A DNA stretch of 40,329 nucleotides from an uncultured Roseburia sp. (GTDB lineage Bacteria; Bacillota; Clostridia; Lachnospirales; Lachnospiraceae). Position numbers and translations under genes: made by a program. The notes under the pieces were generated by a model. It was not told the origin of the DNA and did no database searches. It was given only the letters and a program-made list of their open reading frames with translations. Positions 1 through 40,329 of this stretch are shown here, piece after piece. Within the stretch, counting starts at the first letter, position 1. Each line of letters starts with the position of its first letter. The stretch spans positions 1-40,329 of the forward strand of contig CAMUHN010000026.1 of the NCBI GenBank assembly GCA_947088675.1, written 5' to 3'.

Positions 1-19
1 AACAGCAGGAGGTGTCAGC

Positions 20-208
20 ATGAAGCAGGAAAAGTGGCTATTGTGTCCTGTATGCAGAAACAAGACGAGATTTCGCTTTTTATTTGTATTAGAATGGAAC
101 ACGCTCGAAACAGCCGAACGAGAAATTTCAGAATTATATTGGGAAAGAATGGTGTACGATGAAGAAAGAAAAGGCAAAGCAGCGAAAAAAGCGATGAAGT
201 TAGCATAA
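20..208 (+). pseudogene. Truncated Cys-rich KTR-like protein
   Basis: The first 16 or so residues (KQEKWLLCPVCRNKTR) match the start of the small Cys-rich KTR proteins carried by conjugative and mobilizable elements of Firmicutes. They include the first CPVC zinc-knuckle pair and the KTR triplet. After that the frame continues into unrelated Lys/Glu-rich residues, and the second CPKC pair expected in the family is absent, so the gene looks truncated by a deletion or recombination junction. A good ribosome binding site (ggaggt) lies 7 bases before the ATG, so the 62-residue hybrid may still be translated. The remnant marks the end of an old mobile element. Confidence 0.5.
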
Positions 209-481
209 CGCAAAGTAAAAGCAGAAAAGTAGGCGGCAGAATATGACGGTACACCTTATGGCAGGGATATAAAAGCACATAGAGAGAAATTTGCCGTAGA
301 CCGTATGAAAGCTGTTCCCGGCTGCAGATGTCAAAGAATGGCTCTCCTGCTTCATTTATTTGAACTCAATGCTGCGCCGGTGGCTGGGCTGGCAGGATTT
401 GAGGCGGCATATCAGGGCTCGTCGCCTCAAACCATCTAAATTTAACAAATTTGTCATATATTGCCTACACTATTTTTGATA
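209..481. other. Gene-free stretch, probable mobile-element debris
   Basis: No convincing open frame, RNA or repeat was seen here. Short translated pieces exist in the plus direction but are interrupted by stops. Placed between a truncated KTR gene and an acetyltransferase, the stretch most likely consists of eroded accessory DNA. Confidence 0.4.
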
Positions 482-988
482 TTAATGTTGTGTCAGTTCC
501 ATTTCAATACAATTCCACGTTTCTCCCATGCATAAATAACTTTCTGTATTTTGTATGGATACCTCTTTGAATCCGCAGGATTTGTAGCACTGTATAGCAA
601 CTGAATTATTCTCAAAAACTCCCAAAGTGATTTTACTTACCCTGACAAATTCAAAAGCAAATCTGATTGCCAGATTAAGCATTTCTTTGCCGAACCCTTT
701 TCCGCGTTGCTCACTGTCTATAATTACAAAGCCTAACCTGAGTGCATCTCGATTGTCATCAGTAAAACGCATTGTGAAATGTCCTGCGACTCCCATTTCA
801 TTAAAAGCTGTCATGCCCCAGATATCAGGATTACTATTATCTTTTTGGTAATATAAATTAATATCCGCCGAAGTGACAGGATACTTCTTGTAACGGTCTG
901 CACTCCACTGACGGAATGCAAACTCACTTTTGATCCATTTTACAATATCCTGTGCATCACATTCCTTATATGGTCTAAGTCTTAACAT
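482..988 (-). CDS. GNAT family N-acetyltransferase
   Basis: A 168-residue protein of the RimJ/RimL-like GNAT group, expected to move an acetyl group from acetyl-CoA to an amine. The central segment GFVIIDSEQRGKGFGKEML has the strand-loop-helix of motif A with the Q-R-G-K-G-F-G pyrophosphate-binding loop. It is followed by a region rich in Asn and Ala (ENNSVAIQCYKSCGF) that is typical of motif B in this family. The length is normal and the frame intact. The substrate cannot be read from sequence. It sits alone between decayed accessory genes, so it may have arrived with them. Confidence 0.85.
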   Translation of the reverse strand: MLRLRPYKECDAQDIVKWIKSEFAFRQWSADRYKKYPVTSADINLYYQKDNSNPDIWGMTAFNEMGVAGHFTMRFTDDNRDALRLGFVIIDSEQRGKGFGKEMLNLAIRFAFEFVRVSKITLGVFENNSVAIQCYKSCGFKEVSIQNTESYLCMGETWNCIEMELTQH

Positions 989-1048
989 TTATCTTCCCCT
1001 TTCCGTAATCGGTAGATCTGTTGAAAATTTGTGAAATGCTTCTGACAC

Positions 1049-1279
1049 TCATTCATCAATGACATCGAAAGAAATATCTATGCCGTTTGAAACTATCCGT
1101 GTTGCAATTCCGTGAGAATAGAACCATATATGAATAATAAGTTTATATGCGTTTTCTTCGGATAGTCCAGTAATGTCTTTTACATTTTGCATAAGAAATT
1201 TATTCTTTTTACGTACTAATTGTATGGCAGCATTTCATATATCCTGTTTGCTGACAATTAGTCCTGGTAGCATATTCAT
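1049..1279 (-). pseudogene. TetR-family regulator remnant with internal deletion
   Basis: Reading the minus strand from ATG at 1279 gives a short TetR-like amino end (SKQDI, an in-frame TGA stop, NAAIQLVRKK). It joins directly to what looks like the carboxyl end of the same kind of protein (LSEENAYKLIIHIWF, then a short tail ending at 1049). A full TetR protein is about 190 residues, but only 76 sense codons remain. Most of the helix-turn-helix and ligand core is therefore missing, and one stop codon interrupts the rest. A possible operator survives just upstream. The gene is dead, and the family call is from pattern memory. Confidence 0.6.
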
Positions 1280-1297
1280 TTCCTTTCGGTAGCGTTT

Positions 1298-1307
1298 GTT
1301 GCGCAAC
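1298..1307. promoter_or_regulatory. Palindromic operator-like site before the TetR remnant
   Basis: GTTGCGCAAC is a perfect 10-base palindrome about 20 bases before the TetR remnant start, and a further half-site GTTGC lies at 1312-1316. TetR proteins commonly repress themselves through such a site. The role here is inferred and probably historic. Confidence 0.4.
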
Positions 1308-1479
1308 GTGTGTTGCTATTTTAGCAGCCATTAGTCTTTTCGTCAATAGCTGTGTAGCATATAAGAGAAATTTTTATTCACTTTTTTTAAAGACAGAATG
1401 AGAGTGATTCCGCAGCAGTCGGTATCGGCCGTTATGTGGTTTGCTCAGCTTCCTGTTTTTTCCTGTGATATGTTCCCTT

Positions 1480-1698
1480 TCATGCAGCAAGGTAATTCTT
1501 ATAGCGTTCCATCGCTTCGGGGTTTTCAGCAGCGGCTTTCTCCGGCATTTTCTGCCTGGATTTCCTGGTCGTTTCGGAAGCGTATGCCCGCTTCTTTGCC
1601 AGTTCTTCCGCCGCTGCCTGGTCGGTTTGAAACAGGGGCGCAAAACAGCAGGACGCACTGACAGAGTTTCCCCGGGGTGTAATGGCTGGCCTTACCAC
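1480..1698 (-). pseudogene. Unidentified protein fragment
   Basis: A minus-strand frame encodes a Lys/Ala/Glu-rich tail (for example QAAAEELAKKRAYASETT) that looks like a real protein helix rather than random translation. The frame continues upstream of the ATG without an obvious ribosome binding site. I do not recognise the family. The neighbourhood of truncated accessory genes suggests the carboxyl-terminal leftover of a mobile-element protein. It could also be a chance frame. The rest of 1280-1763 holds nothing else I can support. Confidence 0.25.
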
Positions 1699-1763
1699 AG
1701 GGGGCTTACGCCATTCGCCCCAGTAAAGCTGGGGAATCAGGAATTTCCTTTCACCCGACGCAG

Positions 1764-2699
1764 TTATAAGTGCCTCAGATTGACACGGTACTCTCGCAAA
1801 TCATCTTCTTTTACGGTTTCGATAATTTTGTCAAGTGCTGCGGCAAGAGCGTCCTTGTCCTCCGGCAAGGTTCCTTGAAACGGAAATGCGTTTGACGCGC
1901 CTAATGCAGCAAATTGAGTGGGTATTTTCAGGTTTTCAAGCAAGGTGCGGATTTCTTTATATTTTTCAATCTCACTTTCCTCTTGCCAGTTGCCGCGCTG
2001 AATTTCCTGATAAAGCTCTGATTCCGGATAAACGGTCAGCATATTGACGCCAATGAGCGTTGGGTGAAGCTGATTGCAAATGTCAGCGGTGGCCCTTGCT
2101 CCGATTTCGCCACGTCCAGCGCCGGAGATACTTACCAGATAGAAGAAGCTATAATGAATACCGGCCTGGTCTAACCGCTGGCATTGTTTCACAATATCAG
2201 CGGCGGCATACCCCTTATTCATAAATTGCAGGGCTTCATCATCTCCGGTTTCCATTCCGATTGTCAGGCCGTCATATCCGGCCCGATGGAGGGACGCTAA
2301 TTCCTCGTCCGATTTCAGCGTAATATCTGTAATTCTTGCAAAGCAGCCAATCGTTTTGATTGAGGGAATATATTGCCGGATCAAGTCAGCAATTGCCATT
2401 AGCCGTTCATATTTCAATACAAAAGGGTTCGCGCCGGTCAAAAAAGTTCTCTGAACACGCTTCGGCCGGGGTAGCCCTTGCAATCGGGCAGTCAGCATAG
2501 CAATGGGGTCTGTACTCCAAAGCTGTGCCTCCTGTAAGTCACTCTTGACATCTTCAAGGGGGGACATTCTGAATTTGAATGGCAAATCGTTGTAGAGAGT
2601 ACAAAATTTGCATTTGTGATGGGTACAGCCTGCCGTTACTTCAAGCAGCAGAGAGGATGCCTCACAGGGTGGCCTCCATATTGTTCCGGTGTAGTGCAT
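1764..2699 (-). CDS. Radical SAM protein
   Basis: A 311-residue protein with a radical SAM core. Near residue 25 it has a C-x4-C-x2-C cluster motif (CTHHKCKFC), the spacing seen in several B12-independent radical SAM oxidoreductase families, which should bind a [4Fe-4S] cluster and S-adenosylmethionine. A glycine-rich stretch (GYDGLTIGMETGDDEAL) fits the second SAM-contacting strand. There is no extra Fe-S domain or cobalamin domain, and the substrate is unknown. The ATG at 2699 is preceded by a strong aaggagg site. It is divergent from the HxlR regulator at 2826, and the shared 126-base gap has a palindrome over its likely -35 region, so the regulator probably controls it. Confidence 0.85.
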   Translation of the reverse strand: MHYTGTIWRPPCEASSLLLEVTAGCTHHKCKFCTLYNDLPFKFRMSPLEDVKSDLQEAQLWSTDPIAMLTARLQGLPRPKRVQRTFLTGANPFVLKYERLMAIADLIRQYIPSIKTIGCFARITDITLKSDEELASLHRAGYDGLTIGMETGDDEALQFMNKGYAAADIVKQCQRLDQAGIHYSFFYLVSISGAGRGEIGARATADICNQLHPTLIGVNMLTVYPESELYQEIQRGNWQEESEIEKYKEIRTLLENLKIPTQFAALGASNAFPFQGTLPEDKDALAAALDKIIETVKEDDLREYRVNLRHL

Positions 2700-2725
2700 A
2701 GTAGAACCTCCTTGTCTTTTTTGCC

Positions 2726-2766
2726 ATTATATCATCGTACGTTGAAAATAAAAGTACTGTACTTTT
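2726..2766 (-). promoter_or_regulatory. Promoter of the radical SAM gene with HxlR-type operator
   Basis: A minus-strand TATAAT lies at 2731-2726. Where its -35 element should be there is a perfect inverted repeat, AAAAGTAC-T-GTACTTTT at 2750-2766. A related half-site, GTAC, occurs again at 2737-2740, and another at 2773. HxlR regulators bind GTAC-centred palindromes in several Firmicutes, so repression of both divergent genes is the simplest reading. Confidence 0.6.
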
Positions 2767-2776
2767 TTGTAGTACC

Positions 2777-2804
2777 TTGTTTTTTGCCGTATTTCTGATA
2801 TAAT
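2777..2804 (+). promoter_or_regulatory. Promoter of the HxlR regulator
   Basis: TTGTTT at 2777-2782 and TATAAT at 2799-2804 are separated by 16 bases. The palindrome at 2750-2766 lies just upstream of the -35 element. The transcript would start about 15 bases before the ribosome binding site aggagg. Confidence 0.6.
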
Positions 2805-2825
2805 GCCATCAGGAGGTCATGAACA

Positions 2826-3164
2826 ATGAGAAAAACAGAAGCGGCTATTCAACGCTGCAAAACTATGTCAACACTCCAGAAAATCTTAGGGGGTAAATGG
2901 AAACTCGAAATTCTCTACTATATAGCCTTTCATGACATTCACAGATTTGGAAAACTTCGCCGCCAGCTTGGAGAAATAACAGAATCATCTCTCACAAAAC
3001 AGCTCCGGGAGCTGGAAGCCGATGGTTTCTTAATCCGGCACGACTTCAAAGAGGTTCCGCCGCGGGTGGAGTACACCCTGTCCGATTTAGGCAAAAGTTT
3101 TATTGACGTGATTGATTACATGAAGCAGTGGGGAGATCACAATTTGCCTGATATTAGCGAATAA
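2826..3164 (+). CDS. HxlR family transcriptional regulator
   Basis: A 112-residue winged-helix protein of the HxlR (DUF24) family. Characteristic segments are LQKILGGKWKLEILYYI near residues 18-32, the recognition helix SSLTKQLRELEADGFL, and the wing with VEYTLSDLGKS. A Cys at residue 11 is at the place where many HxlR proteins keep a redox-reactive cysteine, so it may sense oxidants or electrophiles. An aggagg site lies 9 bases before the ATG. It is divergent from the radical SAM gene and is expected to control it and itself. Confidence 0.9.
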   Translation: MRKTEAAIQRCKTMSTLQKILGGKWKLEILYYIAFHDIHRFGKLRRQLGEITESSLTKQLRELEADGFLIRHDFKEVPPRVEYTLSDLGKSFIDVIDYMKQWGDHNLPDISE

Positions 3165-3169
3165 CAGGA

Positions 3170-3213
3170 GCCGGCCGGTGGGCAGGAAAAAACTTCGCCC
3201 ACGGCCGGCCTTT
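3170..3213 (+). terminator. Probable terminator after the HxlR gene
   Basis: A GC-rich stem of about 13 base pairs (GCCGGCCGG-TGGGC with GCCCACGGCCGGC, one bulged G) starts 5 bases after the stop codon. The following T run is short (TTT), so it is a strong hairpin with a weak U-tract. Confidence 0.55.
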
Positions 3214-3630
3214 CAATAGAAAACATTTTTCCCGTCGTGCGGCGGATAACTTCATATTTGTTTGGATGACTGCTGTTTTCATGTTACGGCAGTTCGGTCC
3301 CTTTAAACCGGCGATTGCAATGCTGCGCGATAAGAAAAAGGTTCGGACAACCAAACATGGGAAGCCTGGCAGACTTGGATTTGTAAGAACATTTCAAATT
3401 CTTCAGATGTGAGGGAAGCGAGAACTTCACTGACTGTATTGGGCGGAATGTTTGTGTCGCTGTTGATTCTGATGTCAGGCAGACAGCAAAAGCGAAATTG
3501 TCATATCCCCGGCTATGGCGCAGAAATCTGGTTTGGGAAAAGGAGTTGTTGTGAAGATTATTATAATATGGTGTTGCAGCGGATGCACTGAATATAGAGC
3601 CGGGGCGTACACGTTATTTTTTTACATAGA
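3214..3630. other. Stretch without a supportable gene
   Basis: Short open frames exist on both strands (for example 3409-3591 plus and 3154-3354 minus). None has a convincing ribosome binding site or a recognisable family. A plus-strand frame rich in Arg/Lys around 3230-3400 might be a fossil of an accessory gene, but I cannot identify it. Confidence 0.35.
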
Positions 3631-3667
3631 CGTAAAAAAGGCCTGACAAAAATGAATTTTGTCAGGC
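3631..3667 (-). terminator. Terminator of the Xre regulator gene
   Basis: On the minus strand an 11-base-pair stem (GCCTGACAAAA with TTTTGTCAGGC) is followed by CTTTTTTACG. It lies 14 bases after the stop of the regulator at 3681 and has all parts of an intrinsic terminator. Confidence 0.8.
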
Positions 3668-3680
3668 TTGTCATAAAAAT

Positions 3681-4019
3681 CTAATCGGACTGTATCATTA
3701 ATTTTTTCATATATAAAAGTACATGTTCCAAAAATTCATCTCTTTCGTCTGTACTGCAGTTTGCAAGGAAAGATTCCAGTTGAAACGAACATTTCCGATC
3801 ACCGGAGATCAGATAAGCGGGGTCTATTTTGTAGGTTTGATAAAGTATTAACATTTTTTCGGGATGCAGGCCATATGTGCCGCTTTCTATCTTTCGGTAG
3901 TGTTCAGTGCTCAGATTCAGCGTTCCGGCGAATTCGTCCATAGAATAACCGCCGTTGACTCTGGCATTTTGCAGACGCATACCGATCAGTATATTAATGT
4001 CCTTTTTTCCCGCCCTCAT
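3681..4019 (-). CDS. Xre-type helix-turn-helix regulator
   Basis: A 112-residue DNA-binding protein. Residues 8-70 form an Xre/Cro domain: IGMRLQNARVNGGYSMDEFA, then LNLSTEHYRKIESGTYGL with the usual recognition helix and the Glu-Ser-Gly after it. The remaining 40 residues are helical and may serve in dimerisation. The frame is open further upstream to 4343, but the ATG at 4019 is chosen because it has a gaggt site 9 bases before it and because the Xre fold begins right after it. An extended -10 promoter lies at 4047-4055. It is divergent from the YcxB-like gene. Confidence 0.8.
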   Translation of the reverse strand: MRAGKKDINILIGMRLQNARVNGGYSMDEFAGTLNLSTEHYRKIESGTYGLHPEKMLILYQTYKIDPAYLISGDRKCSFQLESFLANCSTDERDEFLEHVLLYMKKLMIQSD

Positions 4020-4046
4020 AGAAATACTACCTCGCTTTCCAGCTAC

Positions 4047-4055
4047 ATTATAACA
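4047..4055 (-). promoter_or_regulatory. Extended -10 promoter of the Xre gene
   Basis: Minus-strand TGTTATAAT is an exact extended -10 element. The -35 region (TGTCCA with 17-base spacing) is weak, as is usual for extended -10 promoters. Confidence 0.55.
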
Positions 4056-4162
4056 GGTATTTACTAATTTGGACAGAATGCTGTGCGGCCGCATATTATT
4101 CGACATGCAATCGGATAAAAATGGCAGGGTTTTGGGAAAAAATTTGCAATCAATTTTGCGTA

Positions 4163-4208
4163 TTTCGTACGAAAATGTTTTGACACAGCTTAATGATATC
4201 AGTATAAT
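4163..4208 (+). promoter_or_regulatory. Perfect consensus sigma-A promoter with adjacent palindrome
   Basis: TTGACA (4180-4185), a 17-base spacer and TATAAT (4203-4208) match the vegetative consensus at every position. A perfect 12-base palindrome, TTTCGTACGAAA, ends 5 bases before the -35 element and is a candidate operator, perhaps for the divergent Xre regulator. The next recognised gene starts only at 4500, so the transcript has a leader of roughly 285 bases. No terminator or known riboswitch was seen in that leader. Confidence 0.75.
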
Positions 4209-4499
4209 GTATGAGAAATCCGATTGCAAGATAAATTTATCACTTCCTGTCATCGCAGGGAATGACATTTTACCTGAAAATTGGCAGCTGAATATCGTGC
4301 AGGAAAAGAAATTCAGAGAAAAACGGACATTAACATTGTACATAGCGGGTACTGTGCCCTGGCAAACCTTATGTAGTCTGTCGTATTCCTTTTCACGTGC
4401 TTTACTGTCTCCTGACGATTTATATTAGATTTTTTCAACAGCCATATAAAATAAGGTCTGAAGATTATGAGAAGTTATATTTATAAAAGGGAGGAACAA

Positions 4500-4979
4500 A
4501 TGGAAGTTTTATTTGAATCACAAACGGAATATACCTATGAGATCTATCGGGAGTTCTGTAATAAAGTGACAGCCGGTCCGCGGATCATCGCATCTTTTGT
4601 AATGGCAGTTGTGATTGCCCTGTTCTCGCTGTTTTCATGGAAGTTTTTTGACAAGACTTATTTTCTGGTTTTTTTGTTTCTCGCAGCAGTCTATCCTTTT
4701 GCTGTTTTTGCCACATGGAAGAAGACAATCAGAAAATCCTGGGAATCTTATAAGCTTGGTCAGGGGCTGATATCTCATTACCGATTTTACAGTGATCATG
4801 TAGAACAGGAAAACCAACTGGGAACGTCCAGCTATGAATATGCAAAACTTTATCGTGTGATCGAAGGAAAGGATGCATTCTATTTAATGCTTGCCGATAA
4901 TCAGGGAATTATTGTTGAAAAAAGTAAGTCATCGGACGAACTCTGCGCGTTTCTGCAGACGCTGATTACGAAAAAATAA
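4500..4979 (+). CDS. YcxB-like membrane protein
   Basis: A 159-residue protein. Two hydrophobic segments lie at about residues 26-45 and 50-68, followed by a soluble carboxyl domain with the pattern FYSDHVEQENQLGTSSYEYAKLYRVIEG that is typical of YcxB-like domains. Their function is not established. The ATG at 4500 has a strong gggagg site 6 bases upstream and is preferred over the earlier in-frame ATG at 4467, which has none. The gene is transcribed away from the Xre regulator, probably from the consensus promoter at 4180. Confidence 0.75.
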   Translation: MEVLFESQTEYTYEIYREFCNKVTAGPRIIASFVMAVVIALFSLFSWKFFDKTYFLVFLFLAAVYPFAVFATWKKTIRKSWESYKLGQGLISHYRFYSDHVEQENQLGTSSYEYAKLYRVIEGKDAFYLMLADNQGIIVEKSKSSDELCAFLQTLITKK

Positions 4980-5048
4980 ACTTGTTTAAAACAGTTAATT
5001 TTCAAATATTTTTTTGTTAGAATACATTGGGAAAAGGTGGGTGGAAAA

Positions 5049-6392
5049 TTGGATTTATTCGATTATGTCCGGGACAAAAACAGGGAAAAAGAATCTCCGC
5101 TGGCATCAAGGCTTCGTCCCTCCACACTGGACGAGATGGTAGGTCAGCAGCATATCATCGGAAAAGATAAATTATTGTACCGCGCAATTAAAGCCGACAA
5201 ATTAAGTTCCATCATCCTCTATGGCCCGCCCGGAACCGGCAAGACTACATTGGCGAAAGTAATCGCCAGTACGACGAGCGCACAATTTTGTCAGATCAAT
5301 GCGACAGGCGCAGGAAAAAAAGAAATGGAGCAGGTTATTGCGCAGGCGAAAGACAACCAGGGGATGTATGGGAAAAAGACGATTCTTTTTATTGATGAGA
5401 TACACAGATTCAATAAAGGGCAGCAGGACTATCTGCTTCCGTTTGTCGAAGACGGCACGGTGATACTGGTCGGAGCGACAACGGAGAATCCGTATTTTGA
5501 GGTAAACGGCGCGCTGCTGTCCCGTTCCATTATATTTGAGCTGCAGCCTCTCACGAAAGAGGAGGTCAGAACACTTTTGCTGCGCGCCATAAACGACAGA
5601 GAAAAAGGAATGGGAGCATATCATGCCGTGATAGAAGAGGATGCGCTTGCGTTTCTGTCGGATGTTTCAAACGGCGACGCACGCACCGCGCTAAATGCAA
5701 TAGAACTTGGCATTTTATCGACAAAGCCGGCAGAGGACGGAAAAATACACATTACGCTGGAGGTTGCCAGCGAATGTATTCAAAAAAGGGTTGTAAAATA
5801 CGATAAATCCGGCGATAATCATTACGACACGATTTCTGCTTTTATCAAAAGCATGCGCGGATCGGATCCGAATGCAGCCGTTTATTACCTTGCCCGCATG
5901 CTGTATGCCGGTGAAGATATTAAATTTATTGCACGCAGAATCATGATCTGCGCATCGGAGGACGTCGGCAACGCTGATCCGATGGCGCTTGTCGTCGCAT
6001 CGGGCGCGGCGCAGGCGGTGGAACGCGTCGGCATGCCGGAGGCACAGATTATTCTGTCGCAGGCAGTGACTTATGTTGCATGTGCGCCCAAAAGCAATGC
6101 GGCTGTCTGTGCGATCGGAAGTGCGATGGACGCAGTGAAAGAAACCATGACGGCGCCGGTTCCGGTTCATCTGCAGGACGCCCATTACAGGTCGTCCGGC
6201 AGGCTGGGACACGGCGTCGGTTACAAATATGCACATGATTATCCGAAGCATTATGTAAAACAGCAGTATCTCCCGGACGGTCTGACAGACAGGGTGTTCT
6301 ATAAACCGTCCGAAAACGGTTATGAGAAAAAAATCCGGGAATATTTTGACTGGCTCATGGATGAAGAAAATGGAATGGAGGAGATGGAATGA
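5049..6392 (+). CDS. rarA: Replication-associated recombination protein A (RarA/MgsA)
   Basis: An AAA+ ATPase of the clamp-loader clade that acts at stalled replication forks. It shows Walker A GPPGTGKTT, Walker B LFIDEIHRF, a sensor 1 region GATTENPYFEVN, and the carboxyl tetramerisation domain ending with the conserved YKYAHDYPKHYVKQQYLPD segment. Length is about 447 residues, normal for the family. The start is taken as TTG at 5049 (protein beginning MDLFDYV, as in relatives) with aggtgg 8 bases before it. A GTG at 5037 is the alternative. The stop overlaps the next start by 4 bases (ATGA), so the aminotransferase is translationally coupled. Confidence 0.93.
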   Translation: MDLFDYVRDKNREKESPLASRLRPSTLDEMVGQQHIIGKDKLLYRAIKADKLSSIILYGPPGTGKTTLAKVIASTTSAQFCQINATGAGKKEMEQVIAQAKDNQGMYGKKTILFIDEIHRFNKGQQDYLLPFVEDGTVILVGATTENPYFEVNGALLSRSIIFELQPLTKEEVRTLLLRAINDREKGMGAYHAVIEEDALAFLSDVSNGDARTALNAIELGILSTKPAEDGKIHITLEVASECIQKRVVKYDKSGDNHYDTISAFIKSMRGSDPNAAVYYLARMLYAGEDIKFIARRIMICASEDVGNADPMALVVASGAAQAVERVGMPEAQIILSQAVTYVACAPKSNAAVCAIGSAMDAVKETMTAPVPVHLQDAHYRSSGRLGHGVGYKYAHDYPKHYVKQQYLPDGLTDRVFYKPSENGYEKKIREYFDWLMDEENGMEEME

Positions 6393-7678
6393 AATCTTAT
6401 CAGGAGATGACAAAGGAGGAACTGCAGCAGGAAAAGAAAGCGCTGGAAGCGGAATATAAGAAATACCAGAACAGAGGCTTACAGCTTGACATGTCAAGAG
6501 GAAAGCCTTCCCAGGAACAGCTCGATTTATCCATGGGAATGATGGACGTTTTGGGATCCGGCGTTGACCTGACCTGCGACGACGGAACAGACTGCCGTAA
6601 TTACGGCGTGTTAGACGGGATTTATGAGGCAAAAGAGCTGATTGGCGATATGATAGAATGTAATCCGGCCAATATTATTATTTACGGCAATTCCAGTCTG
6701 AATATTATGTACGATACGATTTCGCGTTCCATGACGCATGGCGTGATGGGAAGTACGCCATGGTGCAAGCTGGACAGTGTGAAATTCCTCTGCCCGGTTC
6801 CGGGTTATGACAGACATTTTGCCATTACCGAATATTTTGGAATTGAGATGATTCCGGTGCCCATGCTTTCTACCGGTCCGGATATGGATCTTGTAGAACA
6901 GCTTGTCAGTACGGACGAGGCGATCAAGGGAATCTGGTGCGTGCCCAAATATTCCAATCCGCAGGGCATTACCTACTCGGATGAGACAGTACGCCGATTC
7001 GCCCGTTTAAAACCGGCGGCAAAAGATTTCAGGATATACTGGGATAACGCTTATTGCGTGCATCATCTGTATGATCTGGATCAGGATCATTTGATTGAGA
7101 TTCTGGCCGAGTGTAAGCGTGCGGGAAATCCTGATCTTGTGTATAAGTTCTGTTCCACAAGCAAAATCAGTTTTCCAGGCTCCGGTGTTGCTGCGATTGC
7201 CACTTCGTTAAATAATCTGGAGGATATCAGAAAGCAGTTAAAGATCCAGACGATCGGTCATGACAAAGTAAATCAGCTGCGTCATGTGCGTTTCTTTCAA
7301 AATGTACACGGCATTACCGAGCATATGCGCAGACATGCCGATAGCATGAGGCCCAAATTTGAGATGATTCTGGAGACATTTGAACGGGATCTGGGCGATC
7401 TTGGCGTCGGCAGCTGGTATAAACCAAAAGGTGGATATTTTATTACTTATGAGGCGCTTGAGGGCTGCGCAAAAAAAGTTGTTGCAAGAGCCAAGAAAGC
7501 GGGCGTTGTTATGACTCCTGCCGGCGCGCCGTTTCCGTACGGAAAAGATCCGAAAGATTCTGTGATACGTATTTCTCCGTCGTATCCGAACCTTGAAGAA
7601 CTGACGCTTGCAACGCAGATTTTTGTAGTGTGCGTCAAACTGGTCAGCATTGAGAAAATGCTGGAGGGTGTCTGCTGA
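6389..7678 (+). CDS. Aspartate-type aminotransferase, PLP-dependent
   Basis: A 429-residue class I aminotransferase fold protein of the group annotated as aspartate aminotransferase (Asp_aminotransf family), distinct from classical AspC. Visible features are MSRGKPSQEQLDLS at the amino end, YGNSSLNIMYDTI, a substrate-pocket segment CVPKYSNPQGIT, WDNAYCVHHL, and the PLP-lysine motif CSTSKISFPGSG with the Schiff-base Lys at residue 259. The carboxyl part has APFPYGKDPKDSVIRISPSYP, whose Arg should bind the substrate carboxylate. The amino donor is inferred. It overlaps rarA by 4 bases and is followed by a strong terminator. Confidence 0.88.
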   Translation: MKSYQEMTKEELQQEKKALEAEYKKYQNRGLQLDMSRGKPSQEQLDLSMGMMDVLGSGVDLTCDDGTDCRNYGVLDGIYEAKELIGDMIECNPANIIIYGNSSLNIMYDTISRSMTHGVMGSTPWCKLDSVKFLCPVPGYDRHFAITEYFGIEMIPVPMLSTGPDMDLVEQLVSTDEAIKGIWCVPKYSNPQGITYSDETVRRFARLKPAAKDFRIYWDNAYCVHHLYDLDQDHLIEILAECKRAGNPDLVYKFCSTSKISFPGSGVAAIATSLNNLEDIRKQLKIQTIGHDKVNQLRHVRFFQNVHGITEHMRRHADSMRPKFEMILETFERDLGDLGVGSWYKPKGGYFITYEALEGCAKKVVARAKKAGVVMTPAGAPFPYGKDPKDSVIRISPSYPNLEELTLATQIFVVCVKLVSIEKMLEGVC

Positions 7679-7692
7679 TTTTGTATCAGCGC

Positions 7693-7729
7693 AAAAAAAA
7701 AGGACTGCTCATCTGGCAGTCCTTTTTTA
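7693..7729. terminator. Bidirectional terminator after the aminotransferase
   Basis: AAGGACTGC and GCAGTCCTT form a 9-base-pair stem with a 7-base loop, flanked by an A run on the left and TTTTTT on the right. It can stop transcription from both sides and closes the rarA operon. Confidence 0.85.
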
Positions 7730-7788
7730 TCTTACCAGGAAAGACATTGTTGCATTAACGTTTGAAAGCACAAAATTTCCTATAAGAT

Positions 7789-7806
7789 AAAAAGCCCTCT
7801 GGGCAA
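7789..7806 (-). terminator. Weak terminator-like hairpin
   Basis: On the minus strand GCCC-AGA-GGGC is followed by TTTTTATC, about 70 bases after the stop of the gene at 7875. The stem is short, so efficiency is doubtful. Confidence 0.35.
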
Positions 7807-7874
7807 CATGCGCGCCGCGCAGCGAGCAGGGGAAGATGATTCTTTCCTGCTCAATTCGGTTTCATATACAGGGT

Positions 7875-8519
7875 TCAGATCTGTGTTGCTGCAGGATCTG
7901 CGGCATCCTCAGTGCCGTTTTTCCACTTGTCGAATTTATCGACAACGGCGTCATAAGTACGCTGCGAAATATCCGGAAGATTGCTGCCCCAGGTTTTGGT
8001 AGCCTGTTTAAAGCCTTTCTTAAAAGCTTCCAGAAGTTCGTCCGCTTTGTCCGGATCGCTTCCGGATAAAGCTTTTGCAAAATCTACGATACGGTCTGAC
8101 GTCTGTTCCACACCCCAGTATCCGTCTTCTGCAATATCTTTCTGAGCCTGGGCTTTCGTCTGTGCGTCTACTGTAAAATTGCCTTTTGCAAGGAAGCTCC
8201 ACATCGAATCAGCGTTGCCGATCGCCTGCCCCTGTTTTGTCATCATCTTCTCGACGATACTGCGCAGCTGTTCATTGCGTTTCTCTGCGTCGGCTTTCAG
8301 CTGCTCTAAAATTTTTGCACGTGAAGTCTGAGACGATGTTTTGTTAACGGTATCCTGATCTTTGCCTTTTTCATAGACGGCGCCGTTTGTCTCAGGTTTT
8401 TTTGTGCTTTCCTGTTTGTTCTCGGCAGCGTTTTTTTCTGCCGCTTTTTTCTGTGCTGCAGCGGATGCGGCAGCTGCTGTGTTTGTAGAAGTTGTGCTGC
8501 TGATTGGGTTAAAATCCAT
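7875..8519 (-). CDS. Unknown protein under a flagellar-sigma promoter
   Basis: A 214-residue protein with no signal peptide or membrane segment. Residues 1-60 are low-complexity and rich in Ser, Thr, Ala and Lys. Residues 65-95 look helical and charged. The carboxyl 110 residues are more conserved in style (MWSFLAKGNFTVDAQTKAQA, EDGYWGVEQTSDRIVDFAKA, KGFKQATKTWGSNLPDISQR). I do not recognise the family with confidence; the carboxyl part is reminiscent of DUF5610-type proteins that occur in flagellated bacteria. The ATG at 8519 has ggagga 3 bases before it with an extended match (aggaggataaa). A textbook SigD promoter lies at 8662-8688, so it is probably expressed with late motility genes. Confidence 0.75.
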   Translation of the reverse strand: MDFNPISSTTSTNTAAAASAAAQKKAAEKNAAENKQESTKKPETNGAVYEKGKDQDTVNKTSSQTSRAKILEQLKADAEKRNEQLRSIVEKMMTKQGQAIGNADSMWSFLAKGNFTVDAQTKAQAQKDIAEDGYWGVEQTSDRIVDFAKALSGSDPDKADELLEAFKKGFKQATKTWGSNLPDISQRTYDAVVDKFDKWKNGTEDAADPAATQI

Positions 8520-8661
8520 TTTATCCTCCTCCATTCTTAAAAACGCAGAAAAAATAGGGTTTCTATTCTGTCTGCTGGTTTGCGTAGAATCTGTTCTGGC
8601 CGGGCATATGAAATCCGTTTCCTATGTCACCGCCATTTGCGTATGAGATTCTCTATCAACT

Positions 8662-8688
8662 ATATCGGCAGATTCCATTGAATCTTTA
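8662..8688 (-). promoter_or_regulatory. SigD/FliA (flagellar sigma) promoter
   Basis: On the minus strand TAAA (8688-8685), a 15-base spacer and GCCGATAT (8669-8662) match the SigD consensus at every position. The transcript would start near 8655 and give a leader of about 135 bases before the gene at 8519. No competing sigma-A promoter is obvious there. Confidence 0.8.
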
Positions 8689-8754
8689 GGAAATTGTTCC
8701 AACAAAATGAAAAAATTGGTATCTGTAAAAATTGAAAGGAAAAAAGTTTATCGG

Positions 8755-8783
8755 TTGACCTTTTTTCTGTTTAATGCTAAAAT
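8755..8783 (+). promoter_or_regulatory. Promoter of the ispE operon
   Basis: TTGACC (8755-8760), a 17-base spacer and TAAAAT (8778-8783) form a near-consensus sigma-A promoter about 45 bases before ispE. Confidence 0.65.
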
Positions 8784-8828
8784 CTAAATTGTATACAAAA
8801 TACATGGAAAATACAAAATAAGATAGAA

Positions 8829-9713
8829 ATGGGGAATACTGTGAGAGAGATTTCGGTAAAAGCGCTTGCAAAAATAAACCTTGGGCTTGATGTGCTGCGA
8901 AAAAGAGAAGATGGTTATCACGAGGTAAAAATGGTCATGCAGACGATTCATTTATTTGACCGTCTGGAAATAAAGCGGACTGCAAACAGGGGAATCCGTA
9001 TCGAAACAAACCTCTCGTTCCTTCCGACGAACGAAAATAATCTGGTGTTTCAGGCAGCGCGGCTTTTAATAGAAGAATTTGGGATATCCGATGGGATTTT
9101 TGTGGAACTTCAGAAACATATTCCGGTAGCGGCCGGTATGGCAGGCGGAAGTACCGATGCAGCCGCAGTGCTCTATGGAATGAACCGTATGTTTGATCTT
9201 GGACTGACCAAAGAAGAACTGATGCAGCGCGGCTTAAAGATCGGAGCCGATGTACCGTACTGTCTGATGCGCGGGACAGCGCTTGCGGAAGGCATCGGGG
9301 AGAAACTGACAGCGCTGCCTCCTATGGTGAAGTGCCCCGTATTAATCGCAAAGCCGCAGGTGAATGTTTCCACCAGATTTGTCTATGAAAATTTAAAGCT
9401 GAACGATACGACAGAGCATCCTGATATTGATTTGTTAGTTCGTGAAATTCGCCGGAAAGATCTGAAAAAAATTGCGGCCGGCATGGGCAATATTTTAGAG
9501 ACGGTGACAGGAAAGGAATATCCTGTCATTGAGCAGATCAGGCATCATATGATGGAGAACGGCGCGCTGAACGCAAGGATGAGCGGAAGCGGCCCGACTG
9601 TATTCGGTTTGTTTGATTCGGAGGATACCGCTGCGGGAGCTTATGAAGCCATGAAAGAATCGGGACTTTCCCGCCAGGTTTACCTGACCGGTATTTATAA
9701 TAATGCAATATAA
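8829..9713 (+). CDS. ispE: 4-diphosphocytidyl-2-C-methyl-D-erythritol kinase
   Basis: The GHMP-family kinase of the MEP isoprenoid pathway, phosphorylating the 2-hydroxyl of CDP-methylerythritol in the cytosol. The substrate-binding start motif AKINLGLDV, the glycine-rich ATP loop PVAAGMAGGSTDAAA and the late motif MSGSGPTVFGLF are all present in order. Length of 290-294 residues is normal. The start may be GTG at 8841 (MREISVKALAKINLGL), which agrees better with family members; ATG at 8829 has no better ribosome binding site. The GntR regulator follows after 30 bases and probably shares the transcript. Confidence 0.94.
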   Translation: MGNTVREISVKALAKINLGLDVLRKREDGYHEVKMVMQTIHLFDRLEIKRTANRGIRIETNLSFLPTNENNLVFQAARLLIEEFGISDGIFVELQKHIPVAAGMAGGSTDAAAVLYGMNRMFDLGLTKEELMQRGLKIGADVPYCLMRGTALAEGIGEKLTALPPMVKCPVLIAKPQVNVSTRFVYENLKLNDTTEHPDIDLLVREIRRKDLKKIAAGMGNILETVTGKEYPVIEQIRHHMMENGALNARMSGSGPTVFGLFDSEDTAAGAYEAMKESGLSRQVYLTGIYNNAI

Positions 9714-9743
9714 TGTACGTGTGGCGTGAAATGGGGGATGAGA

Positions 9744-10421
9744 ATGACAAATGAGCTGACATTAAACATGAACGCATATCTTCCGCTTCGTGATGTTGTC
9801 TTCCATACGTTACGGGAAGCCATTTTAAAAGGAGAATTAAAACCGGGGGAGCGCCTGATGGAGCTGCAGCTTGCGTCAAAGCTTGGCGTCAGCCGAACTC
9901 CGATCCGGGAAGCGATCCGTATGCTGGAGCAGGAGGGGCTTGCCGTTACGGTTCCGAGAAAAGGCGCAGAGGTGGCGCGCATGACGGAGAAAGATATGGA
10001 GGATGTTCTTCTGGTACGCGAAGCGCTGGACGAGCTTGCGGCTGCGCTTGCCTGTGAGGAGATGACAAAGGAGGAACTGGAAGAGCTGAAAAATACATCT
10101 GCGGAGTTTGAAGCGTATACAAAAACAGGCGAGGTAAAATGTATTGCCGAGGCGGATGTAAGGTTTCATGATATTATTTACAGAGCGACACGAAATCCGA
10201 AACTGATCAGTATTTTAAATAATTTAAGGGAGCAGCTCTACCGATATCGGGTTGAATATTTAAAAGATGAAAAAAATTATCCGACACTGATCCGTGAGCA
10301 CAATGAAATTATTATGGGAATTGCGGCAAAGGAAAAAGAAAAAGTAAAAGCGGCAATGCACAATCATGTGAATAATCAGGCTGCGGCCGTCAAAGAAATG
10401 ATACGCGGGCAGAGCGTATAA
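9744..10421 (+). CDS. GntR family regulator, FadR/FCD subgroup
   Basis: A 225-residue regulator. The amino end has a GntR winged helix (LREAILKGELKPGERLMELQ, then KLGVSRTPIREAIRMLEQEG). The carboxyl two thirds form an FCD ligand domain with its metal-binding pattern: Asp/His around ADVRFHDIIYRAT, His in REHNEIIMGI and His in AAMHNHV. The inducer is unknown. The ATG at 9744 is chosen since ggggg lies 6 bases upstream; an in-frame GTG at 9726 and an ATG at 9738 are less well placed. Its position after ispE does not reveal its targets. Confidence 0.9.
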   Translation: MTNELTLNMNAYLPLRDVVFHTLREAILKGELKPGERLMELQLASKLGVSRTPIREAIRMLEQEGLAVTVPRKGAEVARMTEKDMEDVLLVREALDELAAALACEEMTKEELEELKNTSAEFEAYTKTGEVKCIAEADVRFHDIIYRATRNPKLISILNNLREQLYRYRVEYLKDEKNYPTLIREHNEIIMGIAAKEKEKVKAAMHNHVNNQAAAVKEMIRGQSV

Positions 10422-10453
10422 AAAAGAATAAACTGCGCATAATAACGGCAGAC

Positions 10454-10485
10454 AAAAAAGGATAAGCATGGCTTATCTTTTTTTT
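10454..10485 (+). terminator. Terminator of the ispE-gntR operon
   Basis: GATAAGC-ATG-GCTTATC followed by TTTTTTTT and preceded by an A run is a typical intrinsic terminator 33 bases after the gntR stop. Confidence 0.85.
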
Positions 10486-10554
10486 CGTCTTACAGGAAGA
10501 CAATCCGTGAGGATGTGTACTTTTTTATTTTAAAACAGGCAGAGGTTACAGGAA

Positions 10555-12057
10555 ATGGAAGATAAGAAGACACCGATTACGACAGACCTGAACGAAAATA
10601 TTTCACATATGGAAGCGTTGTTCCATACCTGTGATGATATTAAGAAGAAAGAGATGATGCTTGGAAAAGAGCGGGATGTGGCCTGTTATCTGACGTTTAT
10701 TGAAGTTGCCGTCGATATGGGTACATCGGCCTTAAGCGAACTTTTAAAATATTTAAGCAGTCTGGAGAAAGAAACGCTCTATGCCGTCCTTGCCGAGAAT
10801 GCGCTTGGCGTTTCAGACGCAACTTATTTTACGACCATAGAGGAGGCGGGAGACGGCCTGTTAACAGGCGAAGTCATCCTGTTTGTAGACGGCTTTGACA
10901 AAGCCGTCAAGATCCCGGACGACGGGTATCCGAATATGGGGGTGCAGGAACCGTCTTCTGAAAAGGTGATACGCGGTTCCAATGAAGGATTTACAGAATC
11001 GGTAAAACAGAATGCAGCGCTGATCCGGAAACGCATTCGCTCTCCCAAAGTAAAAGTAAAACAGTTAAAAGCCGGCGTCCGCTCAAACACAAATGTATAT
11101 CTTACGTATATGGAGGATCTCGTCTATCCCAATCTGCTGGAGGAGATTGAAAACCGGCTTTCCGAATTTGAGATAGACGGCGTGATGGACAGCGGCGTTC
11201 TTGAGCAGCTGGCGGAAGAAAAGTGGTACTCGCCGTTTCCGCAGTTTCAGACAACGCAGCGCCCTGACCGGGCCGCTATGTCCGTACTGGAAGGACGGGT
11301 AATTCTGATGTCCGACAATTCGCCTGTCGCACTGATCCTGCCGACCGACTATAATTCGTTTATTCGTACAAGCGACGACTATTACAACCGTTGGGAGATC
11401 GCTTCCTTTGGAAGAATGTTGCGCTACATTGCATCGTTTTTTGCGATGACGCTTCCCGGACTTTATCTGGCCGTTACAAATTTTCATACACAGATTCTGC
11501 CGACGACACTGCTTCTGGCTTTTGCAGATGCCAGAAAAGGCGTGCCGTTTCCGGCTGTAATCGAGGTGCTGCTGATGGAAATATCATTCGAGCTGCTGCG
11601 AGAGGCGGGCGTGAGGCTGCCGGGGGCAATGGGCAATACAATCGGGATTGTCGGCGGACTCATTATCGGACAGGCGGCAGTGGAGGCAAATCTGGTCAGC
11701 CCGATCGTTGTCATTGTAATTTCATTTACAGCGCTTTGTTCTTTTGCAATTCCGAATGAAGAATTTGCGACGGCATTTCGTATTTTGAAGTTTGCCATGA
11801 TCGGACTCTGCGCATGGCTTGGGTATTTTGGAATGCTGCTTGGACTGCTTGCCGTGCTGATTCATCTGGCGCATCTTAAGAGCTTTGGCATTCCGTATCT
11901 GATGCCGTTCGTTGGTGCAGACTTAAATGATTATGAGGACGAACGCGACTTTCTGTGGCGTCTGCCGATGCGCAGATTAAAAAAACGGCCCATTTATGCA
12001 AAGCGGCAGGAGCGCACAAAGCTGGTATGGAAAAAGAAGAAAGAAAGGGAATCCTGA
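10555..12057 (+). CDS. Spore germination protein GerAA/GerKA type
   Basis: A 500-residue subunit A of a GerA-type germinant receptor, located in the inner spore membrane. The amino half is soluble (two alpha/beta subdomains, roughly residues 30-280), and the carboxyl half carries about five membrane segments with the family hallmarks PFPAVIEVLLMEISFELLREAG, LPGAMGNTIGIVGGLIIGQA and FAIPNEEFATAFRILKF. It ends in a basic cytoplasmic tail. The next gene starts 3 bases after its stop, so A and the B-C fusion should be made together. Expression would normally come from SigG in the forespore; I could not find a convincing SigG promoter in the 70 bases before the gene. Confidence 0.92.
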   Translation: MEDKKTPITTDLNENISHMEALFHTCDDIKKKEMMLGKERDVACYLTFIEVAVDMGTSALSELLKYLSSLEKETLYAVLAENALGVSDATYFTTIEEAGDGLLTGEVILFVDGFDKAVKIPDDGYPNMGVQEPSSEKVIRGSNEGFTESVKQNAALIRKRIRSPKVKVKQLKAGVRSNTNVYLTYMEDLVYPNLLEEIENRLSEFEIDGVMDSGVLEQLAEEKWYSPFPQFQTTQRPDRAAMSVLEGRVILMSDNSPVALILPTDYNSFIRTSDDYYNRWEIASFGRMLRYIASFFAMTLPGLYLAVTNFHTQILPTTLLLAFADARKGVPFPAVIEVLLMEISFELLREAGVRLPGAMGNTIGIVGGLIIGQAAVEANLVSPIVVIVISFTALCSFAIPNEEFATAFRILKFAMIGLCAWLGYFGMLLGLLAVLIHLAHLKSFGIPYLMPFVGADLNDYEDERDFLWRLPMRRLKKRPIYAKRQERTKLVWKKKKERES

Positions 12058-12060
12058 TCT

Positions 12061-14133
12061 ATGTTTTCGGAAAACAAAAAAATATCCGGGCGGCAGATTT
12101 TCCGCCTGCTTACATTTGATATTTTGGGACTGAGCACACTGGTTCTTCCACAGATTCTGGCAGAATTTGCTGCAGTCGACGGTATTTTCTGCATTGGTGC
12201 CGGCGTGCTGCTTGCCGTTTTATATTTAAAGGTGCTGGGAGCGGTTGCATCGGATATGCAGGGAAGCTATCTGTCCTATCTGGAACAGAAACTGGGGAAA
12301 TTTCCGGGTAAGGCAGTGATTCTCGGTTATCTCATCTATTTTATTCTGCTTGCCGCATTTACGGCGCATCTGTTTGCGTCCGTTATTCTGAAGCACCTGC
12401 TGCGGGAGGAAACATTCCTTCTTGTTCTTTTTCTTATCCTGCTGCTGTCGGGATATGGATTATACAGTGGTATGGAGGGGCGCGCAAGAGTCTATGAGAT
12501 TTTGTTCTGGCTGGTACTGATTCCTTTTTTTCTGATGCTTTTTTCCGCCTTATGGGATGTGCGCACCGATTATTGGACGCCTGTCTTTACCGGCAGCTGG
12601 CAGGGAACGGCGGAGGGCAGCTATGCTGTTTTTGTAAGCTTTTCAAAAATATTTTTGCTGCTTTTTGCGGGAAAACATGTTGTGAGTAAGCGCAGCCTGA
12701 TCAGAGCCGGCAAATATGCAATTGTTCTGTGCGGCGTAATTCATGCGGTGTTATTTCTGATACTGGTCGGAATTTTTGGCAGCCAGGCGCTTGCCGCTAT
12801 GGAATTTCCGGCTGTCACGATGATGAGTACGGTTCAGGTGACGGGGGGCTTTTTAAAACGCACGGACGCACTGATGTCGGGCGTCTGGTTCTTTACGCTG
12901 TATGCGCTTTTAAGCAGCGCGGTATATTATGGAAGCGTTTCGCTGCTGCATCTGTTCGGCAGAATGGAATGGACCAAAAAAACAGGAAAAATTGCGCTGC
13001 CTGTGCTTGTACTGATTTTTGGACTTGCATATCTTTTTTACAGGGACGCGTCGTACCAGACGGCCTGTGAAAAATTTCTGTGGTATATCGGAACGCCGTT
13101 TATTGTGCTGATTCCGCTGATATTGGCGGCTGCAACGCTCTTTTCCGGGAAAAGAAGTTCCGGCGGCAGGCGAAAGAAAGTATCTGCGCTGTTATGTCTT
13201 TGCCTTCTCGCGCTGCCCCTTTCGGGATGCAATACGGCCGAGCTGGAAGATAAAAATTTTCCGATTGAGATCGCCGTCACAGACACCGAACATTTTGGGG
13301 CTGCATTTTTGAATGAGGAGAACGGCGGAAATAAGCTGGCAGACTACAGCCACCTCAAAATGATTTTTCTGGAGCAGGAGTTTATAGAGGATGAAAAAGC
13401 GATGAAAGCTTTTCTGGAATTGATGGAATCAAAACTTGATGTGCCGCGCAATACTTATGTGGTAGTGACAGAGGATGCGAATCGAATTATGGAACTCGGG
13501 GATGAAATGGGCGAGGCCACAGGCACTTATCTGGAGGAGAGCTTTGAAAATGTGACGGAGATCAATAAGAAATCGTACCCGACGCTTGGAATGCTCTACC
13601 AGGAAAAAGAAAATCATATGGAAACGCTTTTCATCCCTTATATTACAGAACTGGATCACAAACCCGCAGTCGATCACTATTTTGTCTGGAAAAGGGGAAA
13701 AGCGGCAGGAGAATTAAAAAATGAAACGGCCCTGTTGTCTTTTTTTACAGAAAACGAGATGGACTCGTATGTGGTAGCTTTAGAGAAAGGGGAGCATGTC
13801 AGGCTTTTTGGAACGCACAATGAAATATCATTCGCACAGAGCGAGGACGGAAAGCGAAAGATTATCGTTGATGTATTCTGTAACGGCGAAGTGCTTTACA
13901 ATGAGGATGTGCAAAAGAACACGGCGTCTGAACTGGAGGCGGCTCTTGCAGAATATATGAACGACACGGCGGCAAAAGCGCTGCTCGAATACAGGGTAGA
14001 CGTCACAGACAGTTTTAAGCGGCTTGGGGGAGAAAACAGGAGCTGGTATTTCGAATATAAAAAGAAAGCGGATGCATTTGAAAAGGAAATGCATACCGAA
14101 TACCGGATGCATGTGACCTGGGTAAATTTATAA
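12061..14133 (+). CDS. Fused spore germination proteins GerAB-GerAC
   Basis: A 690-residue protein joining two subunits normally encoded separately. Residues 1-365 are a GerAB permease of the amino acid-polyamine fold with about ten membrane segments (start KISGRQIFRLLTFDILGLST). A short basic linker (SGKRSSGGRRKK) then leads into a hydrophobic stretch with an intact lipobox, LPLSGC, with Cys at residue 390. Residues 391-690 resemble GerAC (NTAELEDKNFPIEIAVT, late segment LEYRVDVTDSFKRLGG) but are somewhat short for it. No stop or frameshift is seen across the junction. The former signal peptide could act as an extra membrane helix or still be cleaved and lipidated, freeing GerAC. Confidence 0.88.
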   Translation: MFSENKKISGRQIFRLLTFDILGLSTLVLPQILAEFAAVDGIFCIGAGVLLAVLYLKVLGAVASDMQGSYLSYLEQKLGKFPGKAVILGYLIYFILLAAFTAHLFASVILKHLLREETFLLVLFLILLLSGYGLYSGMEGRARVYEILFWLVLIPFFLMLFSALWDVRTDYWTPVFTGSWQGTAEGSYAVFVSFSKIFLLLFAGKHVVSKRSLIRAGKYAIVLCGVIHAVLFLILVGIFGSQALAAMEFPAVTMMSTVQVTGGFLKRTDALMSGVWFFTLYALLSSAVYYGSVSLLHLFGRMEWTKKTGKIALPVLVLIFGLAYLFYRDASYQTACEKFLWYIGTPFIVLIPLILAAATLFSGKRSSGGRRKKVSALLCLCLLALPLSGCNTAELEDKNFPIEIAVTDTEHFGAAFLNEENGGNKLADYSHLKMIFLEQEFIEDEKAMKAFLELMESKLDVPRNTYVVVTEDANRIMELGDEMGEATGTYLEESFENVTEINKKSYPTLGMLYQEKENHMETLFIPYITELDHKPAVDHYFVWKRGKAAGELKNETALLSFFTENEMDSYVVALEKGEHVRLFGTHNEISFAQSEDGKRKIIVDVFCNGEVLYNEDVQKNTASELEAALAEYMNDTAAKALLEYRVDVTDSFKRLGGENRSWYFEYKKKADAFEKEMHTEYRMHVTWVNL

Positions 14134-14149
14134 AAACGGCAAAAAGTTA

Positions 14150-14178
14150 TTGACAACTAACTCAAATTAGCATATACT
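14150..14178 (+). promoter_or_regulatory. feo promoter with metalloregulator-like site
   Basis: TTGACA (14150-14155), a 17-base spacer and TATACT (14173-14178). The inverted repeat CTAA-CTCAAA-TTAG (14157-14170) fills the spacer, where a bound repressor would block RNA polymerase. TTAG/CTAA half-sites are in the style of DtxR-like iron regulators; the identity of the regulator is inferred. Confidence 0.7.
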
Positions 14179-14261
14179 AACCACAAGAAGAAAAAGCGAT
14201 GTCATGATATTGAAAAGGAGATATCGCACAACCCGGCAGGAATCGGGAGAAAGGTGGGAAT

Positions 14262-14471
14262 ATGCCGCTGACCATGGCGAAAACCGGAGAATCCAATATT
14301 ATCAAAAAAGTCGGAGGACGCGGGGAAACAAAAAGATTTCTGGAAAAACTTGGATTTGTGACGGGCGGATCTGTTATGGTCATTTCGGCTGCCGGCGGCA
14401 ATCTGATTGTCAATGTCAAAGACTCCCGCGTTGCCATCGGAACCGAAATGGCCAGAAAAATTCTGGTCTGA
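14262..14471 (+). CDS. FeoA family protein (first copy)
   Basis: A 69-residue SH3-like FeoA protein, the small cytoplasmic partner of the FeoB ferrous iron transporter. Typical elements are the amino helix region IIKKVGGRGETKRFLEKLGF, then VTGGSVMVISAAGGNLIVNVKDSRVAIG and the end EMARKILV. An aggtgg site lies 6 bases before the ATG. It is separated from the second FeoA by 165 bases with no gene or terminator that I could see. Confidence 0.85.
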   Translation: MPLTMAKTGESNIIKKVGGRGETKRFLEKLGFVTGGSVMVISAAGGNLIVNVKDSRVAIGTEMARKILV

Positions 14472-14636
14472 TCTGTCAGGACTGCCGGCGGGAAAGCAGG
14501 GGCAGCGTACCGGACCGTCGGGAAGAACAAGGGCAGCCCCGCCCGCGGCGGCGCACAATGAAAGAACGGGGACTGCGGAAAGAATATGCGGCATGCATTC
14601 CAAGCGGATCGGCAGCCGTAAAATAAAGGAGGAATT

Positions 14637-14858
14637 ATGAAAACATTAAAGGATTCAACAGTCGGCAGTACTGTCACGGTAAAAAAAATTTCGGGGGAAG
14701 GCCCGGTGAAACGCCGTATTATGGATATGGGCATTACAAAAGGCGCAACTGTTTTTGTCAGGAAAGTCGCGCCGTTCGGCGATCCGGTGGAGGTCACGGT
14801 GCGCGGCTATGAGCTTTCCCTGCGCAGGGCGGATGCGCAAATGATTGAAGTTATATAG
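14637..14858 (+). CDS. feoA: FeoA family protein (second copy)
   Basis: A 73-residue FeoA protein with the more canonical sequence: GSTVTVKKISGEGPVKRRIMDMGITKGATVFV and FGDPVEVTVRGYELSLRRADA. It is only moderately similar to the copy upstream, so the two may bind FeoB differently or one may serve as a regulator. The ATG follows an aggagga site by 5 bases. FeoB begins 78 bases downstream. Confidence 0.92.
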   Translation: MKTLKDSTVGSTVTVKKISGEGPVKRRIMDMGITKGATVFVRKVAPFGDPVEVTVRGYELSLRRADAQMIEVI

Positions 14859-14891
14859 GGCATATCTGCTATGCCTTTTATTTTTCGGCGC

Positions 14892-14908
14892 GAGTTAGTT
14901 ATATCTAA
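14892..14908. promoter_or_regulatory. Second metalloregulator-like inverted repeat before feoB
   Basis: TTAG-TTATAT-CTAA (14895-14908) shares the octamer GAGTTAGT (14892-14899) with the complement of the site in the feo promoter (14156-14163). It lies 28 bases before the feoB start, with no clear promoter elements around it, and could be an internal operator. Confidence 0.45.
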
Positions 14909-14936
14909 TTTATTTTGCAAAAAGGAGTGGAAACAG

Positions 14937-17090
14937 ATGAAAATAGCATTGGCAGGAAATCCCAACAGCGGAAAGACCACGCTGTTTAACGCATTGACCG
15001 GTTCCAATCAGTTTACAGGAAACTGGCCGGGTGTCACGGTGGAGAAGAAAGAGGGCAGATATAAGGGAAACAAAGAGGTTGTGATCACAGACCTTCCCGG
15101 AATTTATTCGCTCTCCCCTTATACGCCGGAGGAAGTTGTAGCGAGAAATTATCTGATCGGCGAGCGGCCCGACGCGATCCTAAATATTGTGGACGGAACC
15201 AATCTGGAACGAAACCTGTATCTGACAACACAGCTGCTGGAACTTGGAATCCCGGTCGTCGTTGCGGTTAATATGACAGATATTCTGAAAAAAAACGGCG
15301 ATCTCCTGTATCCGGACAAATTGAGCCGCGCGCTTGGATGCGAGGTTGTGGAAATCTCCGCATTAAAGGGGGCTGGCATACAGAAAGCGGCAGATCTGGT
15401 CATTGCGGCTGCAACGGATATGAAACTGCCGGAAATTTCCCATCCGTTTTCAAAAGAGGCGGATCGAATCATAACGGATGTGTCTGATCGGCTCACCTCT
15501 GTTCCGGAAGAACAGCGTCGTTTCTTTGCGGTCAAACTTTTGGAAAAGGACGAAAGGATCGGTTCCCTGTTAAAGCAGACGCCGGATGTGTCAGCAGAGA
15601 TTAAAAAAATGGAGGAATTTTTTGACGACGATACAGAAAGCATTATTACGAACGAGCGCTATGGATACATTTCTTCTATTATAAAGGATTGCTGTGTACA
15701 TAACGTAAAAGAAACGCTGAAAATATCCGATAAAATAGACAGAGTTGTAACAAACCGATTTTTAGCGCTGCCGATATTTGCCGTGATTATGTTTGCGGTT
15801 TACTATGTCTCCGTGACGACAATCGGCGATATTTTAACCGGATGGACCAATGATACGCTTTTTGGCGAATGGATCGTTCCGGGCGTCTCGGCTGGACTAC
15901 AGGCGATCGGATGTGCGGATTGGCTGAGGGGGCTGATTGCAGACGGAATTGTGGGCGGCGTCGGCGCCGTGCTTGGATTCGTACCGCAGATGCTTGTTTT
16001 GTTTCTGTTTCTCGCGTTTCTGGAATCGTGCGGCTATATGGCGCGCGTGGCGTTTATTATGGACCGCATTTTCCGCAAATTCGGGCTTTCGGGCAAATCT
16101 TTTATTCCGATGCTGATCGGAAGCGGCTGCGGTGTGCCCGGTATTATGGCGTCCCGGACGATCGAGAGCGACCGCGACCGTAAAATGACGATTATGACAA
16201 CCACCTTTGTCCCGTGCGGGGCAAAACTGCCGATTATCGCACTGATTGCAGGCGCGTTTTTCGGAAATGCCGGCTGGGTGGCATGGAGCGCTTATTTTGT
16301 CGGCATACTTGCCATTATCGGTTCCGGGATTATTTTAAAAAAGACGAAGATGTTTGCCGGAAACCCGGCGCCGTTTGTCATGGAGCTTCCCGCTTACCAT
16401 TTTCCTGCAGCTGGCAGCGTGCTGCGCAGCATGTGGGAACGCGGATGGTCATTTATGAAAAAAGCCGGAACTATCATCTTGCTGTCTGCCATCGTACTCT
16501 GGTTTTTGCAGGGATTTGGTTGGATAAACGGTCAGTTTACGATGCTTTCAGGCGAGCAGCTTAATTTCAGTATTCTTGCAAAGATCGGCGGAGCGATTGC
16601 ATGGATTTTCACGCCTCTCGGCTGGACGCAGGGCGGCGCAGGCTGGCAGATGGCTGTTGCCGCAATTACCGGCCTGATTGCAAAAGAAAATGTTGTCACA
16701 ACGTTTGGAATTCTGTTTGGCTTCGCGGAAGTTGCGGAGGACGGAGCAGAAATATGGAGTGCGCTTTCTGGCGCCATGACGGCAGCAGCGGCATATTCAT
16801 TTCTCGTCTTTAATCTCCTGTGCGCTCCATGCTTTGCGGCGATGGGAGCGATCAGACGCGAGATGAACAACGGGAAATGGTTCTGGTTTGCGATCGGCTA
16901 TCAGACTGTGCTTGCCTATGTTGTTTCGCTTTGTATCTACCAGATCGGAACGTTTGTCACAACCGGTGTGTTTGGGATCGGGACGGCTGTCGCATTCCTG
17001 CTGGTTCTGCTGCTGGCATTTTTGCTGCTGCGGCCCCAGGGGGAGAACGATATGTCTAAAATTATGGCAAAGGCGAAAGTTTCCGGATGA
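14937..17090 (+). CDS. feoB: Ferrous iron transport protein B
   Basis: A 717-residue Fe2+ transporter of the cytoplasmic membrane. The amino domain is a G protein with GNPNSGKTTLFN (G1), TVEKKEGR, DLPGIYSL (G3) and NMTD (G4). A GDI-like helical region follows to about residue 270. The membrane part has the two Gate segments with GCGVPGIMASRTI and VPCGAKLPII, including the metal-linked Cys, and ends with the LCAPCFAAMGAI segment. The ATG at 14937 follows aaaggag and gives the usual MKIALAGNPN start; longer open frame upstream is not used. It ends 69 bases before the small Cys-rich membrane protein. Confidence 0.96.
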   Translation: MKIALAGNPNSGKTTLFNALTGSNQFTGNWPGVTVEKKEGRYKGNKEVVITDLPGIYSLSPYTPEEVVARNYLIGERPDAILNIVDGTNLERNLYLTTQLLELGIPVVVAVNMTDILKKNGDLLYPDKLSRALGCEVVEISALKGAGIQKAADLVIAAATDMKLPEISHPFSKEADRIITDVSDRLTSVPEEQRRFFAVKLLEKDERIGSLLKQTPDVSAEIKKMEEFFDDDTESIITNERYGYISSIIKDCCVHNVKETLKISDKIDRVVTNRFLALPIFAVIMFAVYYVSVTTIGDILTGWTNDTLFGEWIVPGVSAGLQAIGCADWLRGLIADGIVGGVGAVLGFVPQMLVLFLFLAFLESCGYMARVAFIMDRIFRKFGLSGKSFIPMLIGSGCGVPGIMASRTIESDRDRKMTIMTTTFVPCGAKLPIIALIAGAFFGNAGWVAWSAYFVGILAIIGSGIILKKTKMFAGNPAPFVMELPAYHFPAAGSVLRSMWERGWSFMKKAGTIILLSAIVLWFLQGFGWINGQFTMLSGEQLNFSILAKIGGAIAWIFTPLGWTQGGAGWQMAVAAITGLIAKENVVTTFGILFGFAEVAEDGAEIWSALSGAMTAAAAYSFLVFNLLCAPCFAAMGAIRREMNNGKWFWFAIGYQTVLAYVVSLCIYQIGTFVTTGVFGIGTAVAFLLVLLLAFLLLRPQGENDMSKIMAKAKVSG

Positions 17091-17159
17091 AAATGCAGTA
17101 TTCGTGTATAAAAAAATAAATTTAGCAGATGATAGCATATAGACAGGCGGAGGTGATTT

Positions 17160-17294
17160 ATGGGTACATGGATTACAGGCGGTATATTAACCGTGATTGT
17201 CGGCCTGATTATCAGGTATATGGTAAAACAAAAAAGAAATGGCAGATCGCTGCAATGTGGCGGTGACTGCAGCAAATGCCGCGGATGCCATTAA
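17160..17294 (+). CDS. FeoB-associated Cys-rich membrane protein
   Basis: A 44-residue protein with one amino-terminal membrane helix (WITGGILTVIVGLIIRYMV), a basic KQKRNG boundary and a Cys-rich tail CGGDCSKCRGC with four cysteines. This is the pattern of the small membrane proteins found directly after feoB in many clostridia, thought to assist FeoB or handle Fe-S or iron. An aggcggaggtg site lies just before the ATG. It is a short gene that gene callers often miss. Confidence 0.88.
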   Translation: MGTWITGGILTVIVGLIIRYMVKQKRNGRSLQCGGDCSKCRGCH

Positions 17295-17334
17295 AAAGAT
17301 GCGTTCCCTTAAAATTATAATGATCATAGAGAGG

Positions 17335-17356
17335 AGCCGCCCGTTTTGGGGCGGCT
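17335..17356 (+). terminator. GC-rich hairpin after the feo operon
   Basis: AGCCGCCC and GGGCGGCT form a perfect 8-base-pair stem with a 6-base loop, 40 bases after the small feo gene. The T run after it is poor (ttcctgtc), so termination is likely but not certain. Positions 17357-17519 show no other feature. Confidence 0.5.
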
Positions 17357-17519
17357 TCCTGTCATGTATAAAGATCTCGTCTGCGGATATACTAATCCTG
17401 AATGTCGTCATTGAATCGTATGGCTGGGGATCGGACTGCAAAAAAACAGATTGATCCGGGCGAATGCGCCTGTGGCAATGCGGGCCGGGGCGACGGTATC
17501 AGGATGGGAGGTATCTTAT

Positions 17520-18929
17520 ATGAACGAAAAGAGGGAAGCAGTTCGTGAATTTGGTTTGCGCGATAAAATCGGCTATATGTTCGGCGACTTCGGAAATGAC
17601 TTTACGTTTATTTTTGCCAGTTCTTTTTTAATGGTATTTTATACGAAAGTGCTTGGCATCAGCGGCGGTATGGTCGGTACGCTTTTTCTGGTCGCGCGTT
17701 TTGTCGATGCATTTACCGATGTAACGATGGGTCGTATTGTCGACTCGGCAAAACCTGCAAAGGACGGCCGGTTCCGCTGCTGGATACGCAGGATGTGCAT
17801 TCCCGTGGCGCTGAGCAGTTTCTTAATGTACCAGACGGCCATGGCGGGAGCGCCGATGTGGCTGAAAATAGTGTATATGTATGTCACTTATCTTTTGTGG
17901 GGCAGTGTATTTTATACATCCATTAATATCCCGTATGGATCCATGGCTTCTGCGATCACGGAGGATGCGGCCGGACGGACAGGGCTTTCTACATTCCGCT
18001 CTATCGGCGCAAGTCTTGCAGGACTTGTAATCGGTGTTGTTTCGCCGCTTTTTCTGTATGCGGAGGATGAGGCGGGCAATCAGGTTGTGCGCGGCGGAGG
18101 CGTTTTTACGATAGTAGCCGGTATTTTTTCCATACTTGCAATTCTCTGTTACCTGATCTGCTATCGGCTGACGAGCGAGCGCGTACAGGTGGAAAAAAAA
18201 CAGCAGACGCAGAAAACAGGATTTGCCGAGACGTTTGGCGCAATTTTAAAAAGCCGTTCGCTTCTCGGTATTATAGGCGCCGCAATTTTTTTGCTGCTGA
18301 GCCAGCTTTTGATTCAGTCGATGAACAATTTCCTGTATCCGGAATATTTTAAAAATGCGGCCGGTATTTCCGTGTATACGTTTGTATCAACATTTGTGAT
18401 ACTTTTGATTGTCGCTCCGCTTAGCGTTCCGATTTCAAAAAAAGTCGGAAAAAAGGAAGCCGCGGTCGTCGGAATGTTACTGTCCGGAATTGTCTACCTA
18501 TGCCTGTGGCTGTTTCGCGTGCAGAATATGTGGGTGTTTATGGGGTTCTCCGCTATCGCGTTCTTAGGGCTTGGTTTTTTTAACACGGTAATCTGGGCCA
18601 ACATCACCGATATTATCGACGATGAGGAAATTGCAACCGGCAGACGCGAAGACGGCACGGTGTACGCCGTATATTCTTTTGCGAGAAAGGTCGGACAGGC
18701 CCTTGCCGGAGGACTTGGCGGCTGGGCGCTTGACATCATCGGCTATCAGTCCGGGGAAACGGTTCAGACGCAGGAGGTGATTTCCGGAATTTATACCACA
18801 TCGACGCTGATTCCGGCAATCGGATTTCTGCTGGTTGCGTTTATTCTGTGGTTTGTATATCCATTAAATAAAAAGCGCGTTGAGCGGAATGTAGAACTGC
18901 TGCGGGAGCGCCGTAATGAGAATGGCTAA
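17520..18929 (+). CDS. GPH-family sugar:cation symporter
   Basis: A 469-residue major facilitator protein of the glycoside-pentoside-hexuronide (melibiose/xyloside) group with 12 predicted membrane segments. The start region KIGYMFGDFGNDFTF with the cation-binding Asp, the VARFVDAFTDVTMGRIVD loop and the SINIPYGSMASAIT segment are family marks. The central loop is short and the tail basic. The sugar is unknown, and no glycosidase is adjacent to help. The ATG at 17520 has gggaggt 7 bases upstream; the frame is open back to 17451 without a better start. Confidence 0.88.
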   Translation: MNEKREAVREFGLRDKIGYMFGDFGNDFTFIFASSFLMVFYTKVLGISGGMVGTLFLVARFVDAFTDVTMGRIVDSAKPAKDGRFRCWIRRMCIPVALSSFLMYQTAMAGAPMWLKIVYMYVTYLLWGSVFYTSINIPYGSMASAITEDAAGRTGLSTFRSIGASLAGLVIGVVSPLFLYAEDEAGNQVVRGGGVFTIVAGIFSILAILCYLICYRLTSERVQVEKKQQTQKTGFAETFGAILKSRSLLGIIGAAIFLLLSQLLIQSMNNFLYPEYFKNAAGISVYTFVSTFVILLIVAPLSVPISKKVGKKEAAVVGMLLSGIVYLCLWLFRVQNMWVFMGFSAIAFLGLGFFNTVIWANITDIIDDEEIATGRREDGTVYAVYSFARKVGQALAGGLGGWALDIIGYQSGETVQTQEVISGIYTTSTLIPAIGFLLVAFILWFVYPLNKKRVERNVELLRERRNENG

Positions 18930-18970
18930 TTGGGTTTGTAGCAGATGCCTGTTTCTTTAAAACGGGGATT

Positions 18971-19010
18971 CGGGAGGAATGACAAATGGACGTCATTCCT
19001 CCCGTTTTTT
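18971..19010 (+). terminator. Terminator after the GPH symporter
   Basis: CGGGAGGAATGAC and GTCATTCCTCCCG form a perfect 13-base-pair stem followed by TTTTTT. Confidence 0.92.
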
Positions 19011-19044
19011 CTGTAAAAATCTGGTGGCATTTTTATATGGTATT

Positions 19045-19053
19045 TGTTATAAT
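19045..19053 (+). promoter_or_regulatory. Extended -10 promoter
   Basis: TGTTATAAT is an exact extended -10 element, placing the start of transcription about 30 bases before the gene at 19089. The -35 region is weak. Confidence 0.5.
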
Positions 19054-19088
19054 AATACGCATCATGTTTCGGTAAGGAGAGTATGCTT

Positions 19089-20684
19089 ATGCCATCCATT
19101 TTGAAAAATAAATATTATCTGTATCTGACGGAGTTCTTTTCCGGTATGGCTGTCATGGCCGTGGAACTTGGGGCGAGCCGGCTGCTGGCGCCTTATTTCA
19201 GTTCCTCTCAGATCGTCTGGACAATTATTATAGGAACGATTATGATTGCCATGGCGCTTGGGAACCTGTGGGGCGGCAGGAGCGCGGACAAAAATCCAAA
19301 TCCGGACAGGCTGTATGTGCGTCTGCTCATTGCTGCGGTATGGATCGGAGCAATCCCTCTTGTCGGGAAATATATCATACTTGCGATTTCCGGAATCCTG
19401 ATTCTTACAGTCAGCACAAATTTCCTGGTTATTGCGGCGTTCGCCGCCTGTATGGTGATCTTTGTCTATCCGCTGTTTCTGCTTGGCACGGTAACGCCGT
19501 CGCTGGCACGCTATACGGTTGATCGTCTGGAAGACAGCGGCAAGACAGTAGGGACGCTTGGGGCGTTTAATACAATCGGCAGTATTCTGGGCACGTTTCT
19601 GCCAACATTTGTTACCATACCGGCCGTCGGAACTTCCGTGACATTCCTGATTTTTTCCGGAATTCTGCTTGTCCTTTCGTTTCTCTATTTTATCAGTATA
19701 AAGTCCGGTATCAAAAAATGCGCGTTTTCGCTGGTATTGTTTGTGCTGTGCAGTATCTTTGGCCATTCCAACAGTTTTGCATTCTGGGAGGAAGACCTGC
19801 TCTGTGAGGACGAATCCATTTACAATTATCTGCAGGTCAAAGAAACCGATACGAGTGTGATCCTGTCTACAAATGTGTTGTTCGGCGTACAGTCCGTGAT
19901 GAAAAAAAATGACGCGCTGACCGGCATGTATTATGATTATGCAATGGCAGCGCCTTTTCTGGCCGGCATAGGAACAACGGATCGGGCCGATATCCTGATT
20001 CTTGGAATGGGCACCGGAACCTATGCAAGGCAGTGCAGCCGTTATTTTCCGAATATCAGCGTATCCGGCGTGGAGATTGATCAAAAAATCACCGATCTTG
20101 CCGGCCGGTATTTTGATCTTCCGGATACGGTCCCGGTCGCAACCTATGACGGCCGTGCCTGGCTGCAGGCAGTGGATCAGACTTATGACGTTATCATGGT
20201 AGATGCGTATCAGGATATCACAATTCCGTTTCAGATGTCATCCGTCGAGTTTTTTACGCTGGTTCGCGAGCACTTAAACGAGAACGGCGTTATGGTGGTA
20301 AATATGAATATGAAATCAGACGGAGCGGACAGCATCAACGCATGGCTTTCCGATACGATCGCAAGCGTATTTTCAAATGTATATACTGTGGATGTGACCG
20401 GTACGACAAACCGGGAGTTATTTGCGTCGAATAACAGTTCCATGCTGCAGGTTTTTTCACAGGAGACGGCGAAGATTTCTGACGGCGAACTGTCGCTTCT
20501 GATGCAGCGCGTAAGCAGCGGGCTTTCGGTGCACGAGGGCGGCAGCCGGATCCTGACTGACGATAAAGCGCCGGTGGAACTGCTGGGTATGCGTGTGATT
20601 GATGAACTGATACAGGACGAGATCGGCTATTATAAAGAACTGTTTCGGCGCGACGGCATTTCAGGGATTCTGGAGGCAACCTGA
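19089..20684 (+). CDS. Membrane-bound spermidine synthase-like protein
   Basis: A 531-residue protein in two parts. Residues 1-215 have about seven membrane segments (FFSGMAVMAVELGASRLLAPYF, FLLGTVTPSLARYTVDRL, LGAFNTIGSILGTFLPTF), as in the fused transporter-like spermidine synthase homologs. Residues 225-525 are a Rossmann methyltransferase/spermidine synthase domain with ILGMGTGTYARQ, VEIDQKI and the Asp motif MVDAYQD. Whether it makes a polyamine is not known for this group. The ATG at 19089 is 9 bases from aggag and preferred over the ATG at 19083, which is too close. Confidence 0.83.
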   Translation: MPSILKNKYYLYLTEFFSGMAVMAVELGASRLLAPYFSSSQIVWTIIIGTIMIAMALGNLWGGRSADKNPNPDRLYVRLLIAAVWIGAIPLVGKYIILAISGILILTVSTNFLVIAAFAACMVIFVYPLFLLGTVTPSLARYTVDRLEDSGKTVGTLGAFNTIGSILGTFLPTFVTIPAVGTSVTFLIFSGILLVLSFLYFISIKSGIKKCAFSLVLFVLCSIFGHSNSFAFWEEDLLCEDESIYNYLQVKETDTSVILSTNVLFGVQSVMKKNDALTGMYYDYAMAAPFLAGIGTTDRADILILGMGTGTYARQCSRYFPNISVSGVEIDQKITDLAGRYFDLPDTVPVATYDGRAWLQAVDQTYDVIMVDAYQDITIPFQMSSVEFFTLVREHLNENGVMVVNMNMKSDGADSINAWLSDTIASVFSNVYTVDVTGTTNRELFASNNSSMLQVFSQETAKISDGELSLLMQRVSSGLSVHEGGSRILTDDKAPVELLGMRVIDELIQDEIGYYKELFRRDGISGILEAT

Positions 20685-20727
20685 CCGTGATGATTTTGGG
20701 CAGGATGCGCACTTTTTCATAATTATC

Positions 20728-20756
20728 TGGAAATTCAGAGTACAGTCGTGTATAAT
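20728..20756 (+). promoter_or_regulatory. Promoter of the signal peptidase gene
   Basis: TATAAT at 20751-20756 with a weak TGGAAA at 20728-20733, 17 bases apart, 50 bases before the signal peptidase start. Confidence 0.5.
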
Positions 20757-20805
20757 ACTAATGACGCCTGCAGGGCGCCGAATCAAATTGCTTTGGAGGA
20801 ACTAT

Positions 20806-21378
20806 ATGAAAAACCAGAATGATCAGGAACCACAGGACGAAAAGAAGCCATCACTGGCAAAAGAAGTGTTCAGCTGGCTGCTCTGTTTTACGCTTGCCTT
20901 TCTTGCCGCATTTTTTCTGAAAAATTACATCATTATCAATGCGGATGTCCCGACAGGGTCCATGGAAAATACGATTATGCCGGGCAACCGCCTGATCGGC
21001 AACCGCCTTGCCTACTGGAAGAGCGATCCGGACCGCGGAGATATCGTGATTTTCCGCTATCCGGACAATGAAGCCGAATTGTATGTCAAGCGGGTGATCG
21101 GTCTGCCGGGCGAAAAGGTTGTGATTGAGGATGCGAAAGTTTACCTGAATGACAGCGATACGCCGCTGGCGGAGCCGTACCTGAAAGAAGAATGGACTGT
21201 GGCCACAGGACCGTTTGAGTTTCAGGTTCCCGAGAATTGTTACCTTGTGATGGGGGACAATCGGAACGATTCGTGGGATGCGCGCTACTGGTCCAATACT
21301 TATGTGAAAAAAGATAAAATATTGGGGGAGGCGGAGCTTGTTTACTGGCCGTTTTCCGATTTTGGAAAATTAAATTAA
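20806..21378 (+). CDS. lepB: Signal peptidase I
   Basis: A 190-residue type I signal peptidase of the small Gram-positive (SipS-like) type that removes signal peptides on the outer face of the membrane. A single membrane anchor lies at about residues 22-42. The catalytic Ser is in PTGSMENTI and the catalytic Lys in YVKRVIGLPGE. The boxes RGDIVIFRYP and MGDNRNDSWDARYW are also present. The ATG at 20806 follows ggagga by 6 bases. It is followed by a strong terminator and stands alone. Confidence 0.95.
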   Translation: MKNQNDQEPQDEKKPSLAKEVFSWLLCFTLAFLAAFFLKNYIIINADVPTGSMENTIMPGNRLIGNRLAYWKSDPDRGDIVIFRYPDNEAELYVKRVIGLPGEKVVIEDAKVYLNDSDTPLAEPYLKEEWTVATGPFEFQVPENCYLVMGDNRNDSWDARYWSNTYVKKDKILGEAELVYWPFSDFGKLN

Positions 21379-21395
21379 ACGCAACAGATGTCTGT

Positions 21396-21443
21396 AATAA
21401 AATTGCCGCATTCACCGGAAAAGGTGGATGCGGCAATTTTATT
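21396..21443. terminator. Bidirectional terminator between lepB and the LtaS-like gene
   Basis: AATAAAATTGCCGCATTCACC pairs almost perfectly with GGTGGATGCGGCAATTTTATT, around a GGAAAA loop. The long stem has A and T ends on both sides, so it works for both converging genes. It overlaps the last bases of the minus-strand stop codon. Confidence 0.9.
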
Positions 21444-23475
21444 ATGGCGTCACAACTGCAGTCAGAGGATCCCGGTAAACCATTTCGGATATACCCTCGC
21501 GCAGGATAATGCCCCGTGATCCCATCACGTTAACCCGAATCACATCAAGATCCGTGACATAGTCCAGACTGACTGCAACCAGTGAGGAATTTAAGTAAAT
21601 GGTAGATACTTTTTCGTCATTGACAAATACTTTTGTATTTTTTGTAAAGTTTTTGCCTGAAATATACAGCAGACAGTCTTCTTCATCTTTGCGCATTGCC
21701 GTAATGGAGACGTCCTCCACATCCATCACAAGGTCTGTTGCAGGATAAGGATTTTTCCCCTGATATGCGTATCGCTTTCCGTATAACAGATCATACTGCA
21801 GTGTTTCAAGGCCCTCGCTGTAGCCGGCATCATCTGCCATTGTCTGGTGATAGTTAAAAATAGTGCCTTCATGTATGCCGGCCTGATTCATGGCGGCGGC
21901 GAGAAGCTGGTATGAGGTCAGGTCCGCGTCTTCTTTCGGGAGCCCTATATTATTCCAGGTTACATATTTTGTTTTGAAAATATCGCCCGACTTCATATCG
22001 GAATCTGTAAGATCCATCGTCGGAAGGTGGTCGCCAAAGAACACGATAATGGTGTCTTCCCCGCGTTTTTCTACGGCGGCAATCAGATCGCCGATAAAAT
22101 CGTCTACTTCATGCATCATATTGACATAATATTCCCAACGGTTGTCAGCCGCTTCCTCGCCTGCGCCGGATACGGCAATGGCCGGGTTTTCGATTATTTT
22201 TTCACTCGGATAATCGCCGTGCCCCTCTACTGTAATGGTATAGACAAAATCAGGCGAATCCGGGGTGGAATCCATGGATTTCATCGTCTCCTGAATCAGA
22301 ATATCATCAGTCGGCCAGCTTCCGCTTGGCGTGTATTGTGTAATATTCATCAGCTCTTTGCTGGTAAATGTGTCAAATCCCATCATGGAAAATGCATTGT
22401 TTCGGCTGTAAAAGGTGGCCGTGTTGTTGTGGACGACATGCGTTCCGTAGCCAAGATCCGAAAGGTCGGAGGCGACGCTTTCACAATCCGTCTGTTTTAA
22501 GATTGTTTTGTAAGGGTATTCCCCTGTACCGAAATACTGCATGCTCATGCCGGTGAGTACTTCAAATTCCGTATTTGCAGTACCGGCGCCTACAACCGGG
22601 ACAGTCAGATACCCGGTAGAAAAGTGCTCCTCCAGCTTATGAAAATTTGGCACCGGATCCTGTGAGAGCGAAAGGAAATTTACTTCATACGGGTCGCAGA
22701 ACGATTCCAGCAGCACGCAGATAATATTTGGCGCCGTTTCTTTCGTAACAGCCGTCTCCTGGCGTAATGCGTTCACTTCGGACAGAATCCCGGTTACTGT
22801 CTCCTCGGAATAATTGTCCGGTTTGCTCATTCCACGCCCGACAACGCTTGTGGAAAAGCCGTACACAAAACCGTAATCGGAATATCCTTCGGCAATATTG
22901 GAAAAATAAGAAGCAAGGATATTGGTATACTGGGCGGCCTGCGTCGTCACCGGTATGCCGATAAAGCACAGCGCCGCGATTGACACCGAGGTTATAAGGC
23001 TGTGACGTTGTCCGCGGTATCTCGGGCCTTTGACAAAAAAGAAAATGATAAAAGCAACAAACAACGCTACCACCGTTACAATCACCGCAGCCTCCTGCGC
23101 CGTAAAATAATTGGTATTCTGCATGGCAAACAGGTCGGAAAGGCATTTTAAATCTGTATAGCTAAACGGCGTGACACGGTTGGAGAGGATCAGCCCGTTG
23201 ATTGTTCCCAGAAAGATCCATGCGCCGCTGATTAAAATACGCAGCTGTGCACGGTAACGCGACAGGTATACCAGAGACAGCGAAGCAAAAATAATCAGTG
23301 CATTGTAAAGGTATGCAAACGTATGGCGCCGGATAAAAGTCACGGCGCTGATGAAATTGTGTCTTGATATCAGCTCAATCACAAAAATGAGCAGACACGC
23401 CAGCAGAAAGTGAAATACAAGTGAATATTTATTGAATACAGCGACAATTCTGTTCCGTTTGATCTGGTGCTCCAC
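21442..23475 (-). CDS. LtaS-like phosphoglycerol transferase (sulfatase fold)
   Basis: A 677-residue membrane enzyme related to lipoteichoic acid synthase. Five hydrophobic segments span about residues 15-175. The extracellular alkaline phosphatase/sulfatase-fold domain (about 245-560) has the nucleophile Thr in GAGTANTEFEVLTG and metal ligands in ITVEGHGDYPSEK and FFGDHLPTMD. Such enzymes move glycerol phosphate from phosphatidylglycerol to a growing polymer or a glycolipid. The last 75 residues form an added beta-rich segment (LLYISGKNFTKNTKVFVN) resembling an IPT/TIG-like fold, unusual at this position. It uses ATG at 23475 after cggagg. Confidence 0.87.
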   Translation of the reverse strand: MEHQIKRNRIVAVFNKYSLVFHFLLACLLIFVIELISRHNFISAVTFIRRHTFAYLYNALIIFASLSLVYLSRYRAQLRILISGAWIFLGTINGLILSNRVTPFSYTDLKCLSDLFAMQNTNYFTAQEAAVIVTVVALFVAFIIFFFVKGPRYRGQRHSLITSVSIAALCFIGIPVTTQAAQYTNILASYFSNIAEGYSDYGFVYGFSTSVVGRGMSKPDNYSEETVTGILSEVNALRQETAVTKETAPNIICVLLESFCDPYEVNFLSLSQDPVPNFHKLEEHFSTGYLTVPVVGAGTANTEFEVLTGMSMQYFGTGEYPYKTILKQTDCESVASDLSDLGYGTHVVHNNTATFYSRNNAFSMMGFDTFTSKELMNITQYTPSGSWPTDDILIQETMKSMDSTPDSPDFVYTITVEGHGDYPSEKIIENPAIAVSGAGEEAADNRWEYYVNMMHEVDDFIGDLIAAVEKRGEDTIIVFFGDHLPTMDLTDSDMKSGDIFKTKYVTWNNIGLPKEDADLTSYQLLAAAMNQAGIHEGTIFNYHQTMADDAGYSEGLETLQYDLLYGKRYAYQGKNPYPATDLVMDVEDVSITAMRKDEEDCLLYISGKNFTKNTKVFVNDEKVSTIYLNSSLVAVSLDYVTDLDVIRVNVMGSRGIILREGISEMVYRDPLTAVVTP

Positions 23476-23672
23476 GTCGATTCCTCCGTTTCATAAAATT
23501 CTTATTCCCAGATAATATCTTATGAAACTATAGCGTGAATTTGCGGCAAAATCAATCGGAAAGATGAATAAAAAATCATTCTGTTCATTTCGATTTTTAA
23601 GAAGATATAGACAATTTATGAATAATGCATGAATAAGATATGAAAATTTTGTGAAAGATTACGGTTTAAACT

Positions 23673-23692
23673 GCCCCGCCAATGGGCGGGGC
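23673..23692 (-). terminator. Terminator of the CoA-transferase gene
   Basis: GCCCCGCC-AATG-GGCGGGGC is a perfect 8-base-pair hairpin 11 bases after the stop of the minus-strand CoA-transferase. The U-tract is modest (AGTTTAAA). Confidence 0.7.
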
Positions 23693-23703
23693 AATAAATT
23701 TCT

Positions 23704-25044
23704 TTATTTGTTGCTCTTTTTCCAGATATGCATTTTTTCCGCTTCTTTAATTAAATCATCGCGGAAATCCGGATGTGCGACGGAGATGATCGCTTCTGCT
23801 TTCTGCCAGGTGGAAAGTCCTTTTAAATTTACCTTTCCGTATTCTGTGACAAGATAGTGGATGTTCGCACGCGTATCAGTGACAATCGAGCCGGGGTTTA
23901 ATGTCGGCAGGATACGCGATTTTAATTCGCCGTCCTTTGTCTGAAAGGTTGAGGAGCAGCAAATAAAGCTTTTTCCGCCGTTTGAGAGGTATGCGCCGAG
24001 CACAAAGTCAAGCTGTCCGCCCGCGCCGCTGATATGCTTTGTCCCGGCTGACTCGGCATTGACCTGGCCAAACAGATCAATATCCACGGCGTTATTGATC
24101 GAGATAAAATGATCCAGCGCGGAGATGGAGCGGATATCGTTGGTGTAATCAACCGGAGCGCTTAAAAGTTCCGGGTTATCGTCCAGATAGTCGTACATTT
24201 TTTTCGTCCCTGCACCGAACGCATAGGTCTGGCGGAAACGGTCGATATTCTTTTTGGAACCGTTGATCTTGCCGGCTTTTGCAATATCGACAAATGCGTC
24301 CACATACATTTCGGTGTGTACGCCGAGGTCTTTTAAATCGGACTCTGCAATCAGCGAGCCGACCGCATTCGGCATACCGCCGATTCCAAGCTGCAGACAT
24401 GCGCCGTTTGGAATCTCTTCTACAATTAGTTTCGCGACCGCCTTGTCTACGTCAGAAGCGGGGCCGCCTGCGCCAAGCTCTCCAATCGGGGGATTTTCTC
24501 CCTCAACGATGTGCGTTACCTTTGAAATATGTATCCCGTTTTCGGTGCCGCCAAGGCAGCGCGGCATGTTCTCATTTACTTCGACGATGATATGTTTTGC
24601 CCGCTCGCACATGGCTCCAAGGTGCGATGCACTCGGTCCGAAATTAAAGTATCCGTGCGCGTCCATCGGTGCTGCCTGGAACATTGCGACATCGTCCGGG
24701 CAGTCGATTTCACGGTAATAACGCGGCAGCTCCGAGTAACGGATCGGCGCATAGTAGGCGCAGCCCCGTGCAACCAGTTTTCTTTCAATGCCGCCCATAT
24801 GCCAGGAATTCCAGGTAAAATGTTCCCCTGCATCTTCCCGCTCAAACACGGTAAGCGGTTTTAAGATGATTCCGCCGCGCAGCTTTACGTCGGTAAGCTC
24901 GTCTGTCCGCTTTGCAAGCGCTTTGTCAAGTGCATCTACCGTATTGGTGCACCAGCCGAAATCGACCCAGTCTCCGGACTTGATCAGTTTGACCGCCTCG
25001 TCGGCAGATACGAGTTTGTCTTTGTATTCCTGTGAAAAATCCAT
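23704..25044 (-). CDS. but: Butyryl-CoA:acetate CoA-transferase
   Basis: A 446-residue class I-type CoA-transferase of the acetyl-CoA hydrolase/transferase family. The sequence strongly resembles the But enzyme of Roseburia and Eubacterium rectale relatives: [40 protein letters not shown] and [20 protein letters not shown]. The catalytic Glu is at residue 331 in GQVNAESAG. It catalyses the last step of butyrate formation, passing CoA from butyryl-CoA to acetate. A 4-hydroxybutyrate CoA-transferase is the main alternative. The ATG at 25044 follows gggagg by 7 bases. It lies downstream of the MATE gene but probably has its own promoter. Confidence 0.85.
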
Positions 25045-25177
25045 CACAATACCTCCCATATCTTCGTAATTTTCCTTAATTCTAATCCTAACACGTTCCG
25101 GGCGGTTTTACAAGAAAAATGACCGTCCGCGCGCTGTTTTTTGTGCGGCGCAAAGAAGATTTGCTGTTGTCCGGCCG

Positions 25178-26542
25178 TTACTGTTCCGCCGGCCGTTCCA
25201 TTTTTTTAAAGTATTTCTTAAATGTAAGAAAAAACAGTACTGCCGAGAGCGCTGCGGCAAGGTAATCCGTCACCGGCTGTGCCATGGCGATCATGCGTGC
25301 AGAGTCAAAAACACGGGAAAAGACTGCCAGGATCGGGATATACAAAAGCCCCTGCCTGCTCACCGAAAGGATCAGCGACGGAATCGCCGCACCGGTTGAC
25401 TGGATTGCGTTGATAAAGACAAATAAAATGCCAATAATCGGTCCGGACAGGATATAGGTTCTGGAAAAGGACATTCCGAATCCGAACGCGTCCGCATTAT
25501 CCAAAAACGCGGTCACAAGCGGCCCGGCAAATACATAGCAGACAACGGTCATAATCAGACTTAAGCCAAATGCAAGCGCAAGTGAAAATTTCAGAACGGC
25601 CAGATACCGCTTTTTGTTGCCTGCGCCGTAACAGAAACCAAGCAGCGGCTGAATACCGCTTCCGAGGCCGATTAAGAGCATTACGACAATCATATTCACT
25701 TTCATCGCAACGCCAAGCCCGGCGACTGCCATATCGCCGTAACGCGTCATAACATTGTTGATCAGGATATTTGACACGCTCATTAAGATACTGTTGAGCG
25801 ATGCCGGGATGCCGATCGCACAGACACCCGAAGCAATCTTGTTTTTGGCCTGATAATCACCGGGCCGGATCGAAAGAATCGTTCCCTTTGAGAGAAGATG
25901 GCGCAGATAAAACGCTGCCGATGCGATATTTCCGATTACTGTCGCAACAGCAGCGCCCGCGACATTCCAGTGCAGCAGCAGGATCATAATCGGATCCAGC
26001 ACAATGTTCATCATATTGCCAATGATCATGCCCGACATAGCCGTTTTCGCTTTTCCCTCGGCACGTATGATATTGCTGAATGCGTTGCTGACAATGAGAA
26101 ACGGAATGCCGACTGCGACAATATTCAGATATTGGCAGGTGTATTCCATCGTATCGTCGCTTGCGCCGACAAGGCGCGCTACCGGTTCCACAAAAATCCA
26201 GATCAGCGCCATTGCAATAATTCCTATGACAAGGCCCGTCCAGAAACAGAACGAGGATGTATTTTTTGCTTTCTCCCCCTTGCCTTCTCCGAGCATACGC
26301 GAAATGAGCGAGGTTCCGCCGATCCCGAATAACATGCCGACTGCCATGAAGATTAAAAAAACAGGAGTCGCAATGGAAACAGCGGCCACCATATAAGCAT
26401 TTTTCGTCTGTCCGATAAAGAACGTATCCGCCAGGTTATACAAAAGCACCATGATCATACTGATGATGGAAGGTATGATATTGCTGATGACCGCCTTTGG
26501 GACAGGCGCGTTTTCAAAAAGTTCAGTTGTCTTATTCTGCAT
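25178..26542 (-). CDS. MATE family efflux transporter
   Basis: A 454-residue multidrug and toxin extrusion protein with 12 predicted membrane segments. It starts with the usual ENAPVPKAVISNIIPSIISM and has LADTFFIGQ in the first helices, MLFGIGGTSLISRMLGEG, and the repeat-related GLGSGIQPLLGFCYGAG in the second half. The substrate is unknown; cation-driven export of drugs or metabolites is the family role. ATG at 26542 has ggagga nearby. The promoter faces that of the oxidoreductase operon, the two -10 elements sharing bases. Confidence 0.9.
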   Translation of the reverse strand: MQNKTTELFENAPVPKAVISNIIPSIISMIMVLLYNLADTFFIGQTKNAYMVAAVSIATPVFLIFMAVGMLFGIGGTSLISRMLGEGKGEKAKNTSSFCFWTGLVIGIIAMALIWIFVEPVARLVGASDDTMEYTCQYLNIVAVGIPFLIVSNAFSNIIRAEGKAKTAMSGMIIGNMMNIVLDPIMILLLHWNVAGAAVATVIGNIASAAFYLRHLLSKGTILSIRPGDYQAKNKIASGVCAIGIPASLNSILMSVSNILINNVMTRYGDMAVAGLGVAMKVNMIVVMLLIGLGSGIQPLLGFCYGAGNKKRYLAVLKFSLALAFGLSLIMTVVCYVFAGPLVTAFLDNADAFGFGMSFSRTYILSGPIIGILFVFINAIQSTGAAIPSLILSVSRQGLLYIPILAVFSRVFDSARMIAMAQPVTDYLAAALSAVLFFLTFKKYFKKMERPAEQ

Positions 26543-26572
26543 GATTTTCCTCCTTTTCGTCTGTGTTATTTG

Positions 26573-26636
26573 TTGTAAAATTGCATGTTTTCCTATTATA
26601 ATATATTTTCCGAAAAAATCAAATGAAAAATTTCAT
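26573..26636. promoter_or_regulatory. Overlapping divergent promoters, MATE gene and oxidoreductase operon
   Basis: Plus strand: TTGTAA (26573-26578), 18 bases, TATAAT (26597-26602). Minus strand: TTGATT (26622-26617), 16 bases, TATAAT (26600-26595). The two -10 boxes share the sequence ATTATAAT, so only one polymerase can bind at a time. An inverted repeat ATGAAA-AA-TTTCAT (26623-26636) abuts the minus-strand -35 box and could be an operator. Confidence 0.55.
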
Positions 26637-26675
26637 CAAATCGAATTTCGTTTAAAAACGGTATCTCTTCTGTAG

Positions 26676-26714
26676 CGGCAGCGAAATATATTCCGCTGCC
26701 GGTGTATTTTTTTT
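26676..26714 (+). terminator. Terminator-like hairpin in the leader of the oxidoreductase operon
   Basis: CGGCAGCG (26676-26683) and CGCTGCCG (26694-26701) form a perfect 8-base-pair stem, with TTTTTTTT at 26707-26714. No plus-strand gene ends before it, so it lies inside the leader between the promoter at 26573 and the gene at 26775. It could be an attenuator or end a small RNA of about 105 bases. Confidence 0.6.
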
Positions 26715-26774
26715 GCTCCATACATTTTTTTGGGAGAAACCGGCAATACTTTTAAAAACGGAATGGAGGTAACT

Positions 26775-27875
26775 ATGGAACAATATACACTTCCCGTTAC
26801 AAACGAAAACGGATATTTTGAAATACGTCTGGAAAGCATCGGCGGTCTTGGCGCGAACCTCTCCGGAAAAATGTTAGGAGAACTTGGCGCAAACGAACTG
26901 GATTTCAATTCGCTTAGCTTCTCAAGCTATGGCTCAGAAAAGCGCGGTTCACCTGTCAAAGCATATGTGCGCTGGTGTGCGAAAGAAAAACCGTTGCGGA
27001 TCAACAGTCCGGTCACACATCCCCATATCCTGGGGATTTTCCATGCAGGGCTGATCGGAACATATCCTGTCTTAGACGGGGTATCAGCAGATACGAAGAT
27101 TATCCTGAATACGCCGCTTGCGGCGGATGAGGCTGCGGAGAAATACGCGATTTCACTCGGCGAACTTTATTGTCTTGATGCGCTGTCTGTTGCAATGGAA
27201 TGCAAATCCCGCGTTAATATGGTTATGCTGGGCGCGATTGCAAAGGCATCCGGATTTATTCCGCTTGAGGCAGTACAGAAGATCTGCCGCGAGACGCTTG
27301 GGAAAAAATATCCGGCCCTGCTGGAAGCAAATTTAAACGGAATGAAAAACGGATATGATTCTGTTGTCAAAGCGACGGCAGAACATGATTTTGCGCCAAT
27401 GCCGTCCGGAAAAAACGAAACCTTTATCTGGGGATACAAAAATGCGCCGATTGGCGGGATCAACACGCGTCCCGGAAGCACCGTGTCAAACGACCTGTCC
27501 GCGTCGCGCGAGGGTTATATTCCACTGTTTCTCCCGGAGAAATGTATTAACTGCGGTCTCTGCGATTCCACCTGTCCCGATCTGGTATTTCAGTTTGGAA
27601 AAGGAGTCTATAAAGGGAAAGAGGGCATGGTCAACAACGGGCTGGATTATTACCACTGTAAGGGCTGTCTGCGCTGCGTAGCGGTATGTCCTACCGGTGC
27701 GCTCGTATCCGCACTGGAGCGCGATTATCCGAAAAAACCGCATTTTATGCCGAATCAGGATCTGCTGCCGGATGCGATCTCCTATCAGGAAACCGGAGCA
27801 AATTCATGGGTGACAAGCGATTCTCCGTCAACAGTCGCGCGTCCTGACACTGGCAGTATGGAGGTACAAGAATAA
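26775..27875 (+). CDS. 2-Oxoacid:ferredoxin oxidoreductase, gamma-delta subunit
   Basis: A 366-residue fusion. Residues 10-190 are the gamma domain of pyruvate/2-oxoacid:ferredoxin oxidoreductases (LESIGGLGANLSGKMLGE, SYGSEKRGSPVKAYVRW). Residues about 265-325 hold a delta-type ferredoxin domain with two [4Fe-4S] motifs, CINCGLCDSTCPD and CKGCLRCVAVCPTGA. The next gene supplies alpha and beta. The complex decarboxylates a 2-oxoacid to acyl-CoA and reduces ferredoxin. The substrate (pyruvate or a branched-chain or aromatic oxoacid) is not evident. ATG at 26775 follows ggaggt; its stop shares one base with the next start (TAATG). Confidence 0.9.
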   Translation: MEQYTLPVTNENGYFEIRLESIGGLGANLSGKMLGELGANELDFNSLSFSSYGSEKRGSPVKAYVRWCAKEKPLRINSPVTHPHILGIFHAGLIGTYPVLDGVSADTKIILNTPLAADEAAEKYAISLGELYCLDALSVAMECKSRVNMVMLGAIAKASGFIPLEAVQKICRETLGKKYPALLEANLNGMKNGYDSVVKATAEHDFAPMPSGKNETFIWGYKNAPIGGINTRPGSTVSNDLSASREGYIPLFLPEKCINCGLCDSTCPDLVFQFGKGVYKGKEGMVNNGLDYYHCKGCLRCVAVCPTGALVSALERDYPKKPHFMPNQDLLPDAISYQETGANSWVTSDSPSTVARPDTGSMEVQE

Positions 27876-30172
27876 TGTTAGAACAGAAAATGTTTTATGA
27901 CAGCGGAAACGAACTTGCTGCTTATGCGGCAAAGCAGATTAATTATCATGTGATGGGCTATTACCCGATCACGCCGTCTACGCAGATTGCAGAAAACCTC
28001 GATCTGATGGGCGCAAAAGGAGAACATGACATTAAACTGATTGCGGCCGAGGGCGAGCACAGTGCAGCCGGCATTTGTTATGGGGCATCCGCCGGAGGAG
28101 GCAGGGTGTTTAATGCGACTAGTGCGAACGGACTTATGTATGCATTAGAACAGTTTCCGGTGCAGTCGGGCACGCGTATGCCGATGGTGATGAACGTGGC
28201 CTGCCGCACGATATCGGGTCCGCTTTGCATTAAAGGCGATCACAGCGACATTATGTACCTTTTAAATACAGGGTGGATTATTTTATTTGCGGACGAGCCG
28301 CAGATGGTCTATGATATGAACCTTCTTGGTCTGAAACTTGCGGAGGCGGTAAACCTTCCGGTTGCGATCGCGTTCGACGGTTTTTTCACAAGCCACCAGA
28401 AACGCCGCTGCCTTGTTTTCGCAAATGATGCGGATGTACAAAAGTATATCGGGCCGAAGATGGCTTCCGATAATCAGAATATCTCTTCTCTTGCAAAGGA
28501 TTCTGCAACCGGGGAAAACTGTTTTTACAGCGTTCTTGATCTGGCGCATCCGATTTCGGTCGGCTCCTACATGAACGAGCCCGATGTGATCAATAACCGC
28601 TATCAGATGCACCTGGCTATGGAAGAAGCAAGAAAAAAACTGCCCGGGCTTTTTGAAGAATATGAGTCAATTTCCGGCCGTTTGCTGCATTTGTGCAGCG
28701 GTTATTGCCATGAAGACGCTGAAATTCTTCTGTTTATACTTGGCTCCTCCTATCACACGGCAATGGAAGCAGTCGATCTTTTGCGCAAAGAGGGGATTAA
28801 GGCCGGCGTTATTACGCTCTATGTGCTTCGTCCGTTTCCGGCCGAAGAACTGCGCGGACTGTGTAAAAACGCGCAGGTGATCATTGCCGCTGACCGGCAG
28901 GACAGCTATGGCGCCGGCGGCGGAAATATGTCGCTTGAGCTGAAAGCGGCGCTGCAAAGCTGCAATCAGGAACAATGCAGGAGAAAAAAAGTACTGACGC
29001 GAATTTACGGGCTTGGCGGAAGAGATTTTTTTGTGGAAGACGCCGTTTCCATGTTAAAAGAGGGCCTTTCGGAGAATGCGAAAGAGTTTGACTATTACGG
29101 CGTTACCGAGGGCGTTGACGGGAAGAAACAGCCGCAGTATTTTAAACCGCTCACGAAAGAAGATACTACACTGGGGTTAACCACCTGTATTTTTGATGAA
29201 AAGACAAAAAAAATGAATGTCACAGGGGGAAATCTGCGCGAGTTAACAGCAATGCCGAAACGTATTGCGCCGGGTCATGGGGCGTGTCCCGGCTGCGGCA
29301 TTTTTGTCAATTTAAATCTTCTGTTAAAAGGGATTGAAGGGAATGTTGTGTTTCTGTTCCACACCGGCTGTGGGATGGTTGTCTCAACCGGATATCCGAA
29401 AACGGCGTTTCGTGTGCCCTATGTCCACAACCTGTTCCAGAACGGGCCTGCGACATTAAGCGGACTTGTGGAAGTATTTCATCAGCGGCAGAAGCGCGGC
29501 GAGTATCCGCAGGGTGAAATTACGTTTATTATGGTAAGCGGTGACGGCGGAATGGACATCGGTATGGGGTCTGCGATCGGTACGGCATTGCGTGGACACC
29601 GTATGATTATTTTCGAATACGACAACGGCGGCTATATGAATACCGGATACCAGCTGTCCTATTCAACGCCAAAAGGGGCCAAAAGTTCCACTTCGCATGT
29701 CGGAAAGGCGCAGTATGGCAAGACATTTTTCCACAAGGATACGCCGGAGATTATGTCCGCGACGCATATTCCGTATATTGCGACTGTCTCGGAGTCAAAT
29801 CCGACCGACTTTATTAAGAAAGCGGCGAAAGCAGGAGCCTATGCGAAAGAGTTTGGCACGGTCTATGTAAAAGCGCTGTCCGCCTGCCCGCTGAACTGGA
29901 ACGATAAGCCGAATCTGGAGCGCAGCGTAATCGGCGGGGCAGTAGACTGCTGCTATTTTCCGCTCTATGAAATTGAAAACGGAATCACAACGCTCTCCTA
30001 CGATCCGGAGAAAGCCGGCAAGAAGATTCCGGTGACAGAATGGTTTGGCATGATGGGAAGGACAAAACATCTTGTCAAAGAGGAATATAAAGAGGTAACA
30101 GAGAGTATTCAAAGTGAAATTGACCGCAGATTTGCACGGTTAAAGGCACGGGCAGAGAGTCCGTTACTATAG
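27875..30172 (+). CDS. 2-Oxoacid:ferredoxin oxidoreductase, fused alpha-beta subunit
   Basis: A 765-residue protein. The alpha part (residues 1-400) has YPITPSTQIAENLD, SANGLMYALEQFPVQSGTRM and PLCIKGDHSD. The beta part (about 465-745) binds thiamine diphosphate through GDGGMDIGMGSAIG and YDNGGYMNTGYQ. It should also hold the proximal [4Fe-4S] cluster with Cys in CPGCGIF, HTGCGM and SACPLNW, the four-Cys arrangement of pyruvate oxidoreductases. With the gamma-delta subunit all four classical domains are present in two genes, in contrast to the single 1170-residue clostridial enzyme. It overlaps the upstream stop and ends before a strong terminator. Confidence 0.92.
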   Translation: MLEQKMFYDSGNELAAYAAKQINYHVMGYYPITPSTQIAENLDLMGAKGEHDIKLIAAEGEHSAAGICYGASAGGGRVFNATSANGLMYALEQFPVQSGTRMPMVMNVACRTISGPLCIKGDHSDIMYLLNTGWIILFADEPQMVYDMNLLGLKLAEAVNLPVAIAFDGFFTSHQKRRCLVFANDADVQKYIGPKMASDNQNISSLAKDSATGENCFYSVLDLAHPISVGSYMNEPDVINNRYQMHLAMEEARKKLPGLFEEYESISGRLLHLCSGYCHEDAEILLFILGSSYHTAMEAVDLLRKEGIKAGVITLYVLRPFPAEELRGLCKNAQVIIAADRQDSYGAGGGNMSLELKAALQSCNQEQCRRKKVLTRIYGLGGRDFFVEDAVSMLKEGLSENAKEFDYYGVTEGVDGKKQPQYFKPLTKEDTTLGLTTCIFDEKTKKMNVTGGNLRELTAMPKRIAPGHGACPGCGIFVNLNLLLKGIEGNVVFLFHTGCGMVVSTGYPKTAFRVPYVHNLFQNGPATLSGLVEVFHQRQKRGEYPQGEITFIMVSGDGGMDIGMGSAIGTALRGHRMIIFEYDNGGYMNTGYQLSYSTPKGAKSSTSHVGKAQYGKTFFHKDTPEIMSATHIPYIATVSESNPTDFIKKAAKAGAYAKEFGTVYVKALSACPLNWNDKPNLERSVIGGAVDCCYFPLYEIENGITTLSYDPEKAGKKIPVTEWFGMMGRTKHLVKEEYKEVTESIQSEIDRRFARLKARAESPLL

Positions 30173-30206
30173 GAAGCGGGAAGTGAAATAACCTGTTTTA
30201 CAGTAT

Positions 30207-30250
30207 AAAAAGAGGGGCGAAAAGCAGTTGCTTTTTGCCCCTCTTTTTTA
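30207..30250 (+). terminator. Terminator of the oxidoreductase operon
   Basis: AAAAAGAGGGGC-GAAAAGCA pairs with TGCTTTTT-GCCCCTCTTTTTT with one mismatch and is followed by a T run; a very strong hairpin 34 bases after the stop. Confidence 0.92.
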
Positions 30251-30294
30251 TACGAACAGATAAGAACCTGTCAGAAAAAATTTCGAATAAGTTT

Positions 30295-30323
30295 TTGACA
30301 TGTCCGGGGAAAAACGTTACAAT
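30295..30323 (+). promoter_or_regulatory. Promoter of the DUF362 gene
   Basis: TTGACA (30295-30300), a 17-base spacer and TACAAT (30318-30323) are near consensus. Transcription would start close to 30330, giving a leader of about 265 bases. Confidence 0.75.
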
Positions 30324-30335
30324 AACAGGACAGGA

Positions 30336-30590
30336 GTGTGAGAAGAAGTTCTAAATCACGTTTACGGCCTTTTGCTCATTGCCAGAGGGTAAATCGCGAA
30401 ACAGGTTTGCAGGCTAAGAACTTCTTAATCTCATACGCGAACAGAGTTCATGCCGGAGAATCAACACGCCATGAATGGCGTTTTATTCTCCGCGCGGATT
30501 TCAAGTCTTGGCAAAGCCGCGGCATGGAGGTTAATCTGGCGGAAGAAACCGGTGAAAATCCGGCAGAAACATGCAGTACAGAAACGGAGG
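30336..30590 (+). ncRNA. Structured leader RNA of unknown class before the DUF362 gene
   Basis: Three helices can be drawn. First, 30336-30352 pairs with 30417-30436: AAGAAGTTCT with AGAACTTCTT, then GTGTGAG with CTCATAC around a 3-base bulge, closing about 64 bases. Second, 30455-30491 is a hairpin with GGAGAAT/ATTCTCC and ACGCCA/TGGCGT around a TGAA tetraloop. Third, GCATG at 30522 pairs with CATGC at 30570 and encloses CCGG-TGAAAAT-CCGG (30549-30563). No U-tract follows, so control of translation is more likely than attenuation. It does not fit a riboswitch class that I know. An overlapping 101-codon frame shows no protein-like features. Confidence 0.5.
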
Positions 30591-30594
30591 GCTT

Positions 30595-31473
30595 ATGGCA
30601 GAAAAAGTATTTTTTTCAAGTGAGATCACACCTGAAAAGGTAGTTGAGCTGTATCAGTGTCTGGGGGTTACGCTGCCGGCAAAGACGGCAGTCAAACTTC
30701 ATTCCGGGGAGGCGGGAAACCAGAATTTCCTGAAACCGGATTTCTGGAAACCGATTATTGAGCTTTTGGACGGTACGGTTGTCGAATGTAATACTGCATA
30801 TGACGGAGCGCGAAACACGACGCAAAAGCACAAAAAACTGTTGAAAGATCACGGCTGGGAAGCTTATTTTACCGTAGATCTGCTTGACGCGGAGGGGCCG
30901 GATCTGGAACTCCCGATACAAAACGGAAAAGTGTTAACGCGTAATCTGGTCGGCAAAAACATTTCAAATTACGACTCTATGCTGGTATTGTCCCATTTCA
31001 AAGGGCATCCGATGGGCGGATACGGCGGCGCGATCAAGCAGCTTTCTATCGGCTGTGCGTCAAGTGCAGGAAAGTGCCTGATTCATTCGGCGGGATATAC
31101 GGATGATCAGAATATTGTCTGGAACCATACGGCGGAGCAGGATGCTTTCCTTGAAGCAATGGCTGACGCAGCGCTTACTGTGGCGCATCATTTTAAAGGC
31201 AGGATTGCGTATATCAATGTGATGAAAAATCTTTCGGTTGACTGTGACTGCTGCGCCGTTGCGGAAGATCCCTGTATGAAAGATATCGGAATCCTTGCGT
31301 CGCTTGATCCGGTTGCGCTTGACCAGGCATGTATGGATCTGATCTACGCCGCAAAGGAGGACCCGGGACAGGCGCATTTCCTGGAACGAGTGGAATCAAG
31401 ACACGGAATCCATACGATAGAAGCGGCGGAAGAGATTGGGCTTGGCTCGCGCCGGTATGAACTGGTACGCTGA
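30595..31473 (+). CDS. DUF362 domain protein
   Basis: A 292-residue protein made of the DUF362 domain, without the ferredoxin domain that many members carry. Family features are AVKLHSGEAGN near residue 35, LSHFKGHPMGGYGGAIKQLSIG, and the Cys-rich segment VDCDCCAVAEDPCMKDIGIL followed by DPVALDQACMDLI. The cysteines suggest metal or Fe-S binding, but no biochemical role is settled for this family. The ATG at 30595 follows ggagg by 5 bases and starts within 5 bases of the structured leader. It ends only 4 bases from the convergent flavin reductase gene. Confidence 0.88.
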   Translation: MAEKVFFSSEITPEKVVELYQCLGVTLPAKTAVKLHSGEAGNQNFLKPDFWKPIIELLDGTVVECNTAYDGARNTTQKHKKLLKDHGWEAYFTVDLLDAEGPDLELPIQNGKVLTRNLVGKNISNYDSMLVLSHFKGHPMGGYGGAIKQLSIGCASSAGKCLIHSAGYTDDQNIVWNHTAEQDAFLEAMADAALTVAHHFKGRIAYINVMKNLSVDCDCCAVAEDPCMKDIGILASLDPVALDQACMDLIYAAKEDPGQAHFLERVESRHGIHTIEAAEEIGLGSRRYELVR

Positions 31474-31477
31474 GCAG

Positions 31478-32077
31478 TTATTTTTTGGCAACGCTGAAAC
31501 CGAATGTGCCCAGTTTTTTCCCGAGCAGAAAGTATTCTCCGTGCGAATAAGTCACAAGGCCGGCGGCATTCAGATCAAATTTTCCGTTATGATCAAGATA
31601 GGAATCTTCGACTGTAACGCCGGCTACGTTTGCAAGAAACATGGAATGGCTGCCAAGAGGTAAGATTTTTGCTGTTTTACATTCAATGTTTACCGGGCTT
31701 TCCGCAATGCCGGGCGCTTTGATCTGCCGGGAGGCGAGCGGTGTCAGATTCATTTCTTTAAACTTATCTGTATCACGTCCGGAGCGCACGCCGCAGAAAT
31801 CTGCGGCGCGCGCGAGGGATTCCGTTGTCAGATTAATCACAAATTCACCCGTTTTTTCTATGATAGGATAGGAGTAGCGCTCCCGTCGCACCGATATGGA
31901 TACCATGGGCGGATTCGTGCAGACAGTGCCTGCCCATGCAACTGTTATAATGTTTGGTCTGCCTGCATGCACCGGGTTATCCTGGCGGGTCTGTTTTTCG
32001 CCGGTATCCTGGCAGCTGACTAAAACCACAGGCAGCGGATAGAGCATATTGCCGGGTTTCCAATATTGTTTTGCCAT
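31478..32077 (-). CDS. Flavin reductase-like FMN-binding protein
   Basis: A 199-residue protein of the flavin reductase/DIM6-NTAB split-barrel family. The segment RPNIITVAWAGTVCTNPPMVSISVRRERYSY is the FMN-binding strand pair, followed by TGEFVINLTTESLARAADFCGVRSGRDTDKF. Members reduce FMN with NAD(P)H or act as flavin-binding electron carriers. ATG at 32077 is 9 bases from aagga and preferred over the ATG at 32083. It converges with the DUF362 gene with 4 bases between the stops and no terminator on either strand. Confidence 0.87.
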   Translation of the reverse strand: MAKQYWKPGNMLYPLPVVLVSCQDTGEKQTRQDNPVHAGRPNIITVAWAGTVCTNPPMVSISVRRERYSYPIIEKTGEFVINLTTESLARAADFCGVRSGRDTDKFKEMNLTPLASRQIKAPGIAESPVNIECKTAKILPLGSHSMFLANVAGVTVEDSYLDHNGKFDLNAAGLVTYSHGEYFLLGKKLGTFGFSVAKK

Positions 32078-32248
32078 TCTCATAATTCCTTTCTGTTACC
32101 GTTAGTAAACAAGTGTATCACAGTTAATTTTAAACTGCAACCAATTTATGGCGTGTAGATCGGAACCATTTGCAGGAGTTTGCCTGTTACTGCGGCAGTT
32201 CGTCCCAAACGGCGTCCGATTCCACAGAGAACAGTAATCTGAAAGTGT

Positions 32249-32275
32249 TAAAAATCACAGTTGTGTTACCGATAT
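32249..32275 (+). promoter_or_regulatory. SigD/FliA-type promoter before the coiled-coil/EAL operon
   Basis: TAAA (32249-32252), a 15-base spacer and ACCGATAT (32268-32275) match the SigD consensus TAAA-N15-GCCGATAT at all but one position. It lies about 38 bases before the gene at 32314. A sigma-A promoter is not obvious in the same interval. Confidence 0.65.
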
Positions 32276-32313
32276 AATTTGTATAAGATGATTGGAAAGG
32301 GAGATGATGGCTT

Positions 32314-33168
32314 ATGGGTATGCTTCCTGGCGGTACGGGAACCGGCGTCAGAACATATACCGTGATGAACCGCAATGGTACGGTTGCCGGTACACTAAGT
32401 GTCTCAACATCGAAAAAGAAAAAGAGCGGCGAGACGAAGCAGCGGTTGAATTATAATTTTAAATCAGTTTCATCGATGATCCTGCGTGCAAAAACGTCGG
32501 GCAGCGCAAGTCAGGCTGTGATTAAGGCGAGAGGGAAATTAGCCAATCTCCGACGCAAACTGCACACAGACAAGTATGACGACAGAGAGCTTGAAAATGC
32601 AATTACCCATGCAGCCAAAATGGTCCGGATTGCAAAAAAACGGGTGAATCACCTGAAAGAGGAGGAGGAATCCGATAAAAAAGGCGTAGATATTCCGAAT
32701 GAGGAAGAGACAGAGCAGGAGAGTGAGGTAGAAAACCTGCTGGCTGATCCCGAAATGGGCGGGGAAGAAATGGAACAAAAGATCAAAGAATGCATGAGTG
32801 AACTTCAGAATCAGATGCGCGAGCTGTTGAAAGAGATTGACAGGGACGGCTGGATGGAAGAACTGTCCGGAGAAATTATAGCGGATACAGGCGATTTGTC
32901 CCCACAGGAACGCGAAAATTTAAGAAAACGGCACAGGGCCGCTGAAATGCGCGATATTATCAAAGCGGATATGGAGTATCTGAAAGCAAAGTTTCAGCAG
33001 CTGGCAAGAGAAAAGGAAGAAGCACAAAACGCAAATGCGAGTTTTGGCGGGAATAGTACGGAGACTGTTACCGGGGTTACGCTGGAACTTGGCGGAGTCG
33101 GAATGCCGGTTTCCCCGCCTGAAATACCTGTTCCGGCAGAAGGCGCAAACGTGGATGCATCGCTTTAG
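32314..33168 (+). CDS. Coiled-coil protein of unknown function
   Basis: A 284-residue soluble protein. Residues 1-55 are Gly/Thr/Ser-rich and then basic (SVSTSKKKKSGETKQRLNYN). Residues 60-115 look helical with many Arg and Lys (ILRAKTSGSASQAVIKARGK, THAAKMVRIAKKRVNHLKEE). Residues 115-235 are strongly acidic-basic and should form long coiled coils. The tail is Gly/Pro-rich. I do not recognise a named family. It is transcribed from a SigD-like promoter and followed 18 bases later by the EAL fusion gene, so a motility or signalling role is the working guess. Confidence 0.75.
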   Translation: MGMLPGGTGTGVRTYTVMNRNGTVAGTLSVSTSKKKKSGETKQRLNYNFKSVSSMILRAKTSGSASQAVIKARGKLANLRRKLHTDKYDDRELENAITHAAKMVRIAKKRVNHLKEEEESDKKGVDIPNEEETEQESEVENLLADPEMGGEEMEQKIKECMSELQNQMRELLKEIDRDGWMEELSGEIIADTGDLSPQERENLRKRHRAAEMRDIIKADMEYLKAKFQQLAREKEEAQNANASFGGNSTETVTGVTLELGGVGMPVSPPEIPVPAEGANVDASL

Positions 33169-33186
33169 CAATTGTATGGGGGATTT

Positions 33187-34935
33187 ATGACGCATAAAGA
33201 AAAGGCAGACCAGCTTCTGCACCAGCAGTATCATTGTTCGCAGGCAGTATTTGGCGCGTTTGCGGATGATTTTGATTTGGATTTAAAGACAGTATTTAAA
33301 ATCAGCACCTGCTTTGGCGCCGGAATGCGTCAGGGCGGAATCTGCGGTTGTATCACAGCGTCTTTGCTGGTACTTGGCATGGCGATCGGGTTTTATGATG
33401 CGCAGGACAGAGAACAGGAAGTGTACGGCAACAAAAAGACGGAGGAATTTATCCGCAGATTTACGGAACAGATGGGAGGGGACATAAACTGCCGCGATAT
33501 TCTGGGGAAAGATATTTCCGTTCCGGCGGATATGGCCCTGATTCGCAAAGAAGGGCTGATTTTAAAGAGGTGTCCGAGAGCAGTCAATTCCTGCATTGAA
33601 ATACTGGAGGATATGCTGTCCGATATTTTAAAGGATATGGCGGAGAGCAGTATCGACCCGGAGGATATTCCCGAAAATGACGAGATGCAGAGTATTTTAA
33701 AGAGCATTGGAAAATTAAAACGTTTTCGCAGAAATGTCAATAACCTGTTGCTGTCGTCGGAAAAAGAAATCGGGTTTATCCAGTTTGATATACGCAAGTT
33801 TAAGATTGTCAATGATCTTTACGGTGAAAAATTCGGAGACGAAATACTGGATTTTGTGAAAAAGCAGATTAAAGAATGCTGTGTAGAGGGTCAGTATTAT
33901 ATTAATTTGCGCAGTGATGTATTTATGGTTGTCACAGAATTTGAATATGAGGGTGAGCTGGTAGCATTTATACAGAGGCTGGACGCAAGGATTGCGAGCT
34001 ACAAGAATGTAAAGCTCCAGATGTCTTACGGCGTCTATACAGTGGAGGACCGGCAGATGGAGCTGCGGCAGATGGAAGATCGGGCGGCAATGGCAAGAAA
34101 GGCTGCCAAAAATAATGTCGTGTCCAATATTCTTTTTTATAAGGAACAGTTTAAAGAATCTCTGTATAACCGCAAATTTATTGAGGAAAACATGCAGGCT
34201 GCGATTACAGAGCGCCAGTTTATGATGTATCTCCAGCCGAAATACAGCATTGCAAAGAACGAGATTATCGGCGCGGAAGCGCTTGTCAGATGGCGTCACC
34301 CGCAGCGGGGCATGATTTATCCGGATCAGTTTATTCCGGTTATTGAGGAGAATGGATTTATTCAAAAGGTCGACTATTATATCTGGGAGGAGGCCTGCCG
34401 CTTTATTCGAAGATGCAAAGAAGCCGGTATCGCTTTCTGTCCTGTTTCTGTCAATGTTTCGCGCGTTCATCTGCGTGACAATGAATGTATTCACGTTCTT
34501 TCGGACATGCTGAAAAGAAACGGCATTCCAAAAGGGATGTTGGAACTTGAGATTACAGAGACGGCGGATGACCAGCAGATCAGTTTCAAGGCGCTTCAAT
34601 TAAAAGAAGAAGGATTTACGCTTTTGATGGACGATTTCGGGAGCGGCTATTCATCGCTTAATATTTTATTGGAAACTCCGTTTGACGTCATTAAACTGGA
34701 TAAAAAATTCATGGAAAATATGATGGTTTCCGGTAAGGGCAGGCTGATTTTGGAACAGGTGGTCTCCATGGCGAACAAGCTGGAGCTTGGCCTTTTGGCG
34801 GAGGGCGTTGAGACAAAGGAACAGGTGGAACTGTTACAGAGCATCGGCTGTGATCAGGTACAGGGTTACTATTATGCGAAGCCGATGCCGCAGGAAGAGT
34901 TTTTTGAACTTTTAAAGCAGCAGTATGGGAAATAA
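33187..34935 (+). CDS. C_GCAxxG_C_C domain - degenerate GGDEF - EAL fusion
   Basis: A 582-residue three-part protein. Residues 5-140 resemble the C_GCAxxG_C_C family (HCSQAVFGAF, KISTCFGAGMRQGGICGCIT, with later Cys in INCRDIL and RCPRAVNSC), which may bind a metal or act in redox chemistry. Residues about 185-315 have a GGDEF-like fold (IGFIQFDIRKFKIVNDLYGEKFG), but the active motif reads RSDVF (242-246), so it should not make c-di-GMP. Residues about 330-580 are an EAL domain with EAL at 364, SVNVSRVHL, LELEITET, MDDFGSGYSSL, KLDKKF and AEGVET, all expected for an active c-di-GMP phosphodiesterase. ATG at 33187 follows ggggg by 4 bases. No membrane segment is seen. Confidence 0.88.
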   Translation: MTHKEKADQLLHQQYHCSQAVFGAFADDFDLDLKTVFKISTCFGAGMRQGGICGCITASLLVLGMAIGFYDAQDREQEVYGNKKTEEFIRRFTEQMGGDINCRDILGKDISVPADMALIRKEGLILKRCPRAVNSCIEILEDMLSDILKDMAESSIDPEDIPENDEMQSILKSIGKLKRFRRNVNNLLLSSEKEIGFIQFDIRKFKIVNDLYGEKFGDEILDFVKKQIKECCVEGQYYINLRSDVFMVVTEFEYEGELVAFIQRLDARIASYKNVKLQMSYGVYTVEDRQMELRQMEDRAAMARKAAKNNVVSNILFYKEQFKESLYNRKFIEENMQAAITERQFMMYLQPKYSIAKNEIIGAEALVRWRHPQRGMIYPDQFIPVIEENGFIQKVDYYIWEEACRFIRRCKEAGIAFCPVSVNVSRVHLRDNECIHVLSDMLKRNGIPKGMLELEITETADDQQISFKALQLKEEGFTLLMDDFGSGYSSLNILLETPFDVIKLDKKFMENMMVSGKGRLILEQVVSMANKLELGLLAEGVETKEQVELLQSIGCDQVQGYYYAKPMPQEEFFELLKQQYGK

Positions 34936-34938
34936 ACG

Positions 34939-35607
34939 ATGAAGATCATGATTGTGGAAGATGATGTGACACTTGCAAAAGAAATTGCGGCGTTTCTTGT
35001 AAAATGGGGCTATGAGACGGTGACGGCTTCTGATTTTACCGATATTTTGGATTTATATTTAAAAGAATCGCCGCAGTTGATCCTGTTGGATGTGAATCTG
35101 CCGTATTACGACGGATTTTACTGGTGCGGCCGTATACGGGAGGTCTCAAAAGTTCCGGTTATTTTTATCAGCAGCAGGGACGATGACCGCGATCAGATTA
35201 TGGGAATTGCACAGGGGGCCGATGATTATGTCGGCAAACCGTTTCATCTGGAAATGTTAAAGGCAAAAATTGACGCCATTTTAAGAAGAACTTATCAATA
35301 TAAAATAAAAGAACAGATCTGTCTGGAGCACGGACTTTCTTTTGACGTCGTCTCCCAGATCCTGTTTTGCGGCGGAAAGGAAGTCGAACTGACCAGGTCA
35401 GAGCGGAAAATCTTTGCGAAGCTGCTGGAAAACCGACCGGATGTTGTGTTTCGCGATACGCTTATGATGGATCTGTGGAATACGAACGAGTATGTCTCGG
35501 ACGGTACGTTAACAACGGTGATCAGCCGCATGAGGAGCAAACTGAAAGCTGCCTGCGGGGATGAGGTTGTGAATACGAAGAAAGGGCAGGGCTATTTTAT
35601 CAAATGA
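34939..35607 (+). CDS. BceR-like response regulator
   Basis: A 222-residue OmpR-type response regulator. The receiver has the acidic pair VEDD, the phosphorylated Asp at 51 (LLDVNLP), Ser in ISSRDD and Lys in GKPFHLEML. The carboxyl winged helix carries LTRSERKIFAKLLENR and TVISRMRSKL. Such regulators control ABC transporters for bacitracin or lantibiotic resistance. The start is only 3 bases after the stop of the EAL fusion gene, so translation is probably coupled to it. It overlaps the kinase by 4 bases. Its likely target motifs are at 36585-36631. Confidence 0.92.
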   Translation: MKIMIVEDDVTLAKEIAAFLVKWGYETVTASDFTDILDLYLKESPQLILLDVNLPYYDGFYWCGRIREVSKVPVIFISSRDDDRDQIMGIAQGADDYVGKPFHLEMLKAKIDAILRRTYQYKIKEQICLEHGLSFDVVSQILFCGGKEVELTRSERKIFAKLLENRPDVVFRDTLMMDLWNTNEYVSDGTLTTVISRMRSKLKAACGDEVVNTKKGQGYFIK

Positions 35608-36593
35608 AATATCTGAAAAGACGGTGGAAATATTTTTTTCTGTATTTGATACTGTTTTTTTCGTTTAATCTCTATTTTATCTTTCTGATGCGCACATCGC
35701 ATCTTTTCTGGCTTCTTTATCTGGACGGACTCCTGATCATGCTGCTTTTTACTGCAGGCGTATGGGATTATCTTTCTTTTCGGCGGATGCAAAAAGAAGT
35801 GAATCTGCTGAAAGAACGGGGCATGGTTCTCTGCCAGACGCTTGAAAGAGATTTTGAAAACAAAGACATTGCTGAACATGACGTTCAGGTATTAAATGAA
35901 AAACTCTCGGCGGCTTTTGAAGAAAATTGCGAATTGTCTGATTTTGTGGCAAAATGGTGCCATGAGTTTAAAATACCGCTTGCCGCAGGACTTTTGATTG
36001 TGGAGAAAATTGAGAATGGCGAGGTAAGAGACGCTATGCGGGAGCAGCTGGAAAAAATGAACCGTCAGTTAAATTCCGTTCTGCTTGGCGCGAAACTGAC
36101 CAGTTCGCTGCTGGATGTCAAAATCAGACGCGTATCGCTGCAGGAATGCGTGCAGGCGTCGATCCGTAATTACCGTTTTTTTCTGATTCAGAAGAATTTT
36201 TCGCTTCATCTGGAACAAATGACTCTGTATGTCTATTCTGATTTTTCGTGGCTGGTCTATATTATAGATCAGCTTATCAGCAATGCCGTCAAATATGCAG
36301 GCCGTGATCCGATCCTTTCGATTTGGCCGGTGCAGCGGGATGGTCAGACAGAACTGTGGATCGAGGATAACGGAGACGGGATCAGGAGAGAGGATTTAAG
36401 CCGCATTTTTGAAAAAGGGTATGTCGGCAGCAATTATCACAACGGCTCCTACAAATCAACCGGCATGGGTTTGTATCTTGTGTCAAAGATTATTTCAAGA
36501 TTGGGACATCAGATTTCGGTTGAAAGCGAATATGGCGCGTTTACCAGATTTTGTATTTTGTTTTCGGTATCATCCGCGGTTACATTACAATAA
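35604..36593 (+). CDS. BceS-like sensor histidine kinase
   Basis: A 329-residue intramembrane-sensing kinase. Two membrane segments at about residues 9-30 and 36-55 are joined by a very short loop, so it has no sensor domain and should take its signal from the BceAB transporter. The phosphorylated His is residue 120 in WCHEFKIPLAA. The ATPase part has N-box QLISNAVKYAG, G1 IEDNGDGI and G2 STGMGLYLVSKI. Start and stop overlap neighbours tightly. The stop codon lies inside the 15-base palindrome that begins the BceA promoter region. Confidence 0.92.
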   Translation: MKYLKRRWKYFFLYLILFFSFNLYFIFLMRTSHLFWLLYLDGLLIMLLFTAGVWDYLSFRRMQKEVNLLKERGMVLCQTLERDFENKDIAEHDVQVLNEKLSAAFEENCELSDFVAKWCHEFKIPLAAGLLIVEKIENGEVRDAMREQLEKMNRQLNSVLLGAKLTSSLLDVKIRRVSLQECVQASIRNYRFFLIQKNFSLHLEQMTLYVYSDFSWLVYIIDQLISNAVKYAGRDPILSIWPVQRDGQTELWIEDNGDGIRREDLSRIFEKGYVGSNYHNGSYKSTGMGLYLVSKIISRLGHQISVESEYGAFTRFCILFSVSSAVTLQ

Positions 36594-36658
36594 TTGTAAG
36601 ATTTCGCGATGTTTTGTAAGCGCAATGTAAGGATTTTTTCTGCTTCCTGCCGTACAAT
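36585..36658 (+). promoter_or_regulatory. BceR-type operator array and promoter of the transporter genes
   Basis: TTACA-ATAAT-TGTAA (36585-36599) is a perfect inverted repeat. TGTAAG occurs three times, at 36595, 36615 and 36626. TACAAT (36653-36658) is a good -10 box with a poor -35 (AGGATT, 36630-36635, 17-base spacing), as expected of an activator-dependent promoter. BceR-like regulators bind TNACA/TGTAA inverted repeats, so the transporter is probably induced by the adjacent system. Confidence 0.7.
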
Positions 36659-36687
36659 ATCAGAAAAAGAAAGGCATGGAGGTAACT

Positions 36688-37455
36688 ATGAACGAAAACA
36701 AAGTAGCTGAAGTAAAAAATCTGATTAAAAATTATGGGACCAGGGATTTTACGGCAACGGTATTAAAGGGGATTGACCTTACGATCTGCTGTAATGATTT
36801 TATCGCGGTGATGGGGCCGTCCGGTTCCGGAAAAACAACGCTCTTAAATATTTTGTCTACGATTGACAAACCGACGCATGGATCCGTGATGCTGGACGGG
36901 CATGATATTACAAAGATTTCCAATCAGGATCTCTCAAAATTACGGAGAGATAAGATCGGCCTGATCTTTCAGGATTACAATCTGCTGGATACAATGACGC
37001 TGCAGGATAATATTGCTCTTCCGCTTTCCTTAAACGGTGTTGCCAGCCGTGTGTGTATGCAGAAAACGGAAGAACTTGCCGGATTGTTCGGACTTTCCGA
37101 CCATCTGAAAAAATATCCCTATCAGCTGTCCGGCGGGCAGAAGCAGCGCGGTGCGGCATGCCGCGCGCTTATCACGGACCCGCAGATTATTTTTGCCGAT
37201 GAACCGACCGGGGCGCTTGATTCCAGGTCGGGCAAAGAACTGATGAGATGTTTAAAAGAAGTAAATGACAGCGGACGCGCCGCGATTTTTATGGTGACGC
37301 ACGATCCGTACTGCGCGTCTTATGCAAAGGACGTTTACATTTTAAGCGACGGGATGATGAAGTGCCGGTTGAGCAGGGGAAGCGGGCGCAAAGAATTTTT
37401 TGACCGCATTATGGATGCGCAGATTTCTATGGGAGGTGATTTCTCATGCGACTGA
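36688..37455 (+). CDS. BceA-like ABC transporter ATP-binding protein
   Basis: A 255-residue MacB/BceA-type ATPase that pairs with the permease overlapping it by 10 bases. Walker A is GPSGSGKTTLL, the Q-loop LIFQDYNLLD, the signature LSGGQKQRGAACRAL, Walker B IIFADEPTGALD and the switch His in MVTHDP. The pair most likely removes peptide antibiotics from lipid II cycle targets and signals through the kinase. ATG at 36688 follows ggaggt by 5 bases; an in-frame ATG 12 bases earlier lies in that site. Confidence 0.94.
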   Translation: MNENKVAEVKNLIKNYGTRDFTATVLKGIDLTICCNDFIAVMGPSGSGKTTLLNILSTIDKPTHGSVMLDGHDITKISNQDLSKLRRDKIGLIFQDYNLLDTMTLQDNIALPLSLNGVASRVCMQKTEELAGLFGLSDHLKKYPYQLSGGQKQRGAACRALITDPQIIFADEPTGALDSRSGKELMRCLKEVNDSGRAAIFMVTHDPYCASYAKDVYILSDGMMKCRLSRGSGRKEFFDRIMDAQISMGGDFSCD

Positions 37456-39344
37456 TGCAGCTTGCGTTTTTAAATTTTAAGAACAATCTGAAAAATTACC
37501 TGTCCCTGGTGCTGTCGCTGTCGTTTACGATTCTGATTTTTTTTAATTTTCAGAATATTATTTATTCGGATTCGTTTGAGGTGCTTGGCACGCAGAACAA
37601 AGACTACATTGATATCATTGTCAGAGTGATTTCTTTTGTACTTGGTTGTTTTATGTTCTTTTTTCTGTGGTATTCCACCAACGTTTTTTTGACGAAACGG
37701 AAGAAAGAGATCGGCATCTATGTGTTTATGGGACTGACGAATCAGAAAATCGGTAAGATGTATATGATCGAGACATCGCTGATCGGAATTACCGCCTTTG
37801 TTCTCGGGATTTTTTCCGGCATTGCTACAGCGGCTTTGTTTCAGATGATATTGCTTGCTGTCTCGGACATCGCGGTGGAGATTCGCTTTCAGGTGAGGAT
37901 AGAACCGGTATTCATTACGGCGGTGGTTTATCTGGCGATGTACCTGATTTTTGTGATAAAAGGGTATTGCAATATTGTAAAGAGCAGCGTTCTTTCCATG
38001 ATTTCCGCTTCAAGGCAGAATGAGTATGTCAGGCAGAGTACGCCGGTTTTACTGCTTAAGGCAGCGCTTGGCGCCTGCATTCTTGGCGGCGGGTACTATC
38101 TGGCTGTGAAAGAAGGCGGGCAGGAGGTAATGGGGAATGTTATGGCTGCCGTTGTGCTTGTGACGGCAGGCGTCTATTTGCTGTTTGGAGGCCTGATTCC
38201 GTATGTGTTCCAGTCTGTCGCGAGGAATAAGAAAATTCTTTACCGTGGACAGCGCAATCTCTGGGTCAACAGTATGATTTTTCGTATGAAGAAAAATTAC
38301 CGCACCTATGCGATTGTATGTGTGCTGACTCTTTGTTCTGTTACGGCGCTTGCGACCGGTTTTGCGATGAAGATACGCCATGACAATATGGTGCAGTTTG
38401 AGAATACGTATACGTTTCAGTTCTTAAGCGACCAGCCGGATATTGGGAATCAGGCACAGCCGCTGATTGAAAAATACAGCGAAATCTCATACCGTTCTGA
38501 TATACCGGTTCTTTTTCTGGACAATGTAAATGTAAGTAACAGATCTTTTGCCGGGTCTTATGCGGTTGTTCCGTATTCCGGGGTAATGCGGCTGGCAGAA
38601 CAGGTCGGGCTTTCCTTTGAACTTAAGGAGCCTGGGATGGACGAGGTGATTGAAGCCGGTCATCTGTACCTGTTATCTCTGCTCACAGACCGTTCGGACA
38701 TTACGGTGACGATCAACGGAAAAGAATACAGGCAGATACAGGAAACAAGCGAACCTTATCTTGGGTATCTTCAGGAGCAGGCAGGCTATTACATTGTAAA
38801 TGATGCAGAATTTGAAGCAATGCAGCCGTTCGGGCAAAGCCTCTATACCAGTAATTTTAAAATCAGCGATGCCGATATGTTTGAGGCAGTGCGGGATGAA
38901 TTAAATGTTCTGAGCAGCAATACGGAAGAAAACTATACGGCCCGTGTTGCAGTTGATCCAAAGAGCAACGATACCGACTGGGTGAAAGTGTTTTATACAC
39001 TGTGTATCTTTTTGTTTCTGGTCTTCATTCTGGCCAGTGGGAGTATCATGTTTATGAAACTGTATAACGATTCCTTTGAGGAGAGGCCGCGGGCGCTTGT
39101 CATGAAAAAGATCGGTATCGACAGCGGAACGCTTGGCAGGTCGATCGCAGCGGAGCTTGGCATGGCGTACATTCTGCCGTTTGCGGTGATGACGGTTTCC
39201 TCGTATTTCTCGGTACATGCGCTTGAAAAAATGATGCATACCAGTCTGTTTTCCGTACGGATTGTGAGCGTGCTTATTGTGTTTGCGATTTTCTTTTTCT
39301 TTTACCTGATATCGGTTGCGGCTTATCGTAAAAATGTTTGCTGA
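37446..39344 (+). CDS. BceB-like FtsX-type permease
   Basis: A 632-residue permease with the ten-helix BceB layout: a pair of helices near residues 18-75, FLTKRKKEIGIYVFMGLTNQKIG as the cytoplasmic FtsX coupling loop, and further helices to about residue 300. It then has a large extracellular domain of roughly 200 residues (about 305-510) and the last three helices. The extracellular domain is the part that defines the peptide antibiotic specificity in this group; its sequence does not tell me which peptide. ATG at 37446 follows gggaggt by 8 bases. No terminator is seen directly after it. Confidence 0.9.
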   Translation: MRLMQLAFLNFKNNLKNYLSLVLSLSFTILIFFNFQNIIYSDSFEVLGTQNKDYIDIIVRVISFVLGCFMFFFLWYSTNVFLTKRKKEIGIYVFMGLTNQKIGKMYMIETSLIGITAFVLGIFSGIATAALFQMILLAVSDIAVEIRFQVRIEPVFITAVVYLAMYLIFVIKGYCNIVKSSVLSMISASRQNEYVRQSTPVLLLKAALGACILGGGYYLAVKEGGQEVMGNVMAAVVLVTAGVYLLFGGLIPYVFQSVARNKKILYRGQRNLWVNSMIFRMKKNYRTYAIVCVLTLCSVTALATGFAMKIRHDNMVQFENTYTFQFLSDQPDIGNQAQPLIEKYSEISYRSDIPVLFLDNVNVSNRSFAGSYAVVPYSGVMRLAEQVGLSFELKEPGMDEVIEAGHLYLLSLLTDRSDITVTINGKEYRQIQETSEPYLGYLQEQAGYYIVNDAEFEAMQPFGQSLYTSNFKISDADMFEAVRDELNVLSSNTEENYTARVAVDPKSNDTDWVKVFYTLCIFLFLVFILASGSIMFMKLYNDSFEERPRALVMKKIGIDSGTLGRSIAAELGMAYILPFAVMTVSSYFSVHALEKMMHTSLFSVRIVSVLIVFAIFFFFYLISVAAYRKNVC

Positions 39345-39629
39345 CGACGGAGAGTGCATCTTTTTTTCGGTAAAGGAACTCCACATCACTGATGAATTTT
39401 TCGGTAATATATCGCTGCTTTCCGGCAAGGTCGGATGTCAGTAAAGAGATGTTAACACATGGTACGCAAAGTGAGGGTAGTGAAGATACAAAAAAGTTGT
39501 GGATGAAGTATTAAGAGCAGAAAAATGGAGAAGCTTTGAAAAATTAAGCTGCTAACGCAACACCTGTCTGGAAGGGTTTGTGCGATGGAGATTGCAGAGC
39601 AGGAAATTATTTACACATAAGCAACGAGA
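39345..39629. other. Stretch without a supportable gene
   Basis: No long frame or known RNA was seen. Short protein-like pieces occur (for example a Met-Val-Arg-Lys start near 39459 and a run ending in a stop near 39620), but stops interrupt them. This looks like eroded accessory DNA between two antibiotic-response modules. Confidence 0.35.
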
Positions 39630-39658
39630 AACGGCAGGGTGCAAACCTTGTCGTTTTT
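39630..39658 (+). terminator. Terminator before the last response regulator
   Basis: AACGGCAGGGT-GCAA-ACCTTGTCGTT is an 11-base-pair stem with two G-U pairs, followed by TTT. It is followed by about 110 bases without a gene. Confidence 0.7.
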
Positions 39659-39766
39659 ACGCCGTATTGAGGGCGTTATCCATCTTACCCGTGTATGGCT
39701 TATTCCACGGGACACAGAAAAGCCAGCGGATATGCGTCGGAAAAATTTTTGGGGGGAGATGGGAAA

Positions 39767-40329
39767 ATGATAGAAATCTATTATATTGAAGATGATGAAA
39801 ATATTGCAATGGCTGTAAAAGAATATCTGAGCCAAAAAGGGTATGCCGTTTCTATATTTGGAACGTTGGAAAGCGGAAAGAAGGCATTGGAACACCGTAT
39901 TCCAGGCATTGTTCTGATTGACTGGAATATGCCGGACGGCGAGGGAAACAGTTTTTGCAGATGGATACGCGCAAGATGGAAAGAACTGCCAGTTATTTTT
40001 CTGACTGTCCGAGACGATACTTGTGATATTATTTCTGGTTTTAAATATGGGGCAGATGATTATGTGACAAAACCCTTTGAACTGGAAGTTCTGTATTCCC
40101 GCATCCACGCACTGCTGCGCAGGGCGGGGAATGTCCAGAGCCGGTATCTTTCCTGCGGTTCTATTTCGATGGACAAAAACAAAACGGCAGTATTTTGCGG
40201 CGAGGAAGAAATTACTGTCAGCCAGGCAGAATACCAGCTTTTGCAGCTTTTAATGGAAAATAAGGGGAGAACCATCACAAGAGAACGGCTGCTGACTCAA
40301 ATCTGGGACAATAACGGGAATTATGTCAA
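39767..40329 (+). CDS. OmpR-type response regulator (cut by window end)
   Basis: The first 187 residues of a second response regulator. The receiver has IEDDENI, phospho-Asp 52 in LIDWNMPDG, Thr in FLTVRDD and Lys in VTKPFELEVL. The winged helix is present to TRERLLTQIWDNNGNYV at the edge; about 40 residues are missing. It differs clearly from the BceR-like regulator at 34939, sharing only the general family pattern, and resembles regulators placed beside lantibiotic immunity transporters. ATG at 39767 follows ggggggag. Its kinase should lie beyond the window. Confidence 0.9.
   Translation, partial: MIEIYYIEDDENIAMAVKEYLSQKGYAVSIFGTLESGKKALEHRIPGIVLIDWNMPDGEGNSFCRWIRARWKELPVIFLTVRDDTCDIISGFKYGADDYVTKPFELEVLYSRIHALLRRAGNVQSRYLSCGSISMDKNKTAVFCGEEEITVSQAEYQLLQLLMENKGRTITRERLLTQIWDNNGNYV

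What the first reader, a model, noticed from the sequence alone, without database searches (positions are those of the whole stretch)
33187..34935. Cys-domain - dead GGDEF - live EAL fusion: possible redox-gated c-di-GMP phosphodiesterase
The sequence shows a C_GCAxxG_C_C-like amino domain with at least six Cys joined to a GGDEF domain whose active motif is RSDVF and an EAL domain keeping EAL, EITE, DDFG, KLDK and EGVET. C_GCAxxG_C_C proteins normally stand alone and are thought to handle metals or redox chemistry. I do not know a described c-di-GMP enzyme with this sensor. The inference is that Cys oxidation or metal binding controls c-di-GMP breakdown in an anaerobe.
Basis: partly seen in the sequence, partly recalled or inferred. 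Interest (0 to 1): 0.72.

Follow-up and report, generated by a model that had tools for sequence, protein, structure and literature searches.

The report
Cysteine-domain c-di-GMP phosphodiesterase family
A bacterial gene joins a cysteine-rich, possibly redox- or metal-responsive domain to an enzyme domain that should break down the signal molecule c-di-GMP, and the same fusion is conserved in dozens of related bacteria, so it looks like a real but still untested sensor.

Summary
Observation confirmed. Window 33187-34935 (+) is one 582-aa ORF: C_GCAxxG_C_C domain, degenerate GGDEF (RSDVF), intact EAL. Of 52 loci found in other genomes, 48 carry it full length; all 49 aligned proteins have the three domains. 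dN/dS against the nearest relative is 0.03.

The Cys domain is a specialised form. Besides the four family Cys it always has C42 and C55: C55 in 61 of 61 fused-type rows and 0 of 58 others, C42 in 61 of 61 and 19 of 58. The fused-type rows form one clade, support 100/100. EAL catalytic positions are invariant in 49 of 49; the GGDEF glutamate is Val.

Most likely a cytoplasmic c-di-GMP phosphodiesterase gated by a Cys-ligated metal/Fe-S site or a thiol switch. A weak homology of stand-alone relatives to split-Soret cytochrome c is a lead for Fe-S. Gating, cofactor and activity are untested; no structure prediction ran to completion. No C_GCAxxG c-di-GMP enzyme appeared in the open-licence papers searched. 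New variant of a known kind.

The parts
33187..34935 (+). C_GCAxxG_C_C - degenerate GGDEF - EAL fusion gene, 582 aa, ATG start
   Evidence: single ORF; three Pfam domains over cut-off; all three domains in 49 of 49 aligned proteins
33178..33182 (+). GGGGG, ribosome-binding-like, 4 nt before the ATG
   Evidence: read from sequence; role inferred
33229..33615 (+). C_GCAxxG_C_C domain, residues 15-143
   Evidence: PF09719 E 1.3e-24; TIGR01909 4.3e-18
33232..33237 (+). H16-C17; C17 is one of the four family Cys
   Evidence: both 49 of 49; H16 in 61 of 61 fused-type and 13 of 58 other rows, C17 in 61 of 61 and 58 of 58
33310..33312 (+). C42, extra Cys
   Evidence: 61 of 61 fused-type, 19 of 58 others
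33343..33351 (+). C53-G54-C55: family Cys C53 and fusion-specific C55
   Evidence: C53 in 61 of 61 and 58 of 58; C55 in 61 of 61 and 0 of 58
33490..33492 (+). C102, family Cys
   Evidence: 49 of 49; in the wider set 60 of 61 (one gap) and 58 of 58
33571..33573 (+). C129, family Cys
   Evidence: 49 of 49; in the wider set 59 of 61 (two gaps) and 49 of 58 (nine gaps)
33637..33723 (+). variable linker, residues 151-179
   Evidence: residues 151-180 have mean pairwise distance 0.56 against 0.25 for residues 1-150 (48 rows)
33724..34116 (+). degenerate GGDEF domain, residues 180-310
   Evidence: PF00990 E 1.3e-13
33910..33924 (+). RSDVF in place of GGDEF; catalytic Glu is V245
   Evidence: R 47, S 47, D 49, V 49, F 49 of 49
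34186..34884 (+). EAL phosphodiesterase domain, residues 334-566
   Evidence: PF00563 E 8e-64; E364, N423, E455, E458, D482, D483, K503, E539, E542, Q559 invariant in 49 of 49

Best explanation
A soluble cytoplasmic c-di-GMP phosphodiesterase whose EAL domain is controlled, through a catalytically dead GGDEF connector, by an N-terminal Cys-rich sensor. The four family Cys (C17, C53, C102, C129) with the extra C42, C55 and perhaps H16 form one site, most likely holding a metal or Fe-S cluster that responds to oxidant or intracellular reducing state; the change passes through the linker and GGDEF to the EAL dimer and sets the rate of c-di-GMP breakdown. Shown by sequence: the fusion, its conservation and single clade, the EAL residues, the dead GGDEF and the six invariant Cys. 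Inferred: EAL activity (about 0.85), the N domain as an input (about 0.65), a metal or Fe-S site rather than bare thiols (about 0.5; Fe-S alone about 0.35), cytoplasmic location and dimer control. The direction of control is unknown. The genome has 4 flagellin-type, 17 GGDEF (the window's included) and 4 PilZ matches, so motility is a plausible output.
For: Three domains in 49 of 49. EAL catalytic positions invariant in 49 of 49, aligned along a solved GGDEF-EAL 'motility regulator' 4rnh, E 8.9e-60. Six Cys invariant; C55 exclusive to the fused-type rows, which form one clade at 100/100. dN/dS against L024 is 0.03 for the gene and 0.026 for the Cys domain. Cys-domain and EAL distances correlate, r 0.79, 0 of 2000 permutations as high (48 rows), so the parts evolved as a unit. 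In 14 of 17 GGDEF-EAL relatives the BLAST match begins at residue 163 or later, so another N-terminal part stands there. Fe-S lead: a profile of six C_GCAxxG rows finds split-Soret cytochrome c 1h21, whole-sequence E 8.4e-5; 4 of those 6 rows match the split-Soret model NF047622 at 0.001 or better, best 1.4e-7. One paper's table calls a C_GCAxxG member putative FeS cluster-binding (PMC8322314, passage). Redox lead: selenoprotein members are listed (PMC13188914, PMC9312934, passages).
Against: No structure was obtained, so it is not shown that the six Cys come together. The fused N domain itself has no credible PDB match by sequence and none of 44 matches NF047622. The 1h21 link rests on six rows that I picked; its best single stretch has only i-Evalue 0.011, the 27-row profile gave 0.13 behind an unrelated hit at 0.046, a single sequence gave 0.038 behind an unrelated 0.0043, and the NF047622 score is far below its cut-off (31 against 400 bits). 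That split-Soret cytochrome c carries a non-haem iron centre is recalled; I saw only the title, and the paper was not held. No gene neighbour is widely conserved. L073 keeps the EAL but lacks residues 97-276, odd if the sensor were essential, though it may be a misassembly. A disulfide switch has little to do in an anaerobe's cytoplasm without oxidant exposure.
Confidence: 0.55

Rival explanations
1. A metal-free thiol switch: pairs among the six Cys form disulfides or other thiol adducts during oxidant or reactive-sulfur exposure and turn the phosphodiesterase up or down, functionally like the disulfide control of PdeC.
For: Family named redox-active; selenoprotein members are listed (passages), and Sec usually replaces redox Cys (recalled). 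A cysteine synthase - C_GCAxxG fusion exists. PdeC is a described disulfide-controlled EAL enzyme (PMC8846402, passages).
Against: Six invariant Cys plus invariant H16 are more than one disulfide needs; stand-alone relatives have a weak link to an iron-containing cytochrome (the iron centre is recalled); PdeC is controlled in the periplasm, whereas this protein shows no two-helix membrane anchor.
Confidence: 0.22
2. A soft-metal or metalloid sensor: zinc, copper, mercury or arsenic binding to the Cys set, not redox, controls c-di-GMP breakdown.
For: Six Cys and a His in one small domain. A MarR+GNAT+C_GCAxxG frame and two GNAT frames would fit toxic-compound responses. A zinc-binding CZB domain is a known input of some diguanylate cyclases (passage).
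Against: No neighbour family occurs in more than 7 of 52 loci, so no metal-resistance gene is conserved beside it; the window's FeoB ends about 16 kb away.
Confidence: 0.13
3. Reversed flow: a trigger-type enzyme in which EAL binding and cleavage of c-di-GMP switch an electron-transfer or redox activity of the Cys domain.
For: Trigger phosphodiesterases are described (PMC5052742, title and start of abstract in the listing). The Cys domain is about as conserved as the EAL domain: mean pairwise distance 0.25 and 0.23.
Against: The N-terminal position is the usual sensor place, and most relatives carry another part there. No electron-transfer partner is conserved nearby.
Confidence: 0.1

Closest known systems
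RmcA of Pseudomonas aeruginosa (FAD-PAS - GGDEF - EAL)
   Same: redox cofactor domain before GGDEF-EAL; phosphodiesterase output; GTP on the GGDEF domain activates the EAL domain (PMC12540587, passages)
   Different: flavin on PAS, membrane protein with four PAS domains; here a C_GCAxxG Cys domain and no PAS match
PdeC and other CSS-motif EAL enzymes of Escherichia coli
   Same: Cys-based control of an EAL phosphodiesterase (PMC8846402, passages)
   Different: two-Cys periplasmic loop between two membrane helices; here six Cys in a domain without such helices, and a GGDEF domain between
Bhr-HD-GYP of Ferrovum sp.
   Same: iron-site redox control of c-di-GMP hydrolysis (PMC9388753, passages)
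   Different: hemerythrin di-iron sensor and HD-GYP output
Stand-alone C_GCAxxG_C_C proteins (PF09719 / TIGR01909)
   Same: the N domain passes both cut-offs and keeps the four family Cys
   Different: fused to GGDEF-EAL, extra C42 and C55, CGCITA instead of CGAxxG
MorA-type GGDEF-EAL 'motility regulator' (4rnh; the name MorA is recalled)
   Same: best solved match to the catalytic part, E 8.9e-60
   Different: keeps a GGDEF motif at the aligned site; the match covers residues 198-575 only, not the Cys domain
Split-Soret cytochrome c (1h21)
   Same: weak profile match of C_GCAxxG relatives around the CGA motif
   Different: a haem protein; the fused protein has no CxxCH motif and no direct match to it

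Membership tests
C_GCAxxG_C_C (PF09719 / TIGR01909) | score over the curated cut-off | tested here: met
   86.9 against 27 bits; 65.5 against 47.4 bits
C_GCAxxG_C_C (PF09719 / TIGR01909) | four conserved Cys | tested here: met
   C17, C53, C102, C129 in 49 of 49
C_GCAxxG_C_C (PF09719 / TIGR01909) | literal CGAxxG motif | tested here: not met
   reads CGCITA; the Ala is Cys in 61 of 61 fused-type rows
EAL c-di-GMP phosphodiesterase | catalytic and metal residues and DDFG loop | tested here: met
   ten positions invariant in 49 of 49 and the same in 17 of 17 relatives; residue roles recalled
EAL c-di-GMP phosphodiesterase | hydrolyses c-di-GMP | not testable with these tools
   needs an enzyme assay
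GGDEF diguanylate cyclase | GGDEF/GGEEF active motif with catalytic Glu | tested here: not met
   RSDVF; V245 in 49 of 49
GGDEF as GTP-binding connector (RmcA-like) | residues on the GTP-binding side kept | tested here: inconclusive
   D201, K206, N209, D210 in 49 of 49, D218 in 40 of 49; roles recalled; GTP binding not measured
CSS-motif EAL enzymes (PdeC) | two membrane helices flanking a two-Cys periplasmic loop | tested here: not met
   one hydrophobic stretch, residues 47-73 over the C53-C55 motif (best 19-residue mean 2.07); no window outside it above 1.17; simple hydropathy only
Split-Soret cytochrome c | haem-binding CxxCH motif and direct family match | tested here: not met
   no CxxCH; NF047622 not among the matches of 44 fused N domains
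Fe-S cluster protein | bound cluster | not testable with these tools
   needs purified protein; only an indirect homology lead

The most novel reading that the evidence does not exclude
The founding family of Fe-S-gated EAL phosphodiesterases: a six-Cys (plus His) C_GCAxxG site, remodelled by adding C55 to a C42-bearing ancestor around the time of fusion, holds an oxidant-labile cluster in anaerobic Lachnospiraceae and relatives and couples cytoplasmic redox or oxygen exposure directly to c-di-GMP breakdown. It would also make a function of this widespread, uncharacterised domain directly testable.
Probability: 0.33. Interest if true: 0.75.

Novelty: new variant of a known kind. Interest (0 to 1): 0.52.

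Why it matters
In the parts of a census of c-di-GMP sensors that I read, the oxygen and redox inputs are haem PAS, globin, hemerythrin, flavin PAS and disulfide control, with a zinc-binding CZB domain beside them (PMC8846402, passages). A conserved C_GCAxxG-EAL family would add a new input domain, in bacteria whose c-di-GMP control is little written about: only one paper of the library holds c-di-GMP, Lachnospiraceae and EAL domain together, a review on acetylation (listing). The PF09719 domain is common (246 of 398 genomes sampled in the phylum) but uncharacterised in the passages seen; fused to an enzyme, its chemistry gets an assay.

Tried and rejected
Frameshift or two genes: rejected, one frame in the window, full length in 48 of 52 loci. 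Assembly chimera: rejected, many separate genome records. Operon function: the gene lies 18 bases after an unknown ORF and 3 bases before a response regulator, histidine kinase and ABC transporter, but that order recurs only in L024, and apart from the gene and reverse-strand shadows of it no ORF family occurs in more than 7 of 52 loci, so it was not used. Upstream ORF on the opposite strand in 24 of 50 loci classified (crude, nearest ORF of 100 aa). Riboswitches: none in the window at gathering scores; the genome search for c-di-GMP-I rang in no control and says nothing. Viral contigs: 12 pattern matches, none a relative. Plasmids: 2 records, annotated as C-GCAxxG-C-C proteins. Phages: 2 unannotated records at 30-31% identity, not examined further. 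Gene lists around six stand-alone sister genes were looked at by eye without a family search and suggested no common function. The long frame of L078 looked by eye like a stop-to-stop reading of non-coding sequence, and one other long frame ran through undetermined bases. My first sample suggested that C42 too is nearly unique to the fusion (2 of 32 rows, window included); the family sample showed it in 19 of 58 other rows. L151 looked like a further fusion, but Pfam found only PF09719.

Full report
What is there. Window 33187-34935 (+) encodes one 582-aa protein. Pfam finds PF09719 at 15-143, GGDEF at 180-310 and EAL at 334-566, all over their cut-offs; NCBIfam TIGR01909 agrees for the Cys domain. 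The nearest relative, L024 (96% identical, same gene order), is recorded as an uncultured Roseburia, so the host is probably a Lachnospiraceae member (inferred).

Is the fusion real? A search of genome contigs with the N-terminal 158 residues gave 52 loci. 48 of 52 align from residue 5 or earlier to 560 or later in one frame. The other four are L059 and L063, cut by contig ends, L074, which matches only residues 1-112 near a contig end, and L073, which lacks residues 97-276 in frame. I aligned 49 proteins: the window, L005 and 47 of the 48 (L056 left out for undetermined letters; L057, kept, has a few). All 49 match the three Pfam families. An ATG stands at the same place in the window and all 52 loci. 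Titles are mostly Lachnospiraceae or genera of it, with some labelled Oscillospiraceae, Ruminococcus, Eubacterium or only Clostridia; most are metagenome-assembled, L072 and L073 carry strain names. N-domain matches over 250 bits occur in 5 of 62 genomes of the genus (one, G032, has an in-frame stop), 10 of 397 of the family and 5 of 295 of the order, plus one genome with the domain split over two contigs. Each count includes the window's genome, and the samples overlap each other. The family is patchy.

Selection and unity. Against L024 dN/dS is 0.030 for the gene, 0.026 for the Cys domain, 0.049 for linker and GGDEF and 0.016 for the EAL part. Two other pairs give 0.013 and 0.019 for the Cys domain (0.069 and 0.041 for the rest); a closer pair, L064/L066 with dS 0.15, gives 0.20 for the Cys domain and 0.037 for the rest. 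Pairwise distances of Cys and EAL domains correlate at r 0.79, 0 of 2000 permutations as high, in 48 rows.

The Cys domain. C17, C42, C53, C55, C102 and C129 are invariant in 49 of 49; C136 is not. In a wider set of 119 N domains (61 fused-type, 58 others) C17 and C53 are in all; C102 is in 60 of 61 and 58 of 58; C129 in 59 of 61 and 49 of 58, the rest being gaps. C42 is in 61 of 61 and 19 of 58; C55 in 61 of 61 and 0 of 58; a neighbouring Cys, C56, in 0 of 61 and 12 of 58; H16 in 61 of 61 and 13 of 58. The 19 C42 rows all lie among the 20 rows nearest the fused clade in the tree, the 12 C56 rows within them. Rows with undetermined letters, identical sequences or short matches were dropped. 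Rows were called fused by score (over 180 bits) to the fused profile, not by checking the EAL in each; L006, L059, L063, L073 and L074 are incomplete or broken members. The tree puts the 61 on one side of a branch at 100/100; it warns of few columns, long branches and an unsettled bootstrap, and its root is for drawing only. A C42-bearing stand-alone domain was probably fused once and C55 came with or near the fusion; this order is inferred.

The catalytic part. E364, N423, E455, E458, D482, D483, K503, E539, E542 and Q559 are invariant in 49 of 49 and the same in 17 of 17 GGDEF-EAL relatives; the EAL part aligns along solved 4rnh. Their roles are recalled from characterised EAL enzymes. The GGDEF motif is RSDVF with V245 in 49 of 49, so cyclase activity is not expected; D201, K206, N209 and D210 are invariant, so nucleotide binding is possible. 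RmcA, whose GGDEF-bound GTP activates its EAL, is a precedent (PMC12540587, passages). Degenerate motifs such as SADVF, NADVF and EADIF are usual among the 17 relatives; 16 lack the glutamate at the aligned place.

What the Cys domain might do. Passages of all 8 papers that hold GCAxxG were read. They name it as putative redox-active (several), once as putative FeS cluster-binding, as acetone-induced, as up under syngas, in an iron-stimulon table, in selenoprotein lists, in a cytochrome table and as weak matches in rhomboids; none of these passages mentions c-di-GMP. By sequence the fused N domain finds nothing credible in the PDB. A 27-row profile finds 1h21 split-Soret cytochrome c at E 0.13, behind an unrelated 0.046. 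A profile of six stand-alone rows, chosen because they looked most like it, finds it at whole-sequence E 8.4e-5, best single stretch 0.011. 4 of these 6 rows match NF047622, best 1.4e-7, far under its cut-off. A single sequence gives 0.038 behind an unrelated 0.0043. The fused profile aligns with the six-row profile at 97.3%, as expected within one family; none of 44 fused N domains matches NF047622. That split-Soret cytochrome c has a non-haem iron centre is recalled; I saw only a title in a reference list. This is a lead, not proof.

Other fusions qualify the remark that the domain stands alone: cysteine synthase (L150), GNAT (L147, L148), NUDIX (L149), MarR plus GNAT (L120) and a DUF402 frame (L133). 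Among the rows listed for phylum, family and order I saw no second kind of signalling fusion, but those lists were capped at about 150 rows and not every long frame was examined.

Context. No neighbour is widely conserved. The genome holds 17 GGDEF, 4 PilZ and 4 flagellin matches, so control of motility is plausible.

Novelty. C_GCAxxG_C_C with EAL gave 0 papers; GCAxxG and PF09719 gave 8 and 2. The census PMC8846402 was seen as passages and section 20; the domain is not named there, and that paper is not among the 8 holding GCAxxG; its supplementary tables could not be read. The library holds only open-licence PubMed Central papers, so work elsewhere would be missed. The finding is best called a new variant of a known kind: a sensor-GGDEF-EAL phosphodiesterase with an undescribed sensor. 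Gating remains an inference, and no structure could be predicted here.

Noticed in passing
L150:641-2140 (+): Cysteine synthase A joined to a C-terminal C_GCAxxG_C_C domain in one 500-aa open frame; suggests a sulfur or thiol link for the domain.
   Followed up: partly
L120:571-1926 (+): MarR-type regulator with a CCCC run, GNAT acetyltransferase and C_GCAxxG_C_C domain in one 452-aa open frame.
   Followed up: partly
L147:658-1656 (+), L148:609-1637 (+), L149:503-1663 (-), L133:706-1959 (+): C_GCAxxG_C_C in one open frame with GNAT (two), NUDIX and DUF402.
   Followed up: partly
L073:6001-7149 (+): In strain 1xD42-87 the fused gene lacks residues 97-276 in frame (two Cys and the GGDEF domain gone, EAL kept): natural deletion or misassembly.
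   Followed up: partly
L006, minus strand: A relative at about 64% identity has a longer linker and one in-frame stop near the start of its EAL part; a broken copy or a sequence error. Intact copies exist in other genomes.
   Followed up: no
L122-L128, L130, L133, L138, L140, L141: Twelve non-fused C_GCAxxG rows carry C42 and a Cys at position 56, one place after the fused family's C55: a possibly shifted ligand.
   Followed up: partly
window 34939-39344 (+): Response regulator, histidine kinase (best NCBIfam model SapS, under its cut-off), ABC ATPase and FtsX-type permease follow the fused gene by 3 bases; the same order was seen only in L024.
   Followed up: partly
window 32314-33168 (+): 284-aa ORF 18 bases upstream without any Pfam family over cut-off; weak NCBIfam matches to PspA and SMC suggest coiled coil.
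   Followed up: no
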